Shown here in pieces: positions 1 to 64,000 of a stretch of 64,000 nucleotides of DNA. The DNA is from Psychrobacter luti. GTDB lineage: Bacteria; Pseudomonadota; Gammaproteobacteria; Pseudomonadales; Moraxellaceae. The stretch is from the NCBI RefSeq assembly GCF_014192115.1, contig NZ_JACHXL010000003.1:1-64000 (forward strand). Reading direction: 5' to 3'. The stretch's first letter is position 1. Each line of letters begins with the position of its first letter. A model generated the notes under the pieces. That model saw only the letters and a program-made list of their open reading frames with translations, was not told the origin of the DNA and did not search any database. The position numbers were made by a program, and so were the translations under genes.

Positions 1-17
1 CGTATTCAACTTAAATT

Positions 18-56
18 AAAAGGACTGAGTCCTGTGCAATACAGAACTCAGTCCTT
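18..56 (-). terminator. Intrinsic terminator downstream of mrcA
   Basis: An 11-bp perfect inverted repeat (20-30 with 46-56) forms a hairpin with a 15-base loop. Read on the minus strand it is followed by a T-rich run, as expected for a Rho-independent terminator. It lies about 85 bases past the mrcA stop. Confidence 0.75.
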
Positions 57-141
57 GTTATAAACTAAACCGTCCAACATTTGGGGGTCAGTTCAGAGCA
101 AGACCTTTTTTATTAAACTGCTAACCAAAATAATAGTTTAT

Positions 142-2841
142 TTATTCTGGCATCGGTGGCATACGCTCAACCGGCGTTACTGATAAAGGTTTGTTTTGAG
201 GATTGCTGTCATCAGTACGACTTGGCTTCGGTTTCTCAGGAGCTGGTCGATTTTGAATTTGCTCTTCAACTGGTTCAGGAGCAGGGGGCTTACGTTGCTG
301 CGTTGTGGTCTTAACGGGTTTTGCTGATTTACCCTCATCGGCAGTATCGTCTTCAAGTTCAGCAGCACCTTCATCCATCATTTCTATAATGCTCTGCTTT
401 TGCTTTTTTGATTTGGCACGGTTATTAATAGAGACCCATTGATGAGGGGTGTCTTTTAATTGGGCTTTCATAAAGTCCATCCATACCGGCAGCGCTGCTA
501 CGCCGCCATACTCGCGGCGACCCAGCGTTGATGGCTGATCAAAGCCCATCCATACAACCGTGGCATTGGTAGGATGAAACCCTGCAAACCACGCATCTTT
601 CGCTTCATTTGTGGTTCCAGTTTTACCACCAATATCATCACGTCCTAAGGCTCTTGCCTTCACCGCCGTACCGCGCTGAACAACATCGCGCAAGATATCT
701 GCCATCTCGAAAGCGACTCTAGGTTTTAAGATACGTGGTGCTTGTTCAGCACGTACGTACTGTACTACTGGTGCTTTTAGGCGGTCCGAATATGGGCTTG
801 CATCATAAATATCTAGATCAAGGGCTTTGTCCTCTTTCGTTATCTTGTCATTATTTGCTGCTTTTAGCTCAGAGTCTGATTTTTTATCTGCCGCTGTGTC
901 TTTAGCATTAACGTTCTTATTTTTATCAGCAGCTGCTTTATTCTCTGCTTCTATTTTAGCTTCATAATCTTCAATAAGCTTTTTATTGACAGCGTCAAGC
1001 TGTTCATTAAAACATAAGGCGCAAGCTTGCTGCGGATTAGCTTGAAACAGCAATTTGTTATCATAGTTATAAATTTGTTCGATAAAATAAGGCTGAATAC
1101 GGTGCCCGCCATTGGCAAAGGTGGCATAGGCAGTAGCCATTTGTAATGGCGTTGCCTGACCGGCGCCCAATGCTAATGACAAAGTTGTAGGCAGCTTCTC
1201 TTTATCAAGGCCAAATTCGTCTAATAAGTTGCGCGCATCAGAGATGCCAATTGCTTGCAGCAAACGAATAGAGACTAGGTTACGGGATAAATAAAGCCCA
1301 CGGCGTAAGGTGATATCGCCTAAAAAACGTTGGTCGGAATTTTTAGGTTTCCAGTCACCTACTTGAATCGGGCGATCCGAGACAATACTGTCTGGACGAT
1401 AGCCTTTTTCTAAAGCAGTGGTGTAAACGAGTGGTTTAATCGTCGAGCCTGGTTGACGCCAGCCTTGCAGCGCACGGTTGAATTTACTATGGTTAAAGTC
1501 AAATCCACCCACTAATGCTCTAACGCCACCCGTTTCAGGATTTAATGAAACCAAACTGCCCTGCACCTCAGGTATTTGCCCCAATTGCCAGTTGCCATTG
1601 GTCGTAGGTATCAGGCGCACGATATCATCTTTGCTGACAATTTGACTGGCATTACTCGGAAAGTAACCAATGCGATCGGCAGAAATATATTTGCGCGCCC
1701 AGCTCATGCCAGACCAGTTAACTGTTACATTTTCACCAGAGGGCATCGTTGCTTCAAAACTGCGAGAATTGACCTTGGTCACTTTGGCTGGAGACATATT
1801 GCTATAACGACGGAATTTTTCAAGTGGTTCGCCATTTGCCTCTGCGCCGCGCCAACCATGACGGTGCTCATAAGCTACCAAACCTGTTAGTACCGCTGAT
1901 TCTGCCGCTTTTTGCGCTTCACTATCAACAGTTAGACGCACGCGCCAGCCACCATGCATTACTTGCTCACCATAGCGGTTGACCAAGGCAGAACGCGTCA
2001 TCTCTGCCAAATACGGCATATTGACGTCAAGTTTTTCTTGATAAAGATTGATACCAATTGGGGCATTAATGGCTTCGTCATGCTGGGCTTTGTTGATATA
2101 ACCAAGCTCATGCATGCGTCCAATAATCCAATTACGGCGGGTAAGGGCACGACTTGGATTGGCCACAGGGTTATATTTAGAAGGAGCTTTTGGCAGGCCT
2201 GCCAGCATAGCCATTTCGGCAACCGTCAGGTTTTCTAAAGATTTACTATAATACTTTTTAGCCGCGGCGCGAATACCATAAGCGCCTTCGCCTAAATAAA
2301 TTTTATTGACATATAAGGTAAGAATGTCATTTTTGCTTAGCTCGTCTTCGATTTTACGGGCTAAAAATAGTTCCGTCAGTTTGCGATTTAGGGTACGCTC
2401 TGAGCTTAAAAAATAGTTTTTGGCAACCTGCATGGTAATAGTGGAGCCACCCGTTTGACTTTCATCATCGGTGACCACTTCAGTCACAGCGCGACCAAGA
2501 CCTTTAATACTAATACCACTATGCTGAAAAAATGAGGCATCTTCCGCCGCTAAAAAAGCATGCGTTAAGCCTTTAGGGATTTCTTCATATGTAACCGGTA
2601 GCGATAAACGATTGCCGTACTGACCGATCAGTTTGTCATCACTACTATATATCTGTAATGGCATCTCTAGATTGGCAGTTTTAATCTCTTGAATGCTAGG
2701 CAAAGTTGGCGATAAATACATCGCCATACCATAGAAGCCAATAGGAACGGCAAGTGCCAAGATTAGCGCTAACGCTAAGCAGGCAATGAAAAGCCCCACC
2801 AAAAATTGAATGAGACGAGCGGTAGCATTTTTTTTGGTCAT
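142..2841 (-). CDS. mrcA: Penicillin-binding protein 1A, bifunctional glycosyltransferase/transpeptidase
   Basis: Class A PBP that polymerises and crosslinks peptidoglycan in the periplasm, anchored by one N-terminal membrane segment (about residues 10-40). The GT51 domain has the catalytic EDASFF motif near residue 100 and GGSTITMQ near 132. An OB-like region follows. The transpeptidase domain carries STIK (S466), SRN (519-521) and KTGTT (740-744). The protein is about 899 aa, long for the family, because of a Lys/Ala/Asp-rich insertion (about residues 612-690) inside the transpeptidase domain and a Pro/Lys/Glu-rich tail after about residue 820. The ATG at 2841 is preferred over an in-frame TTG five codons upstream. 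Neither has a strong ribosome-binding site. It diverges from pilM, a common arrangement in gammaproteobacteria. Confidence 0.95.
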   Translation of the reverse strand: MTKKNATARLIQFLVGLFIACLALALILALAVPIGFYGMAMYLSPTLPSIQEIKTANLEMPLQIYSSDDKLIGQYGNRLSLPVTYEEIPKGLTHAFLAAEDASFFQHSGISIKGLGRAVTEVVTDDESQTGGSTITMQVAKNYFLSSERTLNRKLTELFLARKIEDELSKNDILTLYVNKIYLGEGAYGIRAAAKKYYSKSLENLTVAEMAMLAGLPKAPSKYNPVANPSRALTRRNWIIGRMHELGYINKAQHDEAINAPIGINLYQEKLDVNMPYLAEMTRSALVNRYGEQVMHGGWRVRLTVDSEAQKAAESAVLTGLVAYEHRHGWRGAEANGEPLEKFRRYSNMSPAKVTKVNSRSFEATMPSGENVTVNWSGMSWARKYISADRIGYFPSNASQIVSKDDIVRLIPTTNGNWQLGQIPEVQGSLVSLNPETGGVRALVGGFDFNHSKFNRALQGWRQPGSTIKPLVYTTALEKGYRPDSIVSDRPIQVGDWKPKNSDQRFLGDITLRRGLYLSRNLVSIRLLQAIGISDARNLLDEFGLDKEKLPTTLSLALGAGQATPLQMATAYATFANGGHRIQPYFIEQIYNYDNKLLFQANPQQACALCFNEQLDAVNKKLIEDYEAKIEAENKAAADKNKNVNAKDTAADKKSDSELKAANNDKITKEDKALDLDIYDASPYSDRLKAPVVQYVRAEQAPRILKPRVAFEMADILRDVVQRGTAVKARALGRDDIGGKTGTTNEAKDAWFAGFHPTNATVVWMGFDQPSTLGRREYGGVAALPVWMDFMKAQLKDTPHQWVSINNRAKSKKQKQSIIEMMDEGAAELEDDTADEGKSAKPVKTTTQQRKPPAPEPVEEQIQNRPAPEKPKPSRTDDSNPQNKPLSVTPVERMPPMPE

Positions 2842-2878
2842 AAGAAGACTTATCAATTAAAGTTTCAATAGATAGGGC

Positions 2879-2884
2879 ATTATA
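2879..2884 (-). promoter_or_regulatory. Probable -10 element for mrcA
   Basis: On the minus strand this reads TATAAT, an exact sigma-70 -10 consensus, 38 bases upstream of the mrcA ATG. The matching -35 (TTACCT at 17-bp spacing) is weak, so this is a motif-based prediction only. Confidence 0.4.
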
Positions 2885-2948
2885 CCTTGAACAAAATAGG
2901 CAGGTAATAATAAATGTGTAAGTGTTGCTTAATAAGTAATTTAAATGC

Positions 2949-2977
2949 TTGAATCTATCTGTTAAGTAAAGTATTGT
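2949..2977 (+). promoter_or_regulatory. Predicted sigma-70 promoter of the pilMNOPQ operon
   Basis: TTGAAT at 2949-2954 and TATTGT at 2972-2977 are separated by exactly 17 bases, about 57 bases upstream of the pilM start. No other good pair was seen in the mrcA-pilM divergent gap. This is a motif prediction without experimental support. Confidence 0.4.
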
Positions 2978-3033
2978 ACTAAATTATTACAAATAACTAT
3001 CAGATTGTACACTTAACATAAGGTATAGAGTTT

Positions 3034-4089
3034 GTGAGGCTATTTACTTCTAAAAGTCGACATTTGATTGGCGTGGATATTTGCACCACCTCAGTGAAGT
3101 TGGTTGACATACAGCGTCAACAGGGCATATTTCACCTAAAATCTTACGGCATAGAAAGGTTGCCGGAAGGCGTAGTCGTCGACAAACTCATTGTAGACAC
3201 TGAAGCGGTGGGTAATACAATAGCAAGCTTGGCGCGACGTTGCCAAGCTGCTGGTAGCAGTGCTGCCACCGCAGTTTCAGGTTCAGCTGTGATTACCAAA
3301 ATTATCGATATGGATATGGTGCTTAACGACGTTGAGCGTGAAGCGCAAATCCGTTTGGATGCTGATCAATACGTACCTTATCCATTAGAAGATGTTAATT
3401 TGGATTTTGAGGTTCTGGGTCCTTCTTTGGTTAATGACAATATGGTGCAGGTACTATTGGCAGCCTCACGGTCGGAAAATGTTGACCAAAGAGTGGATGC
3501 GCTGACCTTTGGTGGCTTGCAAACCAAAGTGATGGATATCGAATCGCATGCGATTGAGCGTGCCTTTGGTTTGATGGCAGATAGCCTGCCAAACGTACCA
3601 GATTTGGTGGCTGTCGTCGATATTGGCCATAATCAAACCACATTATATATTGCTAAAAACGGCGAGTTTATATATAGTCGTGAACAATTATTTGGTGGTG
3701 TTCAGCTTACTGAAGCGATACAAAACCGATACGGATTATCTGCTGAAGAAGCGACGATTAGTAAACGAGAACGTACTTTACCAGACGATTACTATCCTGA
3801 TGTGTTGACCCCATTTATAGAAAATACCATTCAACAGATTACTCGATCACTGCAATTCTACTTCTCTTCTAGTCAATATACCAGTATTGATCATGTGGTG
3901 CTTGCAGGTGGTAGTAGTTCTATTGCAGGACTTGCTGGTATGGCACAACAAAGATTGGGCGTGCCCGTGAGTATGGCAAATCCGTTTATCAATATGACCA
4001 TTGCTCCACATATCGATAATGAGCAATTGGCGCTTGATGCACCAAGCTTAATGGCCGCTTGCGGTCTTTCGTTAAGGAGCTTCGACTAA
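3034..4089 (+). CDS. pilM: Type IV pilus inner-membrane assembly protein PilM
   Basis: Actin-like cytoplasmic ATPase that, with PilN, PilO and PilP, forms the alignment complex linking the pilus motor to the PilQ secretin. The N-terminal nucleotide-binding loop is GVDICTTSVKLVDI, the second phosphate motif is VVDIGHNQTT near residue 193, and an adenosine-type motif VLAGGSSSIAGL lies near 290. The length of 351 aa is normal for the family. The start is GTG with AAGG ten bases upstream. Its TAA stop shares one base with the pilN ATG (TAATG), indicating translational coupling. Confidence 0.95.
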   Translation: MRLFTSKSRHLIGVDICTTSVKLVDIQRQQGIFHLKSYGIERLPEGVVVDKLIVDTEAVGNTIASLARRCQAAGSSAATAVSGSAVITKIIDMDMVLNDVEREAQIRLDADQYVPYPLEDVNLDFEVLGPSLVNDNMVQVLLAASRSENVDQRVDALTFGGLQTKVMDIESHAIERAFGLMADSLPNVPDLVAVVDIGHNQTTLYIAKNGEFIYSREQLFGGVQLTEAIQNRYGLSAEEATISKRERTLPDDYYPDVLTPFIENTIQQITRSLQFYFSSSQYTSIDHVVLAGGSSSIAGLAGMAQQRLGVPVSMANPFINMTIAPHIDNEQLALDAPSLMAACGLSLRSFD

Positions 4090-4748
4090 TGGCTCGTATT
4101 AACTTATTGCCCTGGCGGCAAGAAGAGCGCGAACGCCGCAATAAAGAATTTATCACTTTGGTGGTGGCCGTTACTTTGCTTGCTCTATTAGCAGCATTCG
4201 CTTCATGGAGTTATTTTAACAATGAACTCGATGAGCAATTAGATGCCAATGCACTCATTGAACAAGAAAATGCGCGCCTAGATAAAGCTTTGGTAGAAAT
4301 TGATAGCTTAGAGCAGCGCCGTGAAGACATTATCTCGCGCATGCAGGTTATCCAAGACTTGCAAGGTCGACGTCCGGTTCCTGTGCGGTTATGGGATGAT
4401 CTTGCCAAGGCGATGCCGCCAGCGCTTTATTTAAATAATTTAAAACGCGAAGGTGATGTGCTTACTTTAACCGGTCTTGCTGACAATCCAAATATCGTCT
4501 CTAGCTTGATTCGTAACCTTGATAGTAGCAAATGGATGGGCAATTCAGCAGTGAGTAACATCCAGCAAAATATTACTGCTTATGAATCTGCCCCAATGCT
4601 TAATAATACGGTTACTGCTGGTGAACAGCCGCGTCCTATTTATCCTGAAGACAGTTATGTCCAGTTTGTCGTAACGACCAAAGTACAGTCAGAAATGATT
4701 GAAGCTACTGATGCGGATGGTAATGCTGTGCTTGGAGGTGAGTTATGA
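4089..4748 (+). CDS. pilN: Type IV pilus assembly protein PilN
   Basis: Bitopic inner-membrane protein of the pilus alignment complex. The first residues contain INLLPWR, the conserved cytoplasmic motif that docks into PilM. One membrane segment follows at about residues 20-42, then a periplasmic coiled coil and a ferredoxin-like domain. The chosen ATG at 4089 puts this motif at residues 4-10. An upstream in-frame start ten codons earlier would lie inside pilM and is unlikely. The stop overlaps the pilO start by four bases (ATGA). 219 aa, normal length. Confidence 0.95.
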   Translation: MARINLLPWRQEERERRNKEFITLVVAVTLLALLAAFASWSYFNNELDEQLDANALIEQENARLDKALVEIDSLEQRREDIISRMQVIQDLQGRRPVPVRLWDDLAKAMPPALYLNNLKREGDVLTLTGLADNPNIVSSLIRNLDSSKWMGNSAVSNIQQNITAYESAPMLNNTVTAGEQPRPIYPEDSYVQFVVTTKVQSEMIEATDADGNAVLGGEL

Positions 4749-5476
4749 AACTGAGCCGTAAAAAAAGACTCATTAAAACTAAAAAGACAGCGGTTAGTAC
4801 TAAAAAGCCGTTTGATTTGAATGAATTCCGCCGCAGCTTTGAGTCATTGGATGCTGAGAACTATGGCAGTTGGCCGCTCCCTGTCAAAGTCACCGTGATT
4901 GGATTTATTATTGCTTTGATCGCTGCGCTGTCATGGGCATTGCCGATTAGCAGTAAAATTGATGAGATTACTGCTGCTGAAAGTCAACAGCAAACCTTAC
5001 TTGATAGCTATCGTGAAAAAGAATCACGTGCGCGTCATTTAAAAGCGTATCAAGCGCAAGTGATTCAAATGGAAACGGAGTTCAATACCTTACTTGACCA
5101 GCTACCAAAAGATACCCGCGTATCAGAATTGGTCGAAGGTATCAATATGACTGGCGTTGGCAGTAATATACGATTCCAAGATATTTCTGTAGAACCAGAG
5201 ATTGAAAACGAGTTCTTTATTGAGCAGCCTATTCGTATCGCAGCGTTAGGCGAGTATCATCAGTTCGGTAGCTTCATCAGTGGACTTGCTGCTTTGCCGC
5301 GTATTATTACGATGCATGATTTTGAAGTCAGTAATCCGCAGCCAACTTTGGATGTTCTACCTGAGCTCAATCTGGTGTTACAAACTAAAACATATCGCTC
5401 AAAAGAAGCAGCTCCTGAAGGTGATGAAGCTGTCGCGCCTGATGCTGCTACCACTGATGCTGCAGGAGGCAACTAA
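4745..5476 (+). CDS. pilO: Type IV pilus assembly protein PilO
   Basis: Periplasmic-facing partner of PilN in the pilus alignment complex. The cytoplasmic head is basic (many Lys/Arg in the first 22 residues). A single membrane segment at about residues 49-68 is followed by a coiled coil (about 75-115) and a PilO-type ferredoxin-like domain. The C-terminal 25 residues are an Ala/Glu/Asp-rich tail. 243 aa. The start overlaps pilN by ATGA, and the stop overlaps the pilP start by one base with an AGGAGG ribosome site just before it. Confidence 0.95.
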   Translation: MKLSRKKRLIKTKKTAVSTKKPFDLNEFRRSFESLDAENYGSWPLPVKVTVIGFIIALIAALSWALPISSKIDEITAAESQQQTLLDSYREKESRARHLKAYQAQVIQMETEFNTLLDQLPKDTRVSELVEGINMTGVGSNIRFQDISVEPEIENEFFIEQPIRIAALGEYHQFGSFISGLAALPRIITMHDFEVSNPQPTLDVLPELNLVLQTKTYRSKEAAPEGDEAVAPDAATTDAAGGN

Positions 5477-6009
5477 TGAGTATCCAAAAACTGCCCATGC
5501 TGCTTATTTTAAGCGCCACTGTTTTGTCAATGACGGGTTGTACTGACCGTATCGGTATGGCAGAGCAGGCGATGGCCGATATTCGTAACCAGCCAGCGCA
5601 GCCGATTGAACCGCCGCCCAAGGCTGAGCTTGTAGAAGATTTTGTCTATAGTGCCAGTGCGCAGCGTAGTCCATTTTTGCCACCAAGCTTAGTTAACGTT
5701 CAAGGCCCTGCTACCTCTATCGATGGCGTGCGCCCTGATATAACCCGAGTAAAAGAACCGCTTGAGCAATATGAGCTATCGCAACTCGTCTTTCGCGGTG
5801 TCGTTATTTCCCCTGAAGGTCAGCAGTATGCCTTAGTGCAGCGCCCTGATGGTTCAGTTGCGAGCGTTAGAGTCGGGAATTATCTTGGATTAAATGACGG
5901 ACGTATTGTTGAAATCACGCCGACCCAGATTAATTTGATTGAAATTGTGCCAGACAGCCGCGCTGGGTTTGTAGAAAAACCCCAGTCGCTGGTCTCCCCT
6001 ATAAGCTAA
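5476..6009 (+). CDS. pilP: Type IV pilus lipoprotein PilP
   Basis: Inner-membrane lipoprotein linking the PilNO heterodimer to the PilQ secretin. The signal peptide ends in a lipobox with the lipidated cysteine at residue 22 (SMTGC). A proline-rich linker precedes the PilP/GspC-like beta domain (about residues 75-170, with VFRGVVISPEGQQYALVQ). 177 aa, typical length. A strong AGGAGG lies six bases upstream of the ATG. It is the fourth gene of the operon. Confidence 0.95.
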   Translation: MSIQKLPMLLILSATVLSMTGCTDRIGMAEQAMADIRNQPAQPIEPPPKAELVEDFVYSASAQRSPFLPPSLVNVQGPATSIDGVRPDITRVKEPLEQYELSQLVFRGVVISPEGQQYALVQRPDGSVASVRVGNYLGLNDGRIVEITPTQINLIEIVPDSRAGFVEKPQSLVSPIS

Positions 6010-6036
6010 GTCGGCAGATTTTTTGAGGAATACATA

Positions 6037-8397
6037 ATGACAGTACGCAATAACAAGGTAATGACGATGAACAACCGCGTATCTTCTACGTTTGCCATCT
6101 CTGCATTGGCAATGAGTATGGTAGCAGTTAGTAGCAGTGCGCATGCTGAGCAGCGCATCAATAACGTCTCTGTGGTACAGACCGCACCGGCCGTTACCCA
6201 AATGCGCTTGGGCTTTGCTGACAAACCAGTATTACCTGCCGCTTATCAGCTTGATAATCCGAGCCGTTTGGTATTGGATTTTGAAAAGGTGCAAAACGGG
6301 CTTGCTAGTCGTTTCAATGAATACAACGTTGGCATGATCAATGATGTTACGACGTTAAATAGCGACAATACCACCCGTCTGATTATTGGACTCAAACAAG
6401 CGGGCAGTTATACCACCGCTATTGAGGGCAATGATTTGTTGCTAACGATTAGCGACCCGAGTCGTCCCGTTATCACCAATGATCCTGTGCAAGACGTGCT
6501 TAATGGCAATGCAGGTATCACTACTACTGCCGTTGTTACACCGATAGTTGAGACCAGTAGCGTAGCAGTTGCTCCTATTCGTACCACAGCTACTAGCACT
6601 ACAGTAAACAAAACCCAAGTACCTGCTGATACCATGGTGGTGCGCGTCAATCCTTTGCTAAGCCCACAGCTTGCGGCCTCACAAGTGAGTAAGCAGTATA
6701 GTTATGATGGTTTAACCGCGGTTAATTTTACCGCAGGCAATGATGGTGGCGGTAATGTCAGTATTGCGCTTGCCAACGAAGCCATTCCAGTTGACGTCCA
6801 GCGCCAAGGCAATAAGTTGGTTGTACGTTTAACCGGCAGCACCGTGCCAAGAAACTTATTACGCCGCTTGAATGTTAATAGTGGTTTGGTTGATAGTATT
6901 GATACTAAAAATCAAGGTCAAAATGGTGTGATCACCATCAATGTCAAAGAGGATTATGAGTATCAAGCTTATCAATCGGGTAATCAGTTAAATATTAGTA
7001 TCCGAAAGCCTGAGCTACTCCGTGAGCCAACGCTTGAAGAGAAAGTATATAGCGGTGAAGCGCTATCTATGGAATTCCAAGACGTTGAAATCCGTAGTGT
7101 GTTAGATATTTTGGCACAGTTTACCGATATGAATATCGTGGCTAGTGATTCGGTCGCTGGTAATATCACCTTGCGCCTGATTAATGTGCCTTGGGATCAA
7201 GCACTAGATATTATTCTAAAGAGTAAAAATCTTGGTAAGCGTGAAAATGGCAACGTGATTTTGGTTGCGCCCTCGACTGAGCTTGCTGAACAAGAAGCTC
7301 GTGATCTTGAAGCGCAGCAAGCGGTTGAATCTTATGCGCCGCTACGTACTGAATACATTCGCTTAAGCTATGCTAAAGCGGCAGATGTGTTGACGCTTAT
7401 CTCTCAGGGCAGTGGCTCATCTGGTGGTAGCGGTACTGGCAACACAAATTCTAGTGATAACAATACCTTGTTGTCTAACCGTGGTACGGTAACGGTTGAT
7501 GAGCGTACCAATACTTTGATTATCAAAGATGTGGCTGCAAGCATTGAAAATATTCATAAGCTGATTGGTAAAATTGATATTCCAGTCCGTCAAGTAATGA
7601 TTGAAGCACGTATCGTCAGCGCCACGGATAGCTTTAGTAAAGAGATTGGCGTGCGTTGGGGTATTTTGTCAAACGGCGCTGCCAATAACCGTAACTTATT
7701 AGTCGGTGGTAGTAATCAGACGTTGTGGGATTTAAAAGATTTTGACGTAGAAACGACGACAGTTAATGGTCAAACGGTTTCTTATCCTAAGTACGACATC
7801 AGCCGTCCTGATAACTTGAACGTTGACTTAGGCATTGCTAACCCAGCGGGTAGTATTGCTTTTGGTTTACTTAGCATGTCAGATGTGATGCTCGATCTTG
7901 AGCTATCAGCACTACAAGCCGATAACCGCGGTGAAGTGATTTCGACACCAAAGATTTTAACGGCTGATAAACAGACTGCAAAAGTATCTTCTGGTACGCA
8001 AATTCCTTATCAAGAAGCATCGGCCAGTGGCGCGACCACGACCAGCTTTAAAGAAGCGGCATTAAGTCTAGAAGCGACGCCAAATATTACCCCAGACGGT
8101 AAGATTGGTCTGCAACTTGTTATTACCAATGGCACGCCAACGATTATTAATAATCAGGTCGCGATTGCGGAAGATTCAATCTCGACCAATGTGATTGTTG
8201 AAGATGGTCAGACCATTGTTTTGGGCGGCGTCTTTAAAAACCGTAGCAGTAATGGTGTCGATAAGGTACCGTTCTTAGGTGACTTGCCTTATATCGGTCG
8301 AGCCTTCCGCCGTGATGTGCGCAATAACTCTAAAGAAGAGCTGCTCATATTTGTCACGCCAAAATTGATTAATGATGGCATCAGCCGTTTAAATTAA
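6037..8397 (+). CDS. pilQ: Type IV pilus secretin PilQ
   Basis: Outer-membrane multimeric pore through which the pilus passes. The signal peptide ends near AHA-EQ (about residue 34). Two AMIN-like beta domains (about 45-130 and 205-310) that bind peptidoglycan are followed by an STN/N0 domain (about 345-410), a secretin N1 domain (about 435-520, with a Gly/Ser/Asn loop) and the secretin core (about 560-780) ending in the usual VPFLGDLPYIGRAFR motif. 786 aa. GAGGA lies seven bases before the ATG at 6037, which favours this start over two internal Met codons. It is the last pil gene before a strong terminator. Confidence 0.96.
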   Translation: MTVRNNKVMTMNNRVSSTFAISALAMSMVAVSSSAHAEQRINNVSVVQTAPAVTQMRLGFADKPVLPAAYQLDNPSRLVLDFEKVQNGLASRFNEYNVGMINDVTTLNSDNTTRLIIGLKQAGSYTTAIEGNDLLLTISDPSRPVITNDPVQDVLNGNAGITTTAVVTPIVETSSVAVAPIRTTATSTTVNKTQVPADTMVVRVNPLLSPQLAASQVSKQYSYDGLTAVNFTAGNDGGGNVSIALANEAIPVDVQRQGNKLVVRLTGSTVPRNLLRRLNVNSGLVDSIDTKNQGQNGVITINVKEDYEYQAYQSGNQLNISIRKPELLREPTLEEKVYSGEALSMEFQDVEIRSVLDILAQFTDMNIVASDSVAGNITLRLINVPWDQALDIILKSKNLGKRENGNVILVAPSTELAEQEARDLEAQQAVESYAPLRTEYIRLSYAKAADVLTLISQGSGSSGGSGTGNTNSSDNNTLLSNRGTVTVDERTNTLIIKDVAASIENIHKLIGKIDIPVRQVMIEARIVSATDSFSKEIGVRWGILSNGAANNRNLLVGGSNQTLWDLKDFDVETTTVNGQTVSYPKYDISRPDNLNVDLGIANPAGSIAFGLLSMSDVMLDLELSALQADNRGEVISTPKILTADKQTAKVSSGTQIPYQEASASGATTTSFKEAALSLEATPNITPDGKIGLQLVITNGTPTIINNQVAIAEDSISTNVIVEDGQTIVLGGVFKNRSSNGVDKVPFLGDLPYIGRAFRRDVRNNSKEELLIFVTPKLINDGISRLN

Positions 8398-8421
8398 TCA
8401 GCGTTTAATGACTTTATAACT

Positions 8422-8453
8422 AAAAAAAGCAAGCATCAGCGCTTGCTTTTTTT
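8422..8453. terminator. Intrinsic terminator after pilQ
   Basis: A-run, GCAAGC stem, short loop, GCTTGC stem and T-run (stems about 8423-8434 and 8441-8453). The flanking A and T tracts extend the stem. It closes the pilMNOPQ transcript. Confidence 0.85.
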
Positions 8454-8561
8454 GTGGCCAAATTTTGCGCTTGGCTGGATTTTACTCACAATAATCAACG
8501 CGCATTACTAGCCAGAATATCAATGACGTTGTATCATACCTAATTTAGCTGAGTGTGTATT

Positions 8562-9125
8562 ATGGTTGAGGAATTACCGTCGGTATTTTTAGTGGGGCCG
8601 ATGGGAGCGGGCAAGACCACCATTGGCAGGTTACTGGCTAAGCAGTTAGGGCGCTCGTTTGTAGACAGTGATTGGTATATTGAGTCGCAAACTGGTGCAG
8701 ATATTGCTTGGATATTCGCCAAAGAAGGCGAAGCGGGCTTTCGCGAACGGGAGACGCGTGCCATCGATGAGCTGACGCAGCAATCACAAATTGTCTTAGC
8801 GACTGGCGGCGGCGCAGTGATGGCGGCTGAGAACCGTGCCTTTCTTAAAGAGCGCGGCATCGTCGTCTATCTCAATGCTCCGGTGGATGTGCAAATGGCG
8901 CGTACCGCCAAAGATAAGTCGCGACCATTGTTACAACAACCGAATCCTAGAAAAATATTGCAAGATTTATACAGCGCCCGCGACCCTTTATATCGGCAGG
9001 TGGCACACATTATCATTCCGACTGGTCATACGTATCCTCGCCATATGGTCAATCAGTTATTGCAGCAGCTAGACGCATTTTGTGAATCAACTTCTATCAG
9101 CTCAGTACATCAAGAAGATGAATAA
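8562..9125 (+). CDS. aroK: Shikimate kinase
   Basis: Phosphorylates shikimate to shikimate 3-phosphate in the aromatic amino-acid pathway, in the cytoplasm. The Walker A motif GPMGAGKTT is at residues 12-20. DSDWYIE (shikimate-binding Asp), FRERE, TGGGAV and the lid arginine region SRPLL follow in family order. 187 aa, typical. The ATG at 8562 is preferred over an in-frame GTG nine bases upstream. It sits between pilQ and aroB, a common gammaproteobacterial order. Confidence 0.95.
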   Translation: MVEELPSVFLVGPMGAGKTTIGRLLAKQLGRSFVDSDWYIESQTGADIAWIFAKEGEAGFRERETRAIDELTQQSQIVLATGGGAVMAAENRAFLKERGIVVYLNAPVDVQMARTAKDKSRPLLQQPNPRKILQDLYSARDPLYRQVAHIIIPTGHTYPRHMVNQLLQQLDAFCESTSISSVHQEDE

Positions 9126-9211
9126 TAAGATAATCAACGCTATTAGATAAATTAGAAAAGTTTTAACAAACAACGCCGCTCAATTTAATTCTCATATTTA
9201 AGGAGGTTTTC

Positions 9212-10354
9212 ATGGCAACGCCACTGTTTCATACCAACCTAACAGTAAAAACGCAAAGTCATGATTATCCTATTGTCATTACTGAAAATAGCAATGCAAG
9301 TCGCCTTAATAATAGCTCTGGAAATAGCACTGAAAAAAGCAGCATGGCAAGCCAAATTGCTCCTTATATTATAGGTCGTCAAGTCCTTATCGTCACCAAT
9401 GAAACGGTTGCGCCTTTATATTTGAATGCTTTACAAAAGGCGCTTGAATCACAGTTTACCGTCAAGGTTTGTGTGCTCCCAGATGGTGAGCAATATAAGA
9501 ACCAGAGCAGTATCAATCAGATTTATGATGCGCTAATGGTGGAGCATTTTAACCGTGATGTGACCCTAATCGCACTTGGTGGCGGCGTGATCGGCGATAT
9601 GACAGGCTTTGCCGCTGCAAGTTTTATGCGCGGGGTCAATTTTATTCAAATTCCAACGACCTTGTTATCACAAGTAGATTCAAGCGTTGGCGGTAAGACC
9701 GGCATCAATCACGCCCAAGGTAAAAACATGATTGGCGCATTTTGGCAGCCGCAAATGGTTTTAGCCGATATGAGTACGCTTAAAACCTTGCCTGCACGTG
9801 AACTATCAGCAGGATTAGCGGAAGTCATCAAATACGCATTGATTATGGATGCCGATTTTTTGACTTGGCTTGAAGACAATCTACCAGCGATGATGGCTTT
9901 AGACTTAGCCGTACTTGGCGAAGCGGTGAAGCGCTGCTGCCAGTACAAAGCCGATATCGTCGCACAAGACGAAAGAGAGTCCGGTGTGCGCGCCTTATTA
10001 AACTTTGGTCATACCTTTGGTCATGTGATTGAAACTCATGAAGGCTATGGCAATTGGCTACATGGCGAGGCGGTCGCTGCTGGCATGGTGCAAGCGGCTG
10101 AACTGTCACAAAAGCTTGGCTGGTTAACCAGTGAAGACGTTGTTCGTATTAAGCGCGTGTTAGTATTGGTAAATTTACCCATCACGCCGCCCGCTATTGA
10201 TGTACAGACGGCATTAGGTTTGATGGGTCACGATAAAAAAGTCAAACACGGACAAATCCGCCTTATTTTGTTAAAATCATTAGGTGAGGCAGTATTGACC
10301 AATGATTTTGATGCTGAGCTGTTAACCCAAGTATTGTCACAACATCACTCATAA
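9212..10354 (+). CDS. aroB: 3-dehydroquinate synthase
   Basis: Converts DAHP to 3-dehydroquinate using NAD and a divalent metal, the second shikimate-pathway step. Visible motifs are [13 protein letters not shown] (NAD binding), [16 protein letters not shown], the metal-ligand helix with AEVIKYA and the two His motifs [11 protein letters not shown] and HGEAVAAGM. 380 aa; the N-terminus has a Ser/Asn-rich extra loop around residues 25-45. A near-perfect AAGGAGG lies five bases before the ATG. It is 86 bases downstream of aroK and probably co-transcribed. Confidence 0.95.
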
Positions 10355-10525
10355 AGGTGGCTAAAGGTTAATAAAAGCGTCAATACTATTTATCATAACG
10401 TTAAGATTTTAATTTATAGCCTTGTCATTAAGTGACAATTTTTTAAGTGCATCTTGATAAGTATTGCGTTATAAATGGCTTTTATCAGACTATCTTTATA
10501 AGTACTTTTCCCCAAGGATATCTCC

Positions 10526-11638
10526 ATGGCAGCATCACGCTCGACGACTCGCACAGCTGGGCAGAAATATCGCCGTCAAGCACTGATTTGGCTGATAGCG
10601 ACACTGCTATTGGGCGTGTTTACCGCCTTAGTTTGGATGTTTAGTCAAACGCCAGCGATGGGGGCAAAAATTGAGAACGAGCCAATATCAGCGCCGCAAG
10701 CCTCAACCGCTGAGCTTAAGCAGCCGTTAAAGATAGAATCCTTGCACGAGCTTGATACCGATGTGCAGCCGATTAGTTTTGATGCCACGGTTCGTGATTT
10801 GCGCAGCTACCCTGATGAGTTTAAAGATAAGCGTTATCTGCTGGCCAATAAAGGAAAGTGGACAGTGCAGGTGATGAATGTCGCTGAAAACGATGTGATT
10901 GTCAGCTATTTAGAAAGCCGTGACGATCGCGAGAAGTTTGCTTATTTTCGCTACCTCGATGAAAACAATCAAGTACGCTATATGTTGACTTATGGGCTGA
11001 TGAGCAGTCCACAAGAAGCGGTTGGCGCTGCTAAATTAATAGACTTTAAGCTGCCTGCTAATGTGCGTGTGTTGCCAGAAGAGATCAATCGCTACGTCAG
11101 TATTATTGATAATTATGAGCGTCCTGACCCAGTCAAGGACTTAAGCACCAAACGCACGCGCGCTGTGAATTTGCGCCCAACCAAACGCGAAGTACCAGTG
11201 CGTCAAAAAACACCGGCTAATGATAGTGCCAACGAGCAAACAGCAAGTAATGCCAATCGTGGTGCGCAAGAAGGGTCGAATAATAGCGCTGCTGAAAGTA
11301 TTCGTCAGTCAGTCGATACGTCTGAAACCTTATCTGTTAATGAAGAGCGTACGGTCGGTATCGAAGAGCAGACAACGACTGCACCAATACCAAAAAATAC
11401 GGATAATAGCCGCAAACCTGAAGCAAGTAACAACAATGAACCGAAAAAACCACCCGTGGTTGAAGCGCCTAAACCTCCAAGTTCGAATGCAAACGGTAAC
11501 GCCGCTAATAAGAACGCCAATCCCAATGTGGCTAGTAAAAATGCCAACGCTAATGCTAATAGCAATGCCTCAAAAAATAACGCTTCGAAAAACAACAATG
11601 ACAGCATAAAAGAGCTTATTGAAGAAAAAAGTAATTAA
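10526..11638 (+). CDS. SPOR-domain-containing envelope protein (DamX-like)
   Basis: Probable divisome-associated inner-membrane protein whose SPOR domain would bind denuded septal peptidoglycan. One membrane segment lies at about residues 22-42 after a basic cytoplasmic tail. The SPOR-like repeat is at about residues 108-190 (WTVQVMNVAENDVIVSYL through VLPEEI). The last 150 residues are low-complexity, rich in Asn, Ala, Ser and Lys with near-repeats of NANAN and SKN. 370 aa. AAGGA precedes the ATG. The position after aroB matches damX in enterics, but the SPOR domain is central rather than C-terminal, so the equivalence is inferred. Confidence 0.75.
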   Translation: MAASRSTTRTAGQKYRRQALIWLIATLLLGVFTALVWMFSQTPAMGAKIENEPISAPQASTAELKQPLKIESLHELDTDVQPISFDATVRDLRSYPDEFKDKRYLLANKGKWTVQVMNVAENDVIVSYLESRDDREKFAYFRYLDENNQVRYMLTYGLMSSPQEAVGAAKLIDFKLPANVRVLPEEINRYVSIIDNYERPDPVKDLSTKRTRAVNLRPTKREVPVRQKTPANDSANEQTASNANRGAQEGSNNSAAESIRQSVDTSETLSVNEERTVGIEEQTTTAPIPKNTDNSRKPEASNNNEPKKPPVVEAPKPPSSNANGNAANKNANPNVASKNANANANSNASKNNASKNNNDSIKELIEEKSN

Positions 11639-11655
11639 TTTAAATGAGCGTTTAT

Positions 11656-11697
11656 TAAAAAAGCCTACCAGATATCATGTTTGGTAGGCTTTTTTGC
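11656..11697. terminator. Intrinsic terminator after the SPOR gene
   Basis: Inverted repeat AAAAAGCCTACCA (11658-11670) with TGGTAGGCTTTTT (11683-11695) and a short AT-rich loop, ending in a T-run. It closes the aroK-aroB-SPOR transcript. Confidence 0.85.
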
Positions 11698-11699
11698 GT

Positions 11700-12629
11700 C
11701 TATGATTTTGATAAGTAAGATTGCATTTGAATATATGCAGTGGTCATTAGGTTTTAAGATTAAGGTTCAGCGCTATAATAAAATAGTTAAAAGTATCAGT
11801 ATAAACGGCTTAAACTAGGTCTCAGTCGAGAAAGTTAGTAATAGCATCCTGATTGATAATATAATTTTTTACAAAATGTAGAACACAAAGACATAGAAAA
11901 GACTAGATTTTTTGTCAATCATTAACTAAGATAACTATGGGCGACGTTCTGTATAGTTATCGTAAATCGTTATCTAACATCGCAGCATTTAGTAAGTAGG
12001 CTTAATGAAAATACAAGCACTTACGCTCATGTTGTTGTCTCAAGCGCTGCTACTTGCCATATTTATCAAGCTTATTTCAAGTGGCACAATCTCTCGTTAT
12101 TACCCTAATTGGGGTCATTAAGGCGCTTGAGTACAGAGCGTCTGATATTCAAATTTGACGGTTTAGGCTAGTAATAGTAGCTACTTTACCCATCATTTTC
12201 TTATTATTTGCTTGGCGCATTATCTATCGAAGCGGTTAACGCATATCAGCATTTACTAACGTTTATGCGGCTCATATTGAGCGTCTTAATCGCTAAAAAA
12301 AGCCCAAGCCACTCAAGACCGATAGTGAATGATATGTAGGGGCTTTAAGGATAAAAAGATAGATAGGGTGATGGAGATTTATTTAATCTCCTGAATGCAG
12401 TCCTTTTATTGATTAATCCTAAAGTAAAGATTTTAGTTACTGTATAGTAATTAGAATAGTAAAGACAATCGTGATAAGTATTTTTATCACCTTCAAAATC
12501 TTTACTCTATTTGCTCTGCCTGCGTTTTATTAATCCGCTTATGTGAATATATACCCGTTCTGCCTGCGGAGTTTGGTTTGTACATCATATGAGATGTATA
12601 TGCTGTCTGCTTACTTAAAAGGACAAGCT
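11700..12629. other. 930-base stretch without an intact gene
   Basis: AT-rich, with many stops in all frames. It holds short hydrophobic reading frames that may be decayed cytochrome oxidase subunit II (listed separately) and, at its right end, the presumed gltB promoter. No tRNA, repeat or terminator beyond 11697 was recognised. Confidence 0.5.
12005..12239 (+). pseudogene. Possible decayed cyoA (cytochrome o oxidase subunit II) fragments
   Basis: A 38-codon frame (12005-12121) is hydrophobic and ends YYPNWGH. This resembles the YSPNWSH motif that follows the first membrane helix of CyoA. A second frame at 12159-12239, after about 40 bases, reads LVIVATLPIIFLLFAW, resembling the start of the second CyoA helix. 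Stops and a frame change separate them, and nothing downstream matches clearly. This could be coincidence between two hydrophobic stretches. No cyo operon lies nearby. Confidence 0.25.
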
Positions 12630-15600
12630 ATGTCAATGATTTCCTCCTCTACGCATTTGGCGACGCCAGATGACTTCTCTGATAATTGCGGCTTTGGTTT
12701 AATTGCTCATATTGAGGGCCAAGCCAGCCATGATTTGGTAAAAACAGCCATTCACAGCTTAAGCTGTATGACCCATCGCGGCGGTGTCGCGGCGGATGGT
12801 AAGACAGGTGATGGTTGCGGTTTATTATTGGCGATGCCAAGAGTGTTTTTTAGCAATATTGCGGCTGAGCAAGGATTTACGCTGACGGCCAATTTTGCGG
12901 TAGGTATGGTCTTTGTTAATTTAGATGAGACAAAAGCGCAGTATAGCCGACAGGTACTCAATGAAGAGCTTAGCGCCCAAGGCCTAGAAGTAGCTGGTTG
13001 GCGCGATGTGCCACTTGATTTAAGTATCGTTGGTGAGATTGGTCGTGAGACCTTACCCGGTTTTCAGCAAGTATTTGTCAATGCAGAAGATGAGCTAGCC
13101 GCCGATGATTTTAACCGTAAGTTATTTGTCGCGCGTAAAAAAGCTGAACAGCGTCTGGTAAATGATGAGCTATTTTATGTATGTTCATTAAACTGTCAAA
13201 CAATTATTTATAAAGGTCTGGTCATGCCATCAGACCTGCCTGCATTCTTTTTAGACCTGCAAGATACGCGTTTGGCCTCGCATATTGTGGTGTTCCATCA
13301 GCGTTTTTCGACCAATACATTGCCGCGTTGGCCACTGGCGCAGCCGTTTCGCTATTTGGCGCATAATGGTGAGCTTAATACCATCACTGGCAACCGTAGC
13401 TGGTCTGAGGCTCGTACGCCAAAATTAAAATCTGATAAATTGCCCAATTTAAATGAATTGACGCCTTTAGTAAATAGCACGGGCTCAGATTCATCAAGCT
13501 TAGACAATATGCTAGAAGTACTCATGTCAGGTGGTATGAGTTTATTCCATTCGATGTCGATACTGGTGCCGCCAGCTTGGCAAAATGTCGATAGCATGGA
13601 TATGGATCTGCGCGCGTTTTATGAGTTTTACTCACAGCATATGGAAGCATGGGATGGCCCAGCAGGTTTAGTCATTCAGGATGGTCGCTATGCTGTCTGT
13701 ATGCTTGACCGTAATGGTCTACGTCCGTCACGTTGGGTGACGACCAAGAACGGCTATATCACTGTAGCGTCTGAGGTTGGCGTTTGGGATTATGAGCCAA
13801 AAGACGTGCTTGCTAAAGGTCGGGTCGGTCCCGGTCAGATGCTGGTAATCGATACCATGACCGGTCAAATCATGGATACCAAAGCCATTGCGACCTTGCT
13901 CAAAAAAGCCCATCCATATCGTAAATGGTTACGTGAAGAAGCGACCCGTATCCGTGATGATGAGCGCTTAGAAGAAGAGTTAGCCGCACAAGCTTGCCGA
14001 GGTGAGCCGCTAAAAGCATTGCAAAAAATGTATCACATTACCAATGAAGAGCGGACTGAAATTATCCGTCCTAATGCTGAAAATGGTCAAGAACCAGTCG
14101 GCTCGATGGGCGATGATACGCCTATGGCGGTGCTATCGCAGCAAATTCGCCATGTCGGCGACTTTTTCCGCCAGCAGTTTGCACAGGTGACCAATCCGCC
14201 GATTGATCCATTGCGTGAGTCAATCGTGATGTCGTTACAGACTTGCTTGGGAGCTGAGACCAATGTGTTTGCACCATCAGCACGCGACGCGCACCGTATT
14301 ATTTTATCGTCGCCAGTTTTATCAGCCAGTAAAATGCAGCAGCTCGAAACCTTGGATGATCCAGCCTTTCAGCTTGCACGTATCGATTTAAACTACGATG
14401 CCAATCTTGAGTTGTCAGTAGCCATCAAAGCTATCTGTGAGCAGGCGGCAAACAGCGTTCGTGCTGGTCATACATTGATTGTCTTGTCTGATAAAAATAT
14501 TACTGCCGATAAAGTACCAGCCAATGCCATTATGGTCACCGGTGCGGTGCATCATTACTTAATCGCCCAAGGTATTCGCACCGATGCCAATTTAATCATC
14601 GAGACAGGCTTGGCGCGCGATTCGCATCAAGTGGCGGTATTAATTGGCTTTGGCGCGACCTGTGTTTATCCCTACTTAGCTTATGATGTCATCGATGACT
14701 TGGTCGGCACTGGCGAGCTGCTTGGCGATCCGATTCAAGCGCGGGTAAATTTCCGTAAAGGCTTGGATAAAGGGTTGCTAAAAATCTTATCAAAAATGGG
14801 CATCTCGACCATCGTTTCTTATCGCGGCGCGCAATTATTTGAAGCGGTTGGCCTCTCTGAGGAAGTGGTAAGCTTATGCTTTAAAGGTGTGCAAAGCCGT
14901 ATCAAGGGTGCAACCTTTGCCGATTTGGCTGCTGACCAAGCACAATTGGCTGCCAATGCCTTTAAACGCCGTGCGCCACTCGATCAAGGTGGCTTGCTGA
15001 AGTTTGTCTTTAATAAAGAATATCATGCCTTTAACCCTGATGTGATTAACAGTCTACACACGGCAGTACGTACGGGTGATTACGATAATTATCGTGATTA
15101 TGCCGATTTGGTTAACAGTCGTCCCGTTGCGACCTTACGTGATTTGCTGCAATTAAAAACGGATAACTCTATCGATGTGAATGAGGTCGAAGATATTTCA
15201 GAGATTTTGACGCGCTTTGATTCAGCAGGTATGTCATTAGGGGCTTTATCACCTGAAGCCCACGAAGCGATTGCCATGGCGATGAATACCATTGGTGGGC
15301 GCTCAAACTCTGGTGAAGGCGGCGAAGATCCTGTACGTTATGGTACTTTACGCAACTCAAAAATTAAGCAAATTGCCTCTGGTCGATTTGGCGTCACACC
15401 GGCATATCTGCGTTCAGCAGAAGTGATGCAGATTAAGGTTGCACAGGGTGCCAAGCCGGGTGAAGGTGGTCAGCTGCCAGGTGGTAAGGTCAATGCGCTA
15501 ATCGCCCGTCTGCGTTATTCGGTACCTGGGGTGACACTCATATCACCGCCGCCGCATCATGATATTTATTCTATCGAAGATTTGGCGCAGCTAATTTTTG

Positions 15601-17093
15601 ATTTAAAACAAGTCAATCCAGATGCTTTGGTATCGGTTAAACTGGTTTCACGTCCGGGGGTTGGCACCATTGCAACGGGCGTGGCAAAAGCCTATGCCGA
15701 TTTGATTACCATCTCAGGCTATGATGGCGGCACCGCAGCATCGCCACTATCCTCTATCCATCATGCTGGCTCGCCTTGGGAGCTAGGCCTTGCTGAAACG
15801 CATCAGTCGCTACGCGTTAATGGCTTGCGTGATAAAGTCCGTATCCAAACCGATGGTGGTTTAAAAACCGGTCTTGATGTGGTCAAAGCCGCTATTCTCG
15901 GTGCTGAAAGCTTTGGTTTTGGTACCACGCCGATGATTGCGGTTGGTTGTAAATATCTGCGTATCTGCCATCTTAATAACTGTCCGACCGGCGTTGCCAC
16001 CCAAAAAGCCCAGCTACGTGATGAGCACTTCATTGGTGAAGCTGAGATGCTGATTAACTTCTTTAAATTTGTCGCGACTGAAACGCGTGAATGGCTTGCA
16101 GCATTGGGCGTGCGCAGTATGGAGGAGCTGGTCGGACGTACCGATTTGCTTGAAGTGTTAGAAGGCAATACCGATAAACAGCGTCATTTAGATTTATCGC
16201 CATTATTATTTAGTCATCCAGCCAGTAGCGGCAAAGCGCAAACCTGTCAGGTGGCGCGTAATGAGCCGTTTGATAAAGGTTTGCTTGCTGAGCAGATGAT
16301 TAGCGATATGTTGCTCAATATTCGTCAAGGTAATGGCGGCGATTATAGCTATGCCGTCGGCAACTGCGATCGCTCTATCGGTGCGCGTATCTCAGGTGAG
16401 ATTGCGCAGGTATGGGGCAATATTGGCATGAGTGATATGCCCATTAAGCTACACTTAAACGGTACTGCAGGGCAAAGCTTGGGTGTTTGGAATGCGGGCG
16501 GCTTACATATTGAGCTTGAAGGCGATGCCAATGACTATGTCGGTAAAGGCATGGCGGGCGGTGAGATTGTTATTTATCCGCCGAAAGACTCAAGCTTTAA
16601 TGCGCAAGAAACTGCTATCATCGGTAATACCTGTCTCTATGGTGCAACGGGCGGTAAGCTATATGCGGCTGGCACTGCAGGCGAGCGTTTTGGCGTACGT
16701 AACTCTGGCGCGCATGCGGTCATCGAAGGCACGGGTGACCATTGCTGTGAGTATATGACCGGCGGTATCATTACTATCCTTGGTCGTACGGGTCTGAATT
16801 TTGGCGCGGGTATGACGGGTGGTTTTGCTTATGTACTTGATATGGATGGTGACTTTTTTGACCGCTGTAATCATGAGCTGATTGACTTAAACCGTATCTC
16901 AAGTGAGCAAACGGAAGGTCATCGTATTTATTTACAACAAGTGATTGAAACCCATGTCGATAAAACCGGCAGTGCGTGGGGGCAGACTATTTTAGCGGAC
17001 TTTGAGCATTATGCGCGTAAGTTCTATTTGGTGAAACCTAAAGCGGCAAATGTTGCGACCTTGCTTAAGACCACGACGGCTGATCCACAATAA
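12630..17093 (+). CDS. gltB: Glutamate synthase (NADPH) large subunit
   Basis: Makes glutamate from glutamine and 2-oxoglutarate with the small subunit GltD. The class II amidotransferase domain begins at the conserved Cys (C20 in the DNCGFG context), which becomes the N-terminal nucleophile after propeptide removal. The central domain is followed by the FMN-binding synthase domain ([13 protein letters not shown] near residue 895), the 3Fe-4S cysteines ([12 protein letters not shown] near 1108) and the C-terminal GXGXG beta-helix. 1487 aa, normal. The ATG at 12630 has AAAGGA eight bases upstream. An in-frame start 29 codons earlier would give an unusually long propeptide. Confidence 0.96.
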
Positions 17094-17230
17094 AAGGGAT
17101 GAGCCAGCAATAGGTTTACGAGCATTTTAACTCATAGCTTTAACGCAAAGTTTTAAGCAGGTAAATGACAGCCTGTATCCGTAAATTTGCCTCATTGAGG
17201 CTGCAGATATTAGCTGTCGTCACCCACTAA

Positions 17231-18667
<1,437 letters not shown>

Positions 18668-18772
18668 CATATAGCTACTATCCATAGCTGAATGCTATTA
18701 GCCAAACGCTCTCAGCTAAACACTATCTTGGCGTGCTTTTTTGTTGTTATGTGCTAGCATGTTTTGACCTTT

Positions 18773-18813
18773 AACGTCTTTTATCTTTTAATAGATGAAA
18801 GACGTTATTTTTT
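18773..18813 (+). terminator. Long-stem intrinsic terminator after gltD
   Basis: A 14-bp stem (18773-18786 with 18793-18806, one G-T wobble) and a 6-base loop are followed by ATTTTTT. It lies about 105 bases past the gltD stop. Confidence 0.75.
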
Positions 18814-18904
18814 GACCATTGCTTTATTATCGCTTTATCAATAGTTAAGCTTGTAGCTATTATTTAACCATATTTTTATTCATTTATTATAAGAGAAAGC
18901 CTGC

Positions 18905-20140
18905 GTGAAACCGACTTTTTGGCAACGATTTACCGCACCGTTTGTGGAGCCATATGCCCGCTATCAGCATGCGGATATTTTGCATGCCATACGTTTGGGT
19001 GTGGCCGTGCTAATTGCCCTGTTGTTAAATGAGTTCACGCACTTGCCGCATGGCGAATGGACGACCATTACCGTGTTTGTGATATTGGGCTTATTGCAAT
19101 ATCAAGGGGCGATTTATACTAAGGCCAAAGAGCGGATATTGGGTACATTGCTTGGGGTAGTGGTCGGCCTTAGTTTCTTATGGCTGATTCAAGATACGGG
19201 TCATTGGCTATGGTTATATTATGGGCTGATTGGCATTATCAGTGGCATCATTGGTTATGTGGCGGTCAAGCAGCTGGGTTATATTGGTCTGTTGACAGGG
19301 ATTACTATGTTGATGATTGTTTCAAGCCCTGACCATAGTAATATTGCCCAAGATGGTTTATATCGCGCGTTTAATATCTTACTTGGCGCAGGGGTAGCAG
19401 TCGCAGCAACCCTAATTTTGCCGCTTAAATCGACGTTAATGTGGCGGTTTTTATTGGCGAGTAATCTTGAAACCTGCAGCAATTTGTATGCTGGGGTTGG
19501 CAATCATATTGATGCCGAAGTTTTGGTGCCTAAGCCATTTAAGTATAGTAAGGCGACCAGTTCAGCCAGTATTATTTATCCAAAGAGCAGCTCTGTACCA
19601 GATACACCTGTTAATAAATCTTTGGTCAAAGCCCTACAAAAAATCAATAAGCGCCTGCTTGCTGTGCGCCCGCATATCGCCGCAACAGCAAGTGAATCTG
19701 GCATTGAAAAAGAAACGCTAGAGACGATTCAGCGTACGCATCGTAATATCATTGGTACCATTGATTTGCTGTTAAGTGCCGCGCCGCGCTTGGCCAATAT
19801 TGAAATTGATGATGAAAACCATATTTTGCTCATTCATTATCAGCATGAATTGACGCAAGCGATGCAGCATATGGCCGCGGTATTACGTAGCCCAAATGAT
19901 GAGGTCTTTCAACCGATTACGCGCATCGCGGTATCAGAGTATCCAAGTGTGGAGAATTTGGGCTTTGAGTGGCAAGGCTATTTTTGGTTGACTCAAACTC
20001 TGCAATTACAGTTACAGCGGCTCAGTGATTTGTTACAAACAACCAAACCGCAATGGTTTGCCGCCTCTGGTCTGCGCTATCAGCGCCGTGAGCAGCGCCG
20101 TATTGAGCATAAAGGCAGCGAAACTGATTTGCATTTATAA
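18905..20140 (+). CDS. FUSC-family inner-membrane protein
   Basis: About six transmembrane segments in the first 180 residues match the FUSC/YccS-type membrane module (aromatic acid exporter or fusaric acid resistance-like families). The remaining 230 residues are a soluble, mostly helical domain. At 411 aa it has one membrane module, where full-length YccS or AaeB proteins have two, so it may work as a dimer. The start is GTG with a purine-rich AAGAGAAAG upstream. The substrate is unknown; no membrane-fusion partner gene is adjacent. Confidence 0.7.
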   Translation: MKPTFWQRFTAPFVEPYARYQHADILHAIRLGVAVLIALLLNEFTHLPHGEWTTITVFVILGLLQYQGAIYTKAKERILGTLLGVVVGLSFLWLIQDTGHWLWLYYGLIGIISGIIGYVAVKQLGYIGLLTGITMLMIVSSPDHSNIAQDGLYRAFNILLGAGVAVAATLILPLKSTLMWRFLLASNLETCSNLYAGVGNHIDAEVLVPKPFKYSKATSSASIIYPKSSSVPDTPVNKSLVKALQKINKRLLAVRPHIAATASESGIEKETLETIQRTHRNIIGTIDLLLSAAPRLANIEIDDENHILLIHYQHELTQAMQHMAAVLRSPNDEVFQPITRIAVSEYPSVENLGFEWQGYFWLTQTLQLQLQRLSDLLQTTKPQWFAASGLRYQRREQRRIEHKGSETDLHL

Positions 20141-20165
20141 ATAGACAAATAAATAAAAGACAAAT

Positions 20166-20199
20166 AAAAAAAGCTGACTTGATAAAGTCAGCTTTTTTT
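20166..20199. terminator. Bidirectional terminator between FUSC and potD-like genes
   Basis: Perfect 15-bp stem AAAAAAAGCTGACTT (20166-20180) with its complement (20185-20199) and a four-base loop. The A and T tracts on both sides serve the two convergent genes. Confidence 0.9.
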
Positions 20200-20267
20200 A
20201 TAGCAATATTTATTGAAAATAGAGGTTAACCATCAGCTATTAATAATCATATTTTAACAAACAATGA

Positions 20268-21401
20268 TTAACGACCGGTTTTTAGTTTATCCCAATATTG
20301 CTGATACACTTGCAAGGCTTCATCGCCGACATCTTCTTGGAATTCAGCTTTTGCTAGCACTTCTTTACTTGGATAGATGGTTGGATTGTTTCTAACCTCT
20401 TCTGGCATCATTTCACGGGCAGCGATATTAGGCGAGGCATAGCCAATCTCTTCGCTGACAATTTTAGAGTTCTCAGGACGCAGTAAGTAGTCGATAAACT
20501 TGTGCGCTGCATCGACTTGTTTGGCATTTTTGGGAATCACAAAGTTATCCATCCATAAGATAGCGCCCTCAGTTGGATACTTATATACCAAGCTGGTCAA
20601 GCCTTCGTTATTGGCAATGATTGCTTCGCCATTCCAGCTCATACCAACCGTGGTTTCACCTTCCATATATGGCATACGTGAGGCATCCGAATTAAAGGTT
20701 TTTACATTTGGCATCAAGGTCGTCAGCTTCTCATAAGCGGCTTTAATCTCGTCAGGGTTTTTACTATTACCTGAATAACCAAGGGTCAATAGCGCCATGC
20801 CAAACACTTCGCGCATATCGTTCATCAGCATCACTTGACCTTTATACTCAGGACGCCATAAGTCATTCCAGCTATTTACGGTCGCAGGATCGACCACTTC
20901 GCCATTGATGGCAAGACCGGTGCTGCCCCACATATAAGGAATCGAATATTTGTTTTCTGGGTCAACTTTGGTATTGGTAAATGAGGTATCAAGATTCTTA
21001 AAGTTACTTAATTTGGACTTATCCAGCTCTTGTAGCAGCCCTTCTTTAGCCATTTTTTCGACATAATAGGTCGATGGAATCGCTAAGTCATATTGGCTAG
21101 AATCATCGAGTAACTTGAGCTTGGCGTACATGGCTTCGTTAGAGTCAAAGGTAGTGTAATTGACCCGAATGCCTGTTTCTTCGGTAAAGCCATCGAGAAT
21201 TTCCTGCGGCATATACTCAGACCAGTTATACAAATTAAGCGTTTCTGTACTGGCAGTTGTGCCGTCAGTTGCCGCATTGTCAGAGTTGCTACAGCTGGCA
21301 AGTGCAAGTCCGACTGTCACCGCTAATAGTGCTTTTGGTAGTATACGAGCGCTACGAGCAACGCTGTGAGCGGCAGGGTTGGACGATAATAAATGGGTCA
21401 A
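20268..21401 (-). CDS. Polyamine ABC transporter substrate-binding lipoprotein (PotD/PotF-like)
   Basis: Periplasmic spermidine/putrescine-binding protein by family. The signal peptide ends in LASC, with the lipid-bearing Cys at about residue 37. The mature domain begins with ETLNLYNWSEYMPQEI, the typical polyamine-binder start, and continues through a type 2 binding fold to a C-terminal YWDKLKTGR. The start is taken as TTG at 21401 because AGGAGAG lies five bases before it. A longer in-frame TTG at 21431 has no ribosome site. 377 aa. No permease or ATPase genes are adjacent, so it is an orphan here. Spermidine versus putrescine preference is not decidable from sequence. Confidence 0.85.
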   Translation of the reverse strand: MTHLLSSNPAAHSVARSARILPKALLAVTVGLALASCSNSDNAATDGTTASTETLNLYNWSEYMPQEILDGFTEETGIRVNYTTFDSNEAMYAKLKLLDDSSQYDLAIPSTYYVEKMAKEGLLQELDKSKLSNFKNLDTSFTNTKVDPENKYSIPYMWGSTGLAINGEVVDPATVNSWNDLWRPEYKGQVMLMNDMREVFGMALLTLGYSGNSKNPDEIKAAYEKLTTLMPNVKTFNSDASRMPYMEGETTVGMSWNGEAIIANNEGLTSLVYKYPTEGAILWMDNFVIPKNAKQVDAAHKFIDYLLRPENSKIVSEEIGYASPNIAAREMMPEEVRNNPTIYPSKEVLAKAEFQEDVGDEALQVYQQYWDKLKTGR

Positions 21402-21761
21402 AATATCTCTCCTAAAGTAAAAATGATGCAAATGAGTAAAAGTTAGATGATAGATAGTTAATGCTAAATGCTAAATATAAGTTAACGAGCCAAAGGTGAA
21501 ACTATTATGGCTATGATTGTGAATAATTTAAAGGGCAAGGATGCAACCGATATTCATACCACTATTAAAGCTCATGCTAAGAACTGGCTAGGAATTATTT
21601 GTAAGTAATAGTATGAGGTTTGTCACTAAACTTTTGTAAGATAATGAGCGTAAACAATCATGCTATGATGGGCGCTGGTTTATTTTCAGCCGCTACTCAA
21701 CGACATGGTTTATATAAAATAAATAGATTAACCATAACACAATAATAAAGGATGCAACATC
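21402..21761. other. Divergent intergenic region, potD-like / SDR
   Basis: 360 AT-rich bases between divergent starts, presumably carrying both promoters. No repeat, operator or RNA was recognised. Confidence 0.5.
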
Positions 21762-22559
21762 ATGACTCAGAGTAACCCACGGATTCCAGCGCTGCTCACG
21801 GATAAAGTCGCTATCGTTACTGGCGCTAGTCGCGGGCTTGGTGCCCAGATTGCTGGGCAAATGGCAGCAGCAGGCGCGCGCGTTTGCGTCAATTATCTTA
21901 ATAGTAAAGAGGCTGCTGACCAAGTGGTTGCTGGTATCATTGCTGCAGGTGGTCAAGCATTTGCTTATCAAGCTGATGTTAGCGATTTAGCACAAATGCA
22001 AGCGCTGGCAGCTGAAGTGGTTACGCGTTACGGCCGCATTGATATATTGGTCAATAACGCTTTGCCAAGCTATCAGTTTAATCCCAGTGCTGACTATACC
22101 AGTATCGAAACCGTCAAATGGGCGCATTTTTCGCAGCAGCTTGACGGTATTGTGAAAGGTGCGGTCAATACCGTGCAAGCGGTACTACCACAAATGAAAG
22201 CGCAAAAAATGGGCAAGATTATCAATATCTCAACCAATCTTGTTTATAATCCGGTGGTCACTTATTACGACTATACCACTGCCAAATCTGCATTGATTGG
22301 GCTGACGCGTAACTTGGCTGCTGAGCTTGGACAATATGGAATTCGCGTTAATCTGCTGGCAGGCGGACTGCTACAAACCACGGACGCAAGCCGTTTGACA
22401 ACTGAAGAAGTCTTTGATTATATCGCCACCACTACGCCATTACGTAAAGCAACCTCGGTGGCTGACTTTGCCAATTCGGTGCTACTAATGGCGTCTGATT
22501 TGAGCTTGGCCATCACTGGACAGTCTATCGCTGTCGATGGTGGTTTGACGATGCCTTAA
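21762..22559 (+). CDS. SDR-family oxidoreductase (FabG-like)
   Basis: Short-chain dehydrogenase with the Rossmann fingerprint TGASRGLG at about residues 20-27, NNA near 99, catalytic Ser in INISTN near 146 and the YTTAK active-site motif near 162. The classical C-terminal AVDGGLTMP is present. 265 aa. The family reduces ketones such as 3-oxoacyl-ACP with NADPH. The natural substrate cannot be told from sequence, and no fatty-acid or catabolic operon surrounds it. A small membrane protein gene follows 112 bases later. Confidence 0.85.
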   Translation: MTQSNPRIPALLTDKVAIVTGASRGLGAQIAGQMAAAGARVCVNYLNSKEAADQVVAGIIAAGGQAFAYQADVSDLAQMQALAAEVVTRYGRIDILVNNALPSYQFNPSADYTSIETVKWAHFSQQLDGIVKGAVNTVQAVLPQMKAQKMGKIINISTNLVYNPVVTYYDYTTAKSALIGLTRNLAAELGQYGIRVNLLAGGLLQTTDASRLTTEEVFDYIATTTPLRKATSVADFANSVLLMASDLSLAITGQSIAVDGGLTMP

Positions 22560-22581
22560 AGCCTTAAGACCATGAGGCTTT
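22558..22581 (+). terminator. Weak hairpin after the SDR gene
   Basis: AAAGCCT (22558-22564) pairs with AGGCTTT (22575-22581) around a 10-base loop, overlapping the SDR stop codon. The following T-run is poor, so it may only attenuate. Confidence 0.3.
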
Positions 22582-22671
22582 GATTTCCATACGTTGGTAA
22601 AATAGAAAAATAAAATAAAAAGCCAAGCAAAGTTCTAACCACATTGATTAAATAAGAAATAGAGGAATAAA

Positions 22672-22935
22672 ATGAATAACCGCAAACGAGCTGGAATCAT
22701 CGCAGCAGTAATTGGGATAGTCGCTTTTATGATGATGTTTCATGCTGGCTCACCGACGCCTATCCTAAACTGGCCGGTAGAAACGTATATGGGCTTGGCA
22801 TTTACCATCGGTTGGTTGAGTAGTGTGCCCACTTGGCTGTCTTATGTGCTAGCAGCGTTGGTGCTTGTACTTATGATTATAGGTTTTTATAAAATTGGTG
22901 GCTGGGTTTATAGTCTGATGACAAGGAGGCGTTAG
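22672..22935 (+). CDS. Small membrane protein, unknown function
   Basis: 87 aa with a basic start (NNRKR), a hydrophobic segment at about 7-25 and a second at about 57-80, ending in a basic RRR. Function not recognised. AGAGGAAT precedes the ATG at a good distance. Co-directional with the SDR gene and followed by a strong terminator, so the two may share a transcript. Confidence 0.6.
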   Translation: MNNRKRAGIIAAVIGIVAFMMMFHAGSPTPILNWPVETYMGLAFTIGWLSSVPTWLSYVLAALVLVLMIIGFYKIGGWVYSLMTRRR

Positions 22936-23017
22936 ATAGCAGCATAATACTGTTTTTAACGTACCTCCTTTATTTTCAACTGAGTAGACTTATTTAGTCC
23001 TCACCTATTATTCACTG

Positions 23018-23058
23018 GCGATAGATTGGAATACTCCAATCTATCGCTTTTTTATTTT
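23018..23058 (+). terminator. Intrinsic terminator after the small membrane protein gene
   Basis: Perfect 13-bp stem GCGATAGATTGGA (23018-23030) with TCCAATCTATCGC (23035-23047), loop ATAC, then TTTTTTATTTTT. Confidence 0.9.
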
Positions 23059-23241
23059 TGACGCTTAATGTCTGAGATGTGTGTGATTTATGTATTGCTG
23101 AATATTGCAAACAATTTGTTTTATAAGCCAAAATTATTTGTTTCTGCTTCTCAACTATGTTTCAATCGCAATCTTTTATCAATGTTTTCATATACTTTAA
23201 ACATTTCAACAGTACTTAACTTTTGAATGGAGAAATGGGCT

Positions 23242-24861
23242 ATGCAAGGAAGTAATTCGCCAAATGGCAGTCCGCCACATGATAATTTTGATGCGGCAGA
23301 GCAAGACTCTCGCATGCAGAGGTTTCTGAAAGGGGTCGAATGGCTCGGTAATTTGCTACCCCATCCTGTGATTCTATTCGTATGGATGTCGGTATTTTTG
23401 CTGGTTCTTTCAGCAGTATTGTCTTACTTTGGGGTATCGGTGATTGACCCACGACCAGAAGGTGCAAGTGGACGTAGCGCCGATGGGATGATCGAAGTTG
23501 TCAACTTATTAAACGGCGAGGGCTTAGCGCGCATTGTTGAAAACTTAGTGACCAACTTTACTGGCTTTGTGCCACTTGGTACAGTGTTAGTAGCCTTGCT
23601 AGGTGTCGGTATCGCTGAGCGTTCTGGAATGATATCAGCTGCTCTGCGCGGACTGGTGTTAAACGCGCCAAAAAAGATGGTGACATTTACCATTGTGTTC
23701 GCAGGCATCATGTCAAACACGGCCGCTGAGCTTGGCTATGTAGTGCTAATTCCGCTTGCCGCCGTCATATTCCATTCACTTGGTCGACATCCATTAGCTG
23801 GTATCGCTGCGGCATTTGCTGGCGTGTCAGGTGGCTATAGTGCCAATTTATTACTCGGCACGGTCGACCCTTTGTTATCAGGGATTACCCAAGAAGCGGC
23901 TCGCATTATCGATCCAGCTTATACCGTTGGGGCAGAAGCCAACTGGTACTTTATGATGGTTAGTACATTTCTCATTAGTGGTTTAGGTTATTTTGTGACT
24001 GAGAAAATAGTCGAGCCAAGCCTTGGTGAGTACAATCCTAGTGATGCTGATGATCCCTCGGTGTTAGATACCAAAGCTGAGCAGGTCTCTGCCATTGAGA
24101 AAAAAGGCCTCATTTGGGCTGGTATCAGCATGCTAGTGTTTTGCCTATTGCTAGCTTGGACAGTGGTACCTGCTGACGGTATATTCCGTAATGCCGAGAC
24201 TGGCTTGGTATCAGGGTCGCCATTTTTAAAAGGTATTGTTGTCTTCATATTTGTGTTCTTTGCGATACCAGGTTACATATATGGCAAGATTACTGGCAGC
24301 ATGAAAAACAACCAAGATGTGGTTGATGCTATGAGTCATGCGATGAGCTCGCTAAGTATTTATATCGTCTTGGTATTTTTTGCCGCACAGTTCACAGCCT
24401 TCTTTAACTGGTCAAATCTTGGCTCAGTGATGGCGGTATCTGGCGCAACTTTCTTAAATGATATCGGTCTAACAGGACCATTCTTATTGATTGGTTTTAT
24501 CTTAATATGTGCGGTTGTTAACTTAATGCTCGGTTCGGCATCTGCACAGTGGGCGGTGACAGCACCGATATTTGTTCCTATGCTGATGCTGACAGGTTAT
24601 GCGCCTGAGATGATACAGGCAGCCTACCGCATTGGTGATTCGACGACCAATATCATTACCCCTATGATGAGCTATTTTGGTCTGATTATGGCCGTTGCCA
24701 TTCGCTATAAGAAAAATACGGGTGTGGGAACACTCATGGCAATGATGTTGCCTTATTCCATTGCGTTCTTAGTTGGTTGGATTATTCTATTCTGCCTTTG
24801 GGTGTTTGTCTTTGGTTTACCCGTAGGCCCTGGATCGGAAACGTTTTATCCTGCTCGGTAG
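23242..24861 (+). CDS. AbgT-family transporter (p-aminobenzoyl-glutamate type)
   Basis: Polytopic inner-membrane protein with about 12 hydrophobic segments. The re-entrant hairpin region contains the family motif DSTTNIITPMMSYFGLI near residue 470. AbgT proteins import p-aminobenzoyl-glutamate or act as proton-driven sulfonamide exporters; which applies here is unknown. No abgA/abgB hydrolase genes are adjacent. The ATG at 23242 is preferred because GGAG lies nine bases upstream; an ATG five codons earlier overlaps that site. 539 aa, normal length. Confidence 0.9.
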   Translation: MQGSNSPNGSPPHDNFDAAEQDSRMQRFLKGVEWLGNLLPHPVILFVWMSVFLLVLSAVLSYFGVSVIDPRPEGASGRSADGMIEVVNLLNGEGLARIVENLVTNFTGFVPLGTVLVALLGVGIAERSGMISAALRGLVLNAPKKMVTFTIVFAGIMSNTAAELGYVVLIPLAAVIFHSLGRHPLAGIAAAFAGVSGGYSANLLLGTVDPLLSGITQEAARIIDPAYTVGAEANWYFMMVSTFLISGLGYFVTEKIVEPSLGEYNPSDADDPSVLDTKAEQVSAIEKKGLIWAGISMLVFCLLLAWTVVPADGIFRNAETGLVSGSPFLKGIVVFIFVFFAIPGYIYGKITGSMKNNQDVVDAMSHAMSSLSIYIVLVFFAAQFTAFFNWSNLGSVMAVSGATFLNDIGLTGPFLLIGFILICAVVNLMLGSASAQWAVTAPIFVPMLMLTGYAPEMIQAAYRIGDSTTNIITPMMSYFGLIMAVAIRYKKNTGVGTLMAMMLPYSIAFLVGWIILFCLWVFVFGLPVGPGSETFYPAR

Positions 24862-24922
24862 GTGTTAATCGAATAAATAGCTTTTAAGATTAAACCATGA
24901 AAATTAGCAATTACTAGCCAAA

Positions 24923-24958
24923 CAAAAACCCTTGTCGGTGTCTGGCAAGGGTTTTTTA
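24923..24958. terminator. Bidirectional terminator between abgT-like and cof-like genes
   Basis: AAAAACCCTTG (24924-24934) pairs with CAAGGGTTTTT (24946-24956) around an 11-base loop, between two convergent genes. Confidence 0.85.
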
Positions 24959-25008
24959 TTGGCTTTAAAAAAGAGCTGTTTTAATAGTTTCTCTCAAAAC
25001 GGTTGTGC

Positions 25009-25839
25009 TTATGACGCTATCTTAAATTGTTCAAGCACTGCTTGTATTCCGTACTCTTCAATCGTACCAGTGACGAAATCTGCACGCTCGATTAGGGCGG
25101 GTTGCGCATCGCCCATCGCCACTGCATAGCCGACCAAATCAAACATTTCTAAATCATTCATACCATCACCGAACGCCATACATTCACGTGCATCTACGCC
25201 ATAATACTGACAGACATCTTTGATACCGCGTGCTTTAGAGGCGTTTGCTGGCAGGATGTCTGCACCGATGTGATGCCAATGTACCAGCTTTAAATCGTCC
25301 TCTGCAAAGTCGATATCTTGCATCTTCTCTTCTGGATTGTTAAAAAAGACCGAGCATTGATAGACCGTATTTGCCTTATGATAATCTGGGTCAAGAATAG
25401 AGTTTGGCGTTATGGCGTTGTATTCACGCAAACGTGCATTTTCACCTGACCATGCGATATGCATCGCCGAGTCGAACTTATGAATCAGCTCGCTTGTTTC
25501 ACATAACTGGACGATTTTGTCCGTCTGCTCAGCAGATAAAGGGTAATGACTAATGACACCCTTATTATCAAAGCTATATTGCCCATTCATACAAATAATT
25601 GCATCTAAAACATCAGCTTCAAACAAAGCTAAAATATCCGCTGGCAATATTGCTTTAGAGCGTCCCGTCGAAATCACCAATTTAATATCAGTTTTGGCAA
25701 GCGCTTCAAGGGTCGCTTGGTTGTGCGCTGCGATAACACCGTTACGGCTTAAGGTATCATCGATGTCAAAAAATATGACTTTTGGCACAGGCAATGTATG
25801 ATTCATACTAGCTGTCGCCGCCTTATCTACAATAAACAT
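25009..25839 (-). CDS. Cof-type HAD-IIB phosphatase
   Basis: HAD hydrolase with motif I FFDIDDTL at about residue 23, motif II VISTGR near 55, a C2-type cap domain in the middle, and motif III/IV AFGDGMNDLEMF near 222. Cof-type enzymes dephosphorylate sugar phosphates, FMN or pyridoxal phosphate; the substrate is not predictable here. 276 aa. AAAGGAT lies six bases before the ATG. Encoded alone. Confidence 0.88.
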   Translation of the reverse strand: MFIVDKAATASMNHTLPVPKVIFFDIDDTLSRNGVIAAHNQATLEALAKTDIKLVISTGRSKAILPADILALFEADVLDAIICMNGQYSFDNKGVISHYPLSAEQTDKIVQLCETSELIHKFDSAMHIAWSGENARLREYNAITPNSILDPDYHKANTVYQCSVFFNNPEEKMQDIDFAEDDLKLVHWHHIGADILPANASKARGIKDVCQYYGVDARECMAFGDGMNDLEMFDLVGYAVAMGDAQPALIERADFVTGTIEEYGIQAVLEQFKIAS

Positions 25840-26213
25840 GAGTATCCTTTATATTTGAAAAACGACTATTTAGGTATTTAAAGCAGGTGTTCAGAGTCGT
25901 TGAGATTTGCTTAATATGTTTTAATCGTTACTGCTAATATCACAGTTTAGAGTTATTAGTAAGTATGCATCTTATATGGCTAAGCATACAATAATAGAGG
26001 TGTTTGGCTATCTTATGTATGGTGTTTACCATTGATATTCAAATCAAACCATCGGCTAGGTAGTTGGTTTTTTGTCTTTTGAATTTATATAAAGTCTAAA
26101 TATTATCTATATTAAGTTTAGTATTGTTAATAATTTTATAAAATACAAAATTATTAAGTAGCCGTTTCGACGTAAAAACTATCGGACAACATTTGTTATC
26201 TAAGGACACCATC
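25840..26213. other. Divergent AT-rich intergenic region
   Basis: About 370 very AT-rich bases between the cof-like and hemerythrin-like genes. A weak inverted repeat AAACCA/TGGTTT followed by Ts lies near 26045-26075, too weak to call. Promoters for both genes are presumed here. Confidence 0.4.
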
Positions 26214-26813
26214 ATGAGCTTATCTACCGAAAATAATGTAAGCCAAAAAGCCTTAGACGATGATTTATTTACTTTGTCGCCGCGTCATCCTGATAGTCGG
26301 CTTGAAGCGGATTGGTTGTTCTTATTCAACAAACTACCGCCAGATCAATGGTTTAGCGCAGATTATGCTTACAAAACATCGGGCTGGCTAAAAGTACATA
26401 CTAACATACGCAAGCGTCAACGTATCTTGACACAGATTAGTGAAGGTTATCAATCTGGCGATTACGACTGGTCAGCGTATCGCTCGCAGATGCTCAAGCG
26501 TATCAATATGCACGTGCTCAAACTGCATCAACATCATGGCGTTGAGGATGAGGGATTTTTTCCTGAGTTTATTAGGATGTATCCGCAGCTACAGGCAGGG
26601 TTTGAGATATTGGGTCGCGACCATTTACGCTTGGATGCGCTACTCGATAAGTTACAAGTGCAAAACGATATGCTGGCAAGAAGTGAGGTTGAGGATAAAG
26701 GACTTTCCGAGCAATTGCATCAAACCTTGATGGACGGAACCGACTTACTTTCGCAACATTTGACCGATGAGGAAGACTTGGTGATTCCGATTTTAGGGTT
26801 AAGGCAGGGTTAG
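26214..26813 (+). CDS. Hemerythrin HHE-domain protein
   Basis: Cytoplasmic four-helix protein likely binding a di-iron centre for oxygen, NO or peroxide sensing or storage. Candidate ligands in family order are the His-rich stretch LKLHQHHGVEDEGFFPEF (about residues 104-121), the GRDHLRLDALL helix near 137 and SQHLTDEEDLVIPIL near 181. 199 aa. The ATG at 26214 has TAAGGAC upstream; an in-frame TTG seven codons earlier is less likely. The exact set of metal ligands is inferred. Confidence 0.8.
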   Translation: MSLSTENNVSQKALDDDLFTLSPRHPDSRLEADWLFLFNKLPPDQWFSADYAYKTSGWLKVHTNIRKRQRILTQISEGYQSGDYDWSAYRSQMLKRINMHVLKLHQHHGVEDEGFFPEFIRMYPQLQAGFEILGRDHLRLDALLDKLQVQNDMLARSEVEDKGLSEQLHQTLMDGTDLLSQHLTDEEDLVIPILGLRQG

Positions 26814-26927
26814 GGGATGGATTTACCACTTGTAGAGTGCTTTCTATGCACTTTTTTTTAAAATTATTGTTGTTAGAGGTATTTATAACGTACTCTACTT
26901 CAAATGTCTTATTTCTGATAAAACCTC

Positions 26928-28229
26928 ATGTTCAAAAACATTAACATTAGACTGTTAATCGCTCTTATCTCAATGATGGTACTACCTTCATTCTATCAAA
27001 CAATTAGAGTGAATTTTCTCGGTGATTTGCCTAGTGACTCAGGAATAAATATTGCGAGTCAAATACTGTGGCTGAGTTTGATTTATGAGATAGCGCAAGA
27101 AGCCTTAATTTTGCCTTTATTCTATCTTTTCGGAAAATCTTTGTCTAATACAGAAGAATTTGAAAATAAAATTCAAACTGGGTTTATCGTTATCTTTGGT
27201 ATCATGGCTTTTCTGTCTGCAATTTTATTCATTTATTCACAAAATATTGTGATTTTTATGGAGCAGTCCAAGCAAATTATTGGACAAACGACGCAATATA
27301 TTCGCCTGGAAACCATAGCAATTATGTTTGCTACGCTAGTTAAGTATATGATGGTCGTTATCATTAGTTTAAATAAAGATAAGTATATCTATGGCTTGCT
27401 AGCAGTGCAGATGACTCTGTCTATATTATTAGATAGTGTGTTTTTCGGACCTTTTGAGTTTAGTTTGGATATGGGTGTTATCGGTATTGCTTGGACGAAT
27501 ATTATTGTCAATATAGCTATTTTACTAGCCACCTATATCCCTATACGACAACATGGATTGAAGCTTTTATCAATCAATCAAATGTCATTTACATGGATGA
27601 AAGAGTGGTGGACGACAGGTGTATTTTCAGGATTAGAATCGCTAGTCAGAAATATTGCTTTTATAGTCATGATTATAAAAATGATTAACATGGTTGAAGA
27701 GCAAGGCAATTACTGGGTAGCTAATAGCTTTATTTGGGGCTGGTTGTTATTACCTGCCTTAGCATTGTCCGAGTTGGTAAAAAGAGACGTTGGTGAAGAC
27801 GTAAAGAATATTGCCAAAAATACTAAAGGATATTTTTCACTAGGACTAATATTTGTCGCCATATGGTGTATTACCATTCCATTTTGGCATAGCTTTTTTG
27901 CGAACGTTATGAATGTTCAGGACATAAAAACGGTTATGTATATTGTTGGAGTACAGACAGTATTTTATTTTGTATTTATATTTAATAATAGTATTTTAGA
28001 CGCCACTTTATACGGTTTGGGTAAAACGAAATATATGTTCATTCAGTCTCTTTGGGTCAACGTTGGCTACTATGGCACAATGTTTATTTTATATAAAGTA
28101 AGTGTATTTACACCGACACTGTTAAATATATGCTTTATGTTCGGATTTGGTATATTGATAGACCTAATTCCAACTGTTATCTTGTATAAGAAAGCGTTGC
28201 GCGAACAAAATATCAAAGTAATATGGTAG
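26928..28229 (+). CDS. MATE-like multidrug/Na+ efflux transporter
   Basis: 433 aa with about 12 hydrophobic segments in two halves, the MATE (NorM) arrangement. Both halves begin with a helix containing acidic and Gln/Asn residues (IYEIAQEALILP near 58 and SGLESLVRNIAF near 236). It is visibly richer in Ile, Lys, Asn and AT-rich codons than its neighbours, suggesting acquisition. The ribosome site is weak. It opens the accessory pocket before parC, and a transposase remnant starts five bases after its stop. The substrate is unknown. Confidence 0.7.
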   Translation: MFKNINIRLLIALISMMVLPSFYQTIRVNFLGDLPSDSGINIASQILWLSLIYEIAQEALILPLFYLFGKSLSNTEEFENKIQTGFIVIFGIMAFLSAILFIYSQNIVIFMEQSKQIIGQTTQYIRLETIAIMFATLVKYMMVVIISLNKDKYIYGLLAVQMTLSILLDSVFFGPFEFSLDMGVIGIAWTNIIVNIAILLATYIPIRQHGLKLLSINQMSFTWMKEWWTTGVFSGLESLVRNIAFIVMIIKMINMVEEQGNYWVANSFIWGWLLLPALALSELVKRDVGEDVKNIAKNTKGYFSLGLIFVAIWCITIPFWHSFFANVMNVQDIKTVMYIVGVQTVFYFVFIFNNSILDATLYGLGKTKYMFIQSLWVNVGYYGTMFILYKVSVFTPTLLNICFMFGFGILIDLIPTVILYKKALREQNIKVIW

Positions 28230-28234
28230 CTTGA

Positions 28235-28404
28235 GACAGCTATCAAAGTCGTATAGATTATATTCATTACAACGCGGTTAAACATGGTTATGTCGCGCGT
28301 CCTATTGATTGGCCTTATTCAACGTTTCAAAATATGTGGAAGATGAGGTTTATATTTCTGATTGGGGTGGGGTAGGTATTGATGGGATTGAGATTGATTT
28401 TTAG
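28235..28404 (+). pseudogene. C-terminal remnant of a REP-associated tyrosine transposase (RAYT)
   Basis: Translation gives SYQSRIDYIHYNAVKHGYV then ARPIDWPYSTFQ, the highly conserved C-terminus of the RAYT/TnpA_REP family. The frame then shifts by one missing base near 28331 and continues YVEDEVYISDWGGVGIDGIE to a stop at 28404. The catalytic HUH part and most of the gene are absent, so it is non-functional. A REP sequence follows 30 bases downstream, as is usual for RAYT genes. Confidence 0.8.
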
Positions 28405-28433
28405 TTCAAGAGTTATTTTTTTATCATAGTTTT

Positions 28434-28456
28434 CTGTGCTAAAAGCCCAGCCTACG
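28434..28456 (-). repeat. REP sequence, left copy (inverted)
   Basis: On the minus strand it reads CGTAGGCTGGGC, TTTTA, GCACAG: a GTAG tetranucleotide followed by an imperfect hairpin, the hallmark of RAYT-recognised REPs. It matches the right copy in 22 of 23 positions and points in the opposite direction. Confidence 0.75.
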
Positions 28457-28526
28457 CTTGGAGCCTTTCCTAAAAAGTGTGTAACTGCTCATAATTTTCC
28501 AATTCGGAACTTTACCATAGGTTTGA

Positions 28527-29048
28527 TTACTTAATCTTCTTGTATTTATGTACTTTTTCGCTGCACGTTTCATATAAATAAATAGAACCAAAGACTTTCT
28601 GTTCTTGCATCTGAATTTCAAAACCTGTAGAAAAATGGTTTTCTATAACATTTATGTCAAAGAATGGACCAAATAAGCCAACAAGAAGTATGCCACTTCC
28701 ATGTAAATTAGCTAGCTCGATCATTGTACTTTTAGTTAACTTTTTTTTGATAACTGACTCAACTCGTTCAGAAGTGATTGCATCAGGATCTATAAATAGA
28801 CCACTTTCAGACGGTTGATGTGTTTTATCATGAGCAGCATAAGAAGTAATACTTTTAGCAACACTATCACTGAAAAAAGCGTCTGTAATCTCTATCCAAG
28901 TTTTATTATTATCAATTTCAACAAAAGCATCTGGTGGATCAGGCCTATTCTCAACTTTTAAAATTGAACCTTTTTCTTTTATGTAATCCTTAAAAGTGCT
29001 TAGAACACTATTTTCGTGAGCATCTTTCAGATCTTTTCGTAATACCAT
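28527..29048 (-). CDS. Hypothetical protein with PD-(D/E)XK-like signature
   Basis: 173 aa, AT-rich, not assigned to a named family. After an N-terminal helix with Glu12 comes NRPDPPDAFVEID (Asp40), a turn, then TWIEITD (Glu53). This beta-hairpin pattern resembles the D...E-x-K core of PD-(D/E)XK nucleases with Thr in place of the last Lys, a variation I recall from related uncharacterised proteins. The rest is mixed alpha/beta with a Lys-rich end. The ATG at 29048 has only a weak ribosome site. It is bracketed by inverted REPs and next to a RAYT remnant, so probably acquired. Nuclease function is a hypothesis; a toxin or defence role is possible but not shown. Confidence 0.55.
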   Translation of the reverse strand: MVLRKDLKDAHENSVLSTFKDYIKEKGSILKVENRPDPPDAFVEIDNNKTWIEITDAFFSDSVAKSITSYAAHDKTHQPSESGLFIDPDAITSERVESVIKKKLTKSTMIELANLHGSGILLVGLFGPFFDINVIENHFSTGFEIQMQEQKVFGSIYLYETCSEKVHKYKKIK

Positions 29049-29079
29049 TTCTAATACCTATGACAAACTGAGTAGCAAA

Positions 29080-29102
29080 CGTAGGCTGGGCTTTTAGCCC
29101 AG
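29080..29102 (+). repeat. REP sequence, right copy
   Basis: GTAG followed by a perfect hairpin GCTGGGC-TTTTA-GCCCAGC (hairpin extends to 29103). It lies 30 bases past the parC stop, so its hairpin could also influence the 3' end of the parC transcript. Confidence 0.8.
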
Positions 29103-29132
29103 CTTTCCTAAAATCTAAGAACCGAAACTAAA

Positions 29133-31454
29133 TCACCCAACCTCAACACTCGTCACATTCTGAAAGCCTCTTGGTAACTGCCCACCACGATTACCACGTG
29201 TGCCAGTATAATTTGCTAAATCATTAGGCTTTAGCGTCACATGGCGTTTGCCAGCGGTAATGATTAAGCTGTCTTGCTGACTGAGTGGCGTGATAGCAAG
29301 CACCTCTTCACCGTCTTTTAATTTAATCAGCTTATTACCTTTACCACGAGCCTGTTCAGGCAAATCATCAAGAGCAAATATCAATAGATATCCCGCATTG
29401 GTCACGACAGCAACATGGTCAGGCATCGCGCTTGCGCTGCTATTTTCCCCTTCGGCATTTTCGTTATTAGCATTGGCAGTCATATCCGCTGGCGCATCGA
29501 TACGCGCAACAGGTAGCAAGCGACTATCAGCTGCTAGATTGATGATGTTTTTACCTGCTTTTTGATTGCTATCAAGATTGCCAATCGTATTGATAAAACC
29601 ATAACCTGTTGAGCTGGCGAGGATGATGCGTTTATCGTCTGTACCCGTTAATAGCTGCTCAAAGCTGGCACCTGCTGGCGGCTTTAACACACTGGTTAGT
29701 GGATCGCCTTGACCACGAGCGGAGGCGAGGCTATGGGCGTCGATACTATAGCTGCGTCCAGTGCTATCGAGCACGTAGATTCTCTCGTTAGATTTAGCGC
29801 GGACGTGGGCTTGGTAGCTATCACCTGAGCGATAGGTCATGCCAGCGGCATCGACGTCATGGCCTTTGGCAGCGCGAATCCAGCCCGCTTTCGATAGGAT
29901 AGCGGTCACAGGCTCGCTTGGTACGAGGTCAGACTCTTTGAGTGCTTGCGCTTCCTCACGTTCTGCTAATTGTGATACCCGCTCATTGCCGTGTTCCTTC
30001 ATATCGGTATTGAGCTCATCAATCATTAGATTGGTCAAGCTGTCAGGGTTATCCAAGTATTCTTGAATGATAGCGCGTTCGGCAGCAAGCTCATCTTGCT
30101 CACGGCGTAGCTCAATCTCTTCTAGCTTTGCCAATTGGCGCAGACGAATATCCAAGATAGCATTGGCTTGTATCTCAGTCAGGTCATAATCTTGCATTAA
30201 CGACAGTTTTGGATCGTCTTCTTCACGAATGATACGAATGACTTCATCGATATTCAGATAAGCAATCAGCAAACCTGCAAGAATATGCAAGCGCTTATCG
30301 ATTTTATCGAGGCGATATTGCAAGCGTCGCGTGACTACTGAGCGGCGACAGACGAGCCATTCTTCGAGGATTTCTTTGAGGTTTTTGACCTGCGGTTTAC
30401 CATTAAGGCCAATCATGTTCATATTGACGCGGTAATTGCTTTCAAGATCCGTACTGGCAAACAGATGACTCATTACTCGCTGAACATCGACGCGGGTAGA
30501 TTTTAGCTCTAAGACGATACGGCAAGCATTTTCATGATCTGATTCATCATGAATATCAACAATCCACGGCAGCTTTTTATCAATCATCAGCTTAGCGATT
30601 TGTTCTTGAATCTTATTGCCTGAGACTTGATAAGGAAGCGCGTCGATGATGACGAGATTTTTCTCTTTTGGGTCAATGTGGAAAGTTGCGCGCATTTTAT
30701 AGCTGCCACGTCCGCTTTCGTACATCGCCTGCAAGTCTTTTTTACTGGTGATGATTTCAGCTGGAGTTGGCAAGTCAGGCGCTGGTATCGATTGGGTTAA
30801 TTGTTTAACCGATAACTCAGGATTTTTTAGCAAACGAATAGCCGCACGTACCACTTCATTAAGGTTATGCGGCGGGATATCGGTTGCCATACCAACGGCG
30901 ATACCTGTTGTACCATTTAATAAAATATTTGGCAGGCGGGCTGGCAGGGTAGTTGGCTCCTGCATGGTGCCATCGAAATTATCTTGCCAATCGACTGTGC
31001 CTTGTCCGAGTTCTGCAAGCAAGGTATTGGCGTAAGCAGACATTTTGGCTTCGGTATAACGCATCGCCGCGAACGACTTGGGATCATCAGGGCTACCCCA
31101 GTTACCTTGACCAGTAATCAGCGGATAGCGATAACTAAACGGCTGCGCCATCAGTACCATCGCCTCATAACAGGCACTATCACCATGTGGATGGTATTTG
31201 CCCAGCACATCACCGACCGTACGCGCAGACTTTTTCGCTTTCGCCGTCGATTTTAGTCCCAGCTCACTCATGGCATAGACGATACGGCGCTGGACAGGTT
31301 TTAGACCGTCAGCGATATTAGGCAACGCCCGATCCATGATGACGTACATGGCGTAGTTGAGATAAGCTTGTTCAGTGAATTCCGCCACGGAGCGGGTATC
31401 CATCGGTTCATTTGGGATAATGGGCGTAATGGTATTATCAATAACATCGGACAT
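29133..31454 (-). CDS. parC: DNA topoisomerase IV subunit A
   Basis: Breakage-reunion subunit of topoisomerase IV, which decatenates daughter chromosomes. The conserved start region [20 protein letters not shown], the quinolone-resistance region [13 protein letters not shown] and the catalytic tyrosine in [10 protein letters not shown] are all present. The QRDR Ser and Glu match the usual quinolone-susceptible form. The C-terminal half is the beta-propeller DNA-wrapping domain with an Asn/Ala/Ser loop near residue 690. 773 aa from the ATG at 31454; longer upstream frames encode no family sequence. parE is not adjacent in this window. Confidence 0.96.
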
Positions 31455-31802
31455 AAAATAGGTTTCACTTATCAGTTTTAATAGGTATAAATAATTGGTG
31501 CAAGCATGCAAATAGGATAGTGCTATCGTAAAGGATATTGGCAAAATTAAAAAGGTATAAGTCAGAATAGACGACAGGTCGTGACGTGCTAGATATAGGT
31601 GACGATTGCGCCTTGGCTAATAGCTTTTACAAAATAAGATAAGTATAGTGAGTTAGACGCATATTGTTTGCTTTTTTACTAAGCGCCTGTTTTATAGGCT
31701 TCTATTCAATAGTGCTCAGCAATAATTATTATAAAGGCTTTAACACGGAACCGTTATCATCGAAATGTCTATCCAAGCCGTCTATCATATGGAGTAGCTA
31801 TT
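31455..31802. other. Divergent intergenic region, parC / VWA lipoprotein
   Basis: About 350 bases between divergent starts. A GGAG ribosome site for the right-hand gene lies at 31791-31794. No other element was recognised; promoters for both genes are presumed. Confidence 0.45.
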
Positions 31803-33623
31803 ATGTCATCGTCATCTATATCACCTGCCTATCTATCACAAACGCATGCTCACTCTTTAACCAAAAATGTCCTATTGGTCAGTGTTGTCGCCAGCATGAT
31901 GGGACTGACGGCATGTAGCTCATCGCAAGTGCATCAGCCGATGGCTGAGACAACTCATAGTACGGTCAGTCAAGATACCGTAAAGCAATCAGATAATCAA
32001 AAATCTATGTCGCCTATTGTAGCAGTCGCTGAATCGAAGATGGCAATGCCAAGTGTTGTCTTAGCTGACAGTGCTATGAGCGCTACCAATAGCATCATGA
32101 CACGTTCTGCGCCGCAATGGAGTGTGCGTCCGTTATCTGGCATAACTGTACAGCCGGCAGTACGTGATAATTATCAAAAAAACGATGCCAATCCGGTACA
32201 CCGCACCACTGAGATGGCGGTTGCCACTCTGTCCATCGATACCGATACTGGCAGCTATGCCAATGTGCGCCGCTATCTTAATGAGGGGCAGCTGCCACCT
32301 GTCGATGCCGTGCGCGTAGAGGAGTTGATTAACTATTTTAATTATCAATTTGACGATGGCAAACGTATCGCCAACGCACCGTTTGTGGTCGCAACGGAGG
32401 TGGTTGATTCGCCGTGGGATAAAGCCGATCAAGATAATAAAATCGTCAAAGTTGGGATTAAGGCCGTTGAGAATAGCTGGTCTAATAAAACTGCCAATCA
32501 AGCCATGCCACCCGCCAACTTGGTGTTTTTGGTCGATGTGTCAGGCTCTATGTCATCACGCGATAAGTTACCACTGGCGCAATCGTCATTGAAGTTACTC
32601 ACCGAGCAAATGCGTGCCCAAGACAGTATTAGTATTGTTACTTATTCGGGCACTACCAGTGTGGCGTTGCCTGCGACCAATGGTGACCAAAAAGCAAAAA
32701 TACTGGCTGCGATAGAAAGCTTGAATGCCGCTGGGTCGACCAATGGCGAAGATGCCTTAAAGCTGGCTTATAGACAAGCAGAACAAGGCATGAAAAAGAA
32801 CGGCATCAATCGCATTATGATGCTGACCGATGGCGATTTTAATGTCGGTATCAGTGATGTTGATGACATGCTAGAGTTGGTCAAAGCCAATCGTGATCGC
32901 GGTATTTCCTTGTCGACCGTCGGTTTTGGTCGTGGTAATCTCAACGACCATATGATGGAGCAGATGGCAGACAACGGCAATGGTAACTATAGCTATATCG
33001 ACAGTTTGACTGAGGCCAAAAAAGTCTTTAGCGATGAGCTAGCGGCGACCTTTAATACCGTGGCCAAAGACGTCAAGGTACAGGTGGAATTTAATCCAAA
33101 TGTGATCAGCGAATGGCGTTTGATTGGCTATGAAAACCGCGTCCTTAATGAGCAAGATTTTAATAATGATAAAATCGATGCCGGCGAGCTGGGGGCAGGT
33201 AAGGCAGTCATCGCGCTGTTTGAAGTAACTCCAACTGGCAAAAAAGGGTTATATAGCGACCGCCGTTATAATGATAATGAGCCAAAGAAGACTGCTAGTG
33301 GTAAAAAAGCCAACGAGCTAGGCTATCTAAATATTCGCTATAAAGCGCCTACGGGCGGTAGCTCTAAATTGATTAAGCAACCGATTAACAATGTTAGTCG
33401 ACCTTTAGACAAAGCCAGTATCGATACCCAATTTGCCATCGCCGTCGCAGGGTTTGGTCAACGTTTAAGCCAAAGCGATTATATTAATGACTGGCAATAT
33501 AGCCATAGCACCAAACTTGCGACCAGTACTCTGGCTCAAAAACCAGATAGCGATAAGGATGGTATGCGCCGTAACTTTGTGACCCTAACGGAGCTTGCTG
33601 CTGCTCTTGACAGTAAACGTTAA
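31803..33623 (+). CDS. von Willebrand factor A domain lipoprotein (YfbK-like)
   Basis: 606 aa. The signal peptide ends in a lipobox with Cys38 (LTAC). A family N-terminal domain (about 130-220, with VRVEELINYFNY) precedes the VWA domain, whose metal-binding MIDAS begins with VDVSGSMSS near residue 246 and includes the MLTDGDFNVG segment near 340. A C-terminal YfbK/DUF3520-type domain follows. These proteins face the periplasm and are thought to bind partners through a divalent metal; the function is unknown. GGAG lies eight bases before the ATG. A single-gene unit. Confidence 0.85.
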   Translation: MSSSSISPAYLSQTHAHSLTKNVLLVSVVASMMGLTACSSSQVHQPMAETTHSTVSQDTVKQSDNQKSMSPIVAVAESKMAMPSVVLADSAMSATNSIMTRSAPQWSVRPLSGITVQPAVRDNYQKNDANPVHRTTEMAVATLSIDTDTGSYANVRRYLNEGQLPPVDAVRVEELINYFNYQFDDGKRIANAPFVVATEVVDSPWDKADQDNKIVKVGIKAVENSWSNKTANQAMPPANLVFLVDVSGSMSSRDKLPLAQSSLKLLTEQMRAQDSISIVTYSGTTSVALPATNGDQKAKILAAIESLNAAGSTNGEDALKLAYRQAEQGMKKNGINRIMMLTDGDFNVGISDVDDMLELVKANRDRGISLSTVGFGRGNLNDHMMEQMADNGNGNYSYIDSLTEAKKVFSDELAATFNTVAKDVKVQVEFNPNVISEWRLIGYENRVLNEQDFNNDKIDAGELGAGKAVIALFEVTPTGKKGLYSDRRYNDNEPKKTASGKKANELGYLNIRYKAPTGGSSKLIKQPINNVSRPLDKASIDTQFAIAVAGFGQRLSQSDYINDWQYSHSTKLATSTLAQKPDSDKDGMRRNFVTLTELAAALDSKR

Positions 33624-33997
33624 GAAAAGGGTAAGGTAAGGTTGTTTTTATTAACAATAAAACATTGTTCGGTAATAAATAATTAGTAACAATCCGTGAT
33701 ATGGTCGGTCAGTAATATTTAAGTATTTGATAATAATATAATTAATGGTCGTCAAGTAAGTTTAAGAACTCAGGTAGCAATCTTTTATATTGAGTAGTTT
33801 GTATAAAGTGTGTATGTTAATCAACAAAGGGCTATTTATCGCTATATTGTTGACTCATTGCCAGACCTTTATATCGTCAGCCGCCAGCCATCATGGTTAT
33901 GTGGATGGTTAGCTTGAACGATGAGGTTTGGTATGTTTATCACTCTGTGGTAGAGATGGGTTAATAGCAGCACACTATTACTAGGAGCAGTAAGATT
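33624..33997. other. Intergenic region upstream of the first acyl-CoA synthetase gene
   Basis: About 370 AT-rich bases. A weak AT-rich inverted repeat near 33643-33668 may end the VWA transcript. The AGGAG ribosome site of the next gene is at its right end. No gene or RNA was recognised. Confidence 0.4.
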
Positions 33998-35725
33998 ATG
34001 GAAAATCAAGGTAACTTAATTCGTCGTAATGACAAAGCGTGGCTCAAAACTTACGAAAAGCTTGGCATACAGTATGAGATTGATATGCCTCCCGCCAATA
34101 CCTCTTTAATCGATATATTTGAACAGAATTTTGTTAAACATGCTGGTCGTACCGCCTTTGTGTGCATGGATGTAAAACTTTCGTATGAAGAATTAGACCT
34201 TTATAGCAAACAGATTGCCGCGTATTTACAGTCGCTCGGACTGAAAAAAGGCGATAAAGTAGGGGTGATGATGCCCAATATCTTGCAGCTACCGGTTGCC
34301 GTATTAGGTGTCCTACGTGCTGGCATGACCTTGGTTAACGTCAATCCACTTTATACTACCAAAGAGCTTCAGCACCAGTTGGAAGATTCTGAGACCAAAG
34401 TGCTGTTTATCTTAGAGAACTTTGCCAAAACTTATGAAGATATTGGTAAAGATTTGGTTGATCATGTGGTGGTGACGTCGATGGGTGATTTAATGAGCCC
34501 ATTAAAAGGTTTTATCGTCAATGCTGTCGTGCGTCATGTTAAAAAACTGGTGCCTCATTACACACTTAAAAAGAGCGTCAACTTTAAAAAAGCACTCAAT
34601 AAATTATCGGCTAAAAAGTATAAACGTCCAACCAATATCGGACTTGAGGATGTGGCAGTACTACAGTATACCGGTGGTACCACAGGTGTGGCCAAGGGCG
34701 CGATGCTCACACACGGTAACTTGGTCGCGAACTTAATTCAGTGTGATACGTATCTTGGCGATGCTTTTGATAAGTTTGAAGGTCAGGCTGAGCAAGCAGT
34801 TATCATGACCGCCTTGCCGCTATATCATATCTTCTCATTCACGGTTTGTGGTATGTTCGGCTTGTATCGCGGCTGTATCGGACTATTGGTGCCAAACCCA
34901 CGTGATGGCGCAAGCTTAATCAAAGCTTATAAAGATTATCCACCGGCGTTTTTCCCAGCAGTAAACACGCTATTTAATGCGCTCGCTAATAGTGAGGCAT
35001 TTAAAGCGTTAGACCATAGTAAGCTTGAGATGTCTATGGGCGGTGGTATGGCAGTATTAAAAGATACGGCGACTAAGTGGGAAAAAATAACCGGCAACAT
35101 CATTGTGCAAGGTTATGGTTTGTCAGAAACCTCTCCCGTTGCTTCAGCAAACCCGCAAGGTACTGGTGAGTTCTCAGGTAATATCGGTCTACCGATGCCT
35201 GGCACGGACATGGCTATCTTGGATGAAGAGGGTAATGAAGTCGCTCTTGGCGAGCGCGGTGAAATCTGTGTACGTGGTCCGCAGGTAATGAAAGGCTATT
35301 GGAAGCGCGAAGATGCGACATCTGAAGTCATGACGTCTGACGGTTATTTCCGTACCGGTGATATCGGCGTGATGGATGAAGAAGGCTACTTTAAGATCGT
35401 TGATCGTAAAAAGAATATGATTCTGGTATCAGGATTTAACGTTTATCCAAATGAAGTGGAAGATGTTATGTCAGCTCATCCAAAGATTTTGGAATGCGGT
35501 GTCATCGGTGTCGATGATGAAAAGAGCGGGGAAGTACCGAAGATTTATGTCGTGCGCAGTGATGACAGCTTGACTAAGGAAGAAGTGCTTGCTTATAGCA
35601 AAGAACATCTTACTGGCTATAAGCGTCCTCGCTATGTTGAATTCATCGATGAGTTACCAAAATCTAACGTCGGTAAGATTTTACACAAGGACTTACGCAC
35701 TTTAGAAGAGAAGAATCACGGATAA
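33998..35725 (+). CDS. fadD: Long-chain fatty acid-CoA ligase, copy 1
   Basis: Activates fatty acids to acyl-CoA with ATP at the inner membrane, feeding beta-oxidation and lipid synthesis. ANL-superfamily motifs are visible: YTGGTTGVAKGA (P-loop-like, near residue 226), YGLSETSP (near 370), the YFRTGDIG motif (near 448) and the hinge DRKKNMILVSGFNVYP. The C-terminal catalytic Lys is in PKSNVGKILHK. 575 aa, normal. AGGAG precedes the ATG. A clear paralogue follows 552 bases downstream in the same direction. Confidence 0.93.
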   Translation: MENQGNLIRRNDKAWLKTYEKLGIQYEIDMPPANTSLIDIFEQNFVKHAGRTAFVCMDVKLSYEELDLYSKQIAAYLQSLGLKKGDKVGVMMPNILQLPVAVLGVLRAGMTLVNVNPLYTTKELQHQLEDSETKVLFILENFAKTYEDIGKDLVDHVVVTSMGDLMSPLKGFIVNAVVRHVKKLVPHYTLKKSVNFKKALNKLSAKKYKRPTNIGLEDVAVLQYTGGTTGVAKGAMLTHGNLVANLIQCDTYLGDAFDKFEGQAEQAVIMTALPLYHIFSFTVCGMFGLYRGCIGLLVPNPRDGASLIKAYKDYPPAFFPAVNTLFNALANSEAFKALDHSKLEMSMGGGMAVLKDTATKWEKITGNIIVQGYGLSETSPVASANPQGTGEFSGNIGLPMPGTDMAILDEEGNEVALGERGEICVRGPQVMKGYWKREDATSEVMTSDGYFRTGDIGVMDEEGYFKIVDRKKNMILVSGFNVYPNEVEDVMSAHPKILECGVIGVDDEKSGEVPKIYVVRSDDSLTKEEVLAYSKEHLTGYKRPRYVEFIDELPKSNVGKILHKDLRTLEEKNHG

Positions 35726-36277
35726 AGGGTTTCTTACCGAGGATCCTGTTTTCTAGTCACATTTATTACGCTTAATGCATGATAAATAGGGTTGAAAACA
35801 CCCAGATATTCGATGATTTAATAGTGAAAGATGATAAGGTCGTTTGTATAAGACCTTATCATTTTTTTTATTTTTCTATGATGATTTGGCAGTACTCATA
35901 GAGAATGGCGAGCAAAACTGCTATAGTTCCTGCCGATTATATTTTTGTATTTCACGATAAAAGTGCATGCTTAAGTGCTTAACACTGTTATAAAAGCATC
36001 GACAATGCTGGCTATTTTGATAATAGTTTTTTGCGTTAATGCGTTTACAACTGGTGATACAATAGCTTTTATGCATTTGCATTATAGTGAGAGTAAACTT
36101 AGGCATCAGCTTAAAGATTTTGATGTAAAAAAGTTTGTGAATAGCAATTGCGCTCAGAGCTTAGGTCATGAGCAGTTATTTATTCACAAGTTTTTGATTT
36201 TATCAATACGTGGTTGGCGACCACGGTAAGGGCAGCACATATACTCTATATTTTAACAGCAACACTTAGGGACGATT
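35726..36277. other. Intergenic region between the two fadD copies
   Basis: Holds the terminator at 35830-35870 and the presumed promoter of the second copy. An 84-codon GTG-started frame at 35975-36229 has no ribosome site or recognisable family and was not called. Confidence 0.5.
35830..35870 (+). terminator. Intrinsic terminator after the first fadD copy
   Basis: ATGATAAGGTC (35831-35841) pairs with GACCTTATCAT (35852-35862), followed by a T-run. It separates the two acyl-CoA synthetase genes into independent transcripts. Confidence 0.8.
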
Positions 36278-38059
36278 ATGACGGACAGTATCAATAAAGA
36301 AACCACCAACCATAACGCTACGGGTAACGCTCAATCAATGATTGAAAATGCATTTCCTACCATGCCGATGATAGATAGCGACAGTCCGTGGCTGAGCTCT
36401 TATGAGCGCTATGGCATCGCGCCGTCCATCGATATGCCAGATGACAGTACGTCTTTACTTGAAGTGTTCGAGCGTAACTTTAGTCGTTATGGGCAAAAAC
36501 CTGCGTATATTTGCATGGGCTCCTCTATTACCTATAAGCAATTAGACTTATACAGTCGTCAAATTGCCAGCTACTTACAATCGTTAGGATTGGTAAAGGG
36601 TGATAAAATTGGGGTAATGATGCCCAATATCTTGCAGTATCCAGTGGTGGCGTTAGGTATCATACGCGCCGGTATGGTACTGGTTAATGTTAACCCTTTA
36701 TATACCAGTCGTGAGTTATCGCATCAGCTACATGATAGTGGTACGAAAGCCTTATTTATCGTTGAGAATTTTGCGAAAACTTATCAAGATGCGGAAGATA
36801 AGGGTCAGGTTAAGCATGTCGTCGTTTGTAAAGTTGGCGACATGCTAGGCACGCTCAAAGGGCCGGTAGTCAACCTGGTCGCGCGCCATATCAAAAAGAT
36901 GATTCCAGCTTATCGTCTGCCAGAAAGCACCAGCTTTAAGCATGCGTTAAATGCGGTTTCAGCCAGCAAATATAAGCGTCCAGATTTAAATTTAAGCGAT
37001 GTGGCATTGTTGCAATATACTGGCGGTACCACTGGTGTTGCCAAAGGCGCAATGCTCTCGCATGGTAACTTAGTTGCCAATATGCTACAGATTAGTGCGC
37101 TCATGGATAGCGCTTTCGAAGATGATATCGACGCTACGGATGTTCTTTTGACCGCACTACCGCTATACCATGTGTTCTCGTTTATGGTTTGTGGGATGTA
37201 TAGCATGTACCAAGGTTGTGCAGGCTTGCTCATCCCGAACCCACGTGATTTGGATGGTCTTATTAAAGAGATGGGCAAATATAAACCTGCCTACATCCCT
37301 GCGGTAAATACCTTGTTTAACGGTTTGGTGCATAAAGAAGGCTTTGCTGACCTAGATTTTTCTAACCTAAAAGCATCTATTGGCGGCGGTATGTCAGTTT
37401 TGCCAAGCGTGGCAAAAGAGTGGCATAAAATCACTGGTCTGCCTATCGTTGAAGGCTATGGTTTGTCTGAGACCTCGCCAGTGGTTGCCTTTAACCCGAT
37501 GACCATCGCTGAATTTACCGGTAAAATTGGTATTCCTGCCTCTAGCACTGACGTAATTTTGATTGATGAAGAGGATAATGAAGTCGCACTAGGCGATCGC
37601 GGTGAAATTTGTGTCAAAGGTCCGCAAGTGATGATTGGTTATCAAAATCGCCCTGAAGAAACTGCTGAAGCCTTTACGGCCAGTGGTCACCTCAAAACAG
37701 GTGACATCGGTATTATGGACGAGAAAGGTTTTATCAAAATTGTCGATCGCAAAAAAGATATGATTTTGGTTTCTGGTTTTAACGTGTATCCAAATGAAAT
37801 CGAAGAAGCCATGAGCGAACATCCTGCTGTGTTAGAATGCGGCGCTATTGGCATTCCGAATGACCAGCGCGGTGAAGATCCAAAGCTGTTTGTGGTCAAA
37901 AAGGGTGATGTGACCGAGCAAGAGCTGCTTGATTTTGGCAGAAAGCAATTGACTGGCTATAAACGTCCTCGTCATATCCAGTTCGTTGATGAATTACCAA
38001 AATCAAACGTCGGTAAAATCCTACGTAAAGAATTGCGTAAGATGGAAGGTTTAGAATAA
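36278..38059 (+). CDS. fadD: Long-chain fatty acid-CoA ligase, copy 2
   Basis: Paralogue of the preceding gene with the same ANL motifs (YTGGTTGVAKGA near residue 248, YGLSETSP near 396, the catalytic Lys in PKSNVGKILRK at the end). It differs by an N-terminal extension of about 25 residues rich in Asn and Thr. 593 aa. The pair may have different chain-length preferences or regulation; that is inference. A ribosome site AGGGA precedes the ATG. Confidence 0.93.
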   Translation: MTDSINKETTNHNATGNAQSMIENAFPTMPMIDSDSPWLSSYERYGIAPSIDMPDDSTSLLEVFERNFSRYGQKPAYICMGSSITYKQLDLYSRQIASYLQSLGLVKGDKIGVMMPNILQYPVVALGIIRAGMVLVNVNPLYTSRELSHQLHDSGTKALFIVENFAKTYQDAEDKGQVKHVVVCKVGDMLGTLKGPVVNLVARHIKKMIPAYRLPESTSFKHALNAVSASKYKRPDLNLSDVALLQYTGGTTGVAKGAMLSHGNLVANMLQISALMDSAFEDDIDATDVLLTALPLYHVFSFMVCGMYSMYQGCAGLLIPNPRDLDGLIKEMGKYKPAYIPAVNTLFNGLVHKEGFADLDFSNLKASIGGGMSVLPSVAKEWHKITGLPIVEGYGLSETSPVVAFNPMTIAEFTGKIGIPASSTDVILIDEEDNEVALGDRGEICVKGPQVMIGYQNRPEETAEAFTASGHLKTGDIGIMDEKGFIKIVDRKKDMILVSGFNVYPNEIEEAMSEHPAVLECGAIGIPNDQRGEDPKLFVVKKGDVTEQELLDFGRKQLTGYKRPRHIQFVDELPKSNVGKILRKELRKMEGLE

Positions 38060-38084
38060 AGTTAACGCTAAATCTTACTAAAGT

Positions 38085-38125
38085 AGCGGCGTAATAGCTT
38101 GAGCGAATCTTGCTATTGCGCCGCT
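38085..38125 (+). terminator. GC-rich hairpin after the second fadD copy
   Basis: A 14-bp stem (38085-38098 with 38112-38125, one G-T wobble) and a 13-base loop lie 25 bases past the stop. No T-run follows, so it may stabilise the mRNA end or act in Rho-dependent termination rather than as an intrinsic terminator. Confidence 0.45.
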
Positions 38126-38249
38126 GTCACGTTAGGATATTGTCATATTGATGTCTGCTAGCATATCCGTTGACGTAACGACTAATCTCTTATTTTATAA
38201 CTCTATATAAAGATAACTCCGCTTTTACAACACCGTACTAGGAAAATTT

Positions 38250-38966
38250 ATGCGTATTGACAACCGTGAGCTTAACCAACTTCGCTCAATCAGCTTTGAG
38301 CGCCATTACACTAAGCATGCCGAAGGGTCAGTATTGGTCAGTTTTGGCGATACCAAAGTATTATGTACCGCGAGCGTTGAGTCAGGCGTACCGCGCTGGC
38401 TCAAAGGTAAAGGTAAAGGCTGGATTACAGCGGAATACGGTATGTTGCCACGCGCGACCAATACCCGTAATCAACGTGAAGCGGCACGCGGCAAACAGTC
38501 GGGTCGTACGCAAGAAATTCAGCGCTTAATTGGTCGTAGTTTACGGGCGATGATTGATTTAAGTAAGCTTGGTGAAAACACTATTTATCTAGATTGCGAT
38601 GTATTGCAAGCAGATGGCGGCACGCGTACTGCTAGTGTGACGGGTGCCGCTATTGCGCTTATCGATGCGTTAGAAAGCCTACAAAAAACCAAAAAACTGA
38701 AAGCTGATCCATTAATTGGTTTGGTAGCTGCAGTGTCTGTTGGTATGAAAGATGGCGAAGCGTATCTCGATTTGAACTACGAAGAAGACGCCAGCTGTGA
38801 TACAGATTTAAATGTGGTCATGACTCAAAAAGGCGAATTTATCGAGCTGCAAGGTACGGCAGAAGAGAAGCCATTTACCCGTGCCCAGGCAGACGATATG
38901 CTGATTCTTGCTGAAAAAGGCATCGCTGAGCTGATTGCTATGCAAAAAACAGCCCTAGGCTGGTAA
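38250..38966 (+). CDS. rph: Ribonuclease PH
   Basis: Phosphorolytic 3'-5' exoribonuclease that trims tRNA 3' ends. It begins [18 protein letters not shown], then [18 protein letters not shown] and [15 protein letters not shown], and the [11 protein letters not shown] phosphate-binding region near residue 123, all diagnostic. 238 aa, exactly typical. AGGAAA lies upstream of the ATG. Possibly co-transcribed with the following membrane protein gene. Confidence 0.96.
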
Positions 38967-39038
38967 ATCTCTAAACGTTCTTTTATGACTTTTTATTTAA
39001 ACTTTTAACCATTCACTGCTTTTGAACAGGTAACATGC

Positions 39039-39530
39039 ATGCTAAAGCTGACTGATGACGGCGCCAAAATCACCTTACAAGGTCAGTCGCCAGCGGCTGA
39101 CAATGGGCTATTTTGGTTTGGCTCCGCATTACTGGTTGGGGCAGTGGCGGTTGCTTTGGCAATGAGTCTGCTGCCGGAGCGCTTGGCTATTGGTGCTTTG
39201 GCACTGCTTATTGTTGGTAGTTTTATTTTTAATCGGCAACGTCTGAAACACAAACAAGCCATGAGCGGTATTATTAGTAGCGGCGTATTGTGGGTACGTG
39301 ATGGTGAGCTGGTGCATGATAATCAAGGCAAACGTGAGCATATTCATTTGACCGATGGCGATAAAATTACCCTGATTGGTGAACAGCTACAGATTGTCGA
39401 TTGTGATGATATTCGTAAATACCTAATTGGCGGTTTTGATAATATCCAAGAAGCAAACGCGGCCAAAGCCATTCTACAAGGGCAACCGCTGACCAAACGC
39501 CATGCCAATATCAAAATGAGCAACGATTAA
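39039..39530 (+). CDS. Hypothetical membrane protein, two TM segments
   Basis: 163 aa. Two adjacent hydrophobic segments at about residues 25-43 and 48-65, then a soluble C-terminal domain of about 90 residues with alternating beta-like hydrophobics. No known family recognised. It lies 72 bases after rph on the same strand and ends just before a long AT-rich hairpin. Confidence 0.6.
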   Translation: MLKLTDDGAKITLQGQSPAADNGLFWFGSALLVGAVAVALAMSLLPERLAIGALALLIVGSFIFNRQRLKHKQAMSGIISSGVLWVRDGELVHDNQGKREHIHLTDGDKITLIGEQLQIVDCDDIRKYLIGGFDNIQEANAAKAILQGQPLTKRHANIKMSND

Positions 39531-39848
39531 ATTGTTGCTTGGTTTTAATGTTTGAATGTTATTTCTATAAATAACATTCAAATTTATCGCTGATTATCCT
39601 TCCTATATCCTCGTATCCATTTCTAAAACTCTTATCTCGTTTTACCGTTTATCCTTAATATCATACCTTTTATCGCTTATTTTAAAGCAATAAGACTTGC
39701 AGATTCCTGTGCAAATGGTTTATAAGTAGGATTGAAAAATCTTATCTTACTTATCGTTAATACGCTTATTGATACTGAGCATTGATAGCAGTTTATGAAT
39801 ATTAAATTGAATCGGCTATATCAATAATATGTTGACAAGGAGTTAGTC
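39531..39848. other. Intergenic region before the NlpC/P60-like gene
   Basis: Contains the AT-rich hairpin at 39551-39587 and otherwise AT-rich sequence with the presumed promoter of the next gene. No further element was seen. Confidence 0.4.
39551..39587 (+). terminator. AT-rich 14-bp hairpin, probable terminator
   Basis: A perfect 14-bp stem (39551-39564 with 39569-39582) and loop CTAT lie 21 bases after the membrane protein stop, followed by TTTATC. The stem is AT-rich but long; termination is likely though not certain. Confidence 0.6.
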
Positions 39849-40688
39849 ATGTCGCGTTTGTCCCTTTGGTCAATCACAACGTCGTGCAGTGCCTTATTAT
39901 TTACTTTTGCTGCGGCCGGTCAGGTTCATGCCGATAGTATGAGCGCCTTGATTGCGCAAAAGTCTGTCCAACCTGATTATAGCGCCCGTTATACTCCCTC
40001 GTATTCGGCGGTTCCTTCTGCCAAAATCAGCACCCGCTCTACCATTCAACGAGCTGGCAATGCCACTAGCTATCGCTCGAATTCGAGCAACGCGCAACCA
40101 AGCTACTCTAGTAACAGCTCTTTTAATAACAGCTACTCTAATAACGCCTATTCTAACCAAAATGCTTACATCGGTAATGCCCAAAATAATTACCGTTATC
40201 CAGAAGTACAACGCCAAACACCATCAGTTCTGCCCGCATTTTTATCTGGCAATTATGATAACGTCGATAGCGAGTATTTGCCGCTGCTGAGCAATGCCGA
40301 AACCCAAAGCAGTCGGGCGGCGCGGGAAGTGATTAGCACCGCGCGCAAGATGGCGTTGAATGAGCGTGCGATTATTAAAGGTGGCTGCTGGGACTATCTC
40401 AATGCGGTGTTTAATCGAGCAGGGGTGAGCCGCGATACCATCCATAAGGGCACTTATGGTCAAGGTCCTTATGCCAGTAGCAAGGATATTGAAGTCGGTG
40501 ATTGGCTCTACTATATTAACCACGGCTACAATGGCGTCGAGCATAGCGGACTGTTTGTTGGCTGGGTCGATGAGCGTGCCAAGCAAGCCTTGATACTCAG
40601 CTATGCGGGCGAAAATCGCCGTGAGCCTGCGCGCTACCGTGTTTACGATTTGAGCAATGTTTATCAAATCATGCGACCAAACGTTTAA
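39849..40688 (+). CDS. Secreted NlpC/P60-like (CHAP-type) protein
   Basis: 279 aa. The signal peptide ends at about residue 28 (VHA-DS). A long Ser/Asn/Tyr-rich linker (about 40-130) leads to a C-terminal domain of about 125 residues. There the pattern GGCWDYLNAVFNRAG near 175 (candidate catalytic Cys), VGDWLYYINHGY near 213 and VEHSGLFVGW near 228 (candidate catalytic His) fits papain-like NlpC/P60 or CHAP peptidases. A cell-wall hydrolase role is inferred. AAGGAG lies nine bases before the ATG. Confidence 0.65.
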   Translation: MSRLSLWSITTSCSALLFTFAAAGQVHADSMSALIAQKSVQPDYSARYTPSYSAVPSAKISTRSTIQRAGNATSYRSNSSNAQPSYSSNSSFNNSYSNNAYSNQNAYIGNAQNNYRYPEVQRQTPSVLPAFLSGNYDNVDSEYLPLLSNAETQSSRAAREVISTARKMALNERAIIKGGCWDYLNAVFNRAGVSRDTIHKGTYGQGPYASSKDIEVGDWLYYINHGYNGVEHSGLFVGWVDERAKQALILSYAGENRREPARYRVYDLSNVYQIMRPNV

Positions 40689-40714
40689 AAGCATTTAATC
40701 AGCTTATTGAGACC

Positions 40715-40757
40715 TAAAAAAGCGTCCATCACTTATTACAGTAATGGACGCTTTTTT
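40715..40757. terminator. Bidirectional terminator between NlpC/P60-like gene and hemJ
   Basis: AAAAAGCGTCCAT (40716-40728) pairs with ATGGACGCTTTTT (40744-40756), between convergent genes. Confidence 0.85.
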
Positions 40758-40814
40758 GTAGATGTTTAAAATAAAAATACTTCTAAGATAAATAAGCTTT
40801 ACTGTTAGGTGTTT

Positions 40815-41252
40815 TTAAAAGGGTTTTACCACCACCAAAATCACAATAAAGATTAATGCAAATACGGGTACTTCGTTAAACCAACGCCAAAATTTATGTG
40901 ATTTATAATGCGGGTTATCAATGAGCTTTTTACGATAAAATCCGCAGGCGCCATGATAGCCAGAAAGTAGCACCACCAATAATAGCTTGACGTGTAGCCA
41001 GCCCTGAGTTTTATAAACATCCCAGCCCATTCCCAACATCCATAAACCAAACAACCAAGTGGCTATCATCGACGGCGTCATGATGCCGCGATAGAGCTTG
41101 CGCTCCATAATGGCAAAGCGCTCGTGGCTGATGCTATCGTCACTCATCGCATGATAAACGAATAGGCGTGGCAAATAGAATATTGCCGCAAACCAGCACA
41201 CCATAGAGATAATGTGTGCCGCTTTAATCCAATTAAAATAATCTGCCATCAT
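40815..41252 (-). CDS. hemJ: Protoporphyrinogen IX oxidase HemJ
   Basis: Inner-membrane enzyme converting protoporphyrinogen IX to protoporphyrin IX in haem synthesis. Four membrane segments. The family signature WIKAAHII near residue 7 and CWFAAIFYLPRLFVYH near 17 includes the conserved His; HVKLLLVVLLSGYH carries another conserved Lys/His pair. About 145 aa, typical. Two consecutive ATG codons (41252 and 41249) are possible starts; spacing to AAGAGA slightly favours the second. An upstream 19-residue extension is not conserved-looking and was dropped. Confidence 0.85.
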   Translation of the reverse strand: MMADYFNWIKAAHIISMVCWFAAIFYLPRLFVYHAMSDDSISHERFAIMERKLYRGIMTPSMIATWLFGLWMLGMGWDVYKTQGWLHVKLLLVVLLSGYHGACGFYRKKLIDNPHYKSHKFWRWFNEVPVFALIFIVILVVVKPF

Positions 41253-41353
41253 ACTCTCTCTTACGATTTGATATTTTATGCGCAATTTATTGATTAATAA
41301 CGTCGGCAAGCTTAGCGCAGATTACGCGATTATGGTAGCAGCACGCATGGCAT

Positions 41354-42517
41354 CTATTCTGCTAAGACAACTTGCGACTGATGACCACTCATGGCGTCGA
41401 GCACCGGTACTTGCTTCGGTGCTCGTGGCGCGGCAAACTGCTTGGTTAAACCAAGCTCGCGCATCAGTCTATCGTCACCTGATTGACTGGCATTGCCTGT
41501 GGTCAATAACTTATCACCATAAAAGAATGAATTTGCTCCTGCCATAAATGCTAATGCTTGCTCAGAGTCAGACAAACTTTCGCGCCCAGCAGATAGACGT
41601 ACATAGCTACTTGGGCAGCAAATACGTGTCACAGCAATAGTCCGTATCCATTCAAGGACTGGCAGCTGACCTTCTGCTAAGACCTTGTCGCCAATCGGTG
41701 TACCTTGAATAGGAACCAATAGATTAACAGGAATAGACTCAGGCGCTTTGGGCATTTTAAGCAGCTCATGTACCCAGTCAATGCGATCATCACGGCTTTC
41801 TCCCATGCCAACGATATTACCGCTACAAACGTTAATACCTGAGTTGCGTACGTTTGCAATGGTATCTAGACGTTCATCATAGCTGCGTGTACTGACGACT
41901 TGCTCGTAATAACTTCTTGAGGTATCCAGATTATGATTATAATAGTCTAGTCCAGCATCTGCCAACTGTGCCGCTTGGTCTGTATCTAGCATCCCAAGGG
42001 TCATACAGGTTTCAAGCCCCAATGCTTTGACTTCTTTGACCAGCTCGACCACATAAGGCATGTCTTTGGCACTTGGGTGCTTCCACGCTGCACCCATACA
42101 AAAACGCGATGAGCCTGTAGCCTTGGCACGTTTAGCAGCAGCAATGACCTTATCGACCTCTATGCGTTTTTCCGCCTGTAGTTTAGTGGTATCGCGGTGG
42201 TGACCGGATTGTGAACAATAACCGCAATCTTCTGGACAGTTACCAGTCTTGATAGACAGTAAGGTACTAATCTGCACTTCATTGGCGGTAAAGTGTTGGC
42301 GGTGTATCGTCTGCGCTTGGAGTAATAAATCCATCAAAGGCAAATCAAACAACTGAGCAATCTGCTCACGGCTGTGCTTACTTGCTGTTTGTTGCTTGGT
42401 ATTAGTTGCGTCTGTTGCGAATGTCGCTAAAGAATCATAAGACACGTTTTTATTATTAAGTATAGTATTAGTATGGTTATTGGCATTCGGTTCTGAGATA
42501 TTAAGCAATCCTGCCAT
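41354..42517 (-). CDS. bioB: Biotin synthase
   Basis: Radical SAM enzyme inserting sulfur into dethiobiotin. The CxxxCxxC cluster motif ([11 protein letters not shown], about residue 94) binds the 4Fe-4S cluster. Other Cys and Arg ligands of the 2Fe-2S cluster are in [32 protein letters not shown] and YVRLSAGR. 387 aa, longer than E. coli BioB because of an Asn/Thr-rich N-terminal extension of about 45 residues. AAAGGAT precedes the ATG. No other bio genes are in the window. Confidence 0.95.
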
Positions 42518-42647
42518 GAGATAAATCCTTTTATAACGGTATTTAGAAGTGTTAGATAATTTAATAGCTATTATTTAAATTAAGAACAATTAAGTAACCT
42601 TGGGGTTTTGCCTTTTTATGAAGTTAAGACGATAAAATCTAGGCAAT

Positions 42648-42683
42648 AAAAAAGGTTGCCGTATAGTATACCGCAACCTTTTT
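42648..42683. terminator. Terminator downstream of the SCP2-like gene
   Basis: AAAAAGGTTGC (42649-42659) pairs with GCAACCTTTTT (42673-42683) around a short loop. It lies between the SCP2-like gene and bioB, both on the minus strand. Confidence 0.85.
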
Positions 42684-42748
42684 AGAAAATCAGAATAGTG
42701 CTAAGTAGCTTGTTAGAGGTTAGTCAGCGACTTAACTAGGTGACTCAA

Positions 42749-43255
42749 TTATTTACCCAACTTGTGCTTAGCAACACCGACCCAATGGTTGGCAAATTTT
42801 TGTGCTTTATAAGCATAAGGCTTGGCTTTTTGGATATAAGGTTTACATTCTTCTGGAACAGCTGGCACGATGTGCTTAGCAAGTTTATTGAACCACATCA
42901 TTAGGCTGTAATCGCCTTCGATGCTTAAATTGCCTTCTTGCACGGCAGTCATAAAGGCAGGCAAGCTGCCTTTAGTCAAAAGCTTAACGCCTGTTATAGA
43001 GTCTTTAAAGTTGATAGTCAAATCAGCTTCTTTAGCATGGCCACTATGTTGGCTGAATGTACCATTATCAAAACTATAATAACGCGCAACATCAGCTTCA
43101 GTACTGGCAAGCTCGATGGTTACTTTACGATCAGCAAACAGCGCTTTGACGTCTTCGTTATCGCTATCAGCCAACATCGATAAACGGTAACCAATCACCG
43201 CCAATAAAACATCTAATGGATCAGACTTAATATCTAATACAGGAACAGTAAACAT
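42749..43255 (-). CDS. SCP2 sterol-binding-domain-like protein
   Basis: 168 aa. The central segment (about residues 45-125) shows the SCP2 lipid-binding pattern: DLTINFKDSITGVKLLTKG, then AVQEGNLSIEGDYSLM, where the substrate-binding loop and final strand lie. Bacterial homologues include UbiJ-like and fatty-acid-binding proteins. The C-terminal 45 residues are basic and Tyr/Lys-rich. No signal peptide, so probably cytoplasmic. AGGAG precedes the ATG. The ligand is unknown. Confidence 0.7.
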   Translation of the reverse strand: MFTVPVLDIKSDPLDVLLAVIGYRLSMLADSDNEDVKALFADRKVTIELASTEADVARYYSFDNGTFSQHSGHAKEADLTINFKDSITGVKLLTKGSLPAFMTAVQEGNLSIEGDYSLMMWFNKLAKHIVPAVPEECKPYIQKAKPYAYKAQKFANHWVGVAKHKLGK

Positions 43256-43474
43256 AATCGAACTCCTAAAGAACCTAAAGAATGAGAAATGAGACGCAAA
43301 ATAATGCGTACTTTATAACAATTCTTGTGACAAATATATAATTAGATTATAAACGATTGAACGTATGATAGGTTTCAATTCTTTAGGAGTTACGTAGACA
43401 GCCTTAAGTATCTTGTAACATTCGATGACGGCAGTATTATTGGGGCAAACTTAGTGAATGACTGAATGACCGCA

Positions 43475-43864
43475 TTACTGGAAGCGCGGCTGATAGTCAT
43501 CATCATAGACGGGCGTATGTTCAATATAGCGGGCGGCTTGCAGCTCACGTTGCTCATGCACAGTGCGACTGACGTCTTCGTAACGCAGCGCGCGATAGAG
43601 TACCCAAGCGGCTAAAGGCAGCCAGCTAATACCCATAGCGACCACATAATTGTGCCATTCTGACAAGACTAACCAATAGCTTAATAAACTATGAATGGCT
43701 TCAACCGCCAACCAATAGGCCATACCGCCAAACAGATACCATAGCAACCAACGCTGCGACGATAAGGCAAGTGCCAGTAGCAAGCCTAGCAGCAAACCAG
43801 TACCCAGTATGGTGCCAGCGCCCCATGTCTCACTCGCAAAAGTAGAAAATATTGTTAATAACAT
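43475..43864 (-). CDS. Hypothetical membrane protein
   Basis: 129 aa with three to four hydrophobic segments in the first 95 residues, then a charged cytoplasmic tail (RYEDVSRTVHEQRELQAARY). No family recognised. Trp and Leu rich. Preceded by a weak GAG-containing ribosome site. Stands alone between the SCP2-like and DUF368 genes, all on the minus strand. Confidence 0.6.
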   Translation of the reverse strand: MLLTIFSTFASETWGAGTILGTGLLLGLLLALALSSQRWLLWYLFGGMAYWLAVEAIHSLLSYWLVLSEWHNYVVAMGISWLPLAAWVLYRALRYEDVSRTVHEQRELQAARYIEHTPVYDDDYQPRFQ

Positions 43865-44026
43865 TGTTCATCTCGCTCTTCATCAGGTGAATTCCAACAC
43901 AGTCATTATGGAAGTTTGCGACCTAAAGCTAAAGAGGGTAGCGACGACTTTGCGACAACAGCTGACGTTTGATTTTTTTAAACGATATTAAGAAAATACT
44001 GTGCAAATTCTGCCATTATCACCAAC

Positions 44027-44058
44027 AAAAAAAGCGCCACAATCATGGGCGCTTTTTT
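44027..44058. terminator. Terminator after the DUF368 gene
   Basis: AAAAAAGCGCC (44027-44037) pairs with GGCGCTTTTTT (44048-44058); the tracts are on both sides. It lies 59 bases past the DUF368 stop on the minus strand. Confidence 0.8.
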
Positions 44059-44116
44059 GGAATTAAAGTGTTTTTTAAAGTCGGTTTAGCTTTAAAGTTT
44101 TTAGATTGAATGACTT

Positions 44117-45127
44117 TTAAGAACGAACGCCGTGGCGTCCCCACCATGATAGAGCAGTTACTAAAACGGCTCCTAACAGCATCAAGCCTAAAGTAGTTAA
44201 CCAATGAGCACCAGTAGGATACTGCCATGGCATGACATTATTGATGGCATCACTACTTAATGTACCTAGCGCATCGGTTTTCCATGGCCATACTTTCACC
44301 AGCGAACCAGCGATAAAACCTGTTAGCAAGGCAAGGGTTGCTTGATAGTAGCGTGATAGCAGCCATTTGAGCATACGGGTAAACAGCAGTAATCCCGTTG
44401 CCATACCGGCAATAACGGTAAAGATAATGCTAAAGTTTAGCATATGCACCGCTTCGAGTACCGAATCATAAGCGCCCATTAATAATAGAATAAATGACCC
44501 TGAGATACCGGGTAATATCATTGCACAAATGGCAATCGCGCCCGCAAGAAATAAATAGGGTAAGCTTGGCGCCGTGGTCAATAAAGGCAAGCTACTAATG
44601 ACGACGGCGCTACCGGCCCCCAGCAAAAATAATGCCACCCGTCCTATATTCCAGCGCGTAATCTCAGTTAATAAGATAAACACAGTGGCTACCACTAAAC
44701 CAAAAAAGAATGACCAAATCAGTAAAGGCTGATTGTCCAATAAATGCTTGATAAGTCCAGCTAAAGTAGCAAAACTGGTGGCGATACCGAGTAATAAGCA
44801 CACTAAAAAAGTAGCATCGACCTGTCGCCAGACCGCAATTAAGCCTTTAAGCCCGCCTTCTTGACGAAATGTCTGCCAAAGATTGGGACCTACGCTACTT
44901 AAGGCATTAATCAAGCGTTCGTAAATCCCCGCAATCAAGGCAATGGTACCACCCGAAACACCGGGCACGATGTCCGCAGCACCCATTGCAATACCTTTGA
45001 CATAAACACCCAATAGCTGTTTTGGATTGTCGTGATAAATCGGGCTGCTCTCTTCAGCTATAGGCTGGCTGGCTGCATGAGTGGAAGATGACGGCGCATC
45101 TGGCCGTGGTGATTGTGATGCCGTCAT
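44117..45127 (-). CDS. DUF368 (PopT-type) polyprenyl-phosphate translocase candidate
   Basis: 336 aa polytopic protein with about nine hydrophobic segments. The family signature GAADIVPGVSGGTIALI near residue 45 and its partner AMILPGISGSFILLLMGAY near 208 are visible as an internal repeat. DUF368 proteins have been linked to recycling of undecaprenyl phosphate across the inner membrane. The N-terminal 30 residues are Ser/Pro-rich. The ATG at 45127 has GAAAGGAA seven bases upstream; a start eight codons earlier is less likely. Confidence 0.85.
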   Translation of the reverse strand: MTASQSPRPDAPSSSTHAASQPIAEESSPIYHDNPKQLLGVYVKGIAMGAADIVPGVSGGTIALIAGIYERLINALSSVGPNLWQTFRQEGGLKGLIAVWRQVDATFLVCLLLGIATSFATLAGLIKHLLDNQPLLIWSFFFGLVVATVFILLTEITRWNIGRVALFLLGAGSAVVISSLPLLTTAPSLPYLFLAGAIAICAMILPGISGSFILLLMGAYDSVLEAVHMLNFSIIFTVIAGMATGLLLFTRMLKWLLSRYYQATLALLTGFIAGSLVKVWPWKTDALGTLSSDAINNVMPWQYPTGAHWLTTLGLMLLGAVLVTALSWWGRHGVRS

Positions 45128-45263
45128 GGACGTTCCTTTCTTATTTAACAAGTTGAAAGTAAGATGAGTAGGGTAAAAGAGATATAGAGATAAAAAGCTT
45201 CAACCATAAAAGCTAGGCTAAAGATAAAACTTTAACCTAGCTTGTTTTTTAAAATATTAAGCG

Positions 45264-46451
45264 TTATTTAGTGCGGGCAAAAGCTGGATAGCCAAGCGCA
45301 TAAAGCACACCTTCAAGCCCTGTGATATTGACCGCGGCGTCTGCACGCGCTTGGACGATGGGCTTGGCATTAAACGCCACACCCAAATCAGCCAGAGCCA
45401 TCATCGGTAAATCATTGGCACCATCACCAACGCAGACGACCTGCGACATATCAATGCCTAAGCGCTCGGCGGTATGCTCAGCAATCGCCGCTTTTTTCGC
45501 GCCATTAATAATAGGCAGTTGCACATGACCGGTGACTTCGCCTTCGTCGATATCCAGTGCATTGGCATGTACTTCATCGATGCCTAACTGCTCAGCGATA
45601 TAACGAGCAAAATAGGTAAAGCCGCCTGAAACCAAGATCGTATGATAACCCAAGGCTTTAAGCGCACTGATAGTCGTGTGCGCACCTGTTGATAAGGTTA
45701 AACGGCTGCAAATATCATCCAAAACGCTTGTTGGAATGCCTTTTAATAATGCCACGCGCTGAGCAAAGGATTCGTCAAACTCTATCTCACCGCGCATCGC
45801 CGCTTCGGTAATGGCTTCGACTTGCTCGCCAATCCCTGCGGTTTTTGCCAGCTCAACGATGACTTCTTGCTCAATCAAGGTAGAGTCCATATCAAAACAG
45901 GCTAGCTTATGGGTACGTAACATATGACCGAGCGATAAGATATGACAATCGACAACATCTAAATGGTCGCCCGCGATTGCGCTTTGCGAGTTTTTATAGT
46001 TTTCAGCTAAGTCATGACGTAGACGCGTGGTCAATTGGTCATCAATAATGTGTGCTGCTGCTGTCTTTTTAGCAGGGTGCATCAGAGTATCTGTGACCGG
46101 CACCAGCAAGTAGCGGAACACTTGCACATCAACAAACGAGCGCTTAGCAAATGGCTGCGTAGTATCTATATCAGCAATCTCAATATCGACAAAATTGGCA
46201 TCAGCATCTTCTGCTACGGTGACCAAATGCCAGTTTGGCTGCTCATCTACCCATGATTGTACGTATTGATGGATATCGAGCGAGGATACATGCGTAGGCA
46301 ATACCACAATTAACGCAAAAATAGGCAAAGATTGCAGCGCATCAAAATCTTGCAGATTAGTACCCGCAGGCAATAATGACGCTACAGAATCGACGGCTTG
46401 TTGCCATGCTTTGCTGTCTTTTGGTAACGAGTAGGATGTATTTTTTTGCAT
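45264..46451 (-). CDS. serB: Phosphoserine phosphatase
   Basis: Last step of serine synthesis. The HAD domain has DMDSTLIEQE near residue 194 (nucleophile and acid Asp), the SGG motif ILVSGGFTYF near 288, and the GDGANDLPMM motif near 353. An N-terminal region of about 180 residues is ACT-like and probably regulatory. 395 aa, longer than E. coli SerB. AAGGGA lies upstream of the ATG. Divergent from an AhpA/YtjB-like gene, matching the serB-ytjB arrangement in enterics. Confidence 0.93.
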   Translation of the reverse strand: MQKNTSYSLPKDSKAWQQAVDSVASLLPAGTNLQDFDALQSLPIFALIVVLPTHVSSLDIHQYVQSWVDEQPNWHLVTVAEDADANFVDIEIADIDTTQPFAKRSFVDVQVFRYLLVPVTDTLMHPAKKTAAAHIIDDQLTTRLRHDLAENYKNSQSAIAGDHLDVVDCHILSLGHMLRTHKLACFDMDSTLIEQEVIVELAKTAGIGEQVEAITEAAMRGEIEFDESFAQRVALLKGIPTSVLDDICSRLTLSTGAHTTISALKALGYHTILVSGGFTYFARYIAEQLGIDEVHANALDIDEGEVTGHVQLPIINGAKKAAIAEHTAERLGIDMSQVVCVGDGANDLPMMALADLGVAFNAKPIVQARADAAVNITGLEGVLYALGYPAFARTK

Positions 46452-46999
46452 CGCTCAATTGTCCCTTGTATGCTGATATAAGATTAGGAATAATAACAGT
46501 TTTACTGGGCAGCGCCTATAGATGAGGTACAAAGTCTCACAGTCCGATAAAAATGCTTAGCATGAGCAAAAAGCGCTATCGAATAAAAGAAAATTCTTAT
46601 AATAAATTTATGATATTAGCTGACGCCATAACCCTTAGTATGGTGATATAGTAGAGAAAATAAACGGCGATTTGTCGATGTGCGCGTGCGCCAAACATAC
46701 TTGCACAACAAATCTCATGTACGATAGTCAGGTCTAATAGCTGGCTTTTTATTCTAAGGCTAATTGACTATTATTGAATGGTATTTCATTGACTAAGTTT
46801 TCGTTAAATAGCTTTTATGAAGTGGCCGTTATTTAGAGGCGGCACGGTTAGACAGAGCCAAAATAGCTTTAGCAAGAATAGATTGAGTAAAAGCAAATTG
46901 AGCCAAGGCAAATGTAAAAAAGATAGCTGTATACTCTTCCAGAAAATGAGCCATAGCCTCGTTTTTTAATTCCATTTATCCAAAAAAGTTTAACATATC
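46452..46999. other. Divergent region, serB / AhpA-like gene
   Basis: 548 bases without a called gene. A 50-codon basic frame at 46817-46969 lacks a ribosome site and looks like chance. Promoters for both genes are presumed; no repeats or RNA were recognised. Confidence 0.4.
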
Positions 47000-48577
47000 A
47001 TGACGTATTTAGCGCCGCGGCAAGGGTTGTTTGCCATTATTCTTCTGGTTAGTTTTTGTTTGCAGACCCTATTATTGGTCATCAGTACCGATCAGCAGCT
47101 GACCAATAGCCGTGCCCAAAAAGGCGAGCAAATGGTCGCCCAGCTTATCGATGAATCACGCTTGTCTTTAGAAAACAAAGACCGCGTCAGCCTCAGCGTC
47201 ATTGCCAATCGCTATACCAGCGAGCAAGACGTGACCCGCATACTGATTAAAGACAATAATGGCGATGTATTAGTGCCGGTCGGTAATGCGCCGATGCAGC
47301 AGGGTGATACTATTAGCCAAATCGCCACCAAAGGTGATGCAGTCATCGGTAGCGTGGCGTTGACGCTAAAAGACATTAGTAAGGGTGAGATTATCGCCAT
47401 GCAATGGCCGTTTGTCATTGGCTCGATGTTATTGCATTTATTGCTATGGCTGATTTATGGCTATATTGCACGTCCAAGCAGAGAGCAAATCAATGCGCTA
47501 AGCCGTGATATTCAAGACTTGCATCGTGAGCAGTATAGACAACTCGATCAACGTGAATTTGATCGTGGTTATGAGCGAAACCTTAATCGCGAAAGCGACT
47601 TTGATACTGCTAATAATGAAACGGATCATGGTCAAAGTAGCTCTATAACTGATGCTCTTAACTCAACTCGTAGCAATGCTAACGCTCAAACCGCACACGA
47701 TACCAGCAGCAAAAAACCGCATACTCGAAAATTAAATATCCATAGTGCGGTAAATCAGTATGTCAGAAGGCAACAGGGTCAGGATACCGCGTTGAACGCT
47801 GATGGCAATAATAATGGTAATGATGGCAATGAAGCTGAAAATCATGGTAATAGTCATACGCTAGATAGTGCGGTCAGTAATAACACGGACAGCATGCAAG
47901 ACGAAATGACGGCTAGTCATGAGAATGGTAGCAGCCATAAATCTACTAGTGCAGCTCGCTTGTCGGCCACACGCCCGTTCGATAGTGTTAGCGTCCAGAT
48001 TGTCTTCCACGATGAGTTCAACATGCTTGAGCGCTTAGCGCCATCGCAGCGTCTACCTTATTTGGCGTTATGTACCCAGCTACTAAACCAAGCGGTGAAT
48101 GAGCTACTGAAGCAGCCATTGTTGGTTGGGGTCAGCGCGCTCAATGAGCCACATTTTGATGAAAGCGGCGCTTATGTGATGCTAAAAGCAGATAATAGTC
48201 ATGCAAAAGTCGCGTTGGCAGGTGTCATGCTTGGCAAACTGTATTTGATGCTGAATAAAATCATTCACGATAAGCATATTGAACTATCACGCTTTGCTTT
48301 ACCCGCAAAAGCTGGTGTGAGCGATAATGCGCAAGTCGAGGCGATGAGCCATTTATTAGACAGCGTAGGTAAAAAAGAGCAAATGCTTATTTTGCTACCC
48401 AACGCCGGTCTTAAACAAATTAGCCATCACGTACAAGTACAAAGCATCATGCGTCCAACCACCGTTTATGAGCGCGAATGTGCGATATTCGATGGCGGCA
48501 ATGATGCCATGATTCAGCGTTTGGCCGATGTGCGCAATGCAGTATTAATGATTGAAGAGACAGAAGAGCAAGAATAA
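47000..48577 (+). CDS. AhpA/YtjB-like inner-membrane protein
   Basis: 525 aa. Two membrane segments (about residues 10-30 and 137-158) enclose a periplasmic domain of about 105 residues. A low-complexity cytoplasmic linker follows (about 180-330, rich in Asn, Ser, His, Asp). The C-terminal domain (about 333-520) is mixed alpha/beta. The topology and the divergent serB neighbour fit the AhpA/YtjB (Smp) family, whose members affect envelope and haemolysin phenotypes; the exact function is unknown. Assignment rests mainly on context and topology. Confidence 0.55.
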   Translation: MTYLAPRQGLFAIILLVSFCLQTLLLVISTDQQLTNSRAQKGEQMVAQLIDESRLSLENKDRVSLSVIANRYTSEQDVTRILIKDNNGDVLVPVGNAPMQQGDTISQIATKGDAVIGSVALTLKDISKGEIIAMQWPFVIGSMLLHLLLWLIYGYIARPSREQINALSRDIQDLHREQYRQLDQREFDRGYERNLNRESDFDTANNETDHGQSSSITDALNSTRSNANAQTAHDTSSKKPHTRKLNIHSAVNQYVRRQQGQDTALNADGNNNGNDGNEAENHGNSHTLDSAVSNNTDSMQDEMTASHENGSSHKSTSAARLSATRPFDSVSVQIVFHDEFNMLERLAPSQRLPYLALCTQLLNQAVNELLKQPLLVGVSALNEPHFDESGAYVMLKADNSHAKVALAGVMLGKLYLMLNKIIHDKHIELSRFALPAKAGVSDNAQVEAMSHLLDSVGKKEQMLILLPNAGLKQISHHVQVQSIMRPTTVYERECAIFDGGNDAMIQRLADVRNAVLMIEETEEQE

Positions 48578-48765
48578 ATCGTAGCGTTAGATACAGGTGA
48601 GCCTCTACAATTGCCTGTGCGATAAGCGCTAGCGCAGGCTTTATTTTTGTACGTGATACTCGGATAGTGATAAAAAGGATTGACAACACTCAATAGAGAC
48701 TTTATAAGGCATATATATATTCATGTATTTTTAATACCCTTGCCGAAAAATGATAGGAGTTTGTC

Positions 48766-49002
48766 ATGAGTGACGCTGATATTGATGACGATTTTGATGA
48801 TGATTTTGATGATGATGATGATGCAAAGATGGTGGAAGAGGCCGAAACAAGTGTGCGTACACGCTTAAGTAGCCTAGAGAAACGCCGTTTAATTGATAAT
48901 TTGCTAGAAGAAAAACGTTTGGCCAAAGAGCTAAAAGACGATCTTGATGACATCGATAATTTTGATGAAGATGGTGATGACTGGGATGATGACGATATTT
49001 AA
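48766..49002 (+). CDS. Small acidic protein, PA3496-like
   Basis: 78 aa, extremely acidic: Asp-rich blocks at both ends flank a charged helix with LEKRRLIDNLLEEKRLAKEL (about residues 35-54). This pattern resembles the PA3496 family of small Pseudomonas/Acinetobacter proteins, function unknown. TAGGAG lies nine bases before the ATG. GAT repeats in the 5' part make a possible slippage tract. The antisense frame on the same bases is Ser-rich and is a shadow. Confidence 0.7.
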   Translation: MSDADIDDDFDDDFDDDDDAKMVEEAETSVRTRLSSLEKRRLIDNLLEEKRLAKELKDDLDDIDNFDEDGDDWDDDDI

Positions 49003-49247
49003 AGCGTCATTACCATTATAAGGTTGCAGCTGCCTTTTAATGAATAAAGAAGATGGCTTGGCTCAGTGGTTTTTAGCCGAAAGTTGTTAACTGATTAAAC
49101 CGATTTACAAGCTTAAAATCCTGCTGTCTAATGCATTGTGCTAAGCTGGTTGTTAGGTGTTCTTAATATTATTGGGTTATTAAAAATAACGCGGCAATCA
49201 GCGCTCTTTAATAGACATATTTTATAAAAGTGCTTTGGACAGGTTTT
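49003..49247. other. Intergenic region before the small hydrophobic ORF
   Basis: 245 AT-rich bases after the acidic protein gene. No terminator, RNA or repeat was recognised. The gap to the next long gene would be 370 bases if the small ORF at 49248 is not real. Confidence 0.4.
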
Positions 49248-49376
49248 ATGCGTTCAGACAGTTTTTGTTGTTGTCTACCTTGCTTTTTAGCTTTCCTGCC
49301 TTTTATATTTCTTGTATTTCATAACTTATTTATTGCGCCTGACGTAATCTATCCTCCAAGGACTATCACACTATGA
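49248..49376 (+). CDS. Possible 42-aa hydrophobic leader ORF
   Basis: ATG-started frame with ACAGG five bases upstream. The product starts MRSDSFCCCLPCF and contains one hydrophobic segment (about residues 6-30) with four clustered cysteines. Its TGA overlaps the next gene's ATG (ATGA), as in translationally coupled genes. No homologue is known to me. It may instead be chance within a T-rich leader. Confidence 0.35.
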   Translation: MRSDSFCCCLPCFLAFLPFIFLVFHNLFIAPDVIYPPRTITL

Positions 49377-49930
49377 ATAACCCACTCAGTTTCGATGAAT
49401 TATTAGACTATTTGGACAATGAAGAAAGCGCTTTTGTGCTCGATAGTGTTGCCACCCATGGTTTTTTGACCGCGACTGTCATTGGCCGTCCGTTGCCAAA
49501 TTGGATAGAAGCATTGTTTGAAGGTCATGTCAGTGAAATTCCTGCAAATGTGCTTGACGGTATCCAGCGCTGGCGCGAATCGATTATGGCGGAACTGAAA
49601 AACGAGACGCCAATTGAACTACCATTTGGTGAAGATGCCGGTAACGAAGAAGTGGCGGTCGACTTTTCAGACGAGTCAGATATCGTTGCTTGGTCGATTG
49701 GTTTTGTTGATGCGATGTATGGTGATGAAGCCAGTGATTGGTTTGAAGATGAAGAGACCGCAGAAGATGTGGCGGTCTTAACCTTGCCGATGATTGTACT
49801 CAGTGGTATTGATGATGAAGACCCTGAGCTTGCGCAAATGCGTGCCGATGAAGATAAAATGGCGCAAATGGCCAATAGTATCGAAGGCAATTTGACTGAG
49901 CTGTTTTTATTGTTTCATACCAACGACTAG
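49373..49930 (+). CDS. UPF0149 (YecA/YgfB-like) protein
   Basis: 185 aa, acidic. It begins with the family pattern LSFDELLDYLDNEESAFVLDSVATHGFLTATVIG and has the second conserved block SDIVAWSIGFVDAMYG near residue 103. No C-terminal SEC-C zinc motif, so it is the short YgfB-like form. Cytoplasmic, function unknown; a Pseudomonas relative controls antibiotic tolerance genes. CAAGGAC lies upstream of the ATG. Confidence 0.8.
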   Translation: MNNPLSFDELLDYLDNEESAFVLDSVATHGFLTATVIGRPLPNWIEALFEGHVSEIPANVLDGIQRWRESIMAELKNETPIELPFGEDAGNEEVAVDFSDESDIVAWSIGFVDAMYGDEASDWFEDEETAEDVAVLTLPMIVLSGIDDEDPELAQMRADEDKMAQMANSIEGNLTELFLLFHTND

Positions 49931-50110
49931 AACTGTTTGTATATAAACAGACGGACGAATATATAGCTAAATAGACGGCATGTATTGGATATCTTTATCC
50001 CAGTAGATGTTGTCTAAAAATCAATGCTGTCAATAAGCATTCTTCATTGCTATTTGCTTACTACCTAAATATCCATTGAACCCCCGATAAGTCACCGATA
50101 AGGCTGTACT

Positions 50111-50593
50111 ATGACTGTGCAACTCTCCAATCTTGAGCACTTACCCAACTATCAGATTACCGAGCGCTTAGATGTCGTATATGGCAGTACCGTGCGCTCA
50201 AAGCATGTTGGTAAGGATTTGTTTGCTGGGCTTAAAAACATCGTCGGCGGTGAGCTGACCGCATATACCGAGCTGTTAGAAGAATCGCGCCAAGAAGCGA
50301 TCGACCGCATGGTGGTTAAGGCAGAAGCATTAGGCGCTGATGCGGTTGTGGGTCTTCGGTTTTCGACCTCTAGCATTGCTCAAGGTGCATCAGAGCTGTT
50401 TGTTTATGGTACAGCGGTCAAAGCCGTCCCGATGCCGCAGCAACCGCTTTCGACTCATGGGCCTCAGTCGCATCAGCCACCGAGCAATCACTCTGGTCAT
50501 ACGGATTTTAACAATCAAGATAATAGTCAAGCAGCACCTCAATCGCCAAGCACTTCTGCTGATGATTTGCCACGTTTCAACCCTTTTGGTTAA
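50111..50593 (+). CDS. YbjQ/UPF0145 family protein, soluble copy
   Basis: 160 aa. The first 105 residues are the YbjQ domain: YQITERLDVVYGSTVRSKHVG, GGELTAYTELLEESRQEAIDRM, ALGADAVVGLRFSTSSIAQG and FVYGTAVKAV. The family forms pentameric barrels; function is unclear despite a 'heavy-metal binding' label. A Gln/Ser/Pro-rich tail of about 50 residues follows. Co-directional with a related gene 48 bases downstream. Confidence 0.85.
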   Translation: MTVQLSNLEHLPNYQITERLDVVYGSTVRSKHVGKDLFAGLKNIVGGELTAYTELLEESRQEAIDRMVVKAEALGADAVVGLRFSTSSIAQGASELFVYGTAVKAVPMPQQPLSTHGPQSHQPPSNHSGHTDFNNQDNSQAAPQSPSTSADDLPRFNPFG

Positions 50594-50641
50594 TAAACCA
50601 TAAAGAAAGCGGCAACGCTTTTTGATGACACGAGACGTCCC

Positions 50642-51178
50642 ATGAATAACTCTCTCACCCAAATGCTGATGAACTATGCGCCGCTTATCGTCCTGTTTGT
50701 GCTGGGCTGGTTTTTTGGGGCGCGGCATGAGCGTCAGCATTTGGCACGATTAAGAGTCGCAGAGCAAGAACTCAGTCATATTATCGTCTCAAGTGAGCGC
50801 TTTTATGTGCCAAAACTTGCTGCAGATACTAAGGGTCAGCTGGTACTTGGCAGTGTGGTGATTGCGCAAGATTATTTTAAAATGGTCATAGCGCGCATTT
50901 TAAGTATCTTTGGCAAAAATCTGACCACTTATGAAACCTTGCTTGACCGCGCGCGCCGTGAAGCATTGGTACGTATGCGCACTGAAGCACAGGCACAAGG
51001 CTATAACCATATCTATGGTTTACGTCTTGAAGTGAGTAATATTAATCAATTGGGCAGCATGGTCGAAGCCATTGCCTATGGTACAGCAGTGCTTAGTACT
51101 GAAAATTCTACTAAAGCGTCTACTGACGCTTCCATCACTATGCCTACCAAAACCTCCATCAATACTTCCAAAATATAA
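50642..51178 (+). CDS. YbjQ-related membrane-anchored protein
   Basis: 178 aa. One hydrophobic segment at about residues 10-27 and a basic stop-transfer region precede a YbjQ-like domain (about 45-155) with GKNLTTYETLLDRARREALVRM and AQGYNHIYGLRLEVSNI. It looks like a membrane-tethered paralogue of the preceding protein. A Thr/Ser-rich tail ends it. The two genes probably form an operon, so a mixed soluble/anchored complex is conceivable. Confidence 0.7.
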   Translation: MNNSLTQMLMNYAPLIVLFVLGWFFGARHERQHLARLRVAEQELSHIIVSSERFYVPKLAADTKGQLVLGSVVIAQDYFKMVIARILSIFGKNLTTYETLLDRARREALVRMRTEAQAQGYNHIYGLRLEVSNINQLGSMVEAIAYGTAVLSTENSTKASTDASITMPTKTSINTSKI

Positions 51179-51573
51179 CTTCTTATACTGCAATGACTAT
51201 TTAATCATCATTATTTAACCGTCAATTATCCAAAACTGCACGTTGAGTCGCTTTGTTTAGTCCTCCGTCATTTCTGCTCAGTCAGGATATGCTGCATTTG
51301 ACTGGTGAGTCGTTGAATAAAACAGCTAAACTTGACTTATGCCCTATATACTTCCTGTGTTAATTCTTAATTATTGTCGATAGTTAGAGATAGCGTGCTA
51401 CGAAGGATGCTATAAAACATCGTTTAAAATAAGTATTGTTTAAAACGGGTGATGTCCGTTATCTATAAGCATTAGCACGTAGTGACAAGCGTATTAGCAA
51501 GGATTGCTAATCAGGCATCATTTAATCATTATAAATTGACCTAGCAATAGGTCTTATCTACAGGGATGTAGTT
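51179..51573. other. Intergenic region upstream of the BASS symporter gene
   Basis: About 395 AT-rich bases. It ends with CAGGGA as ribosome site for the next gene. No hairpin, repeat or RNA gene was recognised. Confidence 0.4.
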
Positions 51574-52497
51574 ATGGAAAGTCTGGCTCTAGTCACCTTA
51601 GTAAATACCGTTATTATTCCCCTTTGCTTGTTTTTAATCATGATGGGTATGGGTTTAACCCTTATTACCAATGATTTTAAACGGGTATTAAAATACCCAA
51701 AAGCTGTCGGTATTGGCTTGACCAATCAGCTGATACTGCTGCCTATCATTGGCTTTGCTTTAGCCAATATCATGCCATTACGTCCAGAATACGCCGTCGG
51801 AGTTATGCTCCTCGTGCTGTGTCCGGGTGGCACCACCTCAAACTTATTTACCTATTTGGCTAAAGGTGATGTGGCGCTGTCGGTGACAATGACGGCGATT
51901 GCCAGCGTTATTACCGTATTTACCATTCCTATTGTGCTGAGCTTTTCATTGATTTATTTTATGGGCAGCGGTAGTGAGTTTGAATTGCCGGTAGTAAAAA
52001 CCGTGCTTACCTTGGTGGTGCTGACAATTGTACCTATTAGTATCGGGATGCTAATTAAACGCTACGCCCCAAAAGTTGCCGATCGCTCACAAGTCTACGT
52101 ATCTCGATTTGGGGTGATATTTCTAATGTTTTTGGTGCTGTTCTTGGGTTATGTGCAACGCGATATCATTGTCGATGCCTTTATCGCCACCGGCCCTGTA
52201 TCAGTATTGTTGAACCTATCGACCATGGCGCTCGGTTATTACAGTAGCAAATGGTTCGGTCTTAACCCAGCGCAAAGAACCTCAGTGACGCTAGAAGTTG
52301 GGCTGCAAAACAGTACCTTGTCGATATTTATGGCATTGACGCTATTATCTAACTATGACATGTCGATGATGCCAGCCATTTATACCTTAGTAATGTTCCT
52401 AACGGCAGGCATTTTGGTGCGTATATTTAGCGCTCGGTACAATAAGCTGAGAAAGTCTGAGATAGAAAGTAGTGTGTTGGCAGCGCGTATGCTGTAA
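51574..52497 (+). CDS. Bile acid:sodium symporter (BASS) family transporter
   Basis: 307 aa with nine to ten hydrophobic segments. The family's first signature VMLLVLCPGGTTSNLFTYLAKGD near residue 75 and the second SVTLEVGLQNSTLSIFMAL near 231 form the sodium-binding crossover. Bacterial members move bile acids, pantoate, pyruvate or other organic anions; the substrate is unknown. Single gene, converging on the formate/nitrite transporter gene. Confidence 0.88.
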   Translation: MESLALVTLVNTVIIPLCLFLIMMGMGLTLITNDFKRVLKYPKAVGIGLTNQLILLPIIGFALANIMPLRPEYAVGVMLLVLCPGGTTSNLFTYLAKGDVALSVTMTAIASVITVFTIPIVLSFSLIYFMGSGSEFELPVVKTVLTLVVLTIVPISIGMLIKRYAPKVADRSQVYVSRFGVIFLMFLVLFLGYVQRDIIVDAFIATGPVSVLLNLSTMALGYYSSKWFGLNPAQRTSVTLEVGLQNSTLSIFMALTLLSNYDMSMMPAIYTLVMFLTAGILVRIFSARYNKLRKSEIESSVLAARML

Positions 52498-52623
52498 GTA
52501 GGGATGAGTTATTTATATAATTATTCAGGCATAGTTGCTCGATTATAATTTCTTAGTTATAAAGCTGCACAACCGCTTTAGATATAGTCAGTGCTGAATA
52601 AAATAACGACAAAATTTTATAAC

Positions 52624-52701
52624 GGGCTACTGTGGTAAATTTTCCTTGCTTGCTGTGTGCTTTGCACGCCAGAGGCTGCGTAAAATTTATCCCAGCAGCC
52701 C
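52624..52701. repeat. 78-bp imperfect palindromic element
   Basis: The ends are imperfect inverted repeats of 20 bp (52624-52643 and 52682-52701, 17 of 20 paired): GGGCTACTGTGG... against the complement of ...CCCAGCAGCCC. Inside is a GC-richer core with AGAGGCTGCG. It sits between two convergent genes and resembles intergenic repeat elements (MITE-like). Only one copy was found in this window. Confidence 0.5.
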
Positions 52702-52786
52702 TTTACGTTTTTAAATGGAATTGACTTCAGTTAAAGTCAGTTATGCAGTCTTAGTATTAGATTTAAAAATACCATGCTAATTACCT

Positions 52787-53869
52787 CTAGTGTCCACGGA
52801 TATTGTTTTTTGCCTCTAGTTTATCCTTAGCCGTTTCTTCTTTTACTTTGGCTAATTCAAATAGGAAGGTACGGTTTTTAAGTATCGCGACAAATACCAC
52901 GCCGCCCACGGTATTGCCTACCAACACCACGGCTAAAAATAGCAAATAACGCCCTAAGCTGACGGTATTGCCATAGAGCAGGGCTGAAAATATTTCGATA
53001 TTACCCACGATACTATGATGCAAACCTAAAAAGCCGATACTGCCAGTAATAAGCGTCACCAAGACGATGCGGCTAAGAGTATCGCGTGCTGAGGTCACAA
53101 GCCACGCGGTGACGCCCATCATCCAACCTGCCAAGATGGCACTGCCAAATATTACCCACCATCTAAAACCTAAGATATGCTCGGCATAAGTATCAATGTC
53201 GCTGACACTAAATAGCTGCATATTTAAACCTAAACCTATCATCAATGCGGCAAATAAACAGCCACCAACAACGTTACCAGCGATGACGATGCCCCAAAGG
53301 CGTAGCAGCTTATTGAGCGGTTCGATTTTATTAAGGACAGGTAGGCTTAACAGAGAGGTTTGTTCGGTAAATAAGAGCGACTGACCAATGACGACGATGA
53401 TAAAACCAATCGGGTAAAGTAGGGAGGCGAGTACCACAGCATAATGGCTAGGTAACACGCCACTCAAAAGCGCAAAAGCCGATAAAATCATAAAGAAGCT
53501 GATGCCAATCTCAAGCCCAGCGGTAAAAGCACTGGTAAATAGCGAGCCAAGCGAGCGCTCAAAGGTTTCTCTGGCATCCATTACCTGCTCAACCAAAATA
53601 CTGGCATAGCTTTTTGCCTGACTTAAATTGTCATCATTAGCGACTTTTTTGATGGTTTCTTTGTCTGCCTCGCTAATATCCTCAGAAAAATCCTCGTCTT
53701 CTAAACTTTCTGTTGCATCGGTGTCATCAGGCATATCAGTCTTGCTAACGTCTTTGTCTTTAGCACTAGATTGTTGATTAGCGCTCTTATTAATTAGGCG
53801 CTTATCTTCTATATTTTCAGCTTCAGAGTGGCTGCTATTGTTATCGGTGTGCTCAGTATCTTGGGACAC
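52787..53869 (-). CDS. Formate/nitrite transporter (FNT) family protein
   Basis: 360 aa. The C-terminal 250 residues have six membrane segments in the FNT/aquaporin-like arrangement, with GLEIGISFFMILSAF, NVVGGCLFAALM and NTVGGVVFVAIL marking the internal repeats. The first 95 residues are a highly acidic, Asp/Glu/Ser-rich cytoplasmic extension unusual for FocA/NirC. Such YfdC-like variants are poorly characterised and the substrate is unknown. The start is GTG. No formate or nitrite metabolism genes are adjacent. Confidence 0.8.
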   Translation of the reverse strand: MSQDTEHTDNNSSHSEAENIEDKRLINKSANQQSSAKDKDVSKTDMPDDTDATESLEDEDFSEDISEADKETIKKVANDDNLSQAKSYASILVEQVMDARETFERSLGSLFTSAFTAGLEIGISFFMILSAFALLSGVLPSHYAVVLASLLYPIGFIIVVIGQSLLFTEQTSLLSLPVLNKIEPLNKLLRLWGIVIAGNVVGGCLFAALMIGLGLNMQLFSVSDIDTYAEHILGFRWWVIFGSAILAGWMMGVTAWLVTSARDTLSRIVLVTLITGSIGFLGLHHSIVGNIEIFSALLYGNTVSLGRYLLFLAVVLVGNTVGGVVFVAILKNRTFLFELAKVKEETAKDKLEAKNNIRGH

Positions 53870-54206
53870 GGTCGGCTCGCTATTTATCAGATAATGATTT
53901 TAGGATAAAGACGCCATCTATATGCTATGCGATGACTAAATGACTAGATAGGTTATCGCATGACTTATATTTTATAACACGACTAGGATTTATTTTGTGG
54001 AAAGTTCAGTCGATTGGGGTTGTTTATTGGTATTTGCTGCTATTTGCCAGTGTTAGTGGCGCAATGGCGCGCTGTAAGACCGATAAATTACCTTAGCATC
54101 TAACAAAATCTGCCCATCTGCGTTAAAATCACTCTATTAATTATTTTCCCTATTTTTCGATATATTTGTTTGACCACATTCATTTTTAATAAAAGACCAT
54201 TCTATT
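53870..54206. other. Divergent intergenic region, FNT / valS
   Basis: 337 bases. TAAAAT near 54132 could be a -10 for valS but no good -35 was seen. No T-box or other leader element was recognised. Confidence 0.4.
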
Positions 54207-57164
54207 ATGAGTACTCCTAATACCCCTGAAAATACCAAGAGCAACCTGACCGAATCTATTCAAGCCGCTTTAAGCCAATTAGAGAACGCCTACAATCCAA
54301 GCGATGTTGAAGCGGGCATGTATCAAGGCTGGGAAGACAGTGGTTATTTTAAGCCAAGCTTTGATAAAGACGAGTCGTTTTCTATCGCCTTGCCGCCACC
54401 GAACGTCACCGGTTCACTACATATGGGTCATGGCTTTAATAATGCCATTATGGATGCGCTGACCCGTTATCACCGCATGGACGGTGACAATACGCTGTGG
54501 CAACCGGGTACTGACCATGCAGGTATTGCCACGCAAATGGTCGTTGAGCGTCGCCTAGAAGCACAAGGTATTAAGCGTCGTGATATGACGCGCGAAGATT
54601 TCATCGATAAAGTGTGGGAATGGAAAGAAGAGTCGGGCGATAATATTACTCGCCAAATTCGCCGTCTAGGTAGCTCAGTCGATTGGACACGTGAGCGCTT
54701 TACTATGGATGATGGCTTATCTAATGCGGTCAAAGAAGTGTTTGTGCGTCTATTCGATGATGGCTTGATTTATCGCGGTAAGCGCCTAGTAAACTGGGAT
54801 CCAAAGTTCCAAACCGCGCTGTCAGATTTAGAAGTCGAAAACCATGACGAAAAGGGCAGCTTGTGGCATTTCCGCTATCATTTCACTGATAAAGAGATGA
54901 CTACGCAAGAGGGCAAAAACTATCTCGTAGTAGCGACGACGCGTCCAGAAACCTTACTGGGTGATACTGCTGTCGCAGTCAATCCTAATGATGAGCGTTA
55001 CGCACACCTGATTGGCAAAACGATTACTTTGCCGATTACTAATCGCGTTGTGCCTATCGTTGCTGATGACTATGTTGATATTGAGTTTGGCACAGGCTGT
55101 GTAAAAATCACCCCAGCCCATGACTTTAATGACTATGACTTAGGCCGTCGTCATGAGTTGCCTCTGATTAATATTCTTGATGAGCGCGCCAATATCTTGG
55201 CAGCGATGGAAGTTTATCCTAACCTGCAAACCCGTGAGCCGGAGTTAGAGACTACACCAAGCGAGTATGCTGGGCTTGAGCGTTTTGCGGCGCGTAAATT
55301 TTTAGTGGCGCAAGCAGGCGAGCAGGGCTGGTTAGAAGACATCGAAGACTATGCGCTAAAAGCGCCGCGTGCTGAGCGTGGCGGTACGATCGTTGAGCCG
55401 TGGTTGACCGATCAATGGTACGTGGCGGTGAGTAAGCTGGCTGGCCCTGCGATTGATGCCGTAGAAAATGGCAGTATCGAGTTCGTCCCCGCGCAATATA
55501 AAAACATGTATATGTCATGGATGACCGACTTGCAGGATTGGTGCATCAGCCGTCAGCTGTGGTGGGGACATCGTATCCCAGCATGGTATGACGACGCGAC
55601 TGGTGAGATTTATGTCGCCCGTGATGAGGCCGAAGTGCGTAGCAAATATAATCTAAGCGATGAGGTGCAACTGCGCCAAGATGATGACGTACTCGATACG
55701 TGGTTTAGCTCTGGTCTATGGACGTTTAGTACTCTTGATTGGGCTGATATCAATGCCGATCCGCGCGTGATGGAGACCTTTCACCCGACTAGCGTATTGG
55801 TCACTGGCTTTGACATCATTTTCTTCTGGGTCGCGCGCATGATCATGATGACTCTGCATTTTGTCAAAAATGAAGATGGCACTCCGCAAGTTCCGTTTAA
55901 GACGGTTTATGTTCATGGCCTCGTGCGTGATGGCAATGGCCAGAAGATGTCCAAATCTAAGGGTAACGTCCTAGATCCTATCGACATTATCGATGGTATC
56001 GATCTTGAAGCGCTGGTTGAAAAACGCACTAGCAATATGATGAACCCAAAAGACGCGGCGAAGATTGAGAAGCAAACGCGTAAAGAGTTCCCTGAAGGTA
56101 TCGCAGCTTTTGGTACTGATGCACTACGCTTTACTTTCACCTCACTTGCTAGTACCGGTCGCGATATCAACTTTGATCTCAAACGTGTTGAGGGCTATCG
56201 CAACTTCTGTAATAAAATCTGGAATGCCAGTCGCTTTGTACTGATGAACTGTGTTGATAGTGAAGGTACTGCGAAGCCTATCGATCAAACGGCTAACATG
56301 GAAGTTTGGGAATTACCAGAAAAGTGGATCATGAGCCGTCTGAACTCGACGATTACCAATATCCATCAGCATTTTGCTCAGTACCGTTTGGATATGGTCA
56401 GCCATGATATCTATGAGTTTATCTGGAATGAATACTGTGATTGGTATGTTGAGCTTGCCAAAGCTAGCCTTAATGACGACTCAGTGTCAGATGAGCGCAA
56501 AGCACAAATTCGCTATGTGCTCTTGCATGTACTGGAGACCGCACTACGCTTTACTCATCCGATTATGCCGTATCTGACAGAACAAATTTGGCAGACTATC
56601 GCGCCACTATTAGATCGTAAAGATACTGCTAGCATCGTTATCGCCGCTTTCCCTAAAACCGACACGACGCAAATCAGTGAGCAAACCGAAGCTGATATGG
56701 CATGGCTACAACAGCTCATCGCGAGCGTACGTAATATCCGTGGTGAGATGAAGCTTGGCAACGCGGTACGTCTGCCAGTACTATTACAAAATATCTCGCA
56801 AGCGGAAGATGAGCGTCTAGCTCGTATCGCTAACCAGTTCAAAGCCTTGGCAAAAGTAGAGAGCTTAACTATCCTAAAAGCAGGCGATGACGTGCCTTTG
56901 TCATCATCAAGTATGGTTGGGCAGCTGCGCGTGCTTGTCCCAATGAAAGGACTGATTGACCCAACCGCTGAGCTAGCTCGCTTAGGTAAGTCCTATGACA
57001 AGCTAAAAGGTCAAGCTGAAGGTATCGCGCGTAAGCTCGGTAATGAAGGCTTTGTCAGTAAAGCGCCAAGTGAGGTGGTCGATGCCGAAAAAGCTAAGTT
57101 GGCTGAGCTAGAAGGGCAGTTGACGGCGATGACGGCGCAGATAGAGCAGTTGAAAGCGTTGTAA
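54207..57164 (+). CDS. valS: Valyl-tRNA synthetase
   Basis: Charges tRNA-Val. The class I signatures are HMGHGF near residue 72 (HIGH) and KMSKSKGN near 576. The CP1 editing domain lies about 200-375, and the C-terminal coiled-coil arm (from about 915, [17 protein letters not shown] onward) is complete. 985 aa, within the family range. A short Asn/Thr/Ser N-terminal extension precedes the first conserved YNPSDVE. The ribosome site is weak. Single gene with a strong terminator. Confidence 0.97.
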
Positions 57165-57250
57165 AGGAGCTTATATTTATTCTTTCATTATTTAATTGAA
57201 GTAATAATTTTCAGATATTAAAGTTAGCTTTTATTAGTTTATGACTCTTT

Positions 57251-57291
57251 AAATAAAACCGCTCTATATTGTGATTAGAGCGGTTTTATTA
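57251..57291. terminator. Bidirectional terminator between valS and the lipoprotein gene
   Basis: AATAAAACCGCTCTA (57252-57266) pairs with TAGAGCGGTTTTATT (57276-57290), placed between convergent genes. Confidence 0.85.
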
Positions 57292-57298
57292 CAGCGAC

Positions 57299-58264
57299 CT
57301 AAACTTGGTCATACGTATCAATGTATTCTTTCAACTGATAATATCGTTCACTTATTATTTCAGTAACACATTCCATACGGACTATTTCCTGACGTGCAGC
57401 TTCCGCCTCTCTTGCACTAGCAATGCATAACTCGTCTCTTTCCTTAACCCATTCTTTTTGGCTTGCTGCTAAAGATTCTTTAATCTCAGCTGATGCTGTG
57501 TTCCAAAGCGTATTGAGTTCATTACGTTTATAATCCATTGTGGCTTTAGATTTGGCTTGCTCAGCAGAGATTGTAGCAAGCTCATTAGCTGACTCAAGGC
57601 TGGCAATTGCTTCAGCTTGTGCGACTAAATATTCTTCTTCTTCTAGAGCTGCTTTCTCAGCAATCGCATTTTCTACATCGGCTTTTTGTTGCCGTGCTTT
57701 TATCGCTTGTACTGAGCTTTTTTGTATGGCATTGATTACTGCAGTTCCAATAAAATCTATAAGCTCAGAACCATTTTGTAATTGTCCATAAATATTAACC
57801 CCATCATCTGTAGGCTGTATAGAATACTCTAAAGAGTATTTTATAGTATTGCCGTCCATATCTATATCTTGTTGGAAAGCTTTCTCACTGAGGTTATACT
57901 GCTCATAGTAGTTCGTGACAAAATTAGCACGTTCAATTAGTTCTGAATCAAGTGTAGTAGATAGTGCTGCAACGCAAAATACTTTTGTACTGTTAGGGTC
58001 TGTTTGAGAGGTACGAATATCTTCTAAAGTAAAGTGGATTTTGCTAGTACTTGCTCTTAGTCCTGCGCTATCTGTAAGTACGCCCTCATTAGATGCGATA
58101 TTTTTTACGCGAGACTGGGTATTGTCTTCTAAAAGAGACTGAACAAGTTGCAAAGAACTATCGTCTCCACATTTCACTGTATTTTCGGATATTGTACTTA
58201 TTTTGTCACAGCCACTTAAGCCTAGTAATATAGTTAAAGGCAGAACAGCAAATCTTAGTTTCAT
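57299..58264 (-). CDS. Lipoprotein with LprI-like (DUF1311) C-terminus
   Basis: 321 aa. Signal peptide with lipobox LSGC (Cys19). The N-terminal domain (about 25-180) is not recognised but contains two further Cys. A coiled coil rich in Ala, Glu and Lys (about 185-245) leads to a C-terminal helical region with LNTLWNTASAEIKESL near 249, EWVKERDELC and a later RMEC. This Trp/Cys pattern is typical of the lysozyme-inhibitor LprI-like family. A periplasmic role in protection from lysozyme is possible but unproven. AGAGG precedes the ATG. Confidence 0.65.
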   Translation of the reverse strand: MKLRFAVLPLTILLGLSGCDKISTISENTVKCGDDSSLQLVQSLLEDNTQSRVKNIASNEGVLTDSAGLRASTSKIHFTLEDIRTSQTDPNSTKVFCVAALSTTLDSELIERANFVTNYYEQYNLSEKAFQQDIDMDGNTIKYSLEYSIQPTDDGVNIYGQLQNGSELIDFIGTAVINAIQKSSVQAIKARQQKADVENAIAEKAALEEEEYLVAQAEAIASLESANELATISAEQAKSKATMDYKRNELNTLWNTASAEIKESLAASQKEWVKERDELCIASAREAEAARQEIVRMECVTEIISERYYQLKEYIDTYDQV

Positions 58265-58745
58265 AACAAACCTCTTTTTTTTATAACGTTGAAATTCGGC
58301 TTTGAACTTTTACTTAAGCCATCTTAGTGATTATTGACTTATGAAATAATAAGAAGCGCTGTAATAAAGAGACTTATTAGTTGATAAAAGTTACTAAATA
58401 TATGTATTTCAGTAACATCAAGATTATGCCCTATTGTTCGGTGTTTTTCTAGTAAGTAAAACGTTGACAGGCTAGTCCTTTTTTTCTATATGTATTCACT
58501 ATTAAATTATTATCATTAAAATTGTAAAATACTAATAACATTGACGGTGAGCAATTTTTGTTTTTTAAGGATTTAGATAAATCCTATAATGCCAATTACT
58601 CAACCGCTAACCAAATACACCAATCAATAGCAAAACCGTGCAAAATCAGTCTTGAACCTAGGTTTGAACTTCTTTATCTTTGATAGCTTATATAGGTAGT
58701 CTAAACCTAACGACCTAATGTCTCATACTGACTGATAAAACTCCC
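58265..58745. other. Divergent intergenic region, lipoprotein / DUF454
   Basis: About 480 AT-rich bases. It contains a perfect palindrome (58569-58584: GGATTTA-GA-TAAATCC) abutting TATAAT (58585-58590), a possible operator and -10. No gene or RNA was recognised. Confidence 0.45.
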
Positions 58746-59168
58746 ATGACTCAAACAAAAAAAGCTTTTTATTATCGACCAAAGACCAATCAACATAGCA
58801 GCCCAACCGTACGTTGGACGTTTTTGATACTGGGCTGGATATTTTTTGTATTGGGTATTATTGGCATCTTGTTACCAGTGATGCCGACTGCACCTTTTAT
58901 ACTATTGGCAGCGGGTTGCTGGGCGCGTAGCTCACGACGCTTTCACTTTTGGCTGATTAATCATAAATATTTTGGTAAATATGTCCGTGATTGGGAAGAT
59001 CGCCGCGCCGTACCGCTATATGCGAAGTGGTTGGCAACCATAATGATGACCATATCAACAATAATGTTGTTTTTTAACATTCCTGCCGATATGATATGGG
59101 TCGCATGGCTGCTAGCCGTTGTCTGTACTAGCGTAGCGGTGTTTTTATTTCGTCTGCCCAATGCTTAA
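58746..59168 (+). CDS. DUF454 (YbaN-like) inner-membrane protein
   Basis: 140 aa. Three to four hydrophobic segments. The family signature GIIGILLPVMPTAPFILLAA near residue 37 followed by CWARSSRRFHFWLINHKYFG near 58 is clear. The function of the family is unknown; YbaN neighbours haem-uptake or recombination genes elsewhere, but not here. The N-terminal 20 residues are basic and soluble. Weak ribosome site. Confidence 0.8.
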   Translation: MTQTKKAFYYRPKTNQHSSPTVRWTFLILGWIFFVLGIIGILLPVMPTAPFILLAAGCWARSSRRFHFWLINHKYFGKYVRDWEDRRAVPLYAKWLATIMMTISTIMLFFNIPADMIWVAWLLAVVCTSVAVFLFRLPNA

Positions 59169-59236
59169 AAATAGGCTAAATAGGGCCAAAAAACAGTCAA
59201 TAGTTGCACTTAGTTACACGAAAGGTGAGATAAGGC

Positions 59237-59265
59237 TTGCGATACTGAACTAACCTCCCTATAAT
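59237..59265 (+). promoter_or_regulatory. Sigma-70 promoter of the cold-shock gene
   Basis: TTGCGA (59237-59242) and a perfect TATAAT (59260-59265) are separated by 17 bases. Transcription would start near 59272, giving a 5' leader of about 140 bases before the cold-shock start codon, a length typical of cold-shock mRNAs whose leaders control translation. Confidence 0.7.
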
Positions 59266-59413
59266 ACGACCAAGCTTAAGAGCAGTTCTGCACCAAATCA
59301 TTACCTCGTAGTATTAGTTATAATCCTTCGTTTTAATATTTATCGTTCAGTAGCTATTTGCAAGCGTTACCGGTCACTAGACCATTAATAAATTAAAAAG
59401 TAGGATTATCAAT

Positions 59414-59623
59414 ATGTCAGATACTCAAAAAGGTACAGTTAAGTGGTTCAACGAAGCTAAAGGCTTTGGTTTTATCGCTCCAGAAACTGGCGCAGACGTT
59501 TTTGCTCATTACAGCGAAATCACTGGTTCAGGCTTCAAAACTTTAGCTGAAGGCCAAGAAGTTGAGTTCACTGTAACTCAAGGTCAAAAAGGTCCACAAG
59601 CTCATAACATCGTTGCTATCTAA
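59414..59623 (+). CDS. cspA: Cold-shock protein (CspA family)
   Basis: 69 aa single cold-shock domain, an OB-fold RNA chaperone. RNP1 is KGFGFIAPE near residue 16 and RNP2 VFAHYSEI near 29 (His in the usual place of FVH). It begins with the family pattern [21 protein letters not shown] lies ten bases before the ATG. The promoter and long leader upstream suggest post-transcriptional cold control. Which paralogue (CspA/C/E-like) cannot be fixed from sequence alone. Confidence 0.92.
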
Positions 59624-59654
59624 TTCGTCTTTATAGACAACTAGAGCAAGATGA

Positions 59655-59688
59655 ATAAAAAACGAACCTTCGGGTTCGTTTTTTTTCG
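59655..59688 (+). terminator. Intrinsic terminator after the cold-shock gene
   Basis: AAAACGAACC, TTCG tetraloop, GGTTCGTTTT (stem about 59659-59668 and 59673-59682) followed by more Ts. The stable UUCG-type loop makes a strong call. Confidence 0.92.
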
Positions 59689-59756
59689 TCTATTGTTTAT
59701 GTTTATCGCTTATGATAAATGCCTTAATAATAAGGCACTAAGCAAAATCTTAGAAC

Positions 59757-59796
59757 AAAAATGCCTACGACTATCACTATAGTCGTAGGCATTTTT
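59757..59796 (-). terminator. Terminator after yeiH
   Basis: A perfect 18-bp stem (59757-59774 with 59779-59796) with loop CACT and A/T ends. On the minus strand it ends in a T-run, 54 bases past the yeiH stop; it may also back up the cold-shock terminator. Confidence 0.88.
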
Positions 59797-59850
59797 GGTT
59801 TGGTGTTAAGAGTTTGGTGTGTAGTCAGTAACTGTTTTAGAGTGAAGTGA

Positions 59851-60933
59851 TTAGAGTGAAGCAATGCCGATATTAATCAGTCCGCCGCCAATGATAAGCC
59901 AAGCAAACATCATTGCGCCTAAGATAAGCGGTTTAACCCCCGCTTGTTTAATAGCGCTTAAGTGCGTGGTTAAGCCCAGCGCAAACATCGCCATGGTAAG
60001 CAACACATCATCAAGCATGACCATGCTACGCTCAAAGCCTGCCGTCATCGGCACCCAAGTATGCAGTAACACTATCAAAATAAAAACAAAGGCAAACCAT
60101 GGTACTTTAACTTGTTGCACACGCTTCATCAATGACGGTTTTTCACCATTTTTGCTACTGCCTGTGGTTAAAGCAAACGATAAAATCAGTAAAAAAGGTG
60201 CCAACATCATCACCCGTATCATCTTAGTCACAACCGCTGTATTACCAACCTCCGAACTAACGGCATTACCAGCGACCACCACTTGTGCCACTTCATGAAT
60301 GGTTGAACCTGTATAAATGCCGTATTGCTGGGCGTTTAGCCACGGTTGCAACCAGCCAAGCTGATATAAAAACGGATAGAGCAGCATGGCAATCGTACCA
60401 AAGACAACCACGGTGGCGACGGCGATAGTGATTTTATGGGCTTCCGCTTTGACCACGGGCTCTGCGGCAATCACCGCTGCCGCACCGCAAATACTGGCAC
60501 CAGAACCAATCAATAACGTCGTCTGCTTATCGACTTTGAGCCATTTGGTGCCAAGCCAATAGGTGAGTAAAAATGTCGAGGTTAATACCAGCGCATCCGT
60601 CATTACCGCTGGCATACCGACACTAGCGACTTGTGTCAAGGTTAGCTTAAAGCCATAAAAAATAATGGCAAGACGTAATATTTGACCTTTAGCAAAGTTA
60701 ACACCATCACTAAGTTGGTCGGAAAAATTTGGATATAGCGTATTGCCCAATACCATGCCAAGCAAGATTGCTAGGGTTAACGAGGACAGCCCGACAATAC
60801 GCCCGTCCGACCACGTATCTAAGCTCATATTCAGCCACAAACAAAACAAGCTGCCAATCAGCACGACAATCAGCCCCAAAATATGGCGGTTATGCGGAAA
60901 GTAGTTATGCATGTTTTGTGCTAAAGCGTTCAT
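59851..60933 (-). CDS. yeiH: YeiH/UPF0324 family putative sulfate exporter
   Basis: 360 aa with ten to eleven membrane segments. Family motifs include GMVLGNTLYPN near residue 59, LLIGSGASICGAAAVIAAEPV near 140 and STIHEVAQVVVAG near 210. Members are annotated as putative sulfate/sulfonate exporters; direct evidence is limited. Transcribed divergently from a LysR gene that resembles YeiE, matching the yeiE-yeiH pair of enterics, so regulation by that protein is likely. Confidence 0.85.
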   Translation of the reverse strand: MNALAQNMHNYFPHNRHILGLIVVLIGSLFCLWLNMSLDTWSDGRIVGLSSLTLAILLGMVLGNTLYPNFSDQLSDGVNFAKGQILRLAIIFYGFKLTLTQVASVGMPAVMTDALVLTSTFLLTYWLGTKWLKVDKQTTLLIGSGASICGAAAVIAAEPVVKAEAHKITIAVATVVVFGTIAMLLYPFLYQLGWLQPWLNAQQYGIYTGSTIHEVAQVVVAGNAVSSEVGNTAVVTKMIRVMMLAPFLLILSFALTTGSSKNGEKPSLMKRVQQVKVPWFAFVFILIVLLHTWVPMTAGFERSMVMLDDVLLTMAMFALGLTTHLSAIKQAGVKPLILGAMMFAWLIIGGGLINIGIASL

Positions 60934-61071
60934 GTCGTACGTACCTATTATTATCTATAATCGAAATAAGCATAAGCTTATGAATAGACAGTATAAGTCA
61001 TGTCGATTTATAATAAAAACAGATTAATAAGATATAAACTATCGAATTTTTAGGTTAAGAAACGATTTGTA

Positions 61072-61116
61072 AAATTTAGGTTTTTAAAATTTAGGCTTTT
61101 GAAATTTAGGCTTTTG
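61072..61116. repeat. 15-bp tandem repeat, three copies
   Basis: Three consecutive units of AAATTTAGGYTTTTR (61072-61086, 61087-61101, 61102-61116); the last two are identical, and a degenerate fourth (AAAGTTTATAGG) follows. They lie in the divergent yeiH/LysR gap, 36 bases before the LysR start, where an operator or copy-number-sensitive promoter spacer would act. Confidence 0.75.
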
Positions 61117-61151
61117 AAAGTTTATAGGGTGCATAGGATGTCAGAGACATT

Positions 61152-62084
61152 ATGAAAAAAACCATACAGATGCTGCCGAAGATTACCCTTAAGCAGCTAT
61201 CGGTATTTGTCAGTATTTATCAAACTGGCAGTACCAGCCGTGCCAGTGAGGCGCTGCATTTGTCGCAGTCGGCGGTCAGTAGCGCGCTGACAGAATTAGA
61301 AGCAAGGTTACAGATGCTGCTATTTGAGCGCGTCGGGCGTAGGCTTAATCAGCATCCAAACGCCCATCCTATTTATATACAGGCGCAAGCTATCTTGGGG
61401 CAGGCTTTAACTCTAGAGCATTATCATAAGCATCAAGCAGGGCAGATTCATATTGGTGCCAGTACCACTATCGGCAATTATGTGCTGCCACCGCTGCTGG
61501 CCAAGCTATATGCTGCGCTACCGGATGCCCATATCGACATGTATATTGCCAATACCCAAGAGGTAGTCGGCGAGGTTGAGCAGTTAAATATTGATATTGC
61601 GCTCGTAGAGGGTATGCCGCGCCCGATAGATATGAAGGTGATTGAGCAGCGAGAATGGCGGACCGATACCTTGATCGTCTTTGCTAAGCGTAATAGTAAA
61701 TGGCTGACAGGCATGGCCTATAACGAGAAAGAAAAATGTTATGAGCTGAGCGCGGAACAGCTGGCAAGGCTGCCGCTATTGGTACGAGAGGCGGGTTCGG
61801 GTACACGGCAAATTATCGATGAGCAATTATTGCAATACTTGCCGTATGCCGAGATCGTGATGGCGATTCAGCAGTCGGAGGCCATTAAACATATGGTAAG
61901 CGCCGATATTGGGCTTGGCTGTTTATCACAGCATGTCATTGAGGCGGAGCTGGCAGCAGGAAAATTGGTGCAGGTAAAAGTAGCGGGTATAGATTTATCA
62001 CGTACGTGGTGGCTAGTTTGGCACAAAGCCCGCCATCAAAGCCCTATTTGGCAAAGCTTTATTGATATTTTGATAGAAGATTGA
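61152..62084 (+). CDS. LysR-family regulator, YeiE-like
   Basis: 310 aa. The N-terminal winged helix-turn-helix (about residues 12-70) includes LKQLSVFVSIYQTGSTSRAS and LSQSAVSSALTELE. The effector domain begins with GASTTIGNYVLPPLLAK near residue 98 and fits the CysB/YeiE-like binding fold. YeiE relatives sense sulfite and control sulfur oxyanion export. The divergent yeiH neighbour supports that role here, but the ligand is inferred. Probably autoregulated from the shared intergenic region. Confidence 0.88.
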   Translation: MKKTIQMLPKITLKQLSVFVSIYQTGSTSRASEALHLSQSAVSSALTELEARLQMLLFERVGRRLNQHPNAHPIYIQAQAILGQALTLEHYHKHQAGQIHIGASTTIGNYVLPPLLAKLYAALPDAHIDMYIANTQEVVGEVEQLNIDIALVEGMPRPIDMKVIEQREWRTDTLIVFAKRNSKWLTGMAYNEKEKCYELSAEQLARLPLLVREAGSGTRQIIDEQLLQYLPYAEIVMAIQQSEAIKHMVSADIGLGCLSQHVIEAELAAGKLVQVKVAGIDLSRTWWLVWHKARHQSPIWQSFIDILIED

Positions 62085-62138
62085 TTTTAATGGTAAATGT
62101 AGAGATTCTAGTGAGAAAACTTACTGTTTTAATGAATA

Positions 62139-62175
62139 ATAAAAAAGCGCACTGTCATACAGTGCGCTTTTTTTA
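62139..62175. terminator. Bidirectional terminator between LysR and usp genes
   Basis: AAAAAAGCGCACTGT (62141-62155) pairs with ACAGTGCGCTTTTTT (62159-62173), loop CAT, between convergent genes. Confidence 0.9.
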
Positions 62176-62233
62176 CTGAGCTTTTTTAATAGTTTCAAAT
62201 AACTTGGGAATTACGGTAAGTCTGTTCTGAGAC

Positions 62234-62695
62234 TTATTTATTAACCGGTTTATCCAGTCTCACTACTAAGCTGTCGCAAGGGACATTTGGCAAGATATTA
62301 TCTGCTGTCGCGCCACTGAGCCAAGCAGCGATACCATGACGTTCGTGACGACCGATGACTAGTAGATCAACATCATGCTTATGGCAATAGTTGACGATAC
62401 CTTCACTGTTAGAGATGGCGGTGGTCACTTCAGAGTTTACCGCATGTAAGTCGTTACGGTCCAAAAACTGTGCCAATTTAGCGCGCGCTTCTTGGCAGCG
62501 CTCATCATCAATTTCATCATATAAGCTTGAGGCAGGCACCAGCTCATAGCCGAAGCCAACCATGGTATCTTTGACGATATGAAGCACCGATAATTTGGCA
62601 TTAGGACGATTCTCAACGATGCGTTTGGCCTTTTGGGCGACCACATCAGCATCGGACATTAGGTCGGTGACCAATAAAATATGTTCGTAACTCAT
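62234..62695 (-). CDS. Universal stress protein, copy 1
   Basis: 153 aa UspA-fold protein, cytoplasmic. It begins MSYEHILLVTDL with the conserved first strand and Asp, and ends with IGRHERHG, SGATADNIL and PCDSLVV, a variant of the Usp nucleotide-binding loop in which GRHxRxG and GAT replace the classical glycine/serine pattern. Length is typical of single-domain Usp. GAGGAAG precedes the ATG. A close paralogue (113 of 153 residues identical by my alignment) lies immediately upstream on the same strand. Confidence 0.88.
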   Translation of the reverse strand: MSYEHILLVTDLMSDADVVAQKAKRIVENRPNAKLSVLHIVKDTMVGFGYELVPASSLYDEIDDERCQEARAKLAQFLDRNDLHAVNSEVTTAISNSEGIVNYCHKHDVDLLVIGRHERHGIAAWLSGATADNILPNVPCDSLVVRLDKPVNK

Positions 62696-62840
62696 AGCGT
62701 CTTCCTCGTGTCAGATAGTATTTACTATAGCACTCCTACTGAGCGCTGTTAAGTGCTGCTAAGCTATGTTTGTCTATATCTTATAGGGATATTTGTTACG
62801 CTTAACAGTGGCTTTTTTAGCGCCTTGCTTGCTTATTCCG

Positions 62841-63302
62841 TTATTTCGGGACGGGCTGATCAAGTTTTACCACGAGACTGTCGCAAGGTACGTTTGGCAA
62901 GATACTGTCAGCGGTTGCCTTGACTAACCAAGCAGCGATACCACGGCGCTCGTGGCGACCGATAATCAGTAAATCGACTTCTTTTTCGCGGCAATAATTG
63001 ACGATGCCTTTACTGTTAGAGATAGCAGCATTGACCTCGGAGTTGACCGCGTTTAGCTCATTGCGTTCTAAGAATTGCGCCAATTTATTGCGTGCTTCTT
63101 GCCAATGTTCGCCATCGAAATCGCCTGACAAACTAGACGCCGGCACCAGCTCAAAGCCAAAGCGCACCATATCATCTTCAACGATATGTAAGACAGATAA
63201 CCTAGCTTCAGGCGAGCCTGCAAGGATACGTTTGGCTTTTAGGGCAACCTTGTCAGCATCGGACAATAAGTCGGTGACCAGTAAAATATGTTGGTAGCTC
63301 AT
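62841..63302 (-). CDS. Universal stress protein, copy 2
   Basis: 153 aa, a tandem duplicate of the neighbouring usp gene with no gaps in the alignment. It keeps IGRHERRG, but the next loop reads VKATADSIL, replacing the Ser-Gly of copy 1 with Val-Lys, so nucleotide binding may differ between the two. AGGAG lies upstream of the ATG. A 145-base gap separates the copies, enough for separate promoters. Confidence 0.88.
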   Translation of the reverse strand: MSYQHILLVTDLLSDADKVALKAKRILAGSPEARLSVLHIVEDDMVRFGFELVPASSLSGDFDGEHWQEARNKLAQFLERNELNAVNSEVNAAISNSKGIVNYCREKEVDLLIIGRHERRGIAAWLVKATADSILPNVPCDSLVVKLDQPVPK

Positions 63303-63516
63303 CAGGTGCTCCTGAATAGTAGTTAACTTTATAGTAACAGTGCCACATGCCTTTGTTAAGGATTAAATCCATTATTTGATTATGGATATTGTCTTCATAC
63401 TACTTTTAAAATATTCATTGATAAATCTTACTCAGTGAGCCGTTATTACTGTATGGCTAGCTTGACTTATCTATAGGTAAGCCCCATCTAATAGCGCTAT
63501 AGACACCATTTTATGA

Positions 63517-63533
63517 GCCCTGAAAATCAGGGC
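63517..63533. other. Short perfect hairpin upstream of the M16C protease gene
   Basis: GCCCTGA (63517-63523), loop AAA, TCAGGGC (63527-63533). No T-run follows. It is 31 bases before the protease start codon and could form in its mRNA leader. Confidence 0.4.
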
Positions 63534-63564
63534 ACGATATATATTATCATTGATAAGGAACACT

Positions 63565-64000
63565 ATGACTGACACGCCATTTACTGCAGATTTAACGCTA
63601 CATCCAGCGTTTGAGCTGATTGAGCATCGCCACATTGAGGCGCTATCGATGGATGTGCTGATCAGTCAGCATGTTAAGACTGGGGCCATGCATTACCATT
63701 TGGCGCATCCGAGTGATGAAAATGCCTTTTTGGTTGGCTTTCGCACTCAGCCAATGGACTCAAAAGGCGAAGCACATATTTTAGAGCACGTGGCCTTATG
63801 TGGCTCTGAGAAATTCCCCGTCCGTGATCCGTTTTTCTCAATGATTAAACGTTCATTAAACACTTTTATGAATGCGATGACTGCTGCCGATTGGACGGCG
63901 TATCCGTATGCCACGCAAAATAAAAACGACTACTTTAACTTGCTTGCCGTTTATCTTGACGCATCATTTTTCCCCAATATCCATCCGCTTGATTTTGCCC
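63565..64000 (+). CDS. M16C-family metalloprotease (PreP-like), 5' part
   Basis: The first 145 codons of an insulinase-type peptidase; the window edge cuts the gene. The inverted zinc motif HILEH (family HXXEH) is at about residues 73-77, in a context (GEAHILEHVALCGSEKFPV) and following LNTFMNAMTAADWTAYPYAT typical of the presequence-protease subfamily. The usual length is near 970-1000 aa. AAGGAA lies four bases before the ATG. Members degrade short peptides in a closed chamber. Confidence 0.9.
   Translation, partial: MTDTPFTADLTLHPAFELIEHRHIEALSMDVLISQHVKTGAMHYHLAHPSDENAFLVGFRTQPMDSKGEAHILEHVALCGSEKFPVRDPFFSMIKRSLNTFMNAMTAADWTAYPYATQNKNDYFNLLAVYLDASFFPNIHPLDFA

Follow-up and report, generated by a model that had tools for sequence, protein, structure and literature searches.

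A variable one-gene slot behind parC in Psychrobacter and the REP-RAYT-REP unit at its far edge

RAYTs are described as domesticated, housekeeping-like relatives of transposases, and their mode of spreading REPs as unsettled, in the portions of text available (PMC8266576). In a REPtron, a Y1_Tnp RAYT with an HUH motif is accompanied by inverted GTAG-hairpin REPs (PMC3733652, PMC8266576), and in a REPIN or BIME two inverted REPs of one type are separated by a short spacer (PMC3116915, PMC8266576). Core-flanked defence hotspots are likewise already known; in cDHS1 and cDHS2 of Pseudomonas aeruginosa, variable, partly defence-related genes of low GC lie between core genes, and homologous recombination via the core flanks has been proposed there (PMC10250203).

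The locus reported here lies in a window of 64,000 nucleotides from Psychrobacter luti, in which an AT-rich gene beside parC is enclosed by two inverted REPs. Its unit resembles a REPtron in its Y1_Tnp RAYT with HUH motif and its inverted GTAG-hairpin REPs, and REP counts vary strongly between relatives in this genus; it differs in that a further REP of the same type stands across a variable gene, no such gene belonging to the REPtrons described in the text available (PMC3733652, PMC8266576). It shares with REPINs and BIMEs, as far as the excerpts describe them, the two inverted REPs of one type (PMC3116915, PMC8266576), but here a complete gene takes the place of the short spacer, the pair spans 0.4-1.3 kb with its heads pointing inward, and it is undispersed in the window's genome. 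Compared with the account of cDHS1 and cDHS2 available, the contents are similarly variable, but there is usually one gene, in a fixed orientation, with an edge at the parC stop and, in some genomes, a RAYT/REP unit (PMC10250203). The literature searched, part of it available as excerpts, yielded no paper on REP-bracketed genes beside RAYTs or on a parC-side hotspot in the genus, nor any account of a slot that takes a single gene in one orientation, lies at the parC stop and has a REPtron on its border.

The reading that we hold to be probable is that a hotspot for single genes, some of them related to defence, lies 3' of parC, that homologous recombination is the main way in which it is refilled, and that the REPtron lodges there as a guest. 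The window's gene is the current occupant of a one-gene slot immediately 3' of parC, in which lineages hold different, mostly AT-rich genes, nearly always in the direction of parC. Strains would swap occupants by recombining within the conserved 3' end of parC on one side and, on the other, within the RAYT/REP unit or whichever conserved gene comes next. In some lineages a REPtron (REP-RAYT-REP) lodges at the far edge of the slot and a solo REP lies just past the parC stop, which places a gene between the two within a pair of REPs that face inward; the REPtron of the window has decayed, with the outer REP and RAYT residues 1-123 lost. How hotspots for single defence genes are refilled calls for an explanation, and here RAYTs and a hotspot meet at one site; with 32 occupant families in 103 genomes and readable edges, the refilling question becomes testable.

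The bracketed gene and its surroundings

The features of the window that bear on the slot are the following, in order of position.

26928..28229, plus strand: MATE transporter gene, the far neighbour of the slot (NCBIfam MATE_efflux1, E 2.8e-161)
28241..28398, plus strand: RAYT remnant (tblastn with the intact RAYT of genome G070)
28433..28455, minus strand: REP on the RAYT side, two mismatches to the 23-mer, GTAG toward the gene
28461..28495, no strand: IS-end remnant of 35 bp, between the occupant gene and the left REP
28465..28475, plus strand: left copy of an 11-bp repeat, inside the IS-end remnant
28527..29048, minus strand: slot occupant gene, 173 aa, AT-rich
29081..29103, plus strand: REP on the parC side, exact 23-mer, 29 bp from the parC stop
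29103..29113, plus strand: right copy of the 11-bp repeat, absent beside the parC-side REP of G070
Stop at 29133, minus strand: 3' end of parC, the fixed edge of the slot, where homology to near relatives breaks
29133..31544, minus strand: parC (NCBIfam parC_Gneg, E 1e-302), the ORF as listed, whose true start may be internal

The arms of an inverted repeat at 28434-28460 and 29076-29102 are 93% complementary. The 23-mer GTAGGCTGGGCTTTTAGCCCAGC, a GTAG-hairpin REP, stands exactly at 29081-29103 (+) and with two mismatches at 28433-28455 (-), the GTAG heads of both pointing inward, at the gene. The first-pass annotation had described this inverted pair around a single AT-rich gene, with a frameshifted RAYT C-terminus outside the left REP, and this description stands: the 23-mer had no match in 100 shuffled windows and has only two copies within three mismatches in the whole assembly (2.97 Mb, 17 contigs), and the match of 22/23 bases holds in the frame then used (28434-28456 against 29080-29102). 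The RAYT remnant lies 34 bp from the left REP and aligns, in two frames, with residues 124-153 and 152-176 of the RAYT (178 aa) found in G070; residues 1-123 and an outer REP were not found in the window, and a Y1 transposase profile had no match in the window's genome at E<=0.001. An 11-bp repeat, CTTTCCTAAAA, had also been noted to the right of each REP. It is indeed present, within the window at 28465 and 29103 only, but is probably a coincidence and not a footprint of transposition, because its left copy lies within the IS-end match and an alignment with G070 lacks it beside the parC-side REP of that genome. The IS-end remnant itself matches, at 30/35 bases, one end of an element on contig C4 of the window's own genome (G000 among the compared genomes; locus L002), which carries two ORFs resembling transposase pieces, as judged by eye.

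The occupant gene has a GC content of 0.318 against 0.432 for the window, and 0.8% of 522-bp windows are equally AT-rich. It is present in one copy in its own genome, and its family occurs in 2/145 genomes (own and relatives), those of the window and of G070, with 79% identity and REPs in both. G070, of the same genus, carries the same gene at the same place together with a third REP, in the order parC - REP(-) - gene - REP(+) - intact 178-aa RAYT - REP(-) - MATE, with parC taken as the plus strand; its RAYT matches Y1_Tnp at E 1.5e-7 and has an HVH motif at residue 59.

The product of the occupant gene gave no convincing match in Pfam, NCBIfam or PADLOC. Its predicted fold weakly resembles nucleases of the PD-(D/E)XK superfamily, to which the XisH-like proteins belong. 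D40 and E53 are invariant, but the motif reads ExT and not the D...ExK of the active site in 37/37 aligned proteins, the usual position of the catalytic lysine being T55 in all of them; this replacement, and the lack of a sequence-family match, set it apart from XisH-like and other PD-(D/E)XK proteins. The gene may have a role in defence. Relatives occur also in Vibrio, Shewanella and Pseudoalteromonas. On their account an integron cassette was considered and rejected, no attC-like end being visible by eye. A general tie of the family to RAYTs was likewise rejected, since no tblastn match of the RAYT fell below E 0.28 at the loci of the family (15 loci of other bacteria and one viral contig, several of them short and near relatives perhaps omitted). 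Around the relatives in these 15 bacterial loci and the viral contig no REP-like inverted repeat was found; in three nearly identical loci of Halomonas type, an inverted repeat of 13 bp stands some 1 kb away.

A slot at the parC stop across the genus

parC was found in 103/105 genomes, and the stretch behind it was examined in these 103 (median 4.8 kb, shortest 176 bp). When ORFs of at least 90 aa were clustered, a hand-made list of recurrent families was set aside, and a distance of at most 500 bp from parC was allowed, the first gene was non-recurrent and co-directional with parC in 62 of the 103 genomes and opposite to it in 6; a recurrent gene came first in 30, the gene lay more than 500 bp away in 1, and no ORF preceded the contig end in 4. 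The 62 co-directional occupants fall into 32 families. As a position control we used a second rule, by which a rare family is one present in at most 6/103 genomes, with at least 90 aa and RAYTs ignored. Rare-family genes then stood at the first place after parC in 69/99 genomes, against 20/97 at the second, 9/92 at the third and 11/75 at the fourth. Their excess is special to the first place, and a fixed core flank with variable contents, the trait of a core hotspot, is found here. At the first place 62 rare genes run with parC and 7 against it, compared with 19 and 27 at later places; read-through from parC may favour this bias. Their GC content at the first place averages 0.354 (n=69), against 0.422 for families in at least 17 genomes (n=253); three families with GC over 0.40 (c17, c90 and c100) may be ordinary genes of deep lineages rather than occupants.

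Beyond the genus, a script assigned the parC end in 14/20 genomes of genus g63, where the next gene belongs to the same family (556-593 aa) in 14/14. In genus g58 it did so in 16/18, with an apparently variable gene behind parC, and in genus g55 in 2/2, some of the assignments in both looking wrong. In three genomes of g58, which belongs to the same bacterial family (L242, L244, L247), an AT-rich gene of 315-325 aa starts 20 bp behind parC, and hence the slot may exist there too.

Several occupants appear, by similarity, to be of anti-phage defence types. With one representative per family, PADLOC matched 9/32 slot families at E<=1e-5, against 1/18 control families, which were rare families at later places. 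The excess is modest (p about 0.055 in a one-sided hypergeometric test calculated by hand); all 32 slot families were scanned, the first ten picked as defence-looking and the others added later, whereas the controls are 18 of the 31 rare later-place families, taken in random order. The 23/32 slot families with no PADLOC match at this threshold, the window's included, make the slot a short list of candidate defence genes, and turnover of defence genes may be what drives the exchange. A Pfam scan of 29/32 slot families, c17, c90 and c100 being left out, gave a recombinase match in 0/29 (one member each).

Exchange of occupants

Occupants turn over much within the genus. On a parC tree (330 bp, 103 rows, a quick method with many weak branches), the minimum number of changes was 6 for RAYT presence, 9 for a REP at parC, 29 for filled or empty and 57 for the occupant family, with contig ends and opposite-strand genes scored as empty and the REP at parC taken as present in 14 genomes listed by hand. 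Where near relatives differ in slot contents, their homology breaks off between -10 and +4 relative to the parC stop in the 12 pairs compared; 11 of these were near-neighbour pairs chosen by eye, the other was G000/G006, and a further chosen pair shared its occupant family. Homology of the window to the more distant G049, G151, G007, G018 and G013 likewise ends at the parC stop, that to G067 extends 56 bp beyond it, through a shared REP, and that to G070 continues through the shared gene. G006, the nearest relative of the window by parC (93% nt), has neither the window's gene nor RAYT or MATE in the stretch examined; its homology to the window breaks off at the parC stop and is regained 2.3 kb further along. 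The block at 26255-28235 (1981 bp), which contains MATE and the gene next to it, shares 93% identity with G067, against 77% for parC, so this block has its own history and, together with the break to G006 at the parC stop, indicates that the window is a mosaic.

Sister genomes G034 and G030 (parC 95-96%, RAYT 96%) hold different slot genes, and 94% identity between them resumes 4 bp before the GTAG of the REP and runs on through the RAYT. In three pairs the tail of parC has been transferred together with the gene. Between G150 and G063, identity is 80% in parC, 97% in its last 90 bp, 96% in the gene and 79% downstream; the corresponding values are 81%, 93%, 96% and 78% for G063 and G046, and 85%, 96%, 97% and 73% for G026 and G051. 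Most other same-family pairs are too diverged for such a signal, and some, for example G146-G157 and G081-G154, show no identity jump in the parC tail. These identity patterns suggest that recombination is the general exchange route, and natural transformation has been reported for a Psychrobacter isolate, in the part of the source available (PMC3364145).

Further down the stretch examined, copies of the genome's own parC tail occur in 2/103 genomes. That of G034 (L107), 56 bp at 95%, or 61 bp at 89% against G030, lies behind the REPtron and is followed by another slot-type gene; that of G001 (L176), 48 bp at 92%, lies behind the slot gene.

REPs, RAYTs and the competing explanations

A RAYT or its remains occur in the slot of 9/103 genomes (G000, G070, G022, G052, G071, G034, G030, G078, G031), with weak RAYT-like pieces farther out in G013, G033 and G089; anywhere in the genome, RAYT relatives are found in 41/105 (E<=1e-5). 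The nine slots contain eight gene families, and 7/8 of the genomes other than the window's have a family different from its own. REPs flank the RAYT on both sides in G070, G022, G052, G071, G034 and G030, and G078, G031 and the window retain one of the two. On the RAYT side the REP begins 54-62 bp from the 3' end of the RAYT in the eight other RAYT genomes, and it seems to belong to the RAYT unit. Inheritance of the RAYT together with parC was rejected: the identities of the two do not track each other (Spearman 0.23, p 0.32, over 21 pairs of 7 copies), and therefore neither pure descent nor recent spread is demonstrated. In 13/103 genomes a parC-side REP (<=3 mismatches) follows the parC stop at a distance of 14-34 bp; six of these genomes have a RAYT and seven lack one (G036, G011, G067, G080, G158, G155, G084), so this REP seems to be part of the parC 3' end, and the other REP part of the RAYT unit.

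Among the 62 occupied slots, both REPs are present at <=3 mismatches in 6 (G000, G070, G052, G071, G078, G031; five families), at <=5 mismatches in 7 of six families, which adds G011 with an Mrr family, and at a looser cut (<=8 and <=7) in 12; the outward arrangement occurs in 0/62 at <=3 mismatches. Other genes thus do sit inside the same inward pair, as the first-pass annotation had proposed to look for, and a variant case is found elsewhere, in G077. When <=7 mismatches are allowed, a REP(+) is found no more than 75 bp past the occupant in 16/61 slots, against 13/293 recurrent genes (Fisher p 1e-6). In genomes without RAYT the figures are 9/52 against 8/274 (p 3e-4), and 4/52 against 7/274 at <=5 mismatches (p 0.08); these p values are too small because the genomes are related and not independent. 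In G070, G026 and G051 the GTAG of the REP provides the stop codon of the gene. Together with the swap edge of G034/G030 at the GTAG, the enrichment in genomes without RAYT suggests that the REPs may not be passive.

One alternative, which we judge unlikely, is that gene and REPs together form a composite element that the RAYT mobilises as a single strand. Read on the coding strand of the RAYT, the far REP and the one beside parC form a direct repeat (GTAG-hairpin - RAYT - gene - GTAG-hairpin). Such a geometry is that of an IS200/IS605-like unit, and its excision would leave a solo REP at parC, which is what the seven genomes without RAYT have at the same place. The intact arrangement in G070, the REP pairs around five different families, the edge 4 bp before the GTAG in G034/G030 and the same arrangement at a second site in G077 would fit as well. 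But both REPs are absent, at <=8 mismatches, from 39/62 occupied slots, and the parC tail travelled with the gene in three pairs. Moreover, one family is found at parC both with and without REPs: the SEC-C family has them in G052 and in decayed form in G012, and none at <=8 mismatches in G057, G058, G081 and G154. A gene at parC without REPs, which had been named as evidence against mobilisation, is thus found for SEC-C, though not for the window's family. These three observations indicate that the REPs bracket a slot, and not a demonstrated transposon. The mobile REP-gene-REP unit inferred earlier also fails to show dispersed copies, the genome having one copy of the window's gene and two REPs within three mismatches, and the six close SEC-C copies in 105 genomes all stand at parC; off parC there are only two 50%-identical relatives (L210 and L211), with no REP at <=7 mismatches in the sequence stretch around each gene. 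As to an exact REP-to-REP presence or absence of the gene, relatives have a solo REP at parC, but G006, the nearest by parC, diverges from the window over the 2.3 kb that follow the stop. The inward heads, finally, are opposite to the close plus-then-minus doublets (e.g., in G022), although wider minus-then-plus pairs also exist (G148).

The sharp edges at the parC stop in the 12 near pairs would also be expected if an unrecognised element or integrase targeted the 3' end of parC as its attachment site and restored the gene tail, as site-specific elements do at the ends of tRNA or core genes. The own-tail copies in G034 and G001 and a 116-bp copy of the tail of a ferredoxin-like (fdx-like) gene behind a gene in G146 point the same way, and yet this seems unlikely: unrelated slot contents would give equally sharp edges, 101/103 sites have no tail copy in the stretch examined (of the lengths given above), occupants are mostly single genes, and the Pfam-scanned families lack a recombinase match. 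The tail copies in G034, G001 and G146 look like joins with one homologous and one non-homologous end. That ordinary REPs inserted downstream of both parC and the occupant, leaving the bracket meaningless, we think improbable. In other bacteria REPs lie mostly downstream of, and close to, coding 3' ends, according to the portion of the source available (PMC3733652), and 55/62 slot genes lack a pair at <=5 mismatches; against this stand the fixed orientation (6 inward, 0 outward), the near-constant distance of one REP from the RAYT and the excess of REPs 3' of slot genes over recurrent genes, in genomes that are not independent. A part for the REPtron as a docking port, in which the RAYT would cut single-stranded DNA at the GTAG edge and at the parC-stop REP and join the ends of an incoming gene, is also improbable. 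Cutting at GTAG fits the G034/G030 edge, the fixed REP orientation and the second bracketed gene in G077; if the port were real, RAYTs would help a lineage to swap single defence genes, a host function for a housekeeping-like transposase. The probable reading remains the hotspot refilled mainly by recombination.

The two SEC-C relatives at L210 and L211 adjoin the same 312-aa gene in two genomes, which is perhaps another hotspot. RAYTs recur at a second site in the genus, near mutS-like and ferredoxin-like genes by eye (L081, L082, L085, L087, L089, L092); in G146 (L085) a 238-aa gene beside the RAYT lies between the fdx-like gene and the copy of its tail. At L083 a RAYT/REP unit lies between two antitoxin-like gene copies (by eye), and direct repeats are spaced there by about 1034 bp. 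The third RAYT site is that of G077 (L080, 809-2068), where behind a polA-like gene (by eye) a 183-aa gene is bracketed by variant REPs, in the order REP(-) at 809, ORF 862-1413, REP(+) at 1419, RAYT, REP(-).
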